A stretch of 43,007 nucleotides of DNA from Candidatus Zixiibacteriota bacterium (GTDB lineage Bacteria > Zixibacteria > MSB-5A5 > GN15 > FEB-12): contig JBFMDV010000019.1 of NCBI GenBank assembly GCA_040753875.1, positions 1 to 43,007 of the forward strand, read 5' to 3'. The notes beneath the pieces were generated by a model. It made no database searches. It saw only the letters and a program-made list of their open reading frames with translations, and was not told the DNA's origin. A program made the position numbers and the translations under genes. Numbering within the stretch: the stretch's first letter is position 1; each line of letters begins with the position of its first letter. This document shows positions 1-43,007 of the stretch, one piece after another.

Positions 1-125
1 TTTCGTGGCTCCAGTGGCAGCGACGTATCCTCGTGCGTTGGGAATACTACACCGCTAATTTCCTGGGCTTTGTACAACTCGCCTGTACCCTCATCCTGCT
101 AAAGCAATTTTGAGACAGGTTCTAG
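1..125 (+). mobile_element. right end of an IS5-family-like insertion sequence (partial)
   Basis: The first 113 bases encode the C-terminus of a DDE transposase. They are followed by GAGACAGGTTCTAG, which looks like the terminal inverted repeat of such an element. The remainder lies outside the window. The junction interrupts the peptidase gene on the other strand immediately after its SDLY motif. The next two host bases, TA, could be a target duplication, but this cannot be confirmed from one end. Confidence 0.7.
3..113 (+). CDS. IS5-family transposase, C-terminal fragment
   Basis: This open frame enters from the left edge and ends with TGA at 111-113. It reads SWLQWQRRILVRWEYY, then TANFLGFVQLACTLILLKQF. 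That is the characteristic end of IS5/IS427-type DDE transposases: a W-Q-x-x-R-R core, then an aromatic RxEY stretch and a hydrophobic C-terminal helix ending in LILLK. Only 36 codons are visible, so catalytic residues and integrity of the full gene cannot be judged. The element points away from the host gene that it interrupts. Confidence 0.8.
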   Translation, partial: SWLQWQRRILVRWEYYTANFLGFVQLACTLILLKQF

Positions 126-580
126 TACAAATCGCTCATCACGTCAGTCAGCATACAGCGGGGATACATCGGCTTGATGATGTCGATATCACCGCCGAGG
201 ATTACCCACAACGTGTGCTTTGTTTCATGATAATCGCGGATGCAATTACGTATTTTGATCTGTGAACTGTCTCCGGGATAGGTTGTCGCAATGGACTCAG
301 AAGTCACTATTTTCGTGTTGCTTCCATGCTTGGTTTTGAAAATGGCGTATGGTTCAAACGCAGCTTCCATCGCCTGATTGGTGATTATTATACAGGGAAT
401 CGAATCAGCCAACGATCGAGTCTTGACCCTTGCTAACGGCAGAGAAGCGTTTGTTTCCTGCGTGACTTGCGGTGAGATGTTATTCTTGATCACCTCAGGG
501 ACGGTGCCACTCACCGGTGTTTGAGCTGTCACCGCCACCGCGAGCAACAGGGTGCTTCCAACAAATCTCGTCCATATCAT
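122..580 (-). pseudogene. gingipain-type C25 cysteine peptidase, N-terminal fragment cut by an insertion sequence
   Basis: The gene starts with a signal peptide (MIWTRFVGSTLLLAVAVTAQ) preceded by a good AAGGAG ribosome binding site. It continues into the start of a peptidase C25 domain: CIIITNQAMEAAFEPYAIFK, then HTLWVILGGDIDII and finally MSDLY. In C25 proteins LGGD and SDLYY lie upstream of the catalytic His and Cys. Here the frame ends right after SDLY, where the insertion sequence begins and supplies the TAG stop, so both catalytic residues are lost. The intact enzyme would have been a secreted cysteine protease. It is the last gene of the minus-strand block of exported proteins. Confidence 0.75.
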
Positions 581-614
581 ATTTGGCTCCTTATCTGTTC
601 CTTATCGGGAGCAA

Positions 615-1652
615 TCATTTCCGTCTTGTATCCAAAATCAATTGACTGTTGTCTTTCTCTGAATCAGCCCAAGGGAGATTAGAGGGCCATACGCTTCTTG
701 GCACAGACCAGGGCTCGTCACTGACATACCGGAGGTTTCCAGAGTCTCGAAAGATGAATTGGCAACGAATCAATTGAGTTCCGTATACGTCATCCTCAGC
801 CGCGGTCCGGTCCGAAATCTCTGCCAGCAGGCTATGGTTGTTTCGCACCTTCAAAGGAATAAATGACACGGTGACGGTGAAGGTATCTCCCTTGAGGTAA
901 GGCTTACCGATTTCCGCTGATCCGGTTAATAACTGTACACTCTGTCCACGATAAGCCAAATCGTATCCCTCTGGCAAATCTCGGTTCGCCTTGAAATGAT
1001 ATGACAGTACGGCCGTATCACCAATTCGCACAGACGTGCTACCATCAATTTCGTAATCACACAACGACCAACTCGATAATGATGGTGTTTGTTGCATAAT
1101 AAAATGATCTCGCGTATAGAATGTCACGGGGAGTGGTTCGCAGTCTTGCGTTGCATTTGGTGACGGTCCGAGTGCGGTCAACCGACCATCTTCGTCAAGA
1201 CACCACTCGAAAGAAACCCCATTTAAGTAGAACACGGCGTAGTCTATGTTTAGTCCTTCCGGCCGTAGGTAAAGAAGAACGGTGCTCCGCCCTGAGGTTA
1301 AAGGAATGAAACGTAAGGTTACGGAGAATACATCTCCATTCCTGTGGCTTCCGTTCCAGTAGAAGACAGAATCACTCAACAGTGTGATTGCCTTTGAGGA
1401 GTAGGCGACTCGGATCGGCCAAGATCCTATAGGACCTGCTTCTTCTCTCACGACAGTAAGTGTGCAATATACCACTGCAGTGTCCAGTCCTTGGGGCAAC
1501 TGTTCAAAGCTGAACTTACCAAAGAACGGCCAGTTACGGCCGTCGGGATGATCCCCATCGCTTGACATGTGTGATTCAAATTGCTGTTGTATCTGACCAA
1601 GGCTGAGATCGCTACAACACAGCAACAGCAGCGAAAGCAGTACACGCTTCAT
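615..1652 (-). CDS. secreted protein of unknown function, paralogue B
   Basis: 345 residues. The start at 1652 gives a clean signal peptide (MKRVLLSLLLLCCSDLSLGQ) and is preceded by GGAGG at good spacing; an upstream in-frame ATG at 1814 exists but gives an implausible extension. The mature protein closely resembles the next gene upstream, sharing GDHPDGRNWPFFGKFSFEQL, SVFYWNGSHR, RFIPLTSGRS, NGVSFEWCLDEDG and PWADS. Each protein seems to contain two related beta-rich halves, each ending in an FIPL-type strand. No family is recognised. Its position in a run of exported proteins suggests an extracellular or surface role. Confidence 0.8.
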   Translation of the reverse strand: MKRVLLSLLLLCCSDLSLGQIQQQFESHMSSDGDHPDGRNWPFFGKFSFEQLPQGLDTAVVYCTLTVVREEAGPIGSWPIRVAYSSKAITLLSDSVFYWNGSHRNGDVFSVTLRFIPLTSGRSTVLLYLRPEGLNIDYAVFYLNGVSFEWCLDEDGRLTALGPSPNATQDCEPLPVTFYTRDHFIMQQTPSLSSWSLCDYEIDGSTSVRIGDTAVLSYHFKANRDLPEGYDLAYRGQSVQLLTGSAEIGKPYLKGDTFTVTVSFIPLKVRNNHSLLAEISDRTAAEDDVYGTQLIRCQFIFRDSGNLRYVSDEPWSVPRSVWPSNLPWADSEKDNSQLILDTRRK

Positions 1653-1847
1653 CGTGCAGTTCCTCCATCTGTGCCGGCGTCTTCCCGTACCAAGATTGAC
1701 GGCCTTGGTTCCCGAAGCCGCCGTCTGCCCACCACCACCAACGCACCACGCCTCTTTGACCTGCCATGTACCTGCAAGCACCACATAGGTAACCATCATC
1801 AATAACCGTTGCATAGTTCACTCTTTCATATCTCTCCGCAACAACTC

Positions 1848-2888
1848 CTACTTCCTTGATGTACCGACCTTCATCTCCGTATTGTTTGCCACGCTGTCGG
1901 CCCAGGGGTAGCTCCGTGGTAGGGCGCTCGCAGGAGCCGACCATTGGCCTGTACCAACATACCGCAACCGCCCCGCGTCGTTAAATGAGAAGCCGAATCT
2001 GATGGTCTGGTGACGGTAGCCGCTGTCTTGAAACACGCCCAGGTCCTGTACAATCACTGATATTCCATGATCGTCCCGCACCGGTCTCGGGATAAACGAA
2101 ACACGCAAGTGCACCGAATCACCTTTTGCCAGCGCTGTCCGTAGATTCGCTTCCGACGATAACAACTCACAACTTTCGCCAACCAAGTCTATGTCGACTC
2201 CTTTCGGAAGGTCGTGGAGCACTTTCAGATTGAACAGCACCGTACCCGTATCGCCTACGAGGAGGGGACCTTCGTTGCTAATCTCGTAGTCGAATGGGTA
2301 TCGCTCAGTCTCAACTCGGGTCGACCGAATACGAAATTGATCGTTTTTGAAAAAATAGGCTCCCGATCCCGCGCAGTCGACAGGCTTCCCCTCGGAACAG
2401 CCGAGATATTCGAGTTCTCCGTCATCGTTCAGGCACCATTCAAACGATACGCCATTAACCAAGTATATGAAATTGTCAAGTATGCTATCCACCGGCTGCC
2501 AGAAAAATGCAATTGAAGCTATTCCTGACGTGAGTGGTATGAACCGAATAGTCCCTGTAAGAGTTGTGCCGAGTTCATGCCCCCCTCTCCAATAAATCAC
2601 GGAATCGCTGAGAAGGGTAGTTGTCGCTGGGGAGTACGCTACCCTGATTGGCCACACCTTGCGCTGCTCAAGAAAGTCTTCCTGACAAACTACCAGTTCA
2701 AAATCAGCAACAGCAGTATCAAACGATCTGGGTACCTCTCTGAACTCAAACTTGGCATAGAAGGGCCGGTTTCCACCAAGCGGGTGATCGCCCCACTGGG
2801 TCTTGCGTGCTTCAAACGACCCTCCAACTTGGGAGGCCACAGGCACTGCCAGCAAGAACGCAAGCGTCATAGTTATAAACTTCTTCAT
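1848..2888 (-). CDS. secreted protein of unknown function, paralogue A
   Basis: 346 residues, starting at MKKFITMTLAFLLAVPVASQ, a typical signal peptide. It begins 10 bases after the stop of the upstream metalloprotease, and that stop lies within its AGGAAG ribosome-binding region, so the two are probably co-transcribed. It is a tandem paralogue of the protein encoded at 615-1652, with the same order of blocks: GDHPLGGNRPFYAKFEF, SVIYWRGGHE, RFIPLTSGIA, NGVSFEWCLNDDG and SYPWADS. A second-half segment, GDSVHLRVSFIPRPVRDDHG, resembles the first-half RFIPLTSG segment, which suggests an internal duplication. No catalytic motif is recognised. Confidence 0.8.
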   Translation of the reverse strand: MKKFITMTLAFLLAVPVASQVGGSFEARKTQWGDHPLGGNRPFYAKFEFREVPRSFDTAVADFELVVCQEDFLEQRKVWPIRVAYSPATTTLLSDSVIYWRGGHELGTTLTGTIRFIPLTSGIASIAFFWQPVDSILDNFIYLVNGVSFEWCLNDDGELEYLGCSEGKPVDCAGSGAYFFKNDQFRIRSTRVETERYPFDYEISNEGPLLVGDTGTVLFNLKVLHDLPKGVDIDLVGESCELLSSEANLRTALAKGDSVHLRVSFIPRPVRDDHGISVIVQDLGVFQDSGYRHQTIRFGFSFNDAGRLRYVGTGQWSAPASALPRSYPWADSVANNTEMKVGTSRK

Positions 2889-2898
2889 AATTCGCCCG

Positions 2899-5081
2899 TC
2901 ACTTCCTGGACTTTCCTGGTTCACGAACACACGATCTCGCCGAACTGGTACTACTCTTGGTGCAACCATGCTGTGCAGTGGTCCGCTTACAGTAATCCGG
3001 AGGCACGATAAGAGAATAGCTCTGGAATATGGCGCAAATGCCAGTGCGTAGGGTTCCGAAGGCGGTATTGTTGTACCAACTCGACCTCGGTGACTGCACG
3101 CGCACGAGTCTCTCAGCGAAATCCCGCAGTGTCCACGTCTTCGCTGTATCGGAGTAGTTCTGTATACATCCTAGAATTATTGGCATCATTAGCGAAGGGG
3201 CTCTCACAGAGTCATCATCTGGATTGACTCGCCGTTCGGGATGCGAATTGTCGTCGTAGAGGTCCAGTAGGATACTCCCCACTGCGCCTTCGACTATTTC
3301 TCCTGCCGTGTTGTATTGTGGGTAACAACTTGGTCCTTTCCACCAGTCATTCGTTTCCCACGTCCGGACACCACAAACGCGATCCCCAACCAACTCCGGG
3401 ATCGTGCTAACAGCCTGAATGAAGCAGGCAAACCCCTCGTCGAATGCGAATAACTCGTCTGTGACCGAGTATGTATAGTGTGGAAGAGTATCGAATGGCG
3501 AAGCAGGGCGCACGACACTACCCTGTAACTGGTAGTTGAGTTGATGTCCAATCTCATGACAGATTGTCTGGACTGGGTAGTTATTCTGTCGAAATTCGAT
3601 CCAGGACGTGTCAGGATTTGCGGCCGTGTTGAGGCGCCATACCGCTTGGGAGACAGTGTTGGTGGAGTCGAAACCGATATATATTTTCGCCAGCGTCACT
3701 CCATAAATCCGAAACAACGAATCAGTCGTGTATAAGTCTCGGCTGAGGCGACTTGCAGCATAGAATGCGGTATTTCGGGCGAACGGGACAGGAAGGAGAC
3801 TGTCGACCATTGTAACATTGATCGTACGACTTGCCGTTCCGGCAACTCCAGTACCGTGATTACCTTTGATGGGCAAGGTCGAACCTCTCCTGTATATAGG
3901 GAAAAGCGAACCGGTCTGCGCAGTTGTAAATCGATAAATGAGCATGTTCGTCGTACTGGGGATCCGAACCGAATAGTGACCCGACGCATCAGTTGTCACG
4001 TCAGTCGCAAGATTGGTTGTGTCATTGCCAGAAACTTTGGCCACATCAAATCTGTAGAACGGCATCACCTGGTCATAGTCGGGTTCGGCAGTGTACTCTC
4101 TGATCTCGATACTCCCGGTCAAGTCCACCGTCCACCGCAGAAGCAACGGCGTCGTGGAATTACAGGTCCATGCAAGCAGGTCCTTGGGCAACAGATTGTT
4201 GGGATCAAGTTTCACAAATACGTTCATATCCCCTGAATGGGGTCCCGCGACAGTGAATTGCCCGTCAGCATAGTTGTTGGAACCGATGACACCGTGAAAT
4301 CGAACACTATCGTTTGGTGGTCGAGCGTTGCAATCCTTTGGTGTGTAATTCAGGAAACAGTCGAACGGATAGTTCCATGGTGCGTTTAGGAATAGCGTGT
4401 CCGGGCCATAGTTCCTTACGCGGAATGCTATATTGGCGCTGGCATTTGGGTAGGGTGTAGTGGTTGTAACACTCTCGAGTCTGAAATCCCATTCATAAGG
4501 CGTATATGAAAGAGATATCCTCACTGGATTCACAAAGTATGGCCAGTCTGGCTGGCAGTTGTCTATTCTTTCAAATCCAACGAGAAGCACAAAACGGTTC
4601 TTGCCGGGATTATAATAGTAACCGTCCTCTGCGAAGCCTGATCCATTGCTGTTGACGTCGAGCACGATCCTCGCGTCCGTAGATACACGTGAACATCCTG
4701 ATAGGGGTCTGTGGGCTCGACGCTGACATCGATATACCCAGGGTTGGCGAAGAAGAAATACTGTACGACTGGATAATTGCAATTGGTAATTGAGATAGTG
4801 AAACTCTTCGTTACCGAAGACAACATCTGCCTAGGTTGAAGATAGATGGAATCGTTCAACGGGCTGGCCGATGATTGTACCTGTGCCGAATACGCTTTGC
4901 TTGCAGCCGAGTCCATATCCCCGGCTAAATATCTGAGCAAGCTTTGCTCGGAACCTGGCGGCCCTACGTTGACCGATGCCGTGTTTGGTCCCGCGATGAC
5001 AGGACTTGCATTCCCGGGACCAGCTAACCAGACTTCTGCCAATGCAATTATGATAAGCAAGGACATTTTGGTTTTGGCCAT
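2899..5081 (-). pseudogene. secreted HEIGH-motif metalloprotease with one frameshift
   Basis: Two overlapping frames belong to one gene. The N-terminal frame starts at 5081 (GGGAGG at good spacing) with a signal peptide (MAKTKMSLLIIIALAEVWLA) and runs to DPYQDVHVYL. The rest lies in another frame, from TDARIVLDVNSNG to the stop at 2899. Reading one extra base near 4677 joins them into about 727 residues. The C-terminal half has ICHEIGHQLNY (HEIGH codons at 3544-3558), a zinc-binding HExxH motif, and about 40 residues later DEGFACF, a possible third ligand glutamate as in gluzincins. The middle looks like beta-sandwich domains. There is no slippery heptamer at the shift, so a real indel or an assembly error is likelier than programmed frameshifting. 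Confidence 0.75.
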
Positions 5082-5324
5082 CATATACCTCCCATTCTGA
5101 AAACCTGCTATTGCCCGAAAATACTCACTTTGCACGAAAGCGGCATGGCAGAATACTCATCCCATGTTCACTCGGGGCTCGATGGGGCGGTCCCTCCGCC
5201 TCTCGGGTCCCTCACCCATTATGACATGAATGTCTACAACTCTGTTGAATGTGTCAAGTGAAATATAGTGCCGTGTATCCCCGAATACCACGGGCACAAC
5301 TCTCAGAGTGTGGGAAAACGTTGA

Positions 5325-6095
5325 CTAGAACCGCGAGATGGCCAACGTCCAGGTCTCGCAGGATTCGCCCCCCTTGTACCGGATCTCGGCCCGCCAGAAC
5401 TGCGCATCCTCACGGCCGCAGACACCGGCCCAGGTGTATCTGATCTCTTCGGTCAGGCTGCCGCTCTGGACCGAGGACTTGACCTCGGCGCAGCCGTCGG
5501 TATAAAGATACAGATCGTAATCTACCCCCGGTGGCGGCACGAGGACGAGATGCATATTGAACTGCTCCGGCTGTCCGGGCACGCAGGTCGCATTACAGTC
5601 GAGCGTCAGAAACTGTACGAACCGCTCACCTCGTTCGAGCACGTAAATGGTCGGCGATGAACAACTGGCCTCTTCGGCATAAAACTGGCCGACATAGACC
5701 GGCTGAGCACATATTGGGTTGCTGTCAAGGAGCACTTCACAACCGTTGGACTGGTTACCATCACAATCAACATAGCCCGCACTGCATTTGGTGCAGCAAT
5801 TTTGTGACGGCGGAGATCCTTGGAAAAACAGATAGTCGACCTGAGCCGACAGATCGCTGATATCAAGCCCGCCACTCGCGTCCCAGTCCCCCACGCAGTC
5901 GATTGGGATTGGGCGCGGACCGGAGAAAAACAAAAAATCCACCGTGTAGCTGAGATCACCGATATCGATCGCCTGGCTGGCGTCAACATCGCCGCACGTC
6001 AGCGACTGGGCGAACGTCGCCGGTCCGGCAGACAACGCACAAATGCCCGCCGCCAGCAGGATCCCGGCCCAACACCGTACGGACAACAAACTCAC
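5325..6095 (-). CDS. secreted dockerin type I domain protein
   Basis: 256 residues with a GTG start, a GAGAGG site nine bases upstream and a signal peptide ending near ATFAQ. Residues about 34-85 hold two dockerin-like calcium-binding repeats: CGDVDASQAIDIGDLSYTVDFLFF and a partner containing DWDASGGLDISDLSAQVDYLFF. Each has the D-x-D/N-x-S loop followed by an I-x-D-L helix. A cysteine-rich linker (CCTKCSAGYVDCDGNQSNGC) and a C-terminal beta-rich domain follow. Dockerins normally bind cohesins. In FCB bacteria such repeats are common in exported proteins that have no cellulosome, so the partner is unknown. Confidence 0.8.
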   Translation of the reverse strand: MSLLSVRCWAGILLAAGICALSAGPATFAQSLTCGDVDASQAIDIGDLSYTVDFLFFSGPRPIPIDCVGDWDASGGLDISDLSAQVDYLFFQGSPPSQNCCTKCSAGYVDCDGNQSNGCEVLLDSNPICAQPVYVGQFYAEEASCSSPTIYVLERGERFVQFLTLDCNATCVPGQPEQFNMHLVLVPPPGVDYDLYLYTDGCAEVKSSVQSGSLTEEIRYTWAGVCGREDAQFWRAEIRYKGGESCETWTLAISRF

Positions 6096-6369
6096 AAATC
6101 TGCGCCTCTCATCGAACGAGAATATGCCACAGCAGCCCGCGAAGGGTCATCCCCGTAATGAATCCACATCCCGGCTGCGCTGATAAACCGGTAAATATGG
6201 CTGCATGTAATATACGATACAACGGCGACCCGACGCAAGCCTGTCCCGGGGCGGTTACCGCAATTAACTGAATGCTCCGTCCCTTTCAGCCCGTTGTGCT
6301 GTTTTCGCAATGCTTCATTCCCTATTTGTCCCTACGGGGGAAATTCATGTATCTTATCCCGAAACCAAC

Positions 6370-7779
6370 ATGCTACATCCGGAATCGAAACAGAGCGCCG
6401 AAAGTCCGTCGGCGGAAGACACAATCGCAGCGATCATCACGCCTCCCGGAGAGGGGGGAGTCGCCGCGCTCAGACTGGCGGGTCCACGAAGCCGAGCCAT
6501 CTGCTCTCGTCATTTTCGGTCGACATCGAAAAATCGTTCCCCCTGGCGCCCGTTCGTCATGCGGTACGGCCACTTTCACACGGCCGAAAGTACTGTTATC
6601 GACGAAATCATGGTGGTCTATATGCCCGCCGGTCGCTCGTACACCGGCCTCGAACAGGTCGAGCTGTTCTGCCACGGTGGCCGACAGGTGGTGCGCCTGA
6701 TCCTCGATGAACTGCTTCGCTCCGGTGCCCGTGCCGCCGAGCCCGGAGAGTTTACCAGACTGGCGTTCGAGAACGGGCGGATCGACCTCGCCCGTGCGGA
6801 GGCGGTCGCCGAACTGATCGCCGCTAACACCATGTCAGCGTACCAGGCATCACGGGAGCACCTGCTGGGAGCATACTCGGAGCATATTTCGATGCTCCGG
6901 GACCAGTTGGTGAGAATCATGGCTGAGTTCGAGTCGATGATCGACTTCCCTGACGAAGAGATTCCGCAGATGGAACAAACGCAACTGACCACGCAGATTG
7001 ACGACATTGCGGCCAAGATCAGAACTCTGCTTCAGAGCTATGCCGGCGGTCGTATCATTAACGAAGGGTTCAGAATCGCGATTGCAGGACGGCCGAATGC
7101 CGGCAAGTCTTCGCTATTTAATCTTCTGCTCCGCCAGGAACGAGCACTTGTGAATCCACGACCCGGCACTACGCGCGACTATCTCTCCGAATGGGTCGAG
7201 CTTGGGGGGGTTGCTGTTAACATCATCGACACCGCCGGGCTGAGACAAGGGGGGGGAGCGATAGAGCGACTTGGCCAGAAACGAACCAAGGAAATCATGC
7301 GCGAGTGCCACTTGGTCATCTGGATGGTGGACATTTCGAAAGCAGGTTGGGTAAAGTCACTTGATAATGACGTTAAGGCATTGCCAGTGAACAACATAAT
7401 AATTGTAGGCAACAAGATCGATCTGCTTGGGGAAAAGCAAGCACATAACAACTTGTCCAACAACGAGATAATATTCATGTCGTGCTCAAAAAAATCAGGG
7501 TTCAAGAATCTCGAAGCAGCTCTGGTAAAACGAATTGCCGATCAGATGCCGGACATGACAGCTGGGCTGGTGGTGACATCGGCTCGGCATAAGCAGAAGC
7601 TGAATATTGCCTTACGCTCGCTGATAGATGTCCGAAAGAAGACGGTTGCGGGAGATTCCCCTGAGATCGTGGCGTTCAGCATTCGGCAGGCAACCAACGC
7701 ACTCGATGAAATAACAGGAAGATTGTACACCGAAGAGGTTCTCGGTCATATATTTGGCAAATTCTGTATTGGCAAGTAG
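6370..7779 (+). CDS. mnmE: tRNA uridine-5-carboxymethylaminomethyl GTPase MnmE
   Basis: MnmE works with MnmG to install the carboxymethylaminomethyl group on U34 of tRNA wobble positions. Seen here are the N-terminal TrmE domain (DTIAAIITPPGEGGVAALRL), a central helical region and an embedded G domain with GRPNAGKSS at about residue 240, DTAGLR at about 287 and NKID at about 348. The C-terminus ends in CIGK, carrying the conserved cysteine. Length from this ATG is 469 residues, close to the usual 450-460. An in-frame ATG at 6310 would add 20 atypical residues; neither start has a clear ribosome binding site. The gene heads a long plus-strand run that includes its partner mnmG. Confidence 0.95.
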   Translation: MLHPESKQSAESPSAEDTIAAIITPPGEGGVAALRLAGPRSRAICSRHFRSTSKNRSPWRPFVMRYGHFHTAESTVIDEIMVVYMPAGRSYTGLEQVELFCHGGRQVVRLILDELLRSGARAAEPGEFTRLAFENGRIDLARAEAVAELIAANTMSAYQASREHLLGAYSEHISMLRDQLVRIMAEFESMIDFPDEEIPQMEQTQLTTQIDDIAAKIRTLLQSYAGGRIINEGFRIAIAGRPNAGKSSLFNLLLRQERALVNPRPGTTRDYLSEWVELGGVAVNIIDTAGLRQGGGAIERLGQKRTKEIMRECHLVIWMVDISKAGWVKSLDNDVKALPVNNIIIVGNKIDLLGEKQAHNNLSNNEIIFMSCSKKSGFKNLEAALVKRIADQMPDMTAGLVVTSARHKQKLNIALRSLIDVRKKTVAGDSPEIVAFSIRQATNALDEITGRLYTEEVLGHIFGKFCIGK

Positions 7780-7847
7780 ACAACAAAGTGAACGATAGAC
7801 CAGTAAAGGGACCCTGGTACACCCGGCGGTCTAACATCTGCCGCAAT

Positions 7848-7865
7848 CGGTTTCACGTGAAACCG
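7848..7865. promoter_or_regulatory. parS centromere site 1
   Basis: CGGTTTCACGTGAAACCG is a perfect 18-base palindrome whose 14-base core GTTTCACGTGAAAC equals the core of the bacterial parS consensus. It lies in the mnmE-mnmG spacer, about 2.6 kb ahead of parA. ParB would load here as a CTP-dependent clamp and spread along DNA for origin segregation. Confidence 0.9.
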
Positions 7866-7922
7866 CACTCCTGACGGGTGAAGGGCGGAACCGTTCACGC
7901 AAGATATCGATCCGAAGAAAGC

Positions 7923-9812
7923 ATGAATCATCCTGAATTCGACATAGTGGTCATTGGCGGCGGCCATGCGGGAGTGGAAGCGGCGCTCGCGGCGGTCCGC
8001 ATGGGTCAGACGGCCGCTATCGTGACCATGGACTCAAAGCGGCTGGCCCTTATGTCCTGCAACCCGGCGATCGGAGGGATCGGCAAGTCTCAACTCGTGA
8101 AGGAACTGGATGCGCTCGGCGGTCTTATGGGGGAGGCCATCGATGCCACCGGCATACAGTTCCGTCGGCTCAACCTCTCGCGCGGTCCGGCTGTATGGTC
8201 TACCCGGGCCCAGGCGGACCGGATCGCTTACAACCAGTATGTCGTCGATTTCGTCGCCAGGCAGGAACGCCTTGAGGTGATCGAAGCTTTAGCCGGCGAG
8301 ATACTCGTTGAACAGGGAAGAGTGACCGGTATTCGCACGGAGTCGGGCGAGCTCATTGGATCAAAAGCGGTGGTGGTGGCCACCGGTACGTTTCTCGGAG
8401 GACTGATTCATATAGGGGAGAAGAAGATAGCGGCTGGGAGAATTGGCGAGAACGCGGCATATCGGCTATCTGATTCGTTCCGAGATCTTGGCTTCGAACT
8501 TGGCCGTCTAAAGACCGGGACACCTCCGCGTTTGGATGGCGACAGTATCGATTGGTCGAAATGCGAGATTCAGTCTGGTGAGAACCCAATCCCGTACTTC
8601 TCGCATCGTACGCGTTACAGGGAATTTGCGCAGACGCCGTGCCATTTGACGAGCACAACCTCGGGAACGCGAGAGATCATCTCGGCCAATTTCAAGCGCT
8701 CGCCCATCTTTTCCGGTCAGATTCAATCCCGCGGACCGCGTTACTGCCCATCAATCGAAGACAAGTTCTTTCGGTTCGCGGACAAAGAGAAGCATCATAT
8801 CTTCCTTGAGCCGGAAGGGAACGGTACCAACGAAGTCTATCCGAACGGCTTTTCAACGGCACTTCCTGAGGAGGTCCAGCATGCCGCGATACGAACGGTG
8901 GTCGGGCTGGAGAATGTCCGGGTAACGCGGCCCGGGTATGCCGTCGAATATGACTACTGTCCCACTCATCAGATCAAGCCTTCGCTTGAGACCAGGCGTG
9001 TGCGGGGGCTATTTTTCGCCGGACAGATAAACGGGACTTCCGGCTACGAAGAGGCTGCGGCACAAGGTATTATGGCAGGTATCAATGCTGTCAGATACCT
9101 TCGATATGAGCCCCCATTTATACTCGACCGCTCGGAGGCATACATAGGTGTCATGATTGATGACCTGGTTACGCGGTCGACCACCGAGCCGTACCGGATG
9201 TTCACCTCGCGGTCAGAATACCGGCTGGCGCTTCGAGAGGACAATGCTCGTGACCGGTTGTCCGCCTATGCCGACCAGCTCGGATTGATTCCTTGCAGTG
9301 AACATGACGAATTCGAACGTCTACAAAGCAAGACGGCAGCAGAGATCAAACTCCTCGCCAAGACGCGGCTGCGCAATACAAGTCTTGGGAGTCTTGGTGA
9401 ACGGATTCGTAAGAGCGAAACAGTCAGCCTGGCGGATCTGCTTCGGCAACCGGGCATCGGGATATCTGAGCTGATTCCAATACTGGCCCAATTCGACGGT
9501 CAGTTCTCTAAAGACCCGCAAGTCCTCGAGCGGGCCGCCATTCAGATTCGATATGAGGGGTACGTGGAGAAACAGGAGCGTGAGATCGCAAAGTTCAAGA
9601 AGCTGGAGGGAGAGTTGATACCGGACCTGTTCACATACGATAGAATCTCAGGGCTCCGTAACGAAGCCCGGGAGAAGTTCACTCGGTTCCGGCCGTCATC
9701 GCTCGGTCAGGCCGGACGGATCGAGGGGATCACCCCTGGCGACGTGGCGGTGCTCTCGGTCCATCTCAAGCGGTTTAAGACCTCGCGCTCGTCCGAGCTT
9801 CGCCCCAGCTGA
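7923..9812 (+). CDS. mnmG: tRNA uridine-5-carboxymethylaminomethyl modification enzyme MnmG (GidA)
   Basis: FAD-dependent partner of MnmE in wobble-uridine modification. From this ATG the protein has 629 residues, the family's usual size. It begins with the Rossmann motif DIVVIGGGHAGVEAA, followed by family blocks MSCNPAIGGIGKSQLVKELDALGG, RRLNLSRGPAVWSTRAQADR, GTFLGG, LKTGTPPRLDG, FAGQINGTSGYEEAAAQG and TSRSEYRL, then the C-terminal helical domain with the DRISGLRNEAREKF region. An upstream ATG at 7878 would add 15 residues and sits just after parS, but the start at 7923 matches the family and is preceded by GAAGAAAG. Stop and next start are one base apart from rsmG, so the two are co-transcribed. 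Confidence 0.95.
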   Translation: MNHPEFDIVVIGGGHAGVEAALAAVRMGQTAAIVTMDSKRLALMSCNPAIGGIGKSQLVKELDALGGLMGEAIDATGIQFRRLNLSRGPAVWSTRAQADRIAYNQYVVDFVARQERLEVIEALAGEILVEQGRVTGIRTESGELIGSKAVVVATGTFLGGLIHIGEKKIAAGRIGENAAYRLSDSFRDLGFELGRLKTGTPPRLDGDSIDWSKCEIQSGENPIPYFSHRTRYREFAQTPCHLTSTTSGTREIISANFKRSPIFSGQIQSRGPRYCPSIEDKFFRFADKEKHHIFLEPEGNGTNEVYPNGFSTALPEEVQHAAIRTVVGLENVRVTRPGYAVEYDYCPTHQIKPSLETRRVRGLFFAGQINGTSGYEEAAAQGIMAGINAVRYLRYEPPFILDRSEAYIGVMIDDLVTRSTTEPYRMFTSRSEYRLALREDNARDRLSAYADQLGLIPCSEHDEFERLQSKTAAEIKLLAKTRLRNTSLGSLGERIRKSETVSLADLLRQPGIGISELIPILAQFDGQFSKDPQVLERAAIQIRYEGYVEKQEREIAKFKKLEGELIPDLFTYDRISGLRNEAREKFTRFRPSSLGQAGRIEGITPGDVAVLSVHLKRFKTSRSSELRPS

Positions 9813-9813
9813 T

Positions 9814-10410
9814 ATGGCCTCCCCGCTCACACTCGATATACAGGCTCTGTTGGAACGGTCCAGTCCCGCACACCGGCTGGACCAGTATTTCAAACTTCTG
9901 ATGCAGGAAAATCAGAAGGTAAACCTGGTTTCACGTGAAACATCCCGCGCGACCTTCGATCGAATCGTGGCCGAATCTCTATTCCCATGCGACCATCTCG
10001 ACCTTCACGTGGGACCTTTTCTCGATATTGGTTCGGGAGGGGGAGTGCCGGCCATTCCGCTTCTTCTGTCTGGTCGAGTTTCCGGACCCAGCGTCCTGGT
10101 CGAGCGAACGCAGAAAAAAGCGGCGGCGCTGGATCGCATTGCCGATGAGCTCGGCTTGTCGGTCCGCGTTATCGACCGTACATTTGAAGATATCAGGCTT
10201 CACGATCGATTCGAGCTGATCACGCTATCTTATGTGAAGTTGACCGCTCGCCTTCTTGAAAAGATCCTCGCCGCTCTTTCACCGGAAGGCACATTCGTCT
10301 ATTACTCCACTCCGGATTTCAAACCAGCGCAATGCCGGCATGAGACGATTTCTTTCATCGTGAAGGGGGACACAGTGGTACGTTCATTCACCGTTTTCCG
10401 TACGAACTAA
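9814..10410 (+). CDS. rsmG: 16S rRNA (guanine-527-N7) methyltransferase RsmG (GidB)
   Basis: 198 residues. Seen: LDQYFKLLMQENQKVNLVSR near the N-terminus, the SAM-binding motif FLDIGSGGGVPAIPLLL at about residues 68-84, and VLVERTQKKAAALDRIADEL, the usual RsmG block. The region where many RsmG proteins have an SRA motif reads LSYVKLTARLLEK, so this copy diverges there. The gene follows mnmG directly, the classical gidA-gidB order. Codons 39-43 (VSRET) are written with a perfect parS core, so this coding stretch doubles as a ParB-binding site. Confidence 0.9.
   Translation: MASPLTLDIQALLERSSPAHRLDQYFKLLMQENQKVNLVSRETSRATFDRIVAESLFPCDHLDLHVGPFLDIGSGGGVPAIPLLLSGRVSGPSVLVERTQKKAAALDRIADELGLSVRVIDRTFEDIRLHDRFELITLSYVKLTARLLEKILAALSPEGTFVYYSTPDFKPAQCRHETISFIVKGDTVVRSFTVFRTN
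9928..9941. promoter_or_regulatory. parS centromere site 2, inside rsmG
   Basis: GTTTCACGTGAAAC is identical to the core of parS site 1. With its flanks (G before, A after) it matches the usual 16-base consensus at 15 positions. It lies inside the rsmG coding region about 550 bases upstream of parA. Confidence 0.88.
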
Positions 10411-10430
10411 GTGTTGGCCGTACTTTTTTG

Positions 10431-10459
10431 TTGCGTCCAATCACGCGTAACGGTAGAAT
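10431..10459 (+). promoter_or_regulatory. candidate sigma-70 promoter for parAB
   Basis: TTGCGT and TAGAAT are separated by 17 bases in the rsmG-parA spacer. A transcript would start near 10466, leaving a leader of about 30 bases with AAGGAG ahead of the TTG start codon of parA. Assigned by eye only. Confidence 0.45.
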
Positions 10460-10497
10460 GGTCAATTACCTGACCGAGTAGCGACAAGGAGTGTAGC

Positions 10498-11256
10498 TTG
10501 GCCAAGATTATCGCGATAGCCAATCAAAAAGGCGGAGTCGGCAAGACCACCACGGCGGTCAATCTGTCATCCTGCCTGGCCGCGGCTGAGAAAAAAACTC
10601 TCCTCATTGATATGGATCCACAGGCGAATTCGACGAGCGGCGTTGGCTTGGACAAGAAAGCAATCGACAGGTCAATATATGATGTCCTGATAGGCGCCAA
10701 GGCGCTGCCAGAGGTGATTCACGCCACCGAGCTCCAGTATCTCAACATAGCGCCATCATCGATATCATTGGTGGGAGCGGAAGTCGAGTTGGTGGGGATG
10801 CTGTCGCGCGAGACTCGGCTTAAGAGCGCGCTTCGGCCGATCAGTGATCAGTATGAATATGTTATCATCGACTGCCCGCCGTCACTCGGCCTCCTGACCA
10901 TCAATACGCTCACCGCCGCCGACTCCGTGATCATTCCGATCCAGTGCGAGTATTACGCGCTCGAGGGGTTGGGGCAATTGATGAACACCGTCAAGCTCGT
11001 GCAGCAACACCTGAATCAGTCGCTGCAGATAGAGGGCGTGCTGTTGACGATGTTTGACGGCCGTTTGAATTTGTCAAAACAAGTGTCCGACGAAGTTCGC
11101 AAGCATTTCGCAAGCAAGGTGTACAATACCGTGATTGCACGCAATGTCAGGTTATCCGAGGCGCCGTCATTCGGCAAGCCGATCATTCTGTACGACGTGC
11201 TCTCATCGGGTGCGGAGAATTACATGGCGCTGACAAAAGAGGTAATGGCGCGATGA
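10498..11256 (+). CDS. parA: chromosome partitioning ATPase ParA (Soj)
   Basis: 252 residues. The start is TTG, supported by AAGGAG eight bases upstream. It has the deviant Walker A box KGGVGKTTTAVNLS at residues 11-24, a Walker A-prime region IDMDPQANSTSG, and DCPPSLGLLT as the switch II/Walker B region, as expected for ParA/Soj. The protein binds DNA nonspecifically when ATP-bound and moves ParB-parS complexes. Its stop overlaps the parB start by four bases (ATGA), so the pair is translationally coupled. Two parS sites lie within 2.7 kb upstream. Confidence 0.95.
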   Translation: MAKIIAIANQKGGVGKTTTAVNLSSCLAAAEKKTLLIDMDPQANSTSGVGLDKKAIDRSIYDVLIGAKALPEVIHATELQYLNIAPSSISLVGAEVELVGMLSRETRLKSALRPISDQYEYVIIDCPPSLGLLTINTLTAADSVIIPIQCEYYALEGLGQLMNTVKLVQQHLNQSLQIEGVLLTMFDGRLNLSKQVSDEVRKHFASKVYNTVIARNVRLSEAPSFGKPIILYDVLSSGAENYMALTKEVMAR

Positions 11257-12101
11257 GCAAGTTGGTGCTGGGGAAAGGGCTCGGAGCGCTGATTCCGACC
11301 GACGAGGGTGCCGCCCCGCAGGCGGAACAATTCAAAATGGTATCGATCGATGAGGTAACGCCAAATCCGATGCAGCCGCGGCACGATTTCGATCCGGAGC
11401 GGCTGGCTGAACTGGTGGCATCGCTCAAGCAGAACGGCATGATGCAACCGCTGGTGGTGCGAAAGGGGGACACCGGGTTCACGATTATCGCAGGGGAACG
11501 GAGACATCGCGCTGCCGTAATGGCTGGCCTGCAGGAAATCCCGGTGGTGGTGATGGAGGCGGCCGACGATGTCCGCATGCTGGAGCTGGCGCTGGTGGAG
11601 AATATCCAACGCGAGAATCTCAATCCTCTGGAATTGGCTTCGGCGTATCGCAAACTGATCGACCAGTGCGGGCTGACACAAAACGATCTGGCGACGCAGC
11701 TCGGCAAGAGCCGCACGGCCGTGACCAACACGTTGCGACTGTTGACGCTTCCACCTGCAATTCAACAAATGATACGAGCCGGTCAGCTTACCGAGGGGCA
11801 TGCGCGGGCGATACTGGGGCTTCCGAATGAGGCTGCCATGACGGAAATGGCGCAGCGGATCGTGGAGGGGTCGCTGTCTGTCCGCCAGGCGGAACAGGAA
11901 TCGACCCGGACCCGGCGGCGAAAACTTGTACCTAAACGCAAACTTCCCGCGCTGAGCGAGGTAGAAACATATTTGAAGCGGCTGTTGGGAACCTCGGTCA
12001 AGATCGTGCCGGGGCTGAAGCGGGGGCGGATCGAAATTGAGTATTACGGCGACGATGACTTGGATCGCCTGTTTGAGCTGTTCAAAAAGATAGAGGGATG
12101 A
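11253..12101 (+). CDS. parB: chromosome partitioning protein ParB (Spo0J)
   Basis: 282 residues. The N-terminus has LGKGLGALIP, the ParA-interacting peptide typical of chromosomal ParB proteins. The CTPase domain includes PMQPRHDFD and the GERRHRAAV motif near residue 90. A helix-turn-helix follows (LTQNDLATQLGKSRTAVTNTLRLL), then a C-terminal dimerisation domain. It should bind the two parS sites upstream. The downstream M23 peptidase gene overlaps by four bases, which links chromosome segregation genetically to the envelope genes that follow. Confidence 0.95.
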   Translation: MSKLVLGKGLGALIPTDEGAAPQAEQFKMVSIDEVTPNPMQPRHDFDPERLAELVASLKQNGMMQPLVVRKGDTGFTIIAGERRHRAAVMAGLQEIPVVVMEAADDVRMLELALVENIQRENLNPLELASAYRKLIDQCGLTQNDLATQLGKSRTAVTNTLRLLTLPPAIQQMIRAGQLTEGHARAILGLPNEAAMTEMAQRIVEGSLSVRQAEQESTRTRRRKLVPKRKLPALSEVETYLKRLLGTSVKIVPGLKRGRIEIEYYGDDDLDRLFELFKKIEG

Positions 12102-12892
12102 GAATCGTACAAAGTAAGTATGTGACGGTCATGCTGGTGCCCGACGGTACCGAAGCGCGTCTCAACTGGCGAGTCCGCTGGTTGTACGTGCAGATCGGCG
12201 CTGCGGCGCTCATTCTGATCGTGATAGGGATCGTATTGTTTTTCATATTCTACGGCCAGATGGCTACGAAGGCGGCGCTGGCCGAGCGATTGAAGGCTGA
12301 AAACGAGGATCTGCAGCGATACCGCTTCAAGGTGAAGCTGCTTGAGGACAATCTCGTACAGGTGCGCGATATGGTCACCAGACTCACCAAGCTTGCCGGT
12401 ATCGATTATCAGTTTCCGGACATCCCGGACGACTCCACGCTGTTCGCTCAGATGGAACAGGGTGCGCCGGCGATCCTGCCGCGAATGTCCGGCACGGATG
12501 ACGACTGGCCATCCGGACTGCCGCTCCAGGGATTCCTCAGCCGTGGTTTTCAAATCGAGGACTCCAGCCAGTACCATCCGGGACTGGATATCGCCTGCGC
12601 AATTGGTACGCCGGTACTTGCCACCGGTGCCGGACAGGTGACGTTCGCCGGAGTCGATTCAGTGTACGGCAACATGGTGGTGATCAAAAACAACGACAGC
12701 GTGATGACCGTGTTCGGTCACAATGAGCGGCTCCTGGTGCGGCTGGGCCAGAAGGTCCAGGTGGGGAGCCGCATTGCGTTGTCAGGAAACAGCGGCCGAA
12801 GCAGTGCGCCGCATCTCCATTACGAATTACGAATCCATAACCAACCCATAAATCCGTTGGAAGACCAGTATGATCAAGAAACCCTTCAATAA
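12098..12892 (+). CDS. membrane-anchored M23 (LytM-type) metallopeptidase
   Basis: 264 residues: a short cytoplasmic N-terminus, one membrane segment at about 29-52, a coiled coil at about 58-98 (AERLKAENEDLQRYR) and a C-terminal M23 domain. All zinc and catalytic residues are visible: H160 and D164 in YHPGLD, H208 in FGHNE, and H239/H241 in HLHYEL. It should therefore be an active peptidoglycan endopeptidase in the periplasm. Its 3' end overlaps the bactofilin gene by 23 bases. M23 peptidase and bactofilin pairs determine cell shape in several bacteria, such as Csd1/CcmA of Helicobacter; a similar role here is inferred from that family knowledge. Confidence 0.9.
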   Translation: MRIVQSKYVTVMLVPDGTEARLNWRVRWLYVQIGAAALILIVIGIVLFFIFYGQMATKAALAERLKAENEDLQRYRFKVKLLEDNLVQVRDMVTRLTKLAGIDYQFPDIPDDSTLFAQMEQGAPAILPRMSGTDDDWPSGLPLQGFLSRGFQIEDSSQYHPGLDIACAIGTPVLATGAGQVTFAGVDSVYGNMVVIKNNDSVMTVFGHNERLLVRLGQKVQVGSRIALSGNSGRSSAPHLHYELRIHNQPINPLEDQYDQETLQ

Positions 12893-13316
12893 CGAGGTGG
12901 ACGGTCTCATGAACACGATTATCGGCAAGGACACCCTGATCACAGGCACAATAGACGTGAAAGGGGCGTTGCGTATCGACGGGACGGTCAAGGGCAAAGT
13001 GATCTGCAACGATTGCGTGACGATTGGCAGCACCGGAGTGGTGGAAGCCGACATTGAGTCGGTTGCTGCCGTGATTGCCGGTCATCTCATTGGTAACGTG
13101 GTGACCTCCGACAAGATCGAACTCCAGGCCAAATGCGAAATGGAGGGAGATATCAAGACCAAGTCACTCGTCATCGAGCAGGGAGCTCTCTTTTGCGGCT
13201 CCTGCAACATGAAAAACAGCGGCCGCTCCGACCTTGGTTTCCTGCCGCCCGAAGAAAAGCGGGACTCCAAGAAGGACGAGATCTTCTCGACAGACACAAA
13301 AGGGTATAAGCCGTAA
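12870..13316 (+). CDS. bactofilin cytoskeletal protein
   Basis: 148 residues. The core from about 15 to 112 is a bactofilin beta-helix (TIIGKDTLITGTIDVKGALR, then IDGTVKGKV and later EMEGDIKTKSLVIEQGA) with evenly spaced glycines. Both termini are short and polar; the C-terminus is lysine-rich. Bactofilins polymerise without nucleotide and scaffold cell-wall enzymes. The 23-base overlap with the M23 gene and linkage to parAB support a module joining morphogenesis and chromosome positioning, as reported for bactofilins in Myxococcus. The start could also be M14 (12909), which is a common bactofilin N-terminus. Confidence 0.9.
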   Translation: MIKKPFNNEVDGLMNTIIGKDTLITGTIDVKGALRIDGTVKGKVICNDCVTIGSTGVVEADIESVAAVIAGHLIGNVVTSDKIELQAKCEMEGDIKTKSLVIEQGALFCGSCNMKNSGRSDLGFLPPEEKRDSKKDEIFSTDTKGYKP

Positions 13317-13656
13317 GTTTCACGGCTGTGGACAACCACCACTAACTGTGGATAATGATATAAGCTATTGTAAGACAATAGCATAAATTGTACGCAACAT
13401 CGCCTGAACAGGTCATTTATCCACACTCCGTCAGTACCGGTTTCTTATTGCGCGGCTATCAGTTAGATGGCTCTTGTGAAGTGATTCATTATTACAGGCG
13501 GTTTTTACACTTGCCAGTGGGGACGAGTGTGGATACCACTTCGAGAGAAAGCCGCTTTCCAGGAGAAATTGGGTACTCGCATCGTAAGCTTTTGAGATGG
13601 TGGGGAGCGCTCGCGCTTCGTATACTTGGCTCCAACAATTTGAAATGACCACACTT
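13317..13656. other. oriC: candidate chromosomal replication origin (DnaA-box cluster)
   Basis: This gene-free stretch lies between bactofilin and moxR. It holds TGTGGACAA (13327-13335, one mismatch to the DnaA consensus), TGTGGATAA (13347-13355, perfect), TTATCCACA (13417-13425, perfect, opposite orientation) and TGTGGATAC (13528-13536, one mismatch). Between the second and third boxes is an AT-rich segment (about 13355-13391) suitable for unwinding; it contains the hairpin GCTATTGTAAGACAATAGC at 13364-13382. Neighbouring mnmE-mnmG-rsmG-parAB genes and parS sites are typical origin neighbours. No dnaA gene is in the window, so the assignment rests on boxes and context. Confidence 0.6.
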
Positions 13657-13690
13657 AGGGTGAGTCACCCTGATTTGACGTGAGTACAAT
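13657..13690 (+). promoter_or_regulatory. palindromic operator and possible promoter ahead of moxR
   Basis: AGGGTGAGTCACCCT (13657-13671) is a perfect inverted repeat with a one-base centre. It overlaps the expected -35 region of a possible -10 box TACAAT at 13685-13690. A transcript would start near 13697, just upstream of GGAGGAATAG at the moxR start. A dimeric regulator bound there could repress the operon. This is pattern-based only. Confidence 0.35.
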
Positions 13691-13724
13691 CTCATGACAA
13701 CCTTGGTGATAACCGGAGGAATAG

Positions 13725-14732
13725 ATGTCCGTAACAGAAACGAAATCAGATCTTCAAGCAGTCGAACACCTGAATCAATCATACGAACGCATCCGCAAAG
13801 AGATCGGCAAGGTTATCGTTGGACAGGATAAAGTAATCGAGCAGTTGCTCATCTCGCTGTTGTCATCGGGACACTGTCTGCTTGTTGGCGTGCCAGGGCT
13901 GGCCAAGACGTTGCTGATATCAACGTTGGCGCGAGTGTTGAATCTGAAATTCAATCGTATCCAGTTCACACCGGATCTGATGCCTTCGGATATCACGGGA
14001 ACTGAGTTGATCGAAGAGGACCAGACCTCGGGGCGTCGCCAGTTCCGATTTGTTAAGGGCCCGGTGTTTGCCAATATCATTCTGGCCGATGAGATCAATC
14101 GCACGCCACCCAAAACTCAGGCGGCTCTGTTGCAGGCGATGCAGGAACACGAGGTGACCGCGGCCGGGCAGACGTACAAACTGGAAGAGCCGTTCTTCGT
14201 ACTCGCCACGCAAAACCCGATTGAACAGGAAGGGACTTACCCGCTTCCGGAAGCGCAGCTCGACCGGTTCATGTTTAACGTGTTTGTGGATTACCCGTCG
14301 ACGAACGAAGAGCAACAGATTGTGAAGTCCACCACAACGGTGCTTAGTTACGATTTGCAGAAGATACTGTCGGCTGAGGATATTGTCGGATTTCAGAGAC
14401 TGGTGCGGCGGGTGCCGGTGTCTGACCATTTGGTGGAATATGCGGTTGACCTCGTGCGGGCGACACGCCCGAAAGAGCCGCAGGCGCTGGAATTCGTGAA
14501 GAACTGGGTGAACTGGGGTGCCGGACCGAGAGCTTCGCAGTATTTGATTCTTGCGGCGAAGACAAAAGCGATTCTGGAGGGACGCCCCACGCCTGGACCT
14601 GAGGACGTGCGGTTTGCGGCGTACCCGGTGCTACGGCATCGAATCGTCACGTCGTTCAACGCCGAGGCCGATGGCGTCGACACGATGGAGATCATCAAGC
14701 GGACATTGGAGACGGTGAAGGAGAAGGCGTGA
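13725..14732 (+). CDS. MoxR-family AAA+ ATPase
   Basis: 335 residues with GGAGG seven bases before ATG. Walker A is GVPGLAKT near residue 52, Walker B is ILADEINR near 120, and the sensor 1 region reads LATQNPIEQEGTYPLPEAQLDRF, the signature of MoxR ATPases. The C-terminal lid is present. MoxR proteins act as chaperone-like ATPases together with DUF58 and von Willebrand-type proteins. The matching DUF58 gene lies 3.6 kb downstream, and several other genes intervene. The next start codon (GTG at 14729) overlaps this stop codon. Confidence 0.92.
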   Translation: MSVTETKSDLQAVEHLNQSYERIRKEIGKVIVGQDKVIEQLLISLLSSGHCLLVGVPGLAKTLLISTLARVLNLKFNRIQFTPDLMPSDITGTELIEEDQTSGRRQFRFVKGPVFANIILADEINRTPPKTQAALLQAMQEHEVTAAGQTYKLEEPFFVLATQNPIEQEGTYPLPEAQLDRFMFNVFVDYPSTNEEQQIVKSTTTVLSYDLQKILSAEDIVGFQRLVRRVPVSDHLVEYAVDLVRATRPKEPQALEFVKNWVNWGAGPRASQYLILAAKTKAILEGRPTPGPEDVRFAAYPVLRHRIVTSFNAEADGVDTMEIIKRTLETVKEKA

Positions 14733-16000
14733 AAACGAGTCACCGCATCATATTCGGCGATTCGCGAAGTATGTCGCTTGTTGGAGACAAGTCCGTTCAT
14801 CTCATAGTCACGTCGCCGCCGTACTGGCAACTCAAGGATTACGGTGCAAAGGAACAGATTGGGTTCGACGACTCGTATGAAGACTACATTAACAATCTGA
14901 ATCTAGTGTGGCTGGAGTGCCACCGAGTTCTTCACGATGGTTGTCGCCTCTGTATTAACATTGGGGACCAATTCGCACGCTCAGTTTATTACGGGAGGTA
15001 CAAGGTCATTCCGATACGAACGGAGATTACCAGGTTCTGCGAAACTGTGGGATTCGATTTCATGGGCTCGATCATTTGGCAAAAGGTCACTACCTGTAAC
15101 ACGACCGGCGGGGCGACTATCATGGGTTCATTCCCCTACCCACGCAACGGTATTGTCAAGATTGACTACGAATTCATCCTACTGTTCAAAAAACACGGCA
15201 CGGCTCCCAAGCCAACTCTCGAGGCCAGGCGGCGATCGAAGCTCACGACGGAGGAATGGAATCAGTACTTCAACGGTCACTGGAATTTCGCCGGAGAGAA
15301 ACAATCCGAACATATGGCCATGTTTCCAACGGAATTGCCTCGACGATTGATCCGCATGTTCAGTTTCGCTGGAGAGACCGTTCTTGATCCGTTCCTTGGG
15401 AGCGGAACGACGTCGCTGGCCGCAATGCGCCTGGGTAGGCAGTCAATCGGATACGAGATAAACAAGGAGTTTGAGAAACCGATCCGTTCCAAACTTCGAA
15501 GTGATTCTGATCTCTTTACGATGGGCAATGTCGTTTTTGAGGAAGACATAAGAAGAGTCCCAACAGAAGCGTTTAGGAAACTGCCATATCTTTTCGTCGA
15601 TCCATTGAAGCTTGATAAGAAGGTGGACCCGAAAAAACTGACATTCGGCTCCAAGCTGGATCGCAATACACCAGTGCGGAGTGACTTGTACAGTGTGGAG
15701 GAGATTATCTCACCGAACCTCATTCGCCTGGAAAACGATTTGATCACTCGTTTGCTGGGTGTAGCGCCGCTCAAGGACAAGGAACAAGAGGCGGTCAGTT
15801 TCTTGTCGAAAAAACTAAAGGGACAAAAGGTGTCGCTGAAGTTTGACGAATTAAAACACGATGGTGATAATCACCTCATGGTGTATATGTTTCTGAAGAA
15901 CAAAACGTTTCTGAACGCGCATTTGATAAGATACGGCCTTGCCACGTTGGATAAATCAACGCCGATTAGCAACAAGGTTCTTCTGAAGCTTGGGGGATAG
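14729..16000 (+). CDS. CTAG-type beta-class DNA methyltransferase with a degenerate SNase-like C-terminal domain
   Basis: 423 residues, GTG start coupled to moxR. The catalytic motif TSPPYW (residues 28-33) precedes the SAM motif LDPFLGSGTT (219-228), the beta-class order for N4-cytosine or N6-adenine methyltransferases. The neighbouring nuclease is of the MjaI (CTAG) family, whose partners are thought to be N4-cytosine enzymes. Residues about 325-412 resemble a staphylococcal-nuclease fold: the RLLGV strand, FLSKKLKGQKVSLKFDE and MVYMFLKNKTFLNAHLIRYG. The usual acidic catalytic residues after RLLGV are replaced (APLK), so this tail is probably non-catalytic and may bind nucleic acid. Confidence 0.85.
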   Translation: MKTSHRIIFGDSRSMSLVGDKSVHLIVTSPPYWQLKDYGAKEQIGFDDSYEDYINNLNLVWLECHRVLHDGCRLCINIGDQFARSVYYGRYKVIPIRTEITRFCETVGFDFMGSIIWQKVTTCNTTGGATIMGSFPYPRNGIVKIDYEFILLFKKHGTAPKPTLEARRRSKLTTEEWNQYFNGHWNFAGEKQSEHMAMFPTELPRRLIRMFSFAGETVLDPFLGSGTTSLAAMRLGRQSIGYEINKEFEKPIRSKLRSDSDLFTMGNVVFEEDIRRVPTEAFRKLPYLFVDPLKLDKKVDPKKLTFGSKLDRNTPVRSDLYSVEEIISPNLIRLENDLITRLLGVAPLKDKEQEAVSFLSKKLKGQKVSLKFDELKHDGDNHLMVYMFLKNKTFLNAHLIRYGLATLDKSTPISNKVLLKLGG

Positions 16001-16004
16001 CGGA

Positions 16005-16640
16005 ATGTCCAAGGAGTGGATTCTCAATTCGGCGACCAATCGTTTCCAGCTGAATTTCAAGCGTAATGTGGGCCCGACTTCCTTAAGCATACGGGCTTGC
16101 CAGCCGCGGTCACTGAAAGAGTGGGAAGAATACTACTACAAGAATGTCTACGGAAGAGAACACCTTGTAGAACTTGGCAAGAAGTTGCACGTGAAAATCA
16201 CCGAAGTCCTTGCGGCTGAGATCACCGAGGTAACCGAGCAGGATTGTATCGACTACATTATCAACCTGGTCATCAATCGGACATATGACGGCTATGTCAC
16301 CGAAATCAAGACCGTGTACGGACAGTTGCAGGAAATTCTCAGGGTTGAGATTAAGCCTGCTTCCGACGAATGGGATCGGCTGTACAATGTCGACTTCTTC
16401 ATTCCTGTGAAGGACAGGTTTATTGGTCTTCAAATCAAACCGGCGGGTGATACTGCTCATATACCACAGATATTCAAAGAGCATCAAATTCAACAGAGAA
16501 CCCACGAGGAGTTCACAGCTAAATTCGGCAGCCGTGTCTTTTATGTTGTATCGATTACAGAGGGCAAAGGGAAAAAGATCTGTAATCCTGAGGTTGTCGC
16601 CGAGATACAAGCAGAGATCGCTCGATTGGAGGCCAGATGA
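16005..16640 (+). CDS. MjaI-family type II restriction endonuclease (predicted CTAG)
   Basis: 211 residues from ATG at 16005, with GGGGGA upstream; a TTG at 15990 is less likely. The protein matches the MjaI endonuclease family: KEWILNSATNRF at the start, then LKEWEEYYYKNVYGREHLVELG, DYIINLVINRTYDGY and LYNVDFFIPVKDRFIGLQIK. D130 with Q143-I-K145 may be the metal-binding D...(E/Q)xK site of a PD-(D/E)XK fold. Family knowledge gives the specificity CTAG; the exact cut is not shown by sequence. It directly follows its methyltransferase and overlaps the next gene by ATGA, so it is part of the moxR operon. Confidence 0.85.
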   Translation: MSKEWILNSATNRFQLNFKRNVGPTSLSIRACQPRSLKEWEEYYYKNVYGREHLVELGKKLHVKITEVLAAEITEVTEQDCIDYIINLVINRTYDGYVTEIKTVYGQLQEILRVEIKPASDEWDRLYNVDFFIPVKDRFIGLQIKPAGDTAHIPQIFKEHQIQQRTHEEFTAKFGSRVFYVVSITEGKGKKICNPEVVAEIQAEIARLEAR

Positions 16641-17311
16641 CCACGTCCGTTGATGTGTTCGAACAATTCCGTCTCTCCAACCTTCCCCCTTATGCCAAGC
16701 TGTTTGTGGGATTGTTTACGGCGCTCATGCTGCTGGTCTGTTTCTATGCAGTCTGGATATTCTACGAGCGGAAAGGGAAAGTCACACCAGAGACGCCGCT
16801 TCCCGAATATCTACAACTCAAGTCAACGGTGCCGGTGAAGCAGTTGCCGAGCGACGTTCGGCAGGATATCAACGAGATGCTGACCGACTCGCAGGCGGTA
16901 CTGGCACCCAAATGGGATTCGGAGAGCGCGGGACGAGAGCGCAGAATCGACAGCGCCACCGCTGCCGCAATCGCGCGCAAGGCGATGCAGCCGAACGACG
17001 AGCAGCGGGAACATCGACGGTTCTCCCACAATCTCGGCCTGGCGCACACGCATATCAACGGGCAGACGCTGCTGTTCTTTGGGATTGGGCTGGTGTTTCT
17101 GTTTTCATCGGCTTCGCCGAAACTCAAGAAGATTCTGTATTGGGTGTTCGGAGTCTCAATCGTCGCGCATGCGATTGGCCTGACCGGGCAGGGGTACTAT
17201 CGGCTGTTCGATGATCTCCTGGCCATCAGTGGGTTGGTCTTGCTTGTAGTTATTGCATACATGAGCTTTCTCATATTCGTTGATCTCAGCCGCCGTCCCT
17301 CCAAGGAATAG
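16637..17311 (+). CDS. integral membrane protein of unknown function
   Basis: 224 residues. One membrane segment lies near the N-terminus (about 21-43). A hydrophilic stretch of roughly 95 residues follows, then three closely spaced membrane segments at about 145-161, 168-185 and 193-215. Just before the second segment is a histidine-rich motif, HRRFSHNLGLAHTHINGQ, and another histidine lies in VAHAIGLTGQ; such residues could bind haem or metal, but no family is recognised. It begins inside the stop codon of the endonuclease gene and ends exactly where the isoaspartyl peptidase begins, so it belongs to the operon. Confidence 0.75.
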   Translation: MTTSVDVFEQFRLSNLPPYAKLFVGLFTALMLLVCFYAVWIFYERKGKVTPETPLPEYLQLKSTVPVKQLPSDVRQDINEMLTDSQAVLAPKWDSESAGRERRIDSATAAAIARKAMQPNDEQREHRRFSHNLGLAHTHINGQTLLFFGIGLVFLFSSASPKLKKILYWVFGVSIVAHAIGLTGQGYYRLFDDLLAISGLVLLVVIAYMSFLIFVDLSRRPSKE

Positions 17312-18274
17312 ATGTCATCCCGTCAATCTCAGAGCAGCCCATTCGTTATCGCCACCCACGGCGGCGCCGGGACGATACGCAGGAAAGAGATGACGCCGGA
17401 AAGAGAGTCCGGTTATCGAAACGGCCTCAGTGAATCACTTGCTGCCGGATACGAGATACTCGCACGCGGCGGTTCGGCACTCAATGCCGTAGTCGAGGCG
17501 GTGGTTGTGATGGAAAAGAACCCCCTGTTCAACGCCGGCAAAGGGGCGGTGTTCACCCACGAAGGGACCAACGAGCAGGATGCGTGTGTCATGGATGGAG
17601 CTACGCGCGCAGTTGGCGCGGTGGCGAACATAAAGCGAATTGCCAGTCCGATAACTCTCGCGCGGTTGGTGATGGAAAGGAGCAAGCATGTGCTTTTGGC
17701 CGGGGATGGCGCCGAAGCGTTTGCGGTCACGAACGGTATCGAACTTGTCGAGCCATCGTACTTCTTCACACAGCATCGCTGGGACCAACTGCAGCAGGCC
17801 CTAAAATGGGAAGAGGCAAATCAAGCAGTGACTGTTCGGCTGGATCACTCCGATGACAAGGATAAGGGGACAGTGGGCGCGGTGGCGCTCGACAGCCACG
17901 GCAATTTGGCGGCGGCGACCTCGACCGGTGGGATGACCAACAAGCGGTACGGCAGGATCGGCGATACCCCGATCGTGGGGTCCGGGACTTTTGCGGACAA
18001 TGCTACGTGTGCTGTTTCTGCTACAGGCGTTGGGGAGTTTGTTATCCGGGCGGTGTTGGCGCATGATATTGCGGCGATGATGATGTACAAAGGGATGAGT
18101 CTGGCCGAGGCGACCAACATAGGTGTGATGGAGAAACTAACTGCGATTGGCGGCAGCGGCGGAGTGATAGCGATTGATCGACTCGGCAATATCGCCATGC
18201 CGTTCAACAGTGAGGGGATGTACCGCGGGTATAAGACAGCCGATGGACGCGAAGAGATCGCGATATTCAAGTAG
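17312..18274 (+). CDS. isoaspartyl peptidase / plant-type L-asparaginase
   Basis: 320 residues of the Ntn-hydrolase T2 family. Typical blocks are ATHGGAGTI at residue 14, NPLFNAGKGAVFT at 70-82, EQDACVMDG and the autocleavage site KGTVGAVALD, where T187 would become the N-terminal nucleophile. TSTGGMTNKRYGRIGDTPIVG is the expected downstream substrate-binding block. The enzyme cleaves isoaspartyl dipeptides and asparagine after self-processing into two subunits. No signal peptide is visible, so it should be cytoplasmic. Its start directly abuts the previous stop. Its metabolic role in this operon is unclear. Confidence 0.92.
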   Translation: MSSRQSQSSPFVIATHGGAGTIRRKEMTPERESGYRNGLSESLAAGYEILARGGSALNAVVEAVVVMEKNPLFNAGKGAVFTHEGTNEQDACVMDGATRAVGAVANIKRIASPITLARLVMERSKHVLLAGDGAEAFAVTNGIELVEPSYFFTQHRWDQLQQALKWEEANQAVTVRLDHSDDKDKGTVGAVALDSHGNLAAATSTGGMTNKRYGRIGDTPIVGSGTFADNATCAVSATGVGEFVIRAVLAHDIAAMMMYKGMSLAEATNIGVMEKLTAIGGSGGVIAIDRLGNIAMPFNSEGMYRGYKTADGREEIAIFK

Positions 18275-18316
18275 GTCGGGTTCCGCGTCCGCTTCGGACA
18301 AGAAACCCGACAGAGT

Positions 18317-19225
18317 GTGCCGATTATGAACACCGACTACCGCCGATATCTCGAACCGGAAACGGTCTCCAAACTCAAGGGGATGGAACTGCGCGCCCGC
18401 ATGGTGGTGGAGGGGTTTATCGCGGGACTGCATAAGTCACCATATCATGGCTTCTCAGTGGAATTTGCGGAACATCGCCAGTATATGCCGGGAGACAATA
18501 TCCGGGATATTGACTGGAAACTGTACGCCAAGTCGGACCGGTACTATATCAAGCAATACGAAGAGGAGACCAATCTCAAGGCGTATCTCCTGCTCGACTG
18601 CTCCCGTTCGATGGCGTACAGGTCGGCGGCACGGGTCAGCAAGCTGGATTATGCAGGTATGCTATGCGGCGCGCTGTCATACATGATGCTTCGCCAGCGC
18701 GACGCCGTGGGGCTGGTGACATTCGACCAGAAGATTCGCCGGTATATCCCGCCACGTTCCAAGAGTGGGCACCTGCATGTACTTTTGAACGAGATCGCCG
18801 GGCAGACGCCGGCCGATGTCACCGACGTTTCGGTCGCACTTCACGAGATGGCGGAGCGGATCAAACGGCGCGGGCTGGTGATTGTCATGTCCGACCTGCT
18901 GGACGATGCCGAGCGGATTGTCTCGGGGCTGAAGCATTTCCGGTACAACAAGCACGAGATTATTGTCTTTCACATTCTGGACCCGCGCGAGCGGGATTTT
19001 GCGTTCGGCCAGGAGGCGGTGTTCAAAGACATGGAGACCGGCGAAGAGATTACCACCATGCCGTATCAGATGAAGCGGGATTTCCAGAAGCAGGTGAAGG
19101 CGTTCGCGACTGAGATCGAGTCTTCCTGCCGTCAGTCCAATATCGACTATCATCCGATCGACACCAACACCCCGTTCGACAAAGCGCTGTACGCGTTTTT
19201 GGCGAAACGGGAGCGGTTGTATTAG
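18317..19225 (+). CDS. DUF58 / von Willebrand A-like protein
   Basis: 302 residues from GTG at 18317; ATG at 18326 is an alternative. It shows the DUF58 signature: LRARMVVEGFIAGLHKSPYHG, EHRQYMPGDNIRDIDWKLYAKSDRYYIKQYEEETNL, followed by LLLDCSRSMAY, a MIDAS-like DxSxS motif of a von Willebrand A fold. DUF58 proteins are usual partners of MoxR ATPases. Here the ancestral pair appears separated by the restriction-modification genes, the membrane protein and the peptidase. It is probably the last protein-coding gene of the moxR operon. Confidence 0.9.
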   Translation: MPIMNTDYRRYLEPETVSKLKGMELRARMVVEGFIAGLHKSPYHGFSVEFAEHRQYMPGDNIRDIDWKLYAKSDRYYIKQYEEETNLKAYLLLDCSRSMAYRSAARVSKLDYAGMLCGALSYMMLRQRDAVGLVTFDQKIRRYIPPRSKSGHLHVLLNEIAGQTPADVTDVSVALHEMAERIKRRGLVIVMSDLLDDAERIVSGLKHFRYNKHEIIVFHILDPRERDFAFGQEAVFKDMETGEEITTMPYQMKRDFQKQVKAFATEIESSCRQSNIDYHPIDTNTPFDKALYAFLAKRERLY

Positions 19226-19277
19226 GCTGGCTCTGCCGGCAAAGCAGTTGCAAGCATTATTCCTGGTCGGCAAACCC

Positions 19278-19296
19278 CTGTTCAATACCTGAACAG
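19278..19296. promoter_or_regulatory. inverted repeat, possible enhancer site for the sigma-54 promoter
   Basis: CTGTTCAataccTGAACAG is a perfect seven-base inverted repeat with a five-base spacer. It is centred about 130 bases upstream of the predicted sigma-54 start, the usual distance for an NtrC-type activator site. It could also be a weak hairpin after the DUF58 gene, but it has no T-run. Confidence 0.4.
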
Positions 19297-19391
19297 ATTT
19301 GCACAGAGCGTTGAGGCCAAGCATGGATCAAAACTATTGCGGGCTAAGACGATAGCTTTTCTGACACTGGCAGATTTCCCTTCCCCGACAA

Positions 19392-19407
19392 TGGCACGGA
19401 CTTTGCT
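19392..19407 (+). promoter_or_regulatory. sigma-54 promoter
   Basis: TGGCACGGACTTTGCT matches the -24/-12 consensus TGGCACG-R-NNN-TTGCW at every defined position, with exactly ten bases between GG and GC. It is in intergenic DNA, 165 bases after the DUF58 stop. Transcription would start near 19418. Confidence 0.8.
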
Positions 19408-19417
19408 TTTTGGCTAG

Positions 19418-19487
19418 GTGGCATTACCGAAAGATAGTGCCAGCTAAGTTAGACCTGCCCCTGGTTGACCCCCAGGGGTTCTTTTTT
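19418..19487 (+). ncRNA. candidate sigma-54-dependent small RNA
   Basis: The predicted transcript runs from the sigma-54 start to a terminator only 70 bases later. Its 5' half folds as TGGCATTA (19419-19426) with TAGTGCCA (19435-19442) around the loop CCGAAAGA; the pairing includes one G-U pair. A single-stranded linker (GCTAAGTTAGACCT) joins it to the terminator hairpin. No reading frame of useful length is present. The family is not recognised, and no target can be named from sequence. Confidence 0.5.
19458..19487 (+). terminator. rho-independent terminator
   Basis: CCCCTGG (19458-19464), a seven-base loop, then CCAGGGG (19472-19478) and TTCTTTTTT form a strong intrinsic terminator. It would end the predicted small RNA and could also stop readthrough from the moxR-DUF58 operon. 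Confidence 0.85.
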
Positions 19488-19533
19488 GGCTCGAAGGGGG
19501 TTATTCCACCTATCTTCCCCGGAATCAAAAACA

Positions 19534-19561
19534 TTGACACCCCCTTCGCCGAACCTATACG
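19534..19561 (+). promoter_or_regulatory. sigma-70-like promoter for the HEAT-cyclophilin gene
   Basis: A perfect TTGACA at 19534-19539 is followed after 16 bases by TATACG. The start site would be near 19568, leaving almost no leader before ATG at 19574, and no ribosome binding site is visible there. Translation may be nearly leaderless or begin at the downstream in-frame ATG at 19604. Confidence 0.4.
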
Positions 19562-19573
19562 TTCCCAACTGCT

Positions 19574-21577
19574 ATGAACCTGATTCTCAAACGGATAGCC
19601 CTGATGGCACTGATCGTTTTGGTAGCGGTCGGTGCATATTACTTCTATGACAAGAACCGAGTGCGTGGGCAGTCTGAAAAGCTCGCGCAAATAATTCACG
19701 ACGAGGACCGAAGGGAGTTCAGCGCTCGCCTGAAGGGGTATCTGGCTGACCCAAATGTGGAGATTCGCCGCCGGGCGGCTCTGGCGGTCGGGCGAATCGG
19801 TGATAAGCGAGGTTCAGAACTGCTGTATACCCTCGTGATGGATAGCTCGCTAGATGTGGCCGGTGCGGCCGCGTTCGCATTGGGACTTATGCAGGACCGT
19901 CGGTACGCCTCGAAACTTATTGAAGTGGCAATCGACCTGCCCGGCGCCGTTGCGGCATCGGCTGTCGAAGCGGCCGGACGTCTGACCGACAGCAGCATGA
20001 CCGAAATGCCGGACCGGATCGCGCGGTTTCTGGAGGACCCCTCACCGGAGGTGCGTGAGGCTGCCTGCAACGCGCTGTTTCTGTGCCGAGCGAAAAGCAA
20101 AGCCGCGGAACTGGTTAGTTTGGCCTCGACCGAGACGGACAGTTTAGTGAAAGAGCGGGCGCTGTACGCACTGGCTCGGATGGGGGCGCCGGAAGGGGAA
20201 CGCATTTATGTCGAGTCCCTCGCCGATGCCGACCCCGCTGTGCGAGCCTGGGCGGTGCGTGGGCTGGGGGCGGTGAGTTCGCCCGAGGCCGAGCATTATC
20301 TGGCTATCGCGCTGAACGATATCGATGCCGGTGTCGAGGCACAGGCAATTAATGCACTTGCGAGCAAAGCTTCGTCACAAACGGCCGGACATCTGGCACG
20401 GAAACTGGGAACGGTCTATGACGAGAAGATAGTTGTCGAGATTTTCAATGCCCTGCAAAAGTTGAAAAGCGACCAGGCGCAACTTTCGGCCGAGACGATA
20501 CTGTTCACCGAGCCCTCGGACAATGTCGCCGCGGCGGCGATCAAGTATTTGGCGGCGATCCAGGGGGACCGGGCGGTTAACCTGGTAGATTCAATCCTTA
20601 CCCGGAAACCATCGCCAATCATCCGCGATGCATGTGTGGAAGCGTACGGTCTTATGAACCAGCCAAGTGTGGTATCAAGGGTGGCAGTCTATTTCGGCGA
20701 TGAGGAGCCGTCGGTGCGTAACGCCGCGCTCGATGTGCTGGCGAAGCTCGACATGAACAATCTTGATTTCCATATCAACAAAGCGTTGGTCGACCCGGAC
20801 TTTTCGGTGGTGGTGAACGGCATCGAGAAGATCAAGGAGCAGAAGCTTACATCGTTCCTGCCGACACTGAAAAACCTGATGGCGAAAGGAACGTCGATAA
20901 ATCCGGATATTCGACGTTCGATAATCGAGGCGCTGCCGGTGTTTTTCAACACGCTCGGCCAGGACAGCGCGGTGGTGAGACTTCTGATCGACGGTATCCT
21001 GGACAAAGAGTACGTGGTGCGGCTGGCCGCGGCGAAAGTGTATGACGACGTTCGGCAGGAGGACCGCTACAAGCAGGTGCCACCTTCGACAACCCGAATA
21101 GCCGAGGCAGACATTCGTAAGGCATTCGACCGGTTCGCGATGCTGAACCCCTCAGCTACGATCATAACGTCCAAAGGGCCGATCGAACTCGAGCTCTTGT
21201 TCGATGTCACCCCTCTGACCGTGCTCAATTTTATGTCGCTGGCCAAGACAGGGTTCTACAACGGGCTGATATTTCATCGTGTTGTCCCGGGCTTTGTGAT
21301 CCAGGGGGGTGACCCCCGCGGTGATGGCTGGGGCGGGCCAGATTATTATATTCGCGATGAGTACAGTGAGCATCCGTACGAGCGCGGGACGGTGGGGATC
21401 GCCACCTCCGGCAAGGACACCGGAGGCTCGCAGTTTTTCATAACGGTCGCGCCCCAGCCGCATCTGAACGCCCGGTACACCGTTTTCGGAGAGGTGCTCA
21501 CGGGCATGGACATAGCCGACCAGATCGTGCCCGGTGATACGATACAGAAAATCATTATCAGAGAAGGTAAGACATGA
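19574..21577 (+). CDS. HEAT-repeat protein fused to a cyclophilin-type peptidyl-prolyl isomerase
   Basis: 667 residues. An N-terminal hydrophobic segment (about 8-25) acts as a membrane anchor or uncleaved signal. Residues about 40-500 are tandem HEAT-like helical repeats (for example VEIRRRAALAVGRIGDKRG, PEVREAACNALFLCR and PAVRAWAVRGLGAV). Residues about 525-665 are a cyclophilin domain with FHRVVPGFVIQGGDPRGDGWGG and GSQFFITVAPQPHLNARYTVFG; the catalytic Arg in FHR is present. The protein probably catalyses proline isomerisation outside the cytoplasm while its repeats bind partner proteins. It overlaps the next gene by four bases. Confidence 0.9.
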   Translation: MNLILKRIALMALIVLVAVGAYYFYDKNRVRGQSEKLAQIIHDEDRREFSARLKGYLADPNVEIRRRAALAVGRIGDKRGSELLYTLVMDSSLDVAGAAAFALGLMQDRRYASKLIEVAIDLPGAVAASAVEAAGRLTDSSMTEMPDRIARFLEDPSPEVREAACNALFLCRAKSKAAELVSLASTETDSLVKERALYALARMGAPEGERIYVESLADADPAVRAWAVRGLGAVSSPEAEHYLAIALNDIDAGVEAQAINALASKASSQTAGHLARKLGTVYDEKIVVEIFNALQKLKSDQAQLSAETILFTEPSDNVAAAAIKYLAAIQGDRAVNLVDSILTRKPSPIIRDACVEAYGLMNQPSVVSRVAVYFGDEEPSVRNAALDVLAKLDMNNLDFHINKALVDPDFSVVVNGIEKIKEQKLTSFLPTLKNLMAKGTSINPDIRRSIIEALPVFFNTLGQDSAVVRLLIDGILDKEYVVRLAAAKVYDDVRQEDRYKQVPPSTTRIAEADIRKAFDRFAMLNPSATIITSKGPIELELLFDVTPLTVLNFMSLAKTGFYNGLIFHRVVPGFVIQGGDPRGDGWGGPDYYIRDEYSEHPYERGTVGIATSGKDTGGSQFFITVAPQPHLNARYTVFGEVLTGMDIADQIVPGDTIQKIIIREGKT

Positions 21578-22395
21578 GAATAGCGAGTCTGACATATCCG
21601 CTCGTGGCACTGTCCTCTTTCGTCATTGGACATCCAGCGGCTGTTGCCCAACCACCGAGCGGGATCGATCCAGAGGCGCTGATTGAGCAGATTCTGATTG
21701 TCGATAGCACTCAACGCACCGAACTGCGCGATGTGGTGTTCCAGACGGAGCGAATCGACGGCGAATACAACGACAAGGAGGAATTCAAGGAGAAAGCGCG
21801 CTGGATCAAGAAGACGTTTATCAAATACCTCCCTGATACCGCGCTTTTCAAAGAAGAAGTCCTTGAGTTGACCAAAGACGGGAAATTGAAATCGGCCGAA
21901 GATCGGGATAAGGAGTTCGCCACTCAACTGGAAAAGAAGAAACGCCGCAAAGGGTTCGATGTGTCACTCAATATGGTGCGACCGTTCTTCCCCAGGTACC
22001 GCGCGTTGTACGAGATAACCTATCAGGGCGTTGACCCCAACAAATATGCCGATCGGATCTGCCATCACTTTACGGTCACGGCCAAAGAAAAGGCCGATTC
22101 GCTCATCAACGGCGAATATTATTTCGAAGCGGAGAATTTCCACCTGGTTCGCGTGGAGTTCGAGCCGGCCAAGCTGGTGCGGTCGACCATGTTCAAGATG
22201 AACCGGCTGCACATGACCCTCGATTACACTCCTACCCCTGAGGGCTTTTGGCTTCCTAAGGAGTTTTCGATACGAGGCAAAGCGAAGGCGATGTTTTTCA
22301 TCGGTGTCCAGATTGCATCGCGCGAGTACTATAAAAATCCCCGTATCAACAGCGGGATCAAAGATCAGTTTTTCGAGGTCGGCCATGACGAATGA
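21574..22395 (+). CDS. exported protein, possibly LolA/LolB-fold
   Basis: 273 residues with an N-terminal signal peptide ([20 protein letters not shown]). It contains a lysine- and glutamate-rich charged middle region (about residues 64-125). The C-terminal half has alternating hydrophobic strands such as [38 protein letters not shown] and [15 protein letters not shown], which recall outer-membrane lipoprotein carrier-like beta folds. That similarity is loose and the function is unassigned. Its ATGA overlap with the HEAT-cyclophilin gene suggests that they act together in the periplasm. Confidence 0.65.
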
Positions 22396-22885
22396 ACAAC
22401 CATTCAAAACCAAGGTGGTGCGGGTGCCGGTTCCGGACGGCGTGAATCTCATTTTCGGGCAGTCGCATTTCATCAAGACGGTGGAAGACCTGTACGAGGC
22501 GCTGGTGACGGCGTCAATGGGTCTGAAATTCGGGGTCGCGTTCTGCGAGTCCTCGGGCAAGCGGCTGATCCGATCTGACGGCAACGATCAGGAGATGATC
22601 GAATTGGCCGAGCGGGCGGCGTTCGATGTCGGCTGCGGCCACTCATTTTTTGTGTACGTTAAGGGCGGCTTCCCGATCAACGTGTTGAATCGCGTGAAGG
22701 AGGTGCAGGAGGTCTGCCGGATATATTGCGCCACTGCGAACCAGCTTCAGGTGATTGTGGCCGAGACCGAACAGGGGCGAGGCGTGCTGGCGGTAATCGA
22801 CGGCGAGCCGCCGCTGGGGATCGAGACCGACGAGGACAAGAAGGAGCGGACAGCGTTCCTGCGGAAGATTGGGTATAAGCGATAG
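22385..22885 (+). CDS. adenosine-specific kinase family protein
   Basis: 166 residues from ATG at 22385, overlapping the previous gene by 11 bases. It matches the small adenosine-specific kinase family (Pfam Adenosine_kin) known from archaea and bacteria: [27 protein letters not shown] at the start, [45 protein letters not shown], and then [31 protein letters not shown]. The length equals the family norm. The reported activity of family members is AMP/adenosine-related; the biological role is poorly known. Confidence 0.85.
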
Positions 22886-22893
22886 CAGGCAGG

Positions 22894-22942
22894 CCCACCG
22901 CAAGCCTTCGTCTACACTCAGGCCGGCGGCGGTGGAGTACCC
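22894..22942. repeat. palindromic interspersed repeat, copy with expanded loop
   Basis: CCCACCGCAAGC begins the element and GGTGGAGTACCC closes it, with about 25 extra bases in the loop. It belongs with the elements at 23252, 23650 and 23686. A separate GC-rich segment follows at 22978-23019 (CTTCGCCGCCGCGAAG and the nearby GCGCGGCGTC), also looking like repeat DNA. Confidence 0.55.
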
Positions 22943-23042
22943 CTGTGAATCTGGTTAGTAATTTCAACACGAATATCGAGATTGCTTCGCCGCCGCGAAG
23001 CGCGGCGTCTCGCAATGACTAACATTGAATATGAGGACCAAC

Positions 23043-23243
23043 ATGCGGTTTGAATTAGAACGATCCAAAACAGAAAAATTGATTATCGAAGATAACGAAT
23101 TTAAGGGTCGGCAACTCGTTACGCTTCGCATTTACTTCCTTGCGGACAACAACGAATGGCTCCCAACCAAGAAAGGGGTCACGTTTCGCCGCGAGCAACT
23201 TGATGAAGTTCTCGATGCGCTTCACAAGATTCGGGCGCAGTAG
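23043..23243 (+). CDS. PC4/YdbC-like ssDNA-binding protein
   Basis: 66 residues from ATG at 23043, the start supported by GAGG six bases upstream; in-frame starts at 23025 and 23031 are weaker. The sequence resembles bacterial homologues of transcriptional coactivator PC4: KLIIEDNEFKGRQLVTLRIYF, then EWLPTKKGVTFRREQLDEVLDAL. It has the basic beta-hairpin, the PTKKGVTF motif and a C-terminal helix. Such proteins dimerise and bind single-stranded DNA. The gene stands alone between two palindromic repeats. Confidence 0.85.
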   Translation: MRFELERSKTEKLIIEDNEFKGRQLVTLRIYFLADNNEWLPTKKGVTFRREQLDEVLDALHKIRAQ

Positions 23244-23251
23244 TCATTCGG

Positions 23252-23275
23252 CCCACCGCAAGCGATGGGGCACCC
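23252..23275. repeat. palindromic interspersed repeat
   Basis: CCCACCGCAAGCGATGGG followed by GCACCC. It has the same layout as the 23650 element: a stem arm, the loop GCAAGC, the return arm, then G-N-ACCC. It lies between the PC4-like and GNAT genes. Confidence 0.6.
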
Positions 23276-23293
23276 AACTGTACTACTCGTGAC

Positions 23294-24118
23294 ATGTTAG
23301 TTTTCACCTCGGACAAGGAGCGGCTGCTCAGGCATTTCCGCAAGGACCCAGTCCTGTTCGCCTATCATATTGGTGATCTCGACGACTTCTACTTTCCTGA
23401 CACACAATGGGCGGTTATCTACAATGTGACGGCCAAGGTCGAGGATGTCGTGCTTACGTACTATGGTGGGAAAATTCCGACTATTCTTGCGTTCGGGCTG
23501 ACAGAGAGATTCGAGCAATTGCTCGATGAGTTGCTGGAAATATCACCAAGGCAATTTTATGTACACTATCAGCAACGCTCACATGCATCCCTCGCGAGGC
23601 GGTACACGATCACGCCTCTGGGGACGCACTGGAAGATGCACCTGAAAAACCCACCGCAAGCGGTGGGGTACCCTCTTGAACGGTTCGCACAGCAAGCTGT
23701 GCGGCACCCGGAGGAACTGGGAGTCGACGTAAGACAATTGGACAGCTCGCATGAGCCAGAGCTTCTGTCGTTGTACAATCGAAGCTATCCGGGCAATTAT
23801 TTCAGGCCGAGGATGCTTCAGAGCGGCAAGTATTTCGGGGCGTTTGATGGTGATCGACTGGCGGCAGTGGCGGGTGTGCACGTGGATTCTGCCGAATATA
23901 AGACGGCGGCGCTTGGGAATATTGTGACCGATGAGGAGTATCGCAGGCGCGGGCTGGCCTCGATCGTGACTGGTCACCTGTGTGAAGAGCTGATTTCGGA
24001 AGGGAAGCTGGTTTCATTGAACGTGAAAGCGGACAATCATCCGGCGATCCGGTGCTATGAAAAGCTTGGATTTGTGAAGACGCATGAGTTCGAGGAGGCG
24101 CTGTGCGAGCTTGTCTGA
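23294..24118 (+). CDS. GNAT-family N-acetyltransferase with repeat-derived insert
   Basis: 274 residues. The N-terminal part (1-115) is a variable domain typical of two-part acetyltransferases. The C-terminal GNAT domain includes GNIVTDEEYRRRGLASIVTGHL, the acetyl-CoA pyrophosphate-binding Q/RxxGxG/A region, and LNVKADNHPAIRCYEKLGF. Residues about 119-139 are encoded by two palindromic repeats in the same frame (PPQAVGYP and AQQAVRHP), which lengthen the linker between the domains. Substrate unknown. The ribosome binding site is not obvious. Confidence 0.8.
   Translation: MLVFTSDKERLLRHFRKDPVLFAYHIGDLDDFYFPDTQWAVIYNVTAKVEDVVLTYYGGKIPTILAFGLTERFEQLLDELLEISPRQFYVHYQQRSHASLARRYTITPLGTHWKMHLKNPPQAVGYPLERFAQQAVRHPEELGVDVRQLDSSHEPELLSLYNRSYPGNYFRPRMLQSGKYFGAFDGDRLAAVAGVHVDSAEYKTAALGNIVTDEEYRRRGLASIVTGHLCEELISEGKLVSLNVKADNHPAIRCYEKLGFVKTHEFEEALCELV
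23650..23673 (+). repeat. palindromic repeat inside the GNAT coding region, copy 1
   Basis: CCCACCGCAAGCGGTGGG is a perfect six-base palindrome arm pair around GCAAGC, followed by GTACCC. It encodes PPQAVGYP in frame. Confidence 0.75.
23686..23709 (+). repeat. palindromic repeat inside the GNAT coding region, copy 2
   Basis: CGCACAGCAAGCTGTGCG followed by GCACCC has a different stem but the same loop and tail as copy 1. It starts exactly 36 bases after copy 1, so it stays in the same frame and encodes AQQAVRHP. Confidence 0.7.
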
Positions 24119-24134
24119 CAGGATATTACTCTGA

Positions 24135-25520
24135 ATGCACCTCATAGATTACATAATCATCGCCGCCTACCTGGCCGTCCAGATGGGCATTGGCATAGTA
24201 AAGCGAATCAGGCATGACAGCTCGGCGGCCGACCTGATTATCGGTGGGAGGATGCTCACCCTGCCTTCGTTTGTGGCAAGTCTGGTCTCCACGTACTACG
24301 GCGGCATATTGGGGGTCGGCGAGTACAGTTACCGGTATGGGCTCTCCAACTGGCTGGTGCTGGGGGTACCATATTATGTCGCGGCAGCTCTGTTTGCGCT
24401 GTTTCTGGCCAAAAAAGCGCGCCAGTCCGAACTGCTGACGATTCCAGACAAGCTTGCCACCGTCTACGACAACCGGGTGGCAGTGGCCGGAGGGGCAGTC
24501 ATTTTCTTCATGGCCGTGCCGGCAGCTTATATCCTGATGATTGGCTCCATCTTCCGCCTGCTGTTCGGCTGGCCGTTCTGGCTGGGGGTGATTGCCGGGA
24601 CACTTTTCTCAACCGTGTATGTCTATCTCGGTGGGTTCAGGGCGCTGGTGCGCAACGACCTGTTTCAGTTTGCTCTGATGTATCTCGGTTTTATCGTTCT
24701 GTTCGTCTACCTGGCCATGACATACGGCGGATTCGAATTCTTGCAGGAACGACTGCCACAGACCCATCTCACCTGGCATGGTGGGAAGTCGGGCTGGTAT
24801 ATCGCCTCGTGGTATGTGGTGGCACTCAGTACCCTGATCGAGCCGGCCTTTTTCCAGCGCTGCTATGCTGCCCGGACGCCGTCGGTGGCGAAGCGAGGAA
24901 TACTCATTTCCATCGCCTGCTGGGCCGTGTTCGACTTTTTGACCACGTCCTGTGGCCTCTACGCACGAGCTATCCTCCCCGACCTTCCGGACCCAGTAGC
25001 CTCCTACCCCGCTCTTGCCCTGCAGATTCTCCCACCTGGGCTGGCCGGCTTACTGGCTGTGGCGATGCTGGTGACCGTGATGTCCACGGTCGACTCGTAT
25101 TCATTCATCGCAGCTTCGACCTTCAGCAACGATATCGTCCGTCGTGTCACCAGAGGTGCAGAACAGAAGATCATGTGGTACACGCGGTGGGGTTTGGTCA
25201 TTTCGACGGTCCTGGCGCTCGTCATGGCGCTGTTTTTCCGGTCGGTGATCGATATCTGGTACGCTTATGGCTCGATCGCTACCCCGGCACTCCTGATCCC
25301 GGTGCTGACCTCATTTGTTGGCAAGCGAAAGCTCACTTCCGATTGGGCGATAGTGACCATGGTTTCGAGTGGCGGATTGTCTCTTATCTGGTATCTGTCC
25401 CAGTACTGGACTGTCAGCGGCGGCCACTGGCTGGGGCTGGAGCCGATCTTCCCCGGCCTTATCGTATCACTCGTAATATTTGGTCTCGCCTCGCGCCGGG
25501 TGGCTCCCGGATTGCCTTAA
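24135..25520 (+). CDS. sodium:solute symporter family transporter
   Basis: 461 residues with about 12-13 membrane segments. It begins MHLIDYIIIAAYLAVQMGIG and carries the SSS family pattern: ADLIIGGRMLTLPSFVASLVSTYYGG in the first segments (the sodium-site and substrate-binding region), and later AMLVTVMSTVDSYSFIAAS, matching the conserved MSTxDS motif of the symporter family. It would couple sodium entry to uptake of a small organic solute. The substrate cannot be told from sequence. It follows the GNAT gene by 17 bases. Confidence 0.9.
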   Translation: MHLIDYIIIAAYLAVQMGIGIVKRIRHDSSAADLIIGGRMLTLPSFVASLVSTYYGGILGVGEYSYRYGLSNWLVLGVPYYVAAALFALFLAKKARQSELLTIPDKLATVYDNRVAVAGGAVIFFMAVPAAYILMIGSIFRLLFGWPFWLGVIAGTLFSTVYVYLGGFRALVRNDLFQFALMYLGFIVLFVYLAMTYGGFEFLQERLPQTHLTWHGGKSGWYIASWYVVALSTLIEPAFFQRCYAARTPSVAKRGILISIACWAVFDFLTTSCGLYARAILPDLPDPVASYPALALQILPPGLAGLLAVAMLVTVMSTVDSYSFIAASTFSNDIVRRVTRGAEQKIMWYTRWGLVISTVLALVMALFFRSVIDIWYAYGSIATPALLIPVLTSFVGKRKLTSDWAIVTMVSSGGLSLIWYLSQYWTVSGGHWLGLEPIFPGLIVSLVIFGLASRRVAPGLP

Positions 25521-25547
25521 TCGACCCATTTTCGTATATTATTTGTT

Positions 25548-26024
25548 ATGAGTGAACCGATCTATTTGTCCAAAGAGGGGCGGCTGAAACTCGAGGCTGA
25601 GCTCAAGCGGCTCAAGTTCGAGGAGCGCCCAAGACTGGTGGCCGAGATCAAACGGTCCCGGGAGCTTGGTGACCTCTCCGAGAACGCGGAGTATCACGCC
25701 GCTAAAGAGGCCCAGAAGCACCTTGAGCACAAAATCTCCCAGTTGGAAGAGAAGCTGTCGCGGGTCCGCTCGGTCGATATCGACAAGATACCGAACGACA
25801 AGGCATACCTCTTTTCCAAGGTGCTGGTGAAAGACGTTAGGCGAGGTGAGGAGATCCTCTATACGCTTGCCCCGGCTGAGGAAGCGGATGTGGACAACGA
25901 CATTATTTCGGTAAAATCCCCGATCGGGGCGGCGCTTTTGGGGAAGGCGGTGGGTGAGGTGATATCGGTCGCCGTTCCGGCCGGCGAGATACGATACGAA
26001 ATTTTGAGAATTACGCGCGAGTAG
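25548..26024 (+). CDS. greA: transcription elongation factor GreA
   Basis: 158 residues, the normal length. The N-terminal coiled coil contains LSKEGRLKLEAELKRLK and the tip motif ELGDLSENAEYHAAKEAQ; the two acidic residues (D and E in GDLSENAEY) needed to stimulate RNA cleavage are present. The C-terminal FKBP-like domain includes IISVKSPIGAALLGKAVGEV. GreA rescues backtracked RNA polymerase. The gene ends 17 bases from the convergent zinc-ribbon gene. Confidence 0.95.
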   Translation: MSEPIYLSKEGRLKLEAELKRLKFEERPRLVAEIKRSRELGDLSENAEYHAAKEAQKHLEHKISQLEEKLSRVRSVDIDKIPNDKAYLFSKVLVKDVRRGEEILYTLAPAEEADVDNDIISVKSPIGAALLGKAVGEVISVAVPAGEIRYEILRITRE

Positions 26025-26040
26025 CGGGGACGTTCGGCGG

Positions 26041-26211
26041 CTACTGCTCTTCCTCGTAGAAATCGTCGATTGCTTCTTCCTCGAAATACTCCTCGGTGTC
26101 ATCCGGTTCGATACCGGAAGCGAGATTCGCACATTCCAAAGAGCAATAGCATTCACCGGCCTGTTTGATCGGTTTGCCGTCAATCTTCTCATTACAATGG
26201 GCACAGAACAT
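26041..26211 (-). CDS. small zinc-ribbon-like acidic protein
   Basis: 56 residues, encoded opposite to greA. The N-terminus has FCAHCNEK, then CYCSLECAN, giving five cysteines and a histidine that could bind zinc in a treble-clef or ribbon fold. The rest is strongly acidic (DDTEEYFEEEAIDDFYEEE). An AGGTGAT ribosome binding site lies eight bases before the ATG. The pattern resembles short zinc-finger proteins of unknown function. Its end lies 17 bases from the end of greA, so the two are convergent; it could not be a shadow of that gene. Confidence 0.7.
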   Translation of the reverse strand: MFCAHCNEKIDGKPIKQAGECYCSLECANLASGIEPDDTEEYFEEEAIDDFYEEEQ

Positions 26212-26539
26212 CTGATATCACCTCACTAATTGCTGCTACCGATAACGCGAGCACCGGTTCCCCGGGTTCCCAGTTCTGCTCGTCTTTCTCTGTATCCGGT
26301 AAGGCGGGCGAAAATGTTATGCCTTGGCCGAACCTTGTCAATGTTTTTTTCACCGCTTCCCGGCGGAATCGGCCGAGCCGTTTTAGCTTGCGCCGGAAAT
26401 GCAAATGAACCATGGTTTGGCCTCGGCGGACCCATGTGCCGCTGGGTGTTGAGTATAAGACAATATGTGTGCGGCGTTTCATTTCAGTGCGGGTGGTCGA
26501 CCAGGAGGTTTGCTGGGTCAGTGGCTCCCTCCGGGGTCG
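26212..26539. other. intergenic region between zinc-ribbon and PASTA genes
   Basis: This 328-base stretch carries the divergent starts of the two flanking genes. A minus-strand reading frame at 26192-26482 overlaps the zinc-ribbon start, lacks a ribosome binding site and has no recognisable family features. No convincing promoter or hairpin was found. Confidence 0.4.
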
Positions 26540-27262
26540 ATGCGTCGAAAGCTCGCCCTCAAGCTTGGGATGCCGCTATTGCTTTTGTTTCTGGCCGCAC
26601 TTCTTGTGGACCAGGTGGTGATGCCGATAATCACTCGGCAAGGGACCGAATTTCCGCTGCCTGATTTTACCGACCAGCGGCTCGTGGAAGCCGAGATAAA
26701 GCTCGAGGATATGAATCTGGCATATACGGTCTCGGCCGAGGAGTATGCCCCAACCAAAGAGAGAGGATTGATTCTCAAGCAGTTTCCGGTGGCCGGTACG
26801 AAGGTCAAGGAAGGGCGAATCGTCAAGTTCGTCATTTCAAAGGGGACCCGGATGGTGAAGATTCCCATGGTGGCCGGCAAGTCGGTCCGGCAGGCCATGC
26901 TGGATCTGGAGACCGAGGGGCTGGTGCTGGGTGAGGTCTCCTGGGCCGTGTCCGACACCATTCCGGAGAAGATCGTGGTGTTCTCCTACCCAGCGGCGGG
27001 GGTCGAGGTGCCTATGGGTTCAGCGGTCAACCTGATGGTCAACCGCGGACGGGCCACCGATTACACGTTCATGCCCAAGCTGATAGGAATGCCGCTCGAT
27101 GATGCCCGGGAGCTGCTTGAAGAGAAGGGGCTGAAAATCGGCCTCATCAGCTACAAGACCAACGATAACTATCTGCCGGAGACAGTGCTTGAGCAATCCG
27201 AACCGGAGGGGACTGAGCTGACGCTGGGTACGGAGATCGACCTGGTGGTGAGCGAGACCTGA
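26540..27262 (+). CDS. membrane-anchored PASTA domain protein
   Basis: 240 residues from ATG at 26540, which places a membrane anchor at about residues 9-27 (LGMPLLLLFLAALLVDQVV). Three PASTA domains follow, each with the pattern of hydrophobic start, A-x-x-L/I, and V-x-x-G: FPLPDFTDQRLVEAEIKLEDM, MVKIPMVAGKSVRQAMLDLETEG and FMPKLIGMPLDDARELLEEKG. No kinase or transpeptidase domain is attached. PASTA domains bind peptidoglycan fragments or muropeptides. Its neighbour is an FtsB/DivIC protein, so a cell division or wall-sensing role is plausible. A start at 26465 would add 25 residues of poor character. Confidence 0.85.
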   Translation: MRRKLALKLGMPLLLLFLAALLVDQVVMPIITRQGTEFPLPDFTDQRLVEAEIKLEDMNLAYTVSAEEYAPTKERGLILKQFPVAGTKVKEGRIVKFVISKGTRMVKIPMVAGKSVRQAMLDLETEGLVLGEVSWAVSDTIPEKIVVFSYPAAGVEVPMGSAVNLMVNRGRATDYTFMPKLIGMPLDDARELLEEKGLKIGLISYKTNDNYLPETVLEQSEPEGTELTLGTEIDLVVSET

Positions 27263-27358
27263 ACGGTCTTCTCGCAGACTTTCCGCGGCAAAATCTGTCC
27301 GTTCACCAGAGTTCATTATTAACTTGCATCGCCTGCACTGGGGATTTTTCTTCGCGCC

Positions 27359-27721
27359 ATGACTCGTCGAATCAAACAGAAACCCTCGCTCTTCGCTCCG
27401 GCCGGTAACTTTATCCGCCGTCTCTCCAACGAAAATGCGCGTATCAGGCGGCGGCTCGTCATGATCGGGGCGCTATTGGTGGTGGTGCTGCTGATCTACT
27501 CCATCGCCTCCGATACCTATGGTGTCCTGCGCATAGTCAAGCTGGAGATGGAGAAACGAGCGCTCCAGGAAGCGAACCTTCGCCAGACTGCCGACCTGAT
27601 CGATGCCGCCCGCGAGCTGGACCTCCTCAAAAGCGACCGCAGCTATATCGAGTTCATTGCCCGCACCCAGTACCACATGGCGCGACCGAACGAAACGATC
27701 TTCCGTTTCCGCAGCCGCTGA
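27359..27721 (+). CDS. FtsB/DivIC-type septum formation initiator
   Basis: 120 residues. A basic N-terminus (about 1-33) is followed by one membrane segment (about 34-50) and a coiled coil (MEKRALQEANLRQTADLIDAARELDLLK), ending with SDRSYIEFIARTQYHMARPNETIFRF. That C-terminus matches the FtsB/DivIC pattern of IExxAR followed by a G/N-E-hydrophobic strand. These proteins form part of the divisome with FtsL and FtsQ. Stop and start of recO are five bases apart, so the genes are cotranscribed. Confidence 0.85.
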   Translation: MTRRIKQKPSLFAPAGNFIRRLSNENARIRRRLVMIGALLVVVLLIYSIASDTYGVLRIVKLEMEKRALQEANLRQTADLIDAARELDLLKSDRSYIEFIARTQYHMARPNETIFRFRSR

Positions 27722-27726
27722 ACGCC

Positions 27727-28536
27727 ATGGCGCTCGACAAAACCGAAGCCATTGTCCTCAAGGCGTTCAACTGGTCCGAATCCTCCCGCACGGTCGTCTT
27801 TTTCAGCCGCGAGTTCGGCAAGCTCCCACTAACCGACAAGGGAGGACGCCGCCTGATCTCCAAGCGGGGACGGCTGGTGCCGTTTGCACGACTTGAGATC
27901 ACATTCTATAGCTCTGAGAAAGAGACCAATGGTTACGTCTCCGATGTCGAGCTCTTGGAAGCTCTGACATTCGAGAAGGACGGCACGCTGGGACGCCTTG
28001 CCTACGGCTCCGCCGCTTGTGAACTTCTATACCTGCTTCTCCCCGACGAAGAGCCACAGGGGGCGTTGTATTCATACTTTCTGGCTTATCTGCGCATGGA
28101 TGACATTTGCGACAAACACGGGCTGCCGGGGCTTTTCATAGCGTTTTTTCTGCGAACACTCTCGCAGTTGGGGTACCACCCATCGCTCGCGTATTGCGTT
28201 GGTTGCGGCAAGGATTTCGATGAGACCGGGGCCAACGGCAGTGAAGTGCTGTTCTCGCCGGAGCGTGGCGGGCGGGTCTGTCCGGCTTGCCAACGCGTTG
28301 GGGAGTATTATATTGGCCTCTCACCGGAGGGGTATGCCACCCTCTGCCGGCTTCAAACCGCCTCGCTGACCGAGGCTGTCGCCGAGCCGCTGCGGTATGC
28401 CGATGCCGCCCGTCTGGTGGAAACCCTGACCAAGTTCCTGTCGTATCAGGCCGGGATCAAGTCGGATTTGAAGTCGCTGGAGTTTTTGGAGAAGCTGAGA
28501 ACCACGCATCTGAGTCCGGAGAACAAACAGCCATGA
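27727..28536 (+). CDS. recO: DNA repair protein RecO
   Basis: 269 residues. The N-terminal OB-fold begins TEAIVLKAFNWSESSRTVVFF and GKLPLTDKGGRR, as in RecO. The central helical domain includes YLLLPDEEPQGALYSYFLAYL. The C-terminal part has a four-cysteine zinc knuckle (CVGCGKDF and VCPACQ). RecO anneals ssDNA covered by SSB and loads RecA with RecR. Its stop overlaps the glycyl-tRNA synthetase start. Confidence 0.9.
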   Translation: MALDKTEAIVLKAFNWSESSRTVVFFSREFGKLPLTDKGGRRLISKRGRLVPFARLEITFYSSEKETNGYVSDVELLEALTFEKDGTLGRLAYGSAACELLYLLLPDEEPQGALYSYFLAYLRMDDICDKHGLPGLFIAFFLRTLSQLGYHPSLAYCVGCGKDFDETGANGSEVLFSPERGGRVCPACQRVGEYYIGLSPEGYATLCRLQTASLTEAVAEPLRYADAARLVETLTKFLSYQAGIKSDLKSLEFLEKLRTTHLSPENKQP

Positions 28537-29870
28537 GCGCGAAAAAAGTTGAAGACGTTATGGATAAAATCGTGTCGCTGTGCAAGCGGCGCGGCTACGT
28601 ATACCCCTCCTCTGAAATCTATGGCGGTCTTGGCTCCACCTGGGATTACGGCCCGCTCGGCGCCGAATTAAAGCGCAACCTGAAGAGCTTCTGGTGGGAT
28701 GCCATGACCAACCGCCGCGACGATGTCGAAGGGCTCGATGCCGCCATCCTGATGCACCCGCAGGTCTGGCACACCTCCGGCCATGTGGCGGAGTTCACCG
28801 ACCCGATGGTGGACTGCAAAAAGTGCAAAGCCCGCTTCCGGGCCGACAAACTGGCCGAGGCGCGCTGCCCGCTGAAACCCTCCAAGTCACCGCTCGAATG
28901 TGGCGGCGAGTTGACCGAGGCACGCAAGTTCAACCTGATGTTCAAGACCTTCATGGGACCGGTGGAGGATGACTCCGCCATCACTTATCTGCGTCCGGAG
29001 ACGGCGCAGGGAATCTATGTCAATTTCCTCAACGTGAAGAACTCCTCACGCCAGAAGATACCGTTCGGCATAGCGCAGATTGGCAAGGCGTTTCGCAACG
29101 AGATAACGCCCGGCAATTTCATTTTCCGCACCCGTGAATTCGAGCAGATGGAGATGCAGTTCTTTATTCATCCCAGCGAAGACGAAAAGTGGTTCGAATA
29201 TTGGCGGCAGGAACGATGGAACTGGTATCAGTCCCTTGGTATTCGGATGGAGAAACTCCGCTGGCACCAGCACGGTGAAGGGGAACTGGCCCATTACGCC
29301 AAGGCGGCCTATGATATCGAATACGAGTACCCGTTCGGCTGGCAGGAGCTGGAGGGGATTCACAACCGGACCGATTTCGATCTGGGACGCCACATGAACG
29401 CCACCGGCAAGGACCTCCGGTATTTCGATGAGCGGTTCACCGAGAAGTTCGTGCCGTTTATTATCGAAACCTCCGCCGGCTGCGACCGGACACTTCTGAC
29501 GGTATTGGTTGACGCTTACGATGAGCAGGAAGTAAAGGGGGAAACGCGCGTGTTCTTACGGCTGTCACCGAAAGTTGCGCCTATTAAGGCGGCCGTTTTT
29601 CCTCTGGTGAATCGCGACGGCATGCCGGAGTTCGCGACGAATGTCTATCACGAACTCAAAAAGCGGTTCAAGGTATTCTACGATGATTCCGGCGCGGTGG
29701 GACGCCGCTACGCCCGGATGGACGAAGCCGGCTGCCCGTACTGTATTACTATCGACGGCCAGACCCTTCAGGACCAGACCATGACCTTGCGCGAGCGGGA
29801 CACCATGGAGCAGACGCGTTTGAACACCCCTCAGGTGCTGGAGTATTTGGACAAGAAGATCAATCAGTAG
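28533..29870 (+). CDS. glyQS: glycyl-tRNA synthetase, single-chain type
   Basis: 445 residues from the ATG at 28533, overlapping recO by four bases. Class II motifs are visible: GSTWDYGPLGAELKRNLKSFWW near residue 30, RPETAQGIYVNFLNV (family signature), FRNEITPGNFIFRTREFEQMEMQ (motif 2), and PFIIETSAGCDRTLL (motif 3). Cysteines in CKKCKARF and CPLKPSK belong to a zinc-like insertion. This is the homodimeric, eukaryote/Gram-positive-like GlyRS, not the alpha2-beta2 type. An upstream extension in the same frame is just the recO gene read out of frame. Confidence 0.95.
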   Translation: MSAKKVEDVMDKIVSLCKRRGYVYPSSEIYGGLGSTWDYGPLGAELKRNLKSFWWDAMTNRRDDVEGLDAAILMHPQVWHTSGHVAEFTDPMVDCKKCKARFRADKLAEARCPLKPSKSPLECGGELTEARKFNLMFKTFMGPVEDDSAITYLRPETAQGIYVNFLNVKNSSRQKIPFGIAQIGKAFRNEITPGNFIFRTREFEQMEMQFFIHPSEDEKWFEYWRQERWNWYQSLGIRMEKLRWHQHGEGELAHYAKAAYDIEYEYPFGWQELEGIHNRTDFDLGRHMNATGKDLRYFDERFTEKFVPFIIETSAGCDRTLLTVLVDAYDEQEVKGETRVFLRLSPKVAPIKAAVFPLVNRDGMPEFATNVYHELKKRFKVFYDDSGAVGRRYARMDEAGCPYCITIDGQTLQDQTMTLRERDTMEQTRLNTPQVLEYLDKKINQ

Positions 29871-29880
29871 TTTCAGTGCC

Positions 29881-30005
29881 GCACCTAACAGGTGCGATTT
29901 GAGAGGGGTTTGCCCGGTGGTTTACAACCAATATCGTTGAATTCACACCTGTTAGGTGTGGCACAGGGTTCCCCCACACGCTGTAGCCCACCTGCTTCAG
30001 GTGGG
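29881..30005. repeat. cluster of palindromic repeats after glyQS
   Basis: Three hairpins lie here: GCACCTAACAGGTGC (29881-29895), ACACCTGTTAGGTGT (29945-29959, the reverse orientation of the first with a compensatory outer-pair change) and CCCACCTGCTTCAGGTGGG (29987-30005). The rest of 29871-30174 has no supported gene. The first hairpin may also help to terminate glyQS transcription, though no T-run follows. Confidence 0.65.
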
Positions 30006-30174
30006 TCTTCAGTTCCCGCCTCAGCACAAACGACAGTACCGCCGCATCTGCAAGCATCGTTTCCCCTCTCATTACCACAGCAAATGACTGTATGGGGGAA
30101 CGGAGTAACTGAGGACCCAGCCGTTGGCCGGGCTACACCGTTAGAACTCTTGCAGAACCGGAAGCGGTTTTGCC

Positions 30175-30441
30175 TTACAAGCTCCAGAGATGCCGCTCGA
30201 GGGCGCGCTCGATGGCGCGAAGGTCCGGGAACATCGGCGAGTTCTGGGCACGTGTCCCGGTCCGACGTTCCTCAATCGTATGGCCGTTGATGATGAGCTT
30301 GGGAGATTTGACCGGCTGCTCGGATTCAACTATGTCCGCCAGAATCCCGCGCTCCGAGATCCATCGCTGCACAAAGTTCCGGGCTTCCTGCTGACGAGGG
30401 TCTTTCCGAGAATATATCAGGCCTATTTCCATCTCCGCCAT
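30175..30441 (-). CDS. small thioredoxin-fold-like protein lacking CxxC
   Basis: 88 residues. MEIGLIYSRKDPRQQEARNF could be a first beta-strand and helix of a thioredoxin/glutaredoxin fold. KSPKLIINGHTIEERRTGTR resembles the strand-turn-strand around the cis-proline in that fold. There is no CxxC motif and no cysteine, so it is unlikely to be a redox enzyme. The start could be the first ATG or the fourth residue; a GAGGA site lies just ahead of the first. Functional assignment is tentative. Confidence 0.55.
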   Translation of the reverse strand: MAEMEIGLIYSRKDPRQQEARNFVQRWISERGILADIVESEQPVKSPKLIINGHTIEERRTGTRAQNSPMFPDLRAIERALERHLWSL

Positions 30442-30566
30442 TCCTCACGACTACCAAAAGGGCGTTACTACAGTAGTCGAACGTCCGCTCCGTGAACTTT
30501 AGTGCTGATTCTACAATCTTCAACGAACAAAGAAGCACATAGGTTTAGAGAAAACAACAAAAAGCG

Positions 30567-30622
30567 GGGGACGACGTCCCGTTTGCCGCTTCGCGGGGAC
30601 GTTGTCCCTATTACCGCTTCGC
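30567..30622. repeat. two-copy 28-base direct repeat
   Basis: The copies at 30567-30594 and 30595-30622 agree at 23 of 28 positions by my alignment. Each begins with a GGGAC...GTCCC inverted arm and ends with CCGCTTCGC. No coding frame is supported across it. Confidence 0.7.
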
Positions 30623-30733
30623 GATTCAAGGAAAGTGGATTTGGCACGGTCAAGTGATTGCAGCATCGGCCTGATTGACGGGATGAGAGCAAATCAAAGG
30701 CTCGCCTGTGCCAACCCAAGTCCATAGAAAGAG

Positions 30734-30762
30734 TTGACAATCCATGTTAGCGGCTCTATTGT
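30734..30762 (+). promoter_or_regulatory. sigma-70 promoter of the iron superoxide dismutase gene
   Basis: TTGACA and TATTGT are spaced by 17 bases. Predicted start is near 30769, followed by a leader of about 55 bases ending with the strong ribosome binding site AAAAGGAGG. Confidence 0.65.
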
Positions 30763-30823
30763 AAAGAGTTAGGGCAAGATAAGGCATTTCGTAACGTCCA
30801 TCATAAAAGGAGGAATAGAGGCC

Positions 30824-31405
30824 ATGATCCACGAATTACCCCCGCTGCCGTACGCGAAGAACGCGCTGGCACCGACCATCTCTGAGGAGACGCTGGAGTA
30901 CCATTACGGCAAGCACCACAACGCCTATGTCACCAATCTGAACAAACTTATCCCCGGCACCGAGTTCGAGAATCTGAAACTCGAAGAGATCATCAAAAAA
31001 GCGACTGGCGGCATATTCAACAATGCCGCCCAGGTATGGAACCACACGTTTTACTGGCAGTGCCTCGCCCCCAAGGCAGGCGGTGAACCAGGCGGGAATC
31101 TGGCTATGGCAATCACCAAGGCGTTCGGCTCGTTCGCGGCGTTCAAGGAGAAGTTCAGCGCGACGGCGGTCGGGACATTCGGCTCCGGCTGGGCCTGGCT
31201 GGTGAAGAATGCCGACGGCTCACTGGCTATCGAGTCCACGAGCAACGCCGCCAATCCGATAACTTCCGGCAAGACGCCGCTTCTCACCTGCGATGTCTGG
31301 GAGCACGCCTATTACATCGATTACCGCAACCGCCGCCCGGACTATGTAGCGGAATTCTGGAAGCTGGTGAACTGGAAGTTCGTCGAGGGGAACCTCGCGA
31401 AATAG
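30824..31405 (+). CDS. sodB: iron superoxide dismutase
   Basis: 193 residues, preceded by AAAAGGAGG. Metal ligands are H27, H74 in NHTFYW, D157 and H161 in DVWEHAYY. Q70 in [11 protein letters not shown] is the glutamine position typical of iron enzymes, and [10 protein letters not shown] is present. There is no signal peptide, so the enzyme is cytoplasmic and removes superoxide. A different, divergent superoxide dismutase is encoded 1.2 kb away on the other strand. Confidence 0.95.
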
Positions 31406-31501
31406 CGACAGCAGCGGCGTGTGACCTGCCGCAAGCTGGGCAGCGCCGCGCGCGTTTCGACTTCGCTCAACGCGACGACCCGATGAGTTATGCTCTTTCG
31501 T

Positions 31502-31527
31502 TGCGGCAGGTCCTCAGACCTGCCGCA
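31502..31527. repeat. strong inverted repeat between sodB and the GNAT pseudogene
   Basis: TGCGGCAGGTC, a four-base loop, then GACCTGCCGCA form a perfect 11-base inverted repeat. It could terminate sodB or be a member of the palindromic repeat families in this window; no T-run follows. Confidence 0.6.
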
Positions 31528-31551
31528 TCACCTATGTGAGGTCATGACACT

Positions 31552-32064
31552 GTGAACATCCGCAAACTAACCGTCGATGACGCCGCTGCGTTTCGGGAAC
31601 TCCGGATAGAGATGTGCGGCAGCCACCCCGAGGCGTTCGGCCAGACACCTGAGGAAGTTGTGGCCATGACCGAGGACAATTTCCTCGAATGGATGAGCCC
31701 AAACGATGATTTTCCTCAGAAGTTTGTTCTGGCAGCGTTCGATAACGAGCGGTTGGTTGGCACGGTAGCGTTTCGGCGCGAGGATCCAAGCAAAGAGTGA
31801 CACCGTGGTTGGATCTGGGCGGTCTATGTGCGACCGGAGGGGCGCGGCAAGGGAATCAGCAAGCAGCTCATGCAAAAGGTGATCGACGAAGCACGCACGA
31901 TTGACGGCTTGGAGATGCTAACACTGTCAGTGGCGGTCACGCAGACAAGTGCACGAACGCTGTACACCTCGCTGGGATTTTTCACAACCGGCCTTAACCT
32001 CCACGGCTACAAGCTTCCCGACGGCCGCTATATCGACCATGAAGAGATGATGCTGCGTCTGTGA
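31552..32064 (+). pseudogene. GNAT-family N-acetyltransferase split by one in-frame TGA
   Basis: One continuous frame of 171 codons carries a TGA at 31798-31800. The first part reads MNIRKLTVDDAAAFRELRIE to AFRREDPSKE; after the stop the frame continues HRGWIWAVYVRPEGRGKGISKQLM and further acetyltransferase sequence (LSVAVTQTSARTLYTSLGF). Many GNATs have Arg or Lys at this position, so CGA or AGA to TGA is the simplest explanation. The first half lacks the acetyl-CoA site, so it should be inactive unless read through. A start codon at 31828 could only make the C-terminal half. Confidence 0.8.
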
Positions 32065-32071
32065 GAGGAAA

Positions 32072-32587
32072 ATGTCGACGGTGATCCTGCGGGACATGGT
32101 GTTCGATGACCTGGACCATCTGGTCCGGTGGCGGAATGATCCGGAGGTCAGCCGGTACCTGGCGGATCGTCTCAAGACGCGCCAGGAAGCCGAAACGTGG
32201 CTGACTCGCCTAGGGGCAAATTCGAAAGTCTGGCGGAAGGTCATCCTGCTCGATGGCCGCATCATCGGCTATGGCGCGGTCGAGTCGATCGATGAAAAGA
32301 GCCGCAAGTGCGAACTCGCCCTGGTGATCGGCGAGCCCGAATGCTGGGGGCAGGGGATTGCCGGTCAGGTAGTGCGCGAGATGCTTCGCTACGCCTTCGT
32401 CGACTTGAAGATGCATCGCGTCTTCGCGGCCACAGTGCGCGGCAACGAACGCTCCATGCGTCTCATTACTCGATCCGGATTCCGAGAGGAAGGTTCAATG
32501 CGGGAGGCGATTCTGCTTCGAGGTACGTTCGTCGACCTGCTCTGCTACTCGATGCTGGAGCAGGAGTATGTGGCGAGCTTGATATAG
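32072..32587 (+). CDS. GNAT-family N-acetyltransferase, RimJ/RimL-like
   Basis: 171 residues with GAGGA before ATG, eight bases after the upstream acetyltransferase. It opens with VILRDMVFDDLDHLVRWRND, the usual RimJ/RimL start, and contains IIGYGAVESIDEKSRKCELALVIGEPECWGQGIAGQVVREML, with the GQGIA acetyl-CoA motif, then KMHRVFAATVRGNERSMRLITRSGFREEG. Family members acetylate protein N-termini, sugars or polyamines; the substrate is unknown. Confidence 0.85.
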   Translation: MSTVILRDMVFDDLDHLVRWRNDPEVSRYLADRLKTRQEAETWLTRLGANSKVWRKVILLDGRIIGYGAVESIDEKSRKCELALVIGEPECWGQGIAGQVVREMLRYAFVDLKMHRVFAATVRGNERSMRLITRSGFREEGSMREAILLRGTFVDLLCYSMLEQEYVASLI

Positions 32588-32602
32588 CCCGGCCGGCCGC
32601 AA

Positions 32603-32623
32603 GCCCACCGTAAACAGGTGGGC
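32603..32623. repeat. palindromic repeat between convergent genes
   Basis: GCCCACC (32603-32609) and GGTGGGC (32617-32623) form a seven-base stem around a seven-base loop. It is followed by TTCAGC, as in the copy near 30000, and may serve as a bidirectional terminator. Confidence 0.55.
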
Positions 32624-32639
32624 TTCAGCAGCATTTAGT

Positions 32640-33263
32640 CTACCATGTCGCCTTAAACTCCGTGGCGATCTTGGCGAAGATTTTGTAGCGGCGGTTCACT
32701 TCCTGCCAGTTGATGTTCTTGAGGAAGGCGTCGATATATTTCGCGCGCGCCGGCCCCTGGTCGTAGTAATAGGCATGCTCGTAGACATCGATTGCCAAGA
32801 GTGGGAATGTTCCCCACACGCCCCCTTGATTGTGAGCGTCCCCCGTGAAATTGTGAATGGCGTTTTCCACCGGGTCCCAGGCGGTCACTACCCAGCCGAG
32901 CGCGATCATCGCCGAGGCCTTGAAATCGGTCACCCAATTGTCGAACGAGCCGTACGATTTTTCGATATGCGCCAGAACCTCGCCCGAAGGTTTGCCGTCG
33001 CCGCCGAGGATATCCCAAAACAACTCATGCAACAACTGCCCCGCAGCGTTGAAGGTCTCGTGGCGTTTGAGCCCGCCAAACTCGGAATAGTTGGCGTTGG
33101 CCAGACTCTTGTCGGCTTTCGCCAGCTTCTCCATCACCTCATTGCGTTTCTTCACGTACCCGGCGTAGTGTGTGTCGTGGTGGAATGTATTGGTTTGCGC
33201 CGAGATGCCGTCGAGCTTGTCGTACGCATACGGAAGCGGTTTGACTTTGTAGCGATCCGCCAT
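32640..33263 (-). CDS. second iron/manganese superoxide dismutase
   Basis: 207 residues. Metal ligands are H28 in TFHHDTHYAGYV, H79 in LLHELFWD, D159 and H163 in DVYEHAYYYD. It lacks the [10 protein letters not shown] form of the neighbouring enzyme and has GQLLHELFW, so it belongs to a different subfamily. The N-terminus is MADRYKVKPLPYAYDKLDGI with no signal peptide. Stop and gene order place it 97 bases downstream of the truncated haemoglobin gene on the same strand. Confidence 0.92.
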   Translation of the reverse strand: MADRYKVKPLPYAYDKLDGISAQTNTFHHDTHYAGYVKKRNEVMEKLAKADKSLANANYSEFGGLKRHETFNAAGQLLHELFWDILGGDGKPSGEVLAHIEKSYGSFDNWVTDFKASAMIALGWVVTAWDPVENAIHNFTGDAHNQGGVWGTFPLLAIDVYEHAYYYDQGPARAKYIDAFLKNINWQEVNRRYKIFAKIATEFKATW

Positions 33264-33360
33264 TTCAGACTCCTTGTTGTGGTATCAGCGATTCCCGAAT
33301 CAGGCCGCGTCGCGAGTTGGCAAAGACCACCGCCAACACAGATGCGATGCCGGTTTTCGC

Positions 33361-33849
33361 TTATTTGCCGCGAGCAGCCATTACAATATCCGCTTTGGTT
33401 GTTCCAACTATCTCCACAAGTTCCTGCGTCTCTTTCGCCGGCACTTTGTGCCTGGCCAGAATCTCCTTGAAGATTGTCACCATCCGATCCCATTCTTTGG
33501 CGGTAATGTTGAGATGCACGTGAGAATCTTTCATGCTCCGACCCTGATATTGACAGGGCCCCCCGGTTACCTGACAGACAAGGGCCGTGACGTGATATTT
33601 CAGATACGGCGCCGGTACCCGCTTCCGTGCAGCGTCGATGGCCGGATTAGCGTTGAGAACCGTATCCGGCACCAGGGCATCGATGAAGTCGCTGACCACT
33701 ACTGAGATCGGGGCCAGACCCCCCAGACGGTCATAGAGGGACGGCTGCTTTTCGTCTCCACCGGTCTGCGAAAGCGCCGGGCTGGCCATTCCCAGCACAA
33801 TGGCCATAAAGGCCGGCGCGACGCACCGAATCGAACAACGTGTACGCAT
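33361..33849 (-). CDS. exported group 1 truncated haemoglobin
   Basis: 162 residues from ATG at 33849, which is preceded by AAGGAG nine bases upstream. The signal peptide ends near GMASPALSQ. The globin domain starts SLYDRLGG, contains YLKYHVTALVCQVTGGPCQYQGRSM and the proximal histidine in MKDSHVHLNI, typical of group I truncated globins. Export of such a globin is unusual; it could handle nitric oxide or oxygen in the periplasm. It lies upstream of the second superoxide dismutase. Confidence 0.88.
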   Translation of the reverse strand: MRTRCSIRCVAPAFMAIVLGMASPALSQTGGDEKQPSLYDRLGGLAPISVVVSDFIDALVPDTVLNANPAIDAARKRVPAPYLKYHVTALVCQVTGGPCQYQGRSMKDSHVHLNITAKEWDRMVTIFKEILARHKVPAKETQELVEIVGTTKADIVMAARGK

Positions 33850-34047
33850 AATGAATAGCTCCTTCGACAGTTGGGGCGGGCGTCGCCACCCACAACGGTT
33901 TTGTCTTTCCTTGGCCCCAACGCAGGCCACTGAAAAGTTGACAGAGTCACGCAATACCGACCGGAAGAATATACGTGTGGTGGTATCCGTATGTCAATGA
34001 GAAATGGACTGTATTGAGCCACACAGTCCATGAAGGGCGACAACGCG

Positions 34048-36162
34048 TTACGGCTGTGGCATGTTCTGGCCAGGCTGGTTCAGTGTCCGCGCCCAGAGGT
34101 CGGCCGTGAAATCGGCCTGGTACGGATCGACGACCGTGGCACGGTAGAAATACTGCTCGGCGGTGGCCAATAGATTCCGGTCCGAGTTCGCTCTGGCCAT
34201 CTGGAGGAAGAAATAGCCACATTCCAACAGCGACCCGAAATCATTGGGGAATCGCTGCGCCTGGGTGCTGTAGGCCGTGGCTGCGTCCTTGAGCCGCCCA
34301 AGCTGTGCCAGAAGTTTGGCATTCAAAAGGCCGGCGGCGCGTGAGTCCGGATGCGATCTTATGAACGGCCGGAGTTCCGCCAGTGCACTGTCCGGCTTGT
34401 TTTGCATGGATAGTGACGATGCCCGTTCATAGGATGTCTCCACATACTGCCGCGCCCTCGGATTATTGAACTGCTTGCTGATATTGTACAACTGCACCTG
34501 GTTGTCGCAGATCCAAAACAGCGCCACCGGGCTGGCCGCAGTCATGACAGGATAGTTTTTCAGGGCTACTGCGGCGTTGGATACGTCAATTGCAATGTGA
34601 GTTACCGGATACCGGTCGAACAGCGCCGAATCGACTTTGGCTACCCCGAAGTGGTGGATGAAACTCCCCAATCGCGTGTCCTCCGTAACGGTGGGGCCAT
34701 AGGGCCCTGAGACGATTGCCCCCGGTCCGAGAATCTGAGCGACATCACGGTTTGCCTCGCGGATCGTGATGTTCTGTTCCAGCCAGATCGAACGGCGCGT
34801 TCGCGCTACATTGACGATTGTGGCAACGACAAGCGTCACCACCAGCAGTGACATGAGTGCGCGCTGGTTCAGACGGCGACGCGTTTTCCCGGCAAGCCAG
34901 ATAACCAGAAAAGCAAACGACGCGGCTGGTAGCACGGTCGACCAGGTGATCAGGCGCAGTTTCGGGGGCACTACGTTGTAAAACATAGTATCGCCGACCA
35001 GGTGAAACAGGAATACCCAGAAACTGAACGCCAGGATTGCAGTCGGTAGCCAGAAGTATCGATACTGCTGATTGGGCCTGAGGTTCATCGACGTGTCGAA
35101 CATCAGGAAGCAAAGGGCGATGACAGCCGGCACCACGGTCACGGCGTACCGCATCGGTGAATACCCGAGCGGCATCAAGCCACCCACCAGACAAACGACC
35201 CAGAACAGTGACAGCAGAGTGGGGCGTGACAATTGTCTAAACGCGGTTTCCTTCGCCGCCAGGAGTCGAGCGAGCAATGCGCCGGCCAAAGCGAGGAATC
35301 CAATGACATCCGGGTTTCGATACGAAAGACGGTTTGTGTAACCGTACGAAACGAGATACTCCACGAACTTCAATGGCGAACTAAGGCCAGGCGGAAACCC
35401 ATAGAGACCGTAGGTCTGTTCGCCGAAGTAGCCGCTGACCGCGCTCATGCGCCCGGAGTACATGAGTAGGATGAGCGCCAAGCTCGAAACCGCGAAGGCA
35501 CCGGCCGCTTTGAAGATTTGTCGCCAGCGGTGCGGTGTGTCAGAAGATACAATTGCCAGAGCAACTGCCGGCAGAAGCAGCACGCCGAACAGTTTTCCCA
35601 TCCAGGTGGCGAGCGCAATTACGACGCCGCAGAGCGTTATTCCCCAGGTCCTGTCCCCCCACCATGAGTAGAGCCAAAACAGAAGGCCGGAAGAGAAGAT
35701 CAGGCCGTTCTCCAAGTACGGTAACCGCGCGTGCACCATGAGGGAGAGGTTGATCACCCAACAGAACGCTACGGCGGCGATCACCCAGGGTCGGTGGTGA
35801 CGATAAAGCCCAAGCAGCATGAACACCAGACCGGCTATATTGGCGAAAACGCCGATCCGGTTCGCTTCGGTCATGGAAACACCAGCTATCGAAAACCACA
35901 GATAGGCAATTCGTGACACCAGTGAGTTCTGGAATACGGCGAACTTGGGATAGTCGAACGGGTCAGATGAGCCAAACAGATGATAATTGCGCGCATGGAA
36001 CACGTACTGCGGCGGGTCGGTGAAGAGCGACTGCCCCAGCCCGGCGTAATACATGGGGGGATCGCTGGTGAGATCACGCTGCCAATAGAACAGGCCGCCG
36101 AGGACAATGAGCGCAGTCAGCGCATACCACAATCTGGCCTGTCCCGCTGATTGGTTCGGCAT
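34048..36162 (-). CDS. polytopic glycosyltransferase-like membrane protein with C-terminal TPR
   Basis: 704 residues. Residues about 10-440 hold roughly 12 membrane segments. The loop after the first contains FTDPPQYVFHARNYHLFGSSDPFDYPKF, with acidic residues resembling the active loop of GT39/ArnT-type glycosyltransferases. A periplasmic domain follows, then TPR-like repeats near the C-terminus (NAKLLAQLGRLKDAATAYSTQAQRFPNDF and EQYFYRATVVDPY). It would move a sugar from a polyprenyl-phosphate donor. It begins nine bases after selD, so both are probably cotranscribed. Donor and acceptor are unknown. Confidence 0.7.
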   Translation of the reverse strand: MPNQSAGQARLWYALTALIVLGGLFYWQRDLTSDPPMYYAGLGQSLFTDPPQYVFHARNYHLFGSSDPFDYPKFAVFQNSLVSRIAYLWFSIAGVSMTEANRIGVFANIAGLVFMLLGLYRHHRPWVIAAVAFCWVINLSLMVHARLPYLENGLIFSSGLLFWLYSWWGDRTWGITLCGVVIALATWMGKLFGVLLLPAVALAIVSSDTPHRWRQIFKAAGAFAVSSLALILLMYSGRMSAVSGYFGEQTYGLYGFPPGLSSPLKFVEYLVSYGYTNRLSYRNPDVIGFLALAGALLARLLAAKETAFRQLSRPTLLSLFWVVCLVGGLMPLGYSPMRYAVTVVPAVIALCFLMFDTSMNLRPNQQYRYFWLPTAILAFSFWVFLFHLVGDTMFYNVVPPKLRLITWSTVLPAASFAFLVIWLAGKTRRRLNQRALMSLLVVTLVVATIVNVARTRRSIWLEQNITIREANRDVAQILGPGAIVSGPYGPTVTEDTRLGSFIHHFGVAKVDSALFDRYPVTHIAIDVSNAAVALKNYPVMTAASPVALFWICDNQVQLYNISKQFNNPRARQYVETSYERASSLSMQNKPDSALAELRPFIRSHPDSRAAGLLNAKLLAQLGRLKDAATAYSTQAQRFPNDFGSLLECGYFFLQMARANSDRNLLATAEQYFYRATVVDPYQADFTADLWARTLNQPGQNMPQP

Positions 36163-36170
36163 CGACTATT

Positions 36171-37226
36171 CTACTCGATGATCAGGTGATATTTCTGCAG
36201 CGACTCGACCACGCCAACGTGTGCGTATGGCAGTCCGGCTGATTTCAGATCCCGGGAGAGTCCGGGTGCATGCTCGGGTGCAACCGCAATAAACAGCCCG
36301 CCGGATGTCTGTGGGTCGTACAACACATGTTCGAGATTCTTGTCGATGGCCGATGCCATCGCCACGTGACTCTCCAAATATGCCCGGTTGTCGTTGGCGC
36401 CGCCGGGAATCATCCCCGCCGCGGCCAACGTCTTGACTTCCGGCAGCAAAGGCAACGCGCCTGAGAATATCCGGATTGAAACGTTCGACGCGGACGCCAC
36501 CTCGTAGGCGTGCCCAAGGAGGCCGTACCCGGTAATATCAGTACCGGCGTGAGCGTGATGCTTATGCATCAACTCCGCAGCCGTGCGATTGAGCGCCGCC
36601 ATCGACTTGGTGACAATCTCCGTCAACTCGGCGCTGACGGCGTTCCGCTTGATACCGGTAGTGATCAGCCCGGTGCCGAGTGATTTGGTGAGAAACAGGA
36701 TATCGCCTGCTTTGGCCCCGGCATTGGTGATGACGTTGGCAATATCGATGATACCGGTCGCCGCCACGCCGTATTTCAACTCGTTATCTTTGATCGAGTG
36801 ACCGCCCACGATAACCGCGCCGGCTTCTTCGATCTTCTCCGAGCCGCCCCGAAGGATTTCTGTCAGGATCGAGATGGGCATCTTGCTGACGGGAAAGCCG
36901 ACAATATTCAACGCGGTGAGCGGCTTGCCACCCATTGCGAAAATATCCGAGAGCGCGTTCGCCGCCGCGATCTGCCCGAAATAGTACGGGTCATCCACGA
37001 TGGGCGGAAAAAAGTCCACCGTCTGCACCAGCGCCTGTGTGTCGCTGATACGAAACACGCCCGCATCGTCCGCCTTGTTGAATCCGACCAGCAGATCCGG
37101 GTGGCTGGACTGGGGCAGGCTCAAGAGTGCTTCCGCCAAAACCTTTGGCGCCAGTTTGGAAGCTCAACCCGCACAGGCCACTTCGGCCGTGAGCTTGATC
37201 TCGGTCAATCGACGCAGGTCATCCAC
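36171..37226 (-). CDS. selD: selenide, water dikinase SelD containing selenocysteine
   Basis: 351 residues if UGA at 37164-37166 is read as selenocysteine, close to the 347 of E. coli SelD. The upstream part reads EIKLTAEVACAG, then UGA, then ASKLAPKVLAEALL. This aligns with E. coli AGCGCKISPKVL so that UGA falls on catalytic Cys17, and the conserved lysine is three residues later. Downstream are VDFFPPIVDDPYYFGQIAAANALSDIFAMGGKPLTALN, a diagnostic block, and TDITGYGLLGH. SelD makes selenophosphate for selenocysteine and selenouridine. The GTG at 37226 is one candidate start; GTG at 37250 and a TTG are alternatives. The gene is followed at nine bases by the glycosyltransferase. Confidence 0.88.
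37129..37166 (-). promoter_or_regulatory. candidate bacterial SECIS hairpin in selD
   Basis: Directly after the UGA (37164-37166) the mRNA reads GCTTCC, then AAAC, a loop TGGCGCCAAAG beginning UGG, then GTTT, a four-base bulge and GGAAGC. The outer arms GCTTCC (37158-37163) and GGAAGC (37129-37134) pair perfectly. The apical loop has the early G typical of bacterial SECIS elements. Confidence 0.6.
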
Positions 37227-37432
37227 GTCGCCAACATAACACAATGACACTCAAGGGGCAAGACTGCCTGCCGGAGTTCAATTACTGCACAGCAACGGAA
37301 GGCTGCCGCACGGTCAACTCTTTGCCGGTCTTTCCGATAAAGTAACAACCGGCCGTTTTTGTGGGCTGCCCCGGCCGGGCGGTCCGATGGTCGGAAAACG
37401 GCGCGTTTGGAATTCTGCATGGCGAGGCATGG

Positions 37433-39562
37433 ATGGGACAGTTGAACGACAGCAAGAAGATTCGCCTTGATGAGATCCTCCTTCGAGATAAACTGATCAC
37501 CGAACCGCAGCTCACCGAAGCACTGCAGTGCCAGAAACTGTACGGCGGCAAGCTGGGAACACAGCTGCTCCAGAACGGGTTCCTCGACGAGGCCACCCTG
37601 GTGAGAGTGCTCGCCGGCAAACTCGGCTGCGAGGGAGTGGTGCTGTCGCAGGTGGAGATTTCGGACGATGTTCTGCCGTTCATCCCGGTGACTGTCGCGG
37701 TGGCGCGGCGGGTGATCCCGTTCGAGTATGACCCGGGCGAAAACCTGCTAAAGGTCGCCTGTGAGGATCCGACGAATGCCGACCTGATCAACGAGCTGAA
37801 ATTCGTCACCGCCGGAAAGACGGTTAAACTGTACGTTGCAGCGGAGCTCGCTCTCAATGCCGCCATCGCCAAGCATTATCTGGGACGGGAAAATACCGCC
37901 GAGGTTCCGCCCAGTATCGGCTTCACTGAAATGAACAAATCCGGACGGGTCCACGCAATGGCTCCGCAGACACAAGAGGATCGCCGCTGGCGCGCGTCTG
38001 TTTTGCTCGTCACCGATGACGCCGAGAACGGCACGCAACTCCAGAAGCTACTGGAGCAGGATTTCTACAAGGTGATTCGGACCGATTCGGCCGATGATGC
38101 TATCGAGATTCTCGGCAACCAGAAATTCCACACCGTCTTTATCCAGGACACGGTGCCGGGCGACTATATCGATCTGATTGACCGCCTCCGTAAAATCTCC
38201 CCCAGGACACGGGTTCGCTACTACGAGTCGGCGGGCTCGCTCTTGTTGAGTCTCGACGCCGGCGCCATGGAGGCTGACCTGCTGGTGCGGAACTTGGAGT
38301 TGTTCACACAGTTGCTCTCATCGACCGAGGGCTCCAATAACCACAGCGCCCGCGTGGGACAGTATGTGGATCGTCTCTGTCGACGCCTCGAACTGGCCGA
38401 CAAGGACCGGCTCGTCATCACCAACGCGGCGTATCTTCACGACCTGGCGAAGTATTACTACGGCAACACCGAAAGCAGCACCGACCACCGCACGCATATC
38501 AACCTGACCGTCAAGCTGCTGGATTCGCTGAACTATTCGCCGCTGGTGATCGAAGTACTCCGCGCCATGTATATCAATCTGCGTGAAAAGTTCACCAAGC
38601 GGCTGCCGATCGAGGTGCTGGGCGGGAATATTCTCACGGTAATCGACATTTTCTGCGAGACGATCCAGGCCAACGTGGCGCTTTCGCTTGACAAGTTTGA
38701 CACCATCAAACGGAAATACCGCGACCTGGTGGGCAAGCTGTTTCTCACCGAAGTGGTGGAGGCGTTCATCGCGCTGATACAGGAAGAGATACTCAGTATC
38801 ACTACGCTGGAAAAGTACAGCCAGGTGATGCTCTACAGCACCGAGCCGGCGCGGCTGACCCCGATCGAGAGCCGCATCAAGACGGCCGGGTTCCGCATCA
38901 TAACCGAATGCAATCTGAGCACGTTTGTTGACCTGTTCAAACGGAGCCGTCCGGATATTGTCATTCTGCTTGAGCCAGGCGGCCCGATGCAGATCAACGA
39001 ACTGGTGGACACGCTGCTGGCCCGTGGCGCGGCACTTGACCGTGTGCCCACGTTCTTGTTGGCCGAGGGGTCCACCGCCTCACAGATGACCTCGCTGCTC
39101 GAAAAGGGGCTCGAGGATGTTATCCCGATCGATGACAACCTGAACGTGCTTTTGATCAAGATGAAAAAGATTCAGGCCCGTATCGAGGCGAAAGCGAAAG
39201 ACCGTGAAGAACTGATCCGCAAGTCCGGAGCGGTGGGACATCTCGAAGACATGAATCTGATAGACTTATTGCAGGCGCTTGGCCCGAGCCGAAAGACCTG
39301 CAAACTGACCCTCACTTCCGGCCGCGATGAGTTGCTCGTGTATTTGAACACCGGCGAGATCCATTTCGCGCAGGGGATGGGGAAGATCGGCCCAGAGGCG
39401 ATCTATCGCGCGCTCACCTGGGCTACCGGCACCTGGAATATCCAGCCGGTCGGGACTGACGCTTTGCCGCCGCAGAACACGTGGGATTCGGTGGAGTCGA
39501 TCCTGATGGAGGGCTGCCGCCAACTCGACGAGAGCACGAAGATCCAGCAGGTGAAGGGGTAA
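37433..39562 (+). CDS. multidomain signalling protein: GspE_N, receiver-like, HD, receiver-like, DUF4388
   Basis: 709 residues from ATG at 37433 (GAGG upstream); an ATG-like start at 37361 adds 24 poor residues. Order by sequence: a GspE/PilB N-terminal (MshEN-like) domain at about 6-145 (KKIRLDEILLRDKLITEPQL, VACEDPTNADLINEL), a receiver-like domain (ASVLLVTDDAENGTQLQKLL), an HD domain (NNHSARVGQYVDRL, AYLHDLAKYYYG), a second receiver-like domain (FKRSRPDIVILLEPGGP) and a C-terminal DUF4388 (MNLIDLLQALGPSRKTCKLTL). No GYP motif follows HD. MshEN domains bind c-di-GMP, so second-messenger sensing is likely. The gene is divergent from selD. Confidence 0.85.
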   Translation: MGQLNDSKKIRLDEILLRDKLITEPQLTEALQCQKLYGGKLGTQLLQNGFLDEATLVRVLAGKLGCEGVVLSQVEISDDVLPFIPVTVAVARRVIPFEYDPGENLLKVACEDPTNADLINELKFVTAGKTVKLYVAAELALNAAIAKHYLGRENTAEVPPSIGFTEMNKSGRVHAMAPQTQEDRRWRASVLLVTDDAENGTQLQKLLEQDFYKVIRTDSADDAIEILGNQKFHTVFIQDTVPGDYIDLIDRLRKISPRTRVRYYESAGSLLLSLDAGAMEADLLVRNLELFTQLLSSTEGSNNHSARVGQYVDRLCRRLELADKDRLVITNAAYLHDLAKYYYGNTESSTDHRTHINLTVKLLDSLNYSPLVIEVLRAMYINLREKFTKRLPIEVLGGNILTVIDIFCETIQANVALSLDKFDTIKRKYRDLVGKLFLTEVVEAFIALIQEEILSITTLEKYSQVMLYSTEPARLTPIESRIKTAGFRIITECNLSTFVDLFKRSRPDIVILLEPGGPMQINELVDTLLARGAALDRVPTFLLAEGSTASQMTSLLEKGLEDVIPIDDNLNVLLIKMKKIQARIEAKAKDREELIRKSGAVGHLEDMNLIDLLQALGPSRKTCKLTLTSGRDELLVYLNTGEIHFAQGMGKIGPEAIYRALTWATGTWNIQPVGTDALPPQNTWDSVESILMEGCRQLDESTKIQQVKG

Positions 39563-39654
39563 CCCCAGCCTTCCGTCTGTCATTCCCGCGCACTCGGAAA
39601 TCCAGTCGCCGGTCGGGTACAAGTCCGCTTAGACACGCAATCCCAGCTCTGGAC

Positions 39655-42228
39655 CTACATAATAATCACCAGCTTCCCCATCTGCACATTCCCCCGATCA
39701 TCCTCAATCGTCCAGTAATATATTCCCGACACTACCAACTGCGTGTTCCGCGTGATCAGGTCCCAAGTCTCATGGCTGCTATTGGGATCGCTCGGACTCA
39801 TGTCGTGATCGATCCGGCGGACCAAATCCCCATCCAGCGAATGAATCTCAATCGTACAGCGGGGCGGGATGTTGGCAAAATGTATTAACCGCACCCGGTC
39901 GTTCGGACGGTCCTCCCGCATCCGCCCCTCGTACCCCTTAAGCCTGTACCCGGCATCGATCCGGTACGGGTTCGGATACACGTATGCTTGCTTGTCGGTG
40001 CTGTCCGCAATCGCTTGTGTCCCGGCCGGATAACAGTGCTTGATACCAAGCGTCTTTGAAGTCTCCAGCGCTTTCAGATTCCCCTTCGGCGATCCAAAGT
40101 CAAACGCAGTCACGTTGACGTAGTATGGCACGCTGGACAGCAAGTCCCTAATTGTAAACTCGTACTCGTAGTACTTCACATACCCGTCATCGGTCAGTTG
40201 TTCCGGTCGCAGCGTGTCGTAATTCGACGGCTCCGGCTCATTGGGATAGATCTTTCTGATCTCAGTCGTTACACCAAATTCAGAAGCGTTGTAATCATGA
40301 ATCGTGAAGTAGAAGACTGAATCGGGGAATTGGGGGTGGTAGTACAGATTGGCCAGGTCGCCGTAATCGAGCGGGTCGAAGAGCGTGTCGTTGCACGGGT
40401 CGGTCCCGGAACCGTAGGCACAGCGAAGCTGCTCGAGGGTGAACGGGATATCCTGCAGTTCAAACCCCGGCTCCGGCTGTTTGCGCTCGTTGTACACCCA
40501 CTTGTCGTAATTCTTCCGGTCGTACGAGGCAAGTAACGACAATGACGTTACCCGCTCGTCCAATCCCCAGTAGATGCGGTACCCTTCAAAATCGATGATA
40601 CCGGAGAAGATATCTTTAGTCGTCTCGGACAGTTTCCCGTTGAACCGCACGCGAATGCTGTTGTAGCCGGGATACAACCAGACTGTCGGTGCCGGTGGCG
40701 GCGCCGCGCCGCGCCAGTCGGCGACACCGTCCCCTTCGTAAAACGTCGTCTCGGCCGCCGTGGGAATCCACTGCCCGTCAATATATGCCGAATCGAACAC
40801 GCAGATGCGCTGTTTGCCGAAATAGCCGTCGCCGTCGGTGTCGACTCCGGGGTTGTCGTAGATCCACTTCGCCCACATGGCGTTCTTGGCCAGATCGGAG
40901 AAATCCAGATGCTCGTAGTACCCATGTACATCGCCGGACTTAAGGCGAGAGAGATTGTTGGGGTCGGTGTGGAAATTCTCCCCCGCGACCACAGCGAACG
41001 CGAAGTTAGTGGAGGCACCGGGCGGAATGTCGTATGGCCCGGTTGAAATCAAATACCGAGGATCTGAACCAACCGAGACACTCTCCGCTACTGCGGGAGC
41101 GGGGAAGAGCCAATCTCTGTCAAACGGCCCTATGGTCTTCGTGAAAAGCTGTGCATAATCGATCTCCCCGTTCGACATGACATAGAACTTGTTTACATCA
41201 CCTTTTGGATTCCCCAATCCTCCTGTTCGAAAGTCTCTGAATGGAGGGTCGTTGGGGCCAGGTTTACCTCTTGGACCGAAGTCCAGGTATCCGTTCGCAT
41301 CAACCACCCACCAGTTGAACGACGTGGTTTGTCCGGCAAATGACCTGCTGAGAATCCGCACGCCGCTTACAGAAGGATCTGATTTCCCCTGGAGGCCGCC
41401 AATCATTGAAAACTGGCCATCGATTGGGTCGCCGTCATTGTCAGCACCCCACGCTATGCTCATAGTGTCGATGAAATCGCATCCGGATTCGTATGGAAGG
41501 CTCTTGACGTAACCGCAAAGGTCATCAATTGAGTAAGGATCAATGCTCACCGTGTATCCGACCGCAGGGTCATTATAAACACCAATCCACAGCCCGTCGA
41601 GTGGCCTGTTGCCGATGTTGGAAATAGTATAGTCGAAGAGGATGAAGTCTTCAGCGTACGAATACGACCAGGCATATGATCGTTGAGTTATTCGCACCGC
41701 AAGCGGTTTGTGACGACGGGATCCAAAATAGTCCGGCTCCAATCCGGGAACTCCCTGAGTAAACGTGTCAGTGTATACTGCCACATAGTCTTCCTCGGAA
41801 ATGGCATCGATGTACTGAGGACTATCTGGGTCCTGAATCGAGCGATGGGTAACCAATCCATTCACTCCTGCTTCGGGAAACATCTCAAAACTCGGGAAAC
41901 CCGTTGATACGAGTGTGTCAGATCCCTTCACCGCGCCCAGCCACAACGCCCCGCCGAACATGTATGCCAAACCAGAGTTTTTGGGATACTCAGAACCAGC
42001 GACGATCTCGCCTGAAAGGCAGTCGATGTCAGGGTATGTGCCACCGAAAGCTCCTGTGTTCCCTACCCAGAGTGAAATCTTCCCTATGCGGTGGACAGTC
42101 CAACAGACCGATGGGAGTGCGCTTCTAATCTGATTTGGCTGCAAAGGCTCGTCAATCGATTCTGCGGATTGGCTTAGAACACTTCCGAGGAGAAGCGACG
42201 AACAAACGGCGGCCATGACTCTCCACAT
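39655..42228 (-). CDS. large secreted protein with type IX-like C-terminal sorting domain
   Basis: About 857 residues from the ATG at 42228, giving a signal peptide (MWRVMAAVCSSLLLGSVLSQ); starts at 42327 and 42216 are possible, and the 42327 start is nearest the promoter-like elements. The mature part is beta-rich, with a DTDGDGYFG calcium loop, repeated GDP and NDP motifs, and a fibronectin-like stretch. The C-terminus has QAYVYPNPYRIDAGY, then IEIHSLDGDLVRRIDHD, GIYYWTIEDDRGNVQMGKLVIIM, the FlgD-like, PNP-starting fold seen on type IX cargo in FCB bacteria. Function unknown; it is likely secreted or surface-bound. Confidence 0.75.
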   Translation of the reverse strand: MWRVMAAVCSSLLLGSVLSQSAESIDEPLQPNQIRSALPSVCWTVHRIGKISLWVGNTGAFGGTYPDIDCLSGEIVAGSEYPKNSGLAYMFGGALWLGAVKGSDTLVSTGFPSFEMFPEAGVNGLVTHRSIQDPDSPQYIDAISEEDYVAVYTDTFTQGVPGLEPDYFGSRRHKPLAVRITQRSYAWSYSYAEDFILFDYTISNIGNRPLDGLWIGVYNDPAVGYTVSIDPYSIDDLCGYVKSLPYESGCDFIDTMSIAWGADNDGDPIDGQFSMIGGLQGKSDPSVSGVRILSRSFAGQTTSFNWWVVDANGYLDFGPRGKPGPNDPPFRDFRTGGLGNPKGDVNKFYVMSNGEIDYAQLFTKTIGPFDRDWLFPAPAVAESVSVGSDPRYLISTGPYDIPPGASTNFAFAVVAGENFHTDPNNLSRLKSGDVHGYYEHLDFSDLAKNAMWAKWIYDNPGVDTDGDGYFGKQRICVFDSAYIDGQWIPTAAETTFYEGDGVADWRGAAPPPAPTVWLYPGYNSIRVRFNGKLSETTKDIFSGIIDFEGYRIYWGLDERVTSLSLLASYDRKNYDKWVYNERKQPEPGFELQDIPFTLEQLRCAYGSGTDPCNDTLFDPLDYGDLANLYYHPQFPDSVFYFTIHDYNASEFGVTTEIRKIYPNEPEPSNYDTLRPEQLTDDGYVKYYEYEFTIRDLLSSVPYYVNVTAFDFGSPKGNLKALETSKTLGIKHCYPAGTQAIADSTDKQAYVYPNPYRIDAGYRLKGYEGRMREDRPNDRVRLIHFANIPPRCTIEIHSLDGDLVRRIDHDMSPSDPNSSHETWDLITRNTQLVVSGIYYWTIEDDRGNVQMGKLVIIM

Positions 42229-42358
42229 TGCATCATACCAAACCCGGAGACCCGGAGTAAGCCGAAGACTCTTGGGAGAGGACAGGCTGTTATCCCCCAG
42301 GCACAATTTCATACGACTCAGTAGCATAGCGCCGTGATTCCCTCAACGACTCCATCAG

Positions 42359-42398
42359 AATATACTTGACAGCCCCCCCCCCCCCAAGCAAGTAAAAT
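42359..42398. promoter_or_regulatory. divergent promoters sharing a C13 homopolymer spacer
   Basis: On the plus strand TTGACA (42366-42371) and TAAAAT (42393-42398) are separated by 21 bases that include thirteen Cs (42373-42385). On the minus strand TTGCTT (complement of 42386-42391) and TATATT (complement of 42359-42364) are also 21 bases apart, with the same tract. Loss of four bases would give 17-base spacers in both directions. The tract is prone to slippage, so both genes could be phase variable. Confidence 0.5.
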
Positions 42399-42498
42399 AT
42401 TGGGAGAGGAATCCAAAACAAAGTAAGAAGCTGCCCGCATGCAGATAATGTTCGCCGGTGATTGTCAAAACAGTTCGACCCGCACAATCGCACACAGC

Positions 42499-42843
42499 AT
42501 GAAAACCATTGGCTTGTTCATTGGCGTCATAGTCCTGGCCGTCGTATTAGGGCTATGGTTGGCAAATATCCTGCAAGACCAAAAAAGGCAACGTGCAAGG
42601 GACGAAATTGCCAGAGACGTGTTGGCTGGAATGAACACGGTGAAGGTGGGAGATTTTGTTTCGGATCACGTATTCGAGGATATCACTGGTGCACCTGTTC
42701 GCTTATCGGAAGTCGTTGGCGCCGGCGCAATCATGTGTTTTGTCGATCCGACCTGTGAAAGTTGCGTGAAAGAACTGGAATTAATTCGCGATATAGTTCC
42801 AGATCCTATCTGTTGTGCTCCCTATTTAGCCAGCGTTTTCTAA
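42499..42843 (+). pseudogene. membrane-anchored redoxin (thioredoxin-like) protein truncated by an insertion sequence
   Basis: Begins MKTIGLFIGVIVLAVVLGLW, an N-terminal membrane anchor; ATG at 42439 is an alternative start. Then VKVGDFVSDHVFEDITGAPVRLSEVVGAGAIMCFVDPTCESCVKELELI follows, the N-terminal half of an AhpC/TSA-type or TlpA-type redoxin, with the catalytic CESC motif (CxxC). After about 42810 the frame runs into the insertion sequence and ends CCAPYLASVF at 42843. The C-terminal half of the fold is missing, so the product is probably inactive. Confidence 0.7.
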
Positions 42844-43007
42844 GAGAGTCCTCGTGGTCAGGTTATAGGTTTCTTCGACTCGGTTCGGCGTGCGGTAACC
42901 CAGCGCCGAGTGTAACCAGGTCTCGTTGTACGTCTCCATCCACGTGTCTATCGCCACCGACAATTCGTATGGGTCGCGCCACTCCCTCAGCCAGATCAAT
43001 TCTTCCT
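42811..43007 (-). mobile_element. end of an IS3-family insertion sequence (partial)
   Basis: The host gene reads as redoxin until about 42810; from TGTTGTGCTCCC onward the sequence belongs to the insertion sequence, starting with TG as expected for IS3 elements. The element runs off the right edge. Confidence 0.7.
42826..43007 (-). CDS. IS3-family transposase (OrfB), C-terminal fragment
   Basis: The minus-strand frame enters from the right edge and reads EELIWLREWRDPYELSVAID, then WMETYNETWLHSALGYRTPN and finally RVEETYNLTTRTLLENAG. The NETWLHSALGYRTP block is the usual C-terminal signature of IS3-family integrase-like transposases (rve-type catalytic domain). The catalytic DDE residues lie outside the window. 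The stop is TAA at 42826-42828. Confidence 0.85.
   Translation of the reverse strand, partial: EELIWLREWRDPYELSVAIDTWMETYNETWLHSALGYRTPNRVEETYNLTTRTLLENAG

What the first reader, a model, noticed from the sequence alone, without database searches (positions are those of the whole stretch)
19392..19487. Sigma-54 promoter feeding directly into a terminator: predicted small RNA of about 70 nt
The promoter matches the sigma-54 consensus at all defined positions with correct GG-N10-GC spacing. Only about 40 bases after the predicted start begins a strong intrinsic terminator. Between them lies a stable hairpin (TGGCATTA/TAGTGCCA, with a G-U pair). A seven-base inverted repeat sits about 130 bases upstream, the normal place for an NtrC-type activator. 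The arrangement looks like an activator-controlled regulatory RNA, as with GlmY/GlmZ-type systems, but no known family is recognised.
Basis: partly seen in the sequence, partly recalled or inferred. Interest (0 to 1): 0.75.

Follow-up and report, generated by a model that had tools for sequence, protein, structure and literature searches.

The report
Conserved sigma-54-driven small RNA in Zixibacteria
A 71-base RNA gene with its own activator-dependent promoter and terminator is conserved across 16 genera of Zixibacteria, an uncultured phylum whose examined genomes lack the usual small-RNA helper Hfq, so it is very probably a real and undescribed regulatory RNA whose target is not yet known.

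Summary
Window 19392-19487 carries a perfect -24/-12 sigma-54 promoter, a predicted start at G19417, a 5' hairpin, an 8-base single-strand motif (GTTAGACC) and an intrinsic terminator. A palindrome, CTGTTCA-N5-TGAACAG, lies 97 bases upstream of the -24 GG. The promoter match alone is no more than chance: 8 perfect sites in the genome against 15 for the reversed control. Comparative evidence makes the case. A covariance model finds 23 one-per-genome copies in 16 genera of one family; named matches are Candidatus Zixiibacteriota. RNA length is 70-77 nt, -24/-12 is invariant, and the GTTAGACC motif and terminator loop are conserved. The enhancer-like site was not in the model, yet recurs 93-99 bases upstream in 6 of 11 newly found copies. 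The RNA usually sits before a HEAT-repeat/cyclophilin gene that has its own conserved promoter. In seven genomes that gene is not adjacent, so the RNA is an independent gene, not a leader. No Hfq was found in 26 genomes. No Rfam family matches. Best reading: an activator-controlled, Hfq-independent trans-acting sRNA with two exposed GACC elements. Target and activator are unidentified.

The parts
19278..19296 (+). Putative upstream activating sequence, palindrome CTGTTCAATACCTGAACAG
   Evidence: Palindrome strongly enriched over reversed control in family genomes; 12/12 in 12 sRNA loci (the search selected for it), 11/12 in 6 further sRNA loci found without it in the model
19299..19303 (+). 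TTGCA element beside the palindrome, nearly invariant in the 19 aligned sRNA loci that keep the palindrome
   Evidence: Information 1.1-1.7 bits per base over a background of about 0.1
19392..19407 (+). Sigma-54 promoter -24/-12, TGGCACGGACTTTGCT
   Evidence: Sequence; GGCA and TTGC invariant in 23 loci; rpoN present in the genome
19417..19487 (+). Predicted 71-nt small RNA (start inferred from the promoter, not mapped)
   Evidence: Covariance model hit 19392-19487, 78.8 bits; relatives 70-77 nt
19419..19442 (+). 5' hairpin TGGCATTA-loop-TAGTGCCA; fold varies in sequence and position among relatives
   Evidence: Fold; no consensus pairing in 23 sequences
19448..19455 (+). Conserved motif GTTAGACC, candidate seed or binding element
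   Evidence: AGACC nearly invariant in 23 loci
19457..19487 (+). Intrinsic terminator, stem CCCCTGG/CCAGGGG, loop TTGACCC (family loop YTGACCA in most), T-run
   Evidence: compensatory changes in 5 of 8 stem pairs
19534..19561 (+). Separate sigma-70-like promoter of the downstream gene, TTGACA-N16-TATACG
   Evidence: TTGAC-N16-18-TAnnnT found after the terminator in 13 relatives
19574..21577 (+). Neighbour gene: HEAT repeats plus cyclophilin-type PPIase; not part of the sRNA unit
   Evidence: Pfam; adjacent to the sRNA in 16 of 23 loci

Best explanation
19417-19487 is an independent gene for a small non-coding RNA of about 71 nt. Shown by sequence and comparison: a sigma-54 promoter, a conserved enhancer-like palindrome about 95 bases upstream, a short RNA with a conserved GUUAGACC element, and a covarying intrinsic terminator whose loop carries a second GACC. 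Inferred: an NtrC-type activator, switched on by a signal, binds the palindrome and by DNA looping triggers sigma-54 polymerase, so the RNA is made in a tightly off/on manner. Inferred: the RNA acts in trans, without Hfq, by pairing its GACC elements (GUUAGACC and the terminator loop YUGACCA) with GGUC-containing mRNA sites. The last step is the least certain.
For: Covariance model: 23 confident hits, one per genome, 16 genera, E from about 1e-18 to 3e-8; own hit 78.8 bits. Invariant GGCA-N6-TTGC with flanks near 0.1 bit. The palindrome was not in the model but is present at 11/12, 93-99 bases upstream, in 6 of the 11 loci outside the seed alignment. RNA length 70-77 nt in all. Compensatory changes in the terminator stem. 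rpoN present. The downstream gene has its own promoter. The RNA persists in 7 genomes where that gene is not adjacent. Named matches are Candidatus Zixiibacteriota or GN15.
Against: No transcript data are held. Only 23 of 54 family genomes have it, and a second model found no convincing further copies. Four copies in one genus keep the promoter but lack the palindrome. The complement GGTCTAAC shortly before an ATG is rare and showed no recurrent target. GUUAG is partly paired in several predicted folds.
Confidence: 0.82

Rival explanations
1. It is a sigma-54-driven leader of the HEAT-repeat/cyclophilin gene: the terminator is an attenuator that is read through when a signal is sensed.
For: The neighbour gene is immediately downstream in 16 of 23 loci.
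Against: That gene has its own conserved TTGAC-N17-TAGATT promoter after the terminator in 13 relatives. In G004, G020, G028 and four genomes of genus g20 the RNA keeps promoter, motif and terminator although the gene is not adjacent. No conserved alternative (antiterminator) structure was found.
Confidence: 0.1
2. The RNA titrates an RNA-binding protein through its repeated GACC elements, as CsrB or CrcZ titrate theirs, rather than pairing with mRNA.
For: Two short conserved single-strand elements with the same core, one in the terminator loop; no conserved mRNA target found; no Hfq.
Against: Only two copies of the motif, where known sponges carry many; no protein known to bind GACC is on hand.
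Confidence: 0.2
3. Chance juxtaposition of a promoter-like site and the terminator of the upstream DUF58 gene.
For: Perfect sigma-54 hexamers alone are at chance level in the genome; a terminator after a gene is ordinary.
Against: Conservation of all elements with near-fixed spacing in 16 genera, including places with different neighbours; 28 against 0 for palindrome plus promoter.
Confidence: 0.02

Closest known systems
Pxr sRNA of Myxococcus xanthus (PMC5568312, PMC10217877)
   Same: Small RNA apparently made from a sigma-54 promoter under an NtrC-type response regulator (PxrR), with stem-loops, in bacteria without Hfq
   Different: Pxr is about 108 nt with three stem-loops and lies next to its regulator gene; here 71 nt, two hairpins, no activator gene found in the window; no sequence comparison with Pxr was made
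GlmY/GlmZ (GlrR, sigma-54; PMC3844500, PMC7073468)
   Same: sRNA genes with sigma-54 promoters and an enhancer-binding activator
   Different: From general knowledge these RNAs are much longer; they work with RapZ (PMC7073468); no Rfam match here
Qrr sRNAs of Vibrio (LuxO, sigma-54), from general knowledge
   Same: Same promoter logic: activator, sigma-54 promoter, short RNA, terminator
   Different: Qrr act with Hfq, which was not found here; no Rfam match
CrcZ/CrcY (CbrB, RpoN) of Pseudomonas and Azotobacter (PMC4063720, PMC6292655)
   Same: RpoN-dependent regulatory RNA
   Different: CrcZ is a much longer decoy for Hfq (length from general knowledge); this genome shows no Hfq

Membership tests
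Sigma-54-dependent small RNA gene (functional kind) | -24/-12 promoter with GG-N10-GC, conserved | tested here: met
   Invariant in 23 loci
Sigma-54-dependent small RNA gene (functional kind) | Genome encodes sigma-54 | tested here: met
   PF04552 hit in own genome, E 4e-58
Sigma-54-dependent small RNA gene (functional kind) | Upstream activator site at about 70-150 bp | tested here: met
   Palindrome 87-105 bases upstream of the -24 GG in 18 of 23 loci at 11/12 or better
Sigma-54-dependent small RNA gene (functional kind) | Transcript made and dependent on RpoN | not testable with these tools
   No expression data
GlmY/GlmZ, Qrr, CrcZ or any other Rfam family | Match to the Rfam covariance model | tested here: not met
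   No gathering-level match in the window; best sub-threshold hit is NsiR1 at 12.7 bits against a cut-off of 39
Hfq-dependent trans-acting sRNA | Hfq in the genome | tested here: not met
   0 of 26 genomes with PF17209; controls ring
Pxr (Myxococcus) | Sequence similarity to Pxr and adjacency to pxrR | not tested
   Pxr sequence not held; no NtrC-type gene hit in the window by tblastn
cis leader/attenuator of the downstream gene | Always attached to that gene | tested here: not met
   Not adjacent in 7 of 23 loci

The most novel reading that the evidence does not exclude
A new sRNA family of the phylum Zixibacteria that works without Hfq through two exposed GACC elements, one in the linker and one in the terminator loop, as the RNA arm of a sigma-54 regulon that shares one enhancer palindrome with a GAF-HisKA signalling gene and PEP-CTERM surface-protein genes.
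Probability: 0.4. Interest if true: 0.68.

Novelty: new member of a known kind. Interest (0 to 1): 0.56.

Why it matters
The paper searches here found no small-RNA or sigma-54 work on Zixibacteria, and the genomes examined lack Hfq. A conserved, activator-controlled RNA gives a concrete entry point into RNA regulation there, and a second Hfq-less case beside Pxr of a sigma-54-controlled sRNA. The palindrome also gives a handle on a sigma-54 regulon in this phylum.

Tried and rejected
Rfam scans at gathering and at relaxed thresholds: no family. Activator as PrsR of PEP-CTERM systems: own genome has about 19 NtrC-like matches, none above the TIGR02915 cut-off, so not assigned. Target search with the complement GGTCTAAC followed by ATG within 20 bases in 12 genomes: few hits, no recurrent gene among the loci examined. 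Conserved 5' hairpin: not supported by consensus folding. The sole match clearly outside the group by DNA pattern, a Streptomyces contig, was taken as chance and not examined further. Borderline model hits in G003, G017, G039 and G116 were left out.

Full report
What is there. Window 19392-19487 holds TGGCACGGACTTTGCT (perfect -24/-12 sigma-54 hexamers, GG-N10-GC), a predicted start at G19417, a hairpin at 19419-19442, the sequence GTTAGACC at 19448-19455, and a terminator at 19457-19487. The fold is more stable than shuffles (z -3.6). A palindrome CTGTTCAATACCTGAACAG lies at 19278-19296. The nearest genes are a DUF58 gene ending at 19225 and a HEAT-repeat/cyclophilin gene starting at 19574.

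Chance or not. The promoter match alone proves nothing: the genome has 8 perfect matches and 15 for the reversed control. The palindrome TGTTCA-N5-TGAACA is different: 45 of 54 family genomes have it, with only a handful of control matches. Palindrome followed at 84-112 bases by GG-N9-TGC gave 28 matches in 80 genomes and none for the control. Twelve of these are the same RNA gene.

Conservation. A DNA search of the family first showed two relatives, G028 and G026, with the palindrome at exactly the same 97-base distance. A covariance model of promoter plus RNA built from 12 sequences found 23 confident copies among 132 genomes of the class, all in the window's own family and in 16 genera, one per genome. 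Eleven of them were not in the seed set. Because the palindrome was not part of the model, its presence at 11/12 matches and 93-99 bases upstream in six of these eleven is independent support. One more has 9/12, and four from a single genus have none. In the 23 loci GGCA and TTGC of the promoter are invariant against flanks near 0.1 bit. The palindrome continues into a conserved TTGCA in the 19 loci that keep it. The RNA is 70-77 nt in all of them. AGACC and the terminator are conserved, and the terminator stem shows compensatory changes in five of eight pairs. The 5' hairpin is predicted in most but has no common pairing. A second model found no convincing copies in the other 31 family genomes, so the distribution is patchy.

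Who carries it. An exact DNA pattern against a collection of 84,980 species returned ten stretches. Seven are Candidatus Zixiibacteriota or GN15 metagenome assemblies, two are unnamed bacterial assemblies, and one is a Streptomyces contig taken as chance.

Independent gene or leader. The RNA sits directly upstream of the HEAT-repeat/cyclophilin gene in 16 of 23 loci. That gene has its own promoter after the terminator, TTGAC-N16-18-TAnnnT in 13 relatives, mostly TTGACG-N17-TAGATT, and a near version (TTGACA-N16-TATACG) here. In seven loci the gene is not adjacent, yet promoter, motif and terminator remain. This favours an independent RNA gene. A cis effect on the neighbour is not excluded where they are adjacent.

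How it probably works. The genome encodes sigma-54 and about 19 NtrC-like response regulators by one family search. The same palindrome with a sigma-54 promoter also precedes a GAF-HisKA signalling gene, divergent from a gene whose start reads as purF, and genes for small PEP-CTERM proteins. The RNA is therefore probably one output of an activator's regulon. The activator is not identified. One lead is the NtrC-type gene at C9:32288-33619, beside whose neighbouring sigma-54 promoter lies a 10/12 match to the palindrome. The palindrome also occurs at places without a recognisable sigma-54 promoter, so it may have other uses. Hfq was not found in any of 26 genomes, so base pairing, if that is the mode, is Hfq-independent. 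The two exposed GACC elements are the natural candidates for pairing or protein binding. A limited target search found nothing recurrent.

Compared with the known. No Rfam family matches. In logic it is closest to Pxr of Myxococcus, which appears to be transcribed from a sigma-54 promoter, needs a sigma-54 response regulator, and occurs in bacteria without Hfq (PMC5568312, PMC10217877). It is less close to GlmY/GlmZ, Qrr and CrcZ. It is a new sRNA family of a known kind.

Noticed in passing
window 14729-16640: A DNA methyltransferase (N6_N4_Mtase, with a weak SNase match) and an MjaI-type restriction endonuclease gene lie between a MoxR ATPase gene and the asparaginase/DUF58 genes: a type II restriction-modification pair set into a MoxR-DUF58 cluster.
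   Followed up: partly
L104:3358, L121:1934, L227:2393, L235:2791: The palindrome TGTTCA-N5-TGAACA is followed within a few bases by CTGCCGATAA, which resembles a sigma-28 -10 element, upstream of a YajC-like gene and of genes whose N-termini read as Lon-like (not domain-searched).
   Followed up: no
L200:4420, L201:5172, L202:5490, L212:2410: The palindrome lies between a purF-like gene and a divergent gene for a GAF-HisKA protein of about 255 aa that ends without an ATPase domain; in three of the four a sigma-54 promoter faces the GAF-HisKA gene.
   Followed up: partly
G000 contig C5:168272-168286 (L006): A perfect sigma-54 promoter precedes a gene whose N-terminus reads like FlgB; a Pfam scan of the first 80 residues gave no match.
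   Followed up: partly
G000 and 25 relatives: No Hfq gene was found in any of 26 genomes of this order searched.
   Followed up: yes
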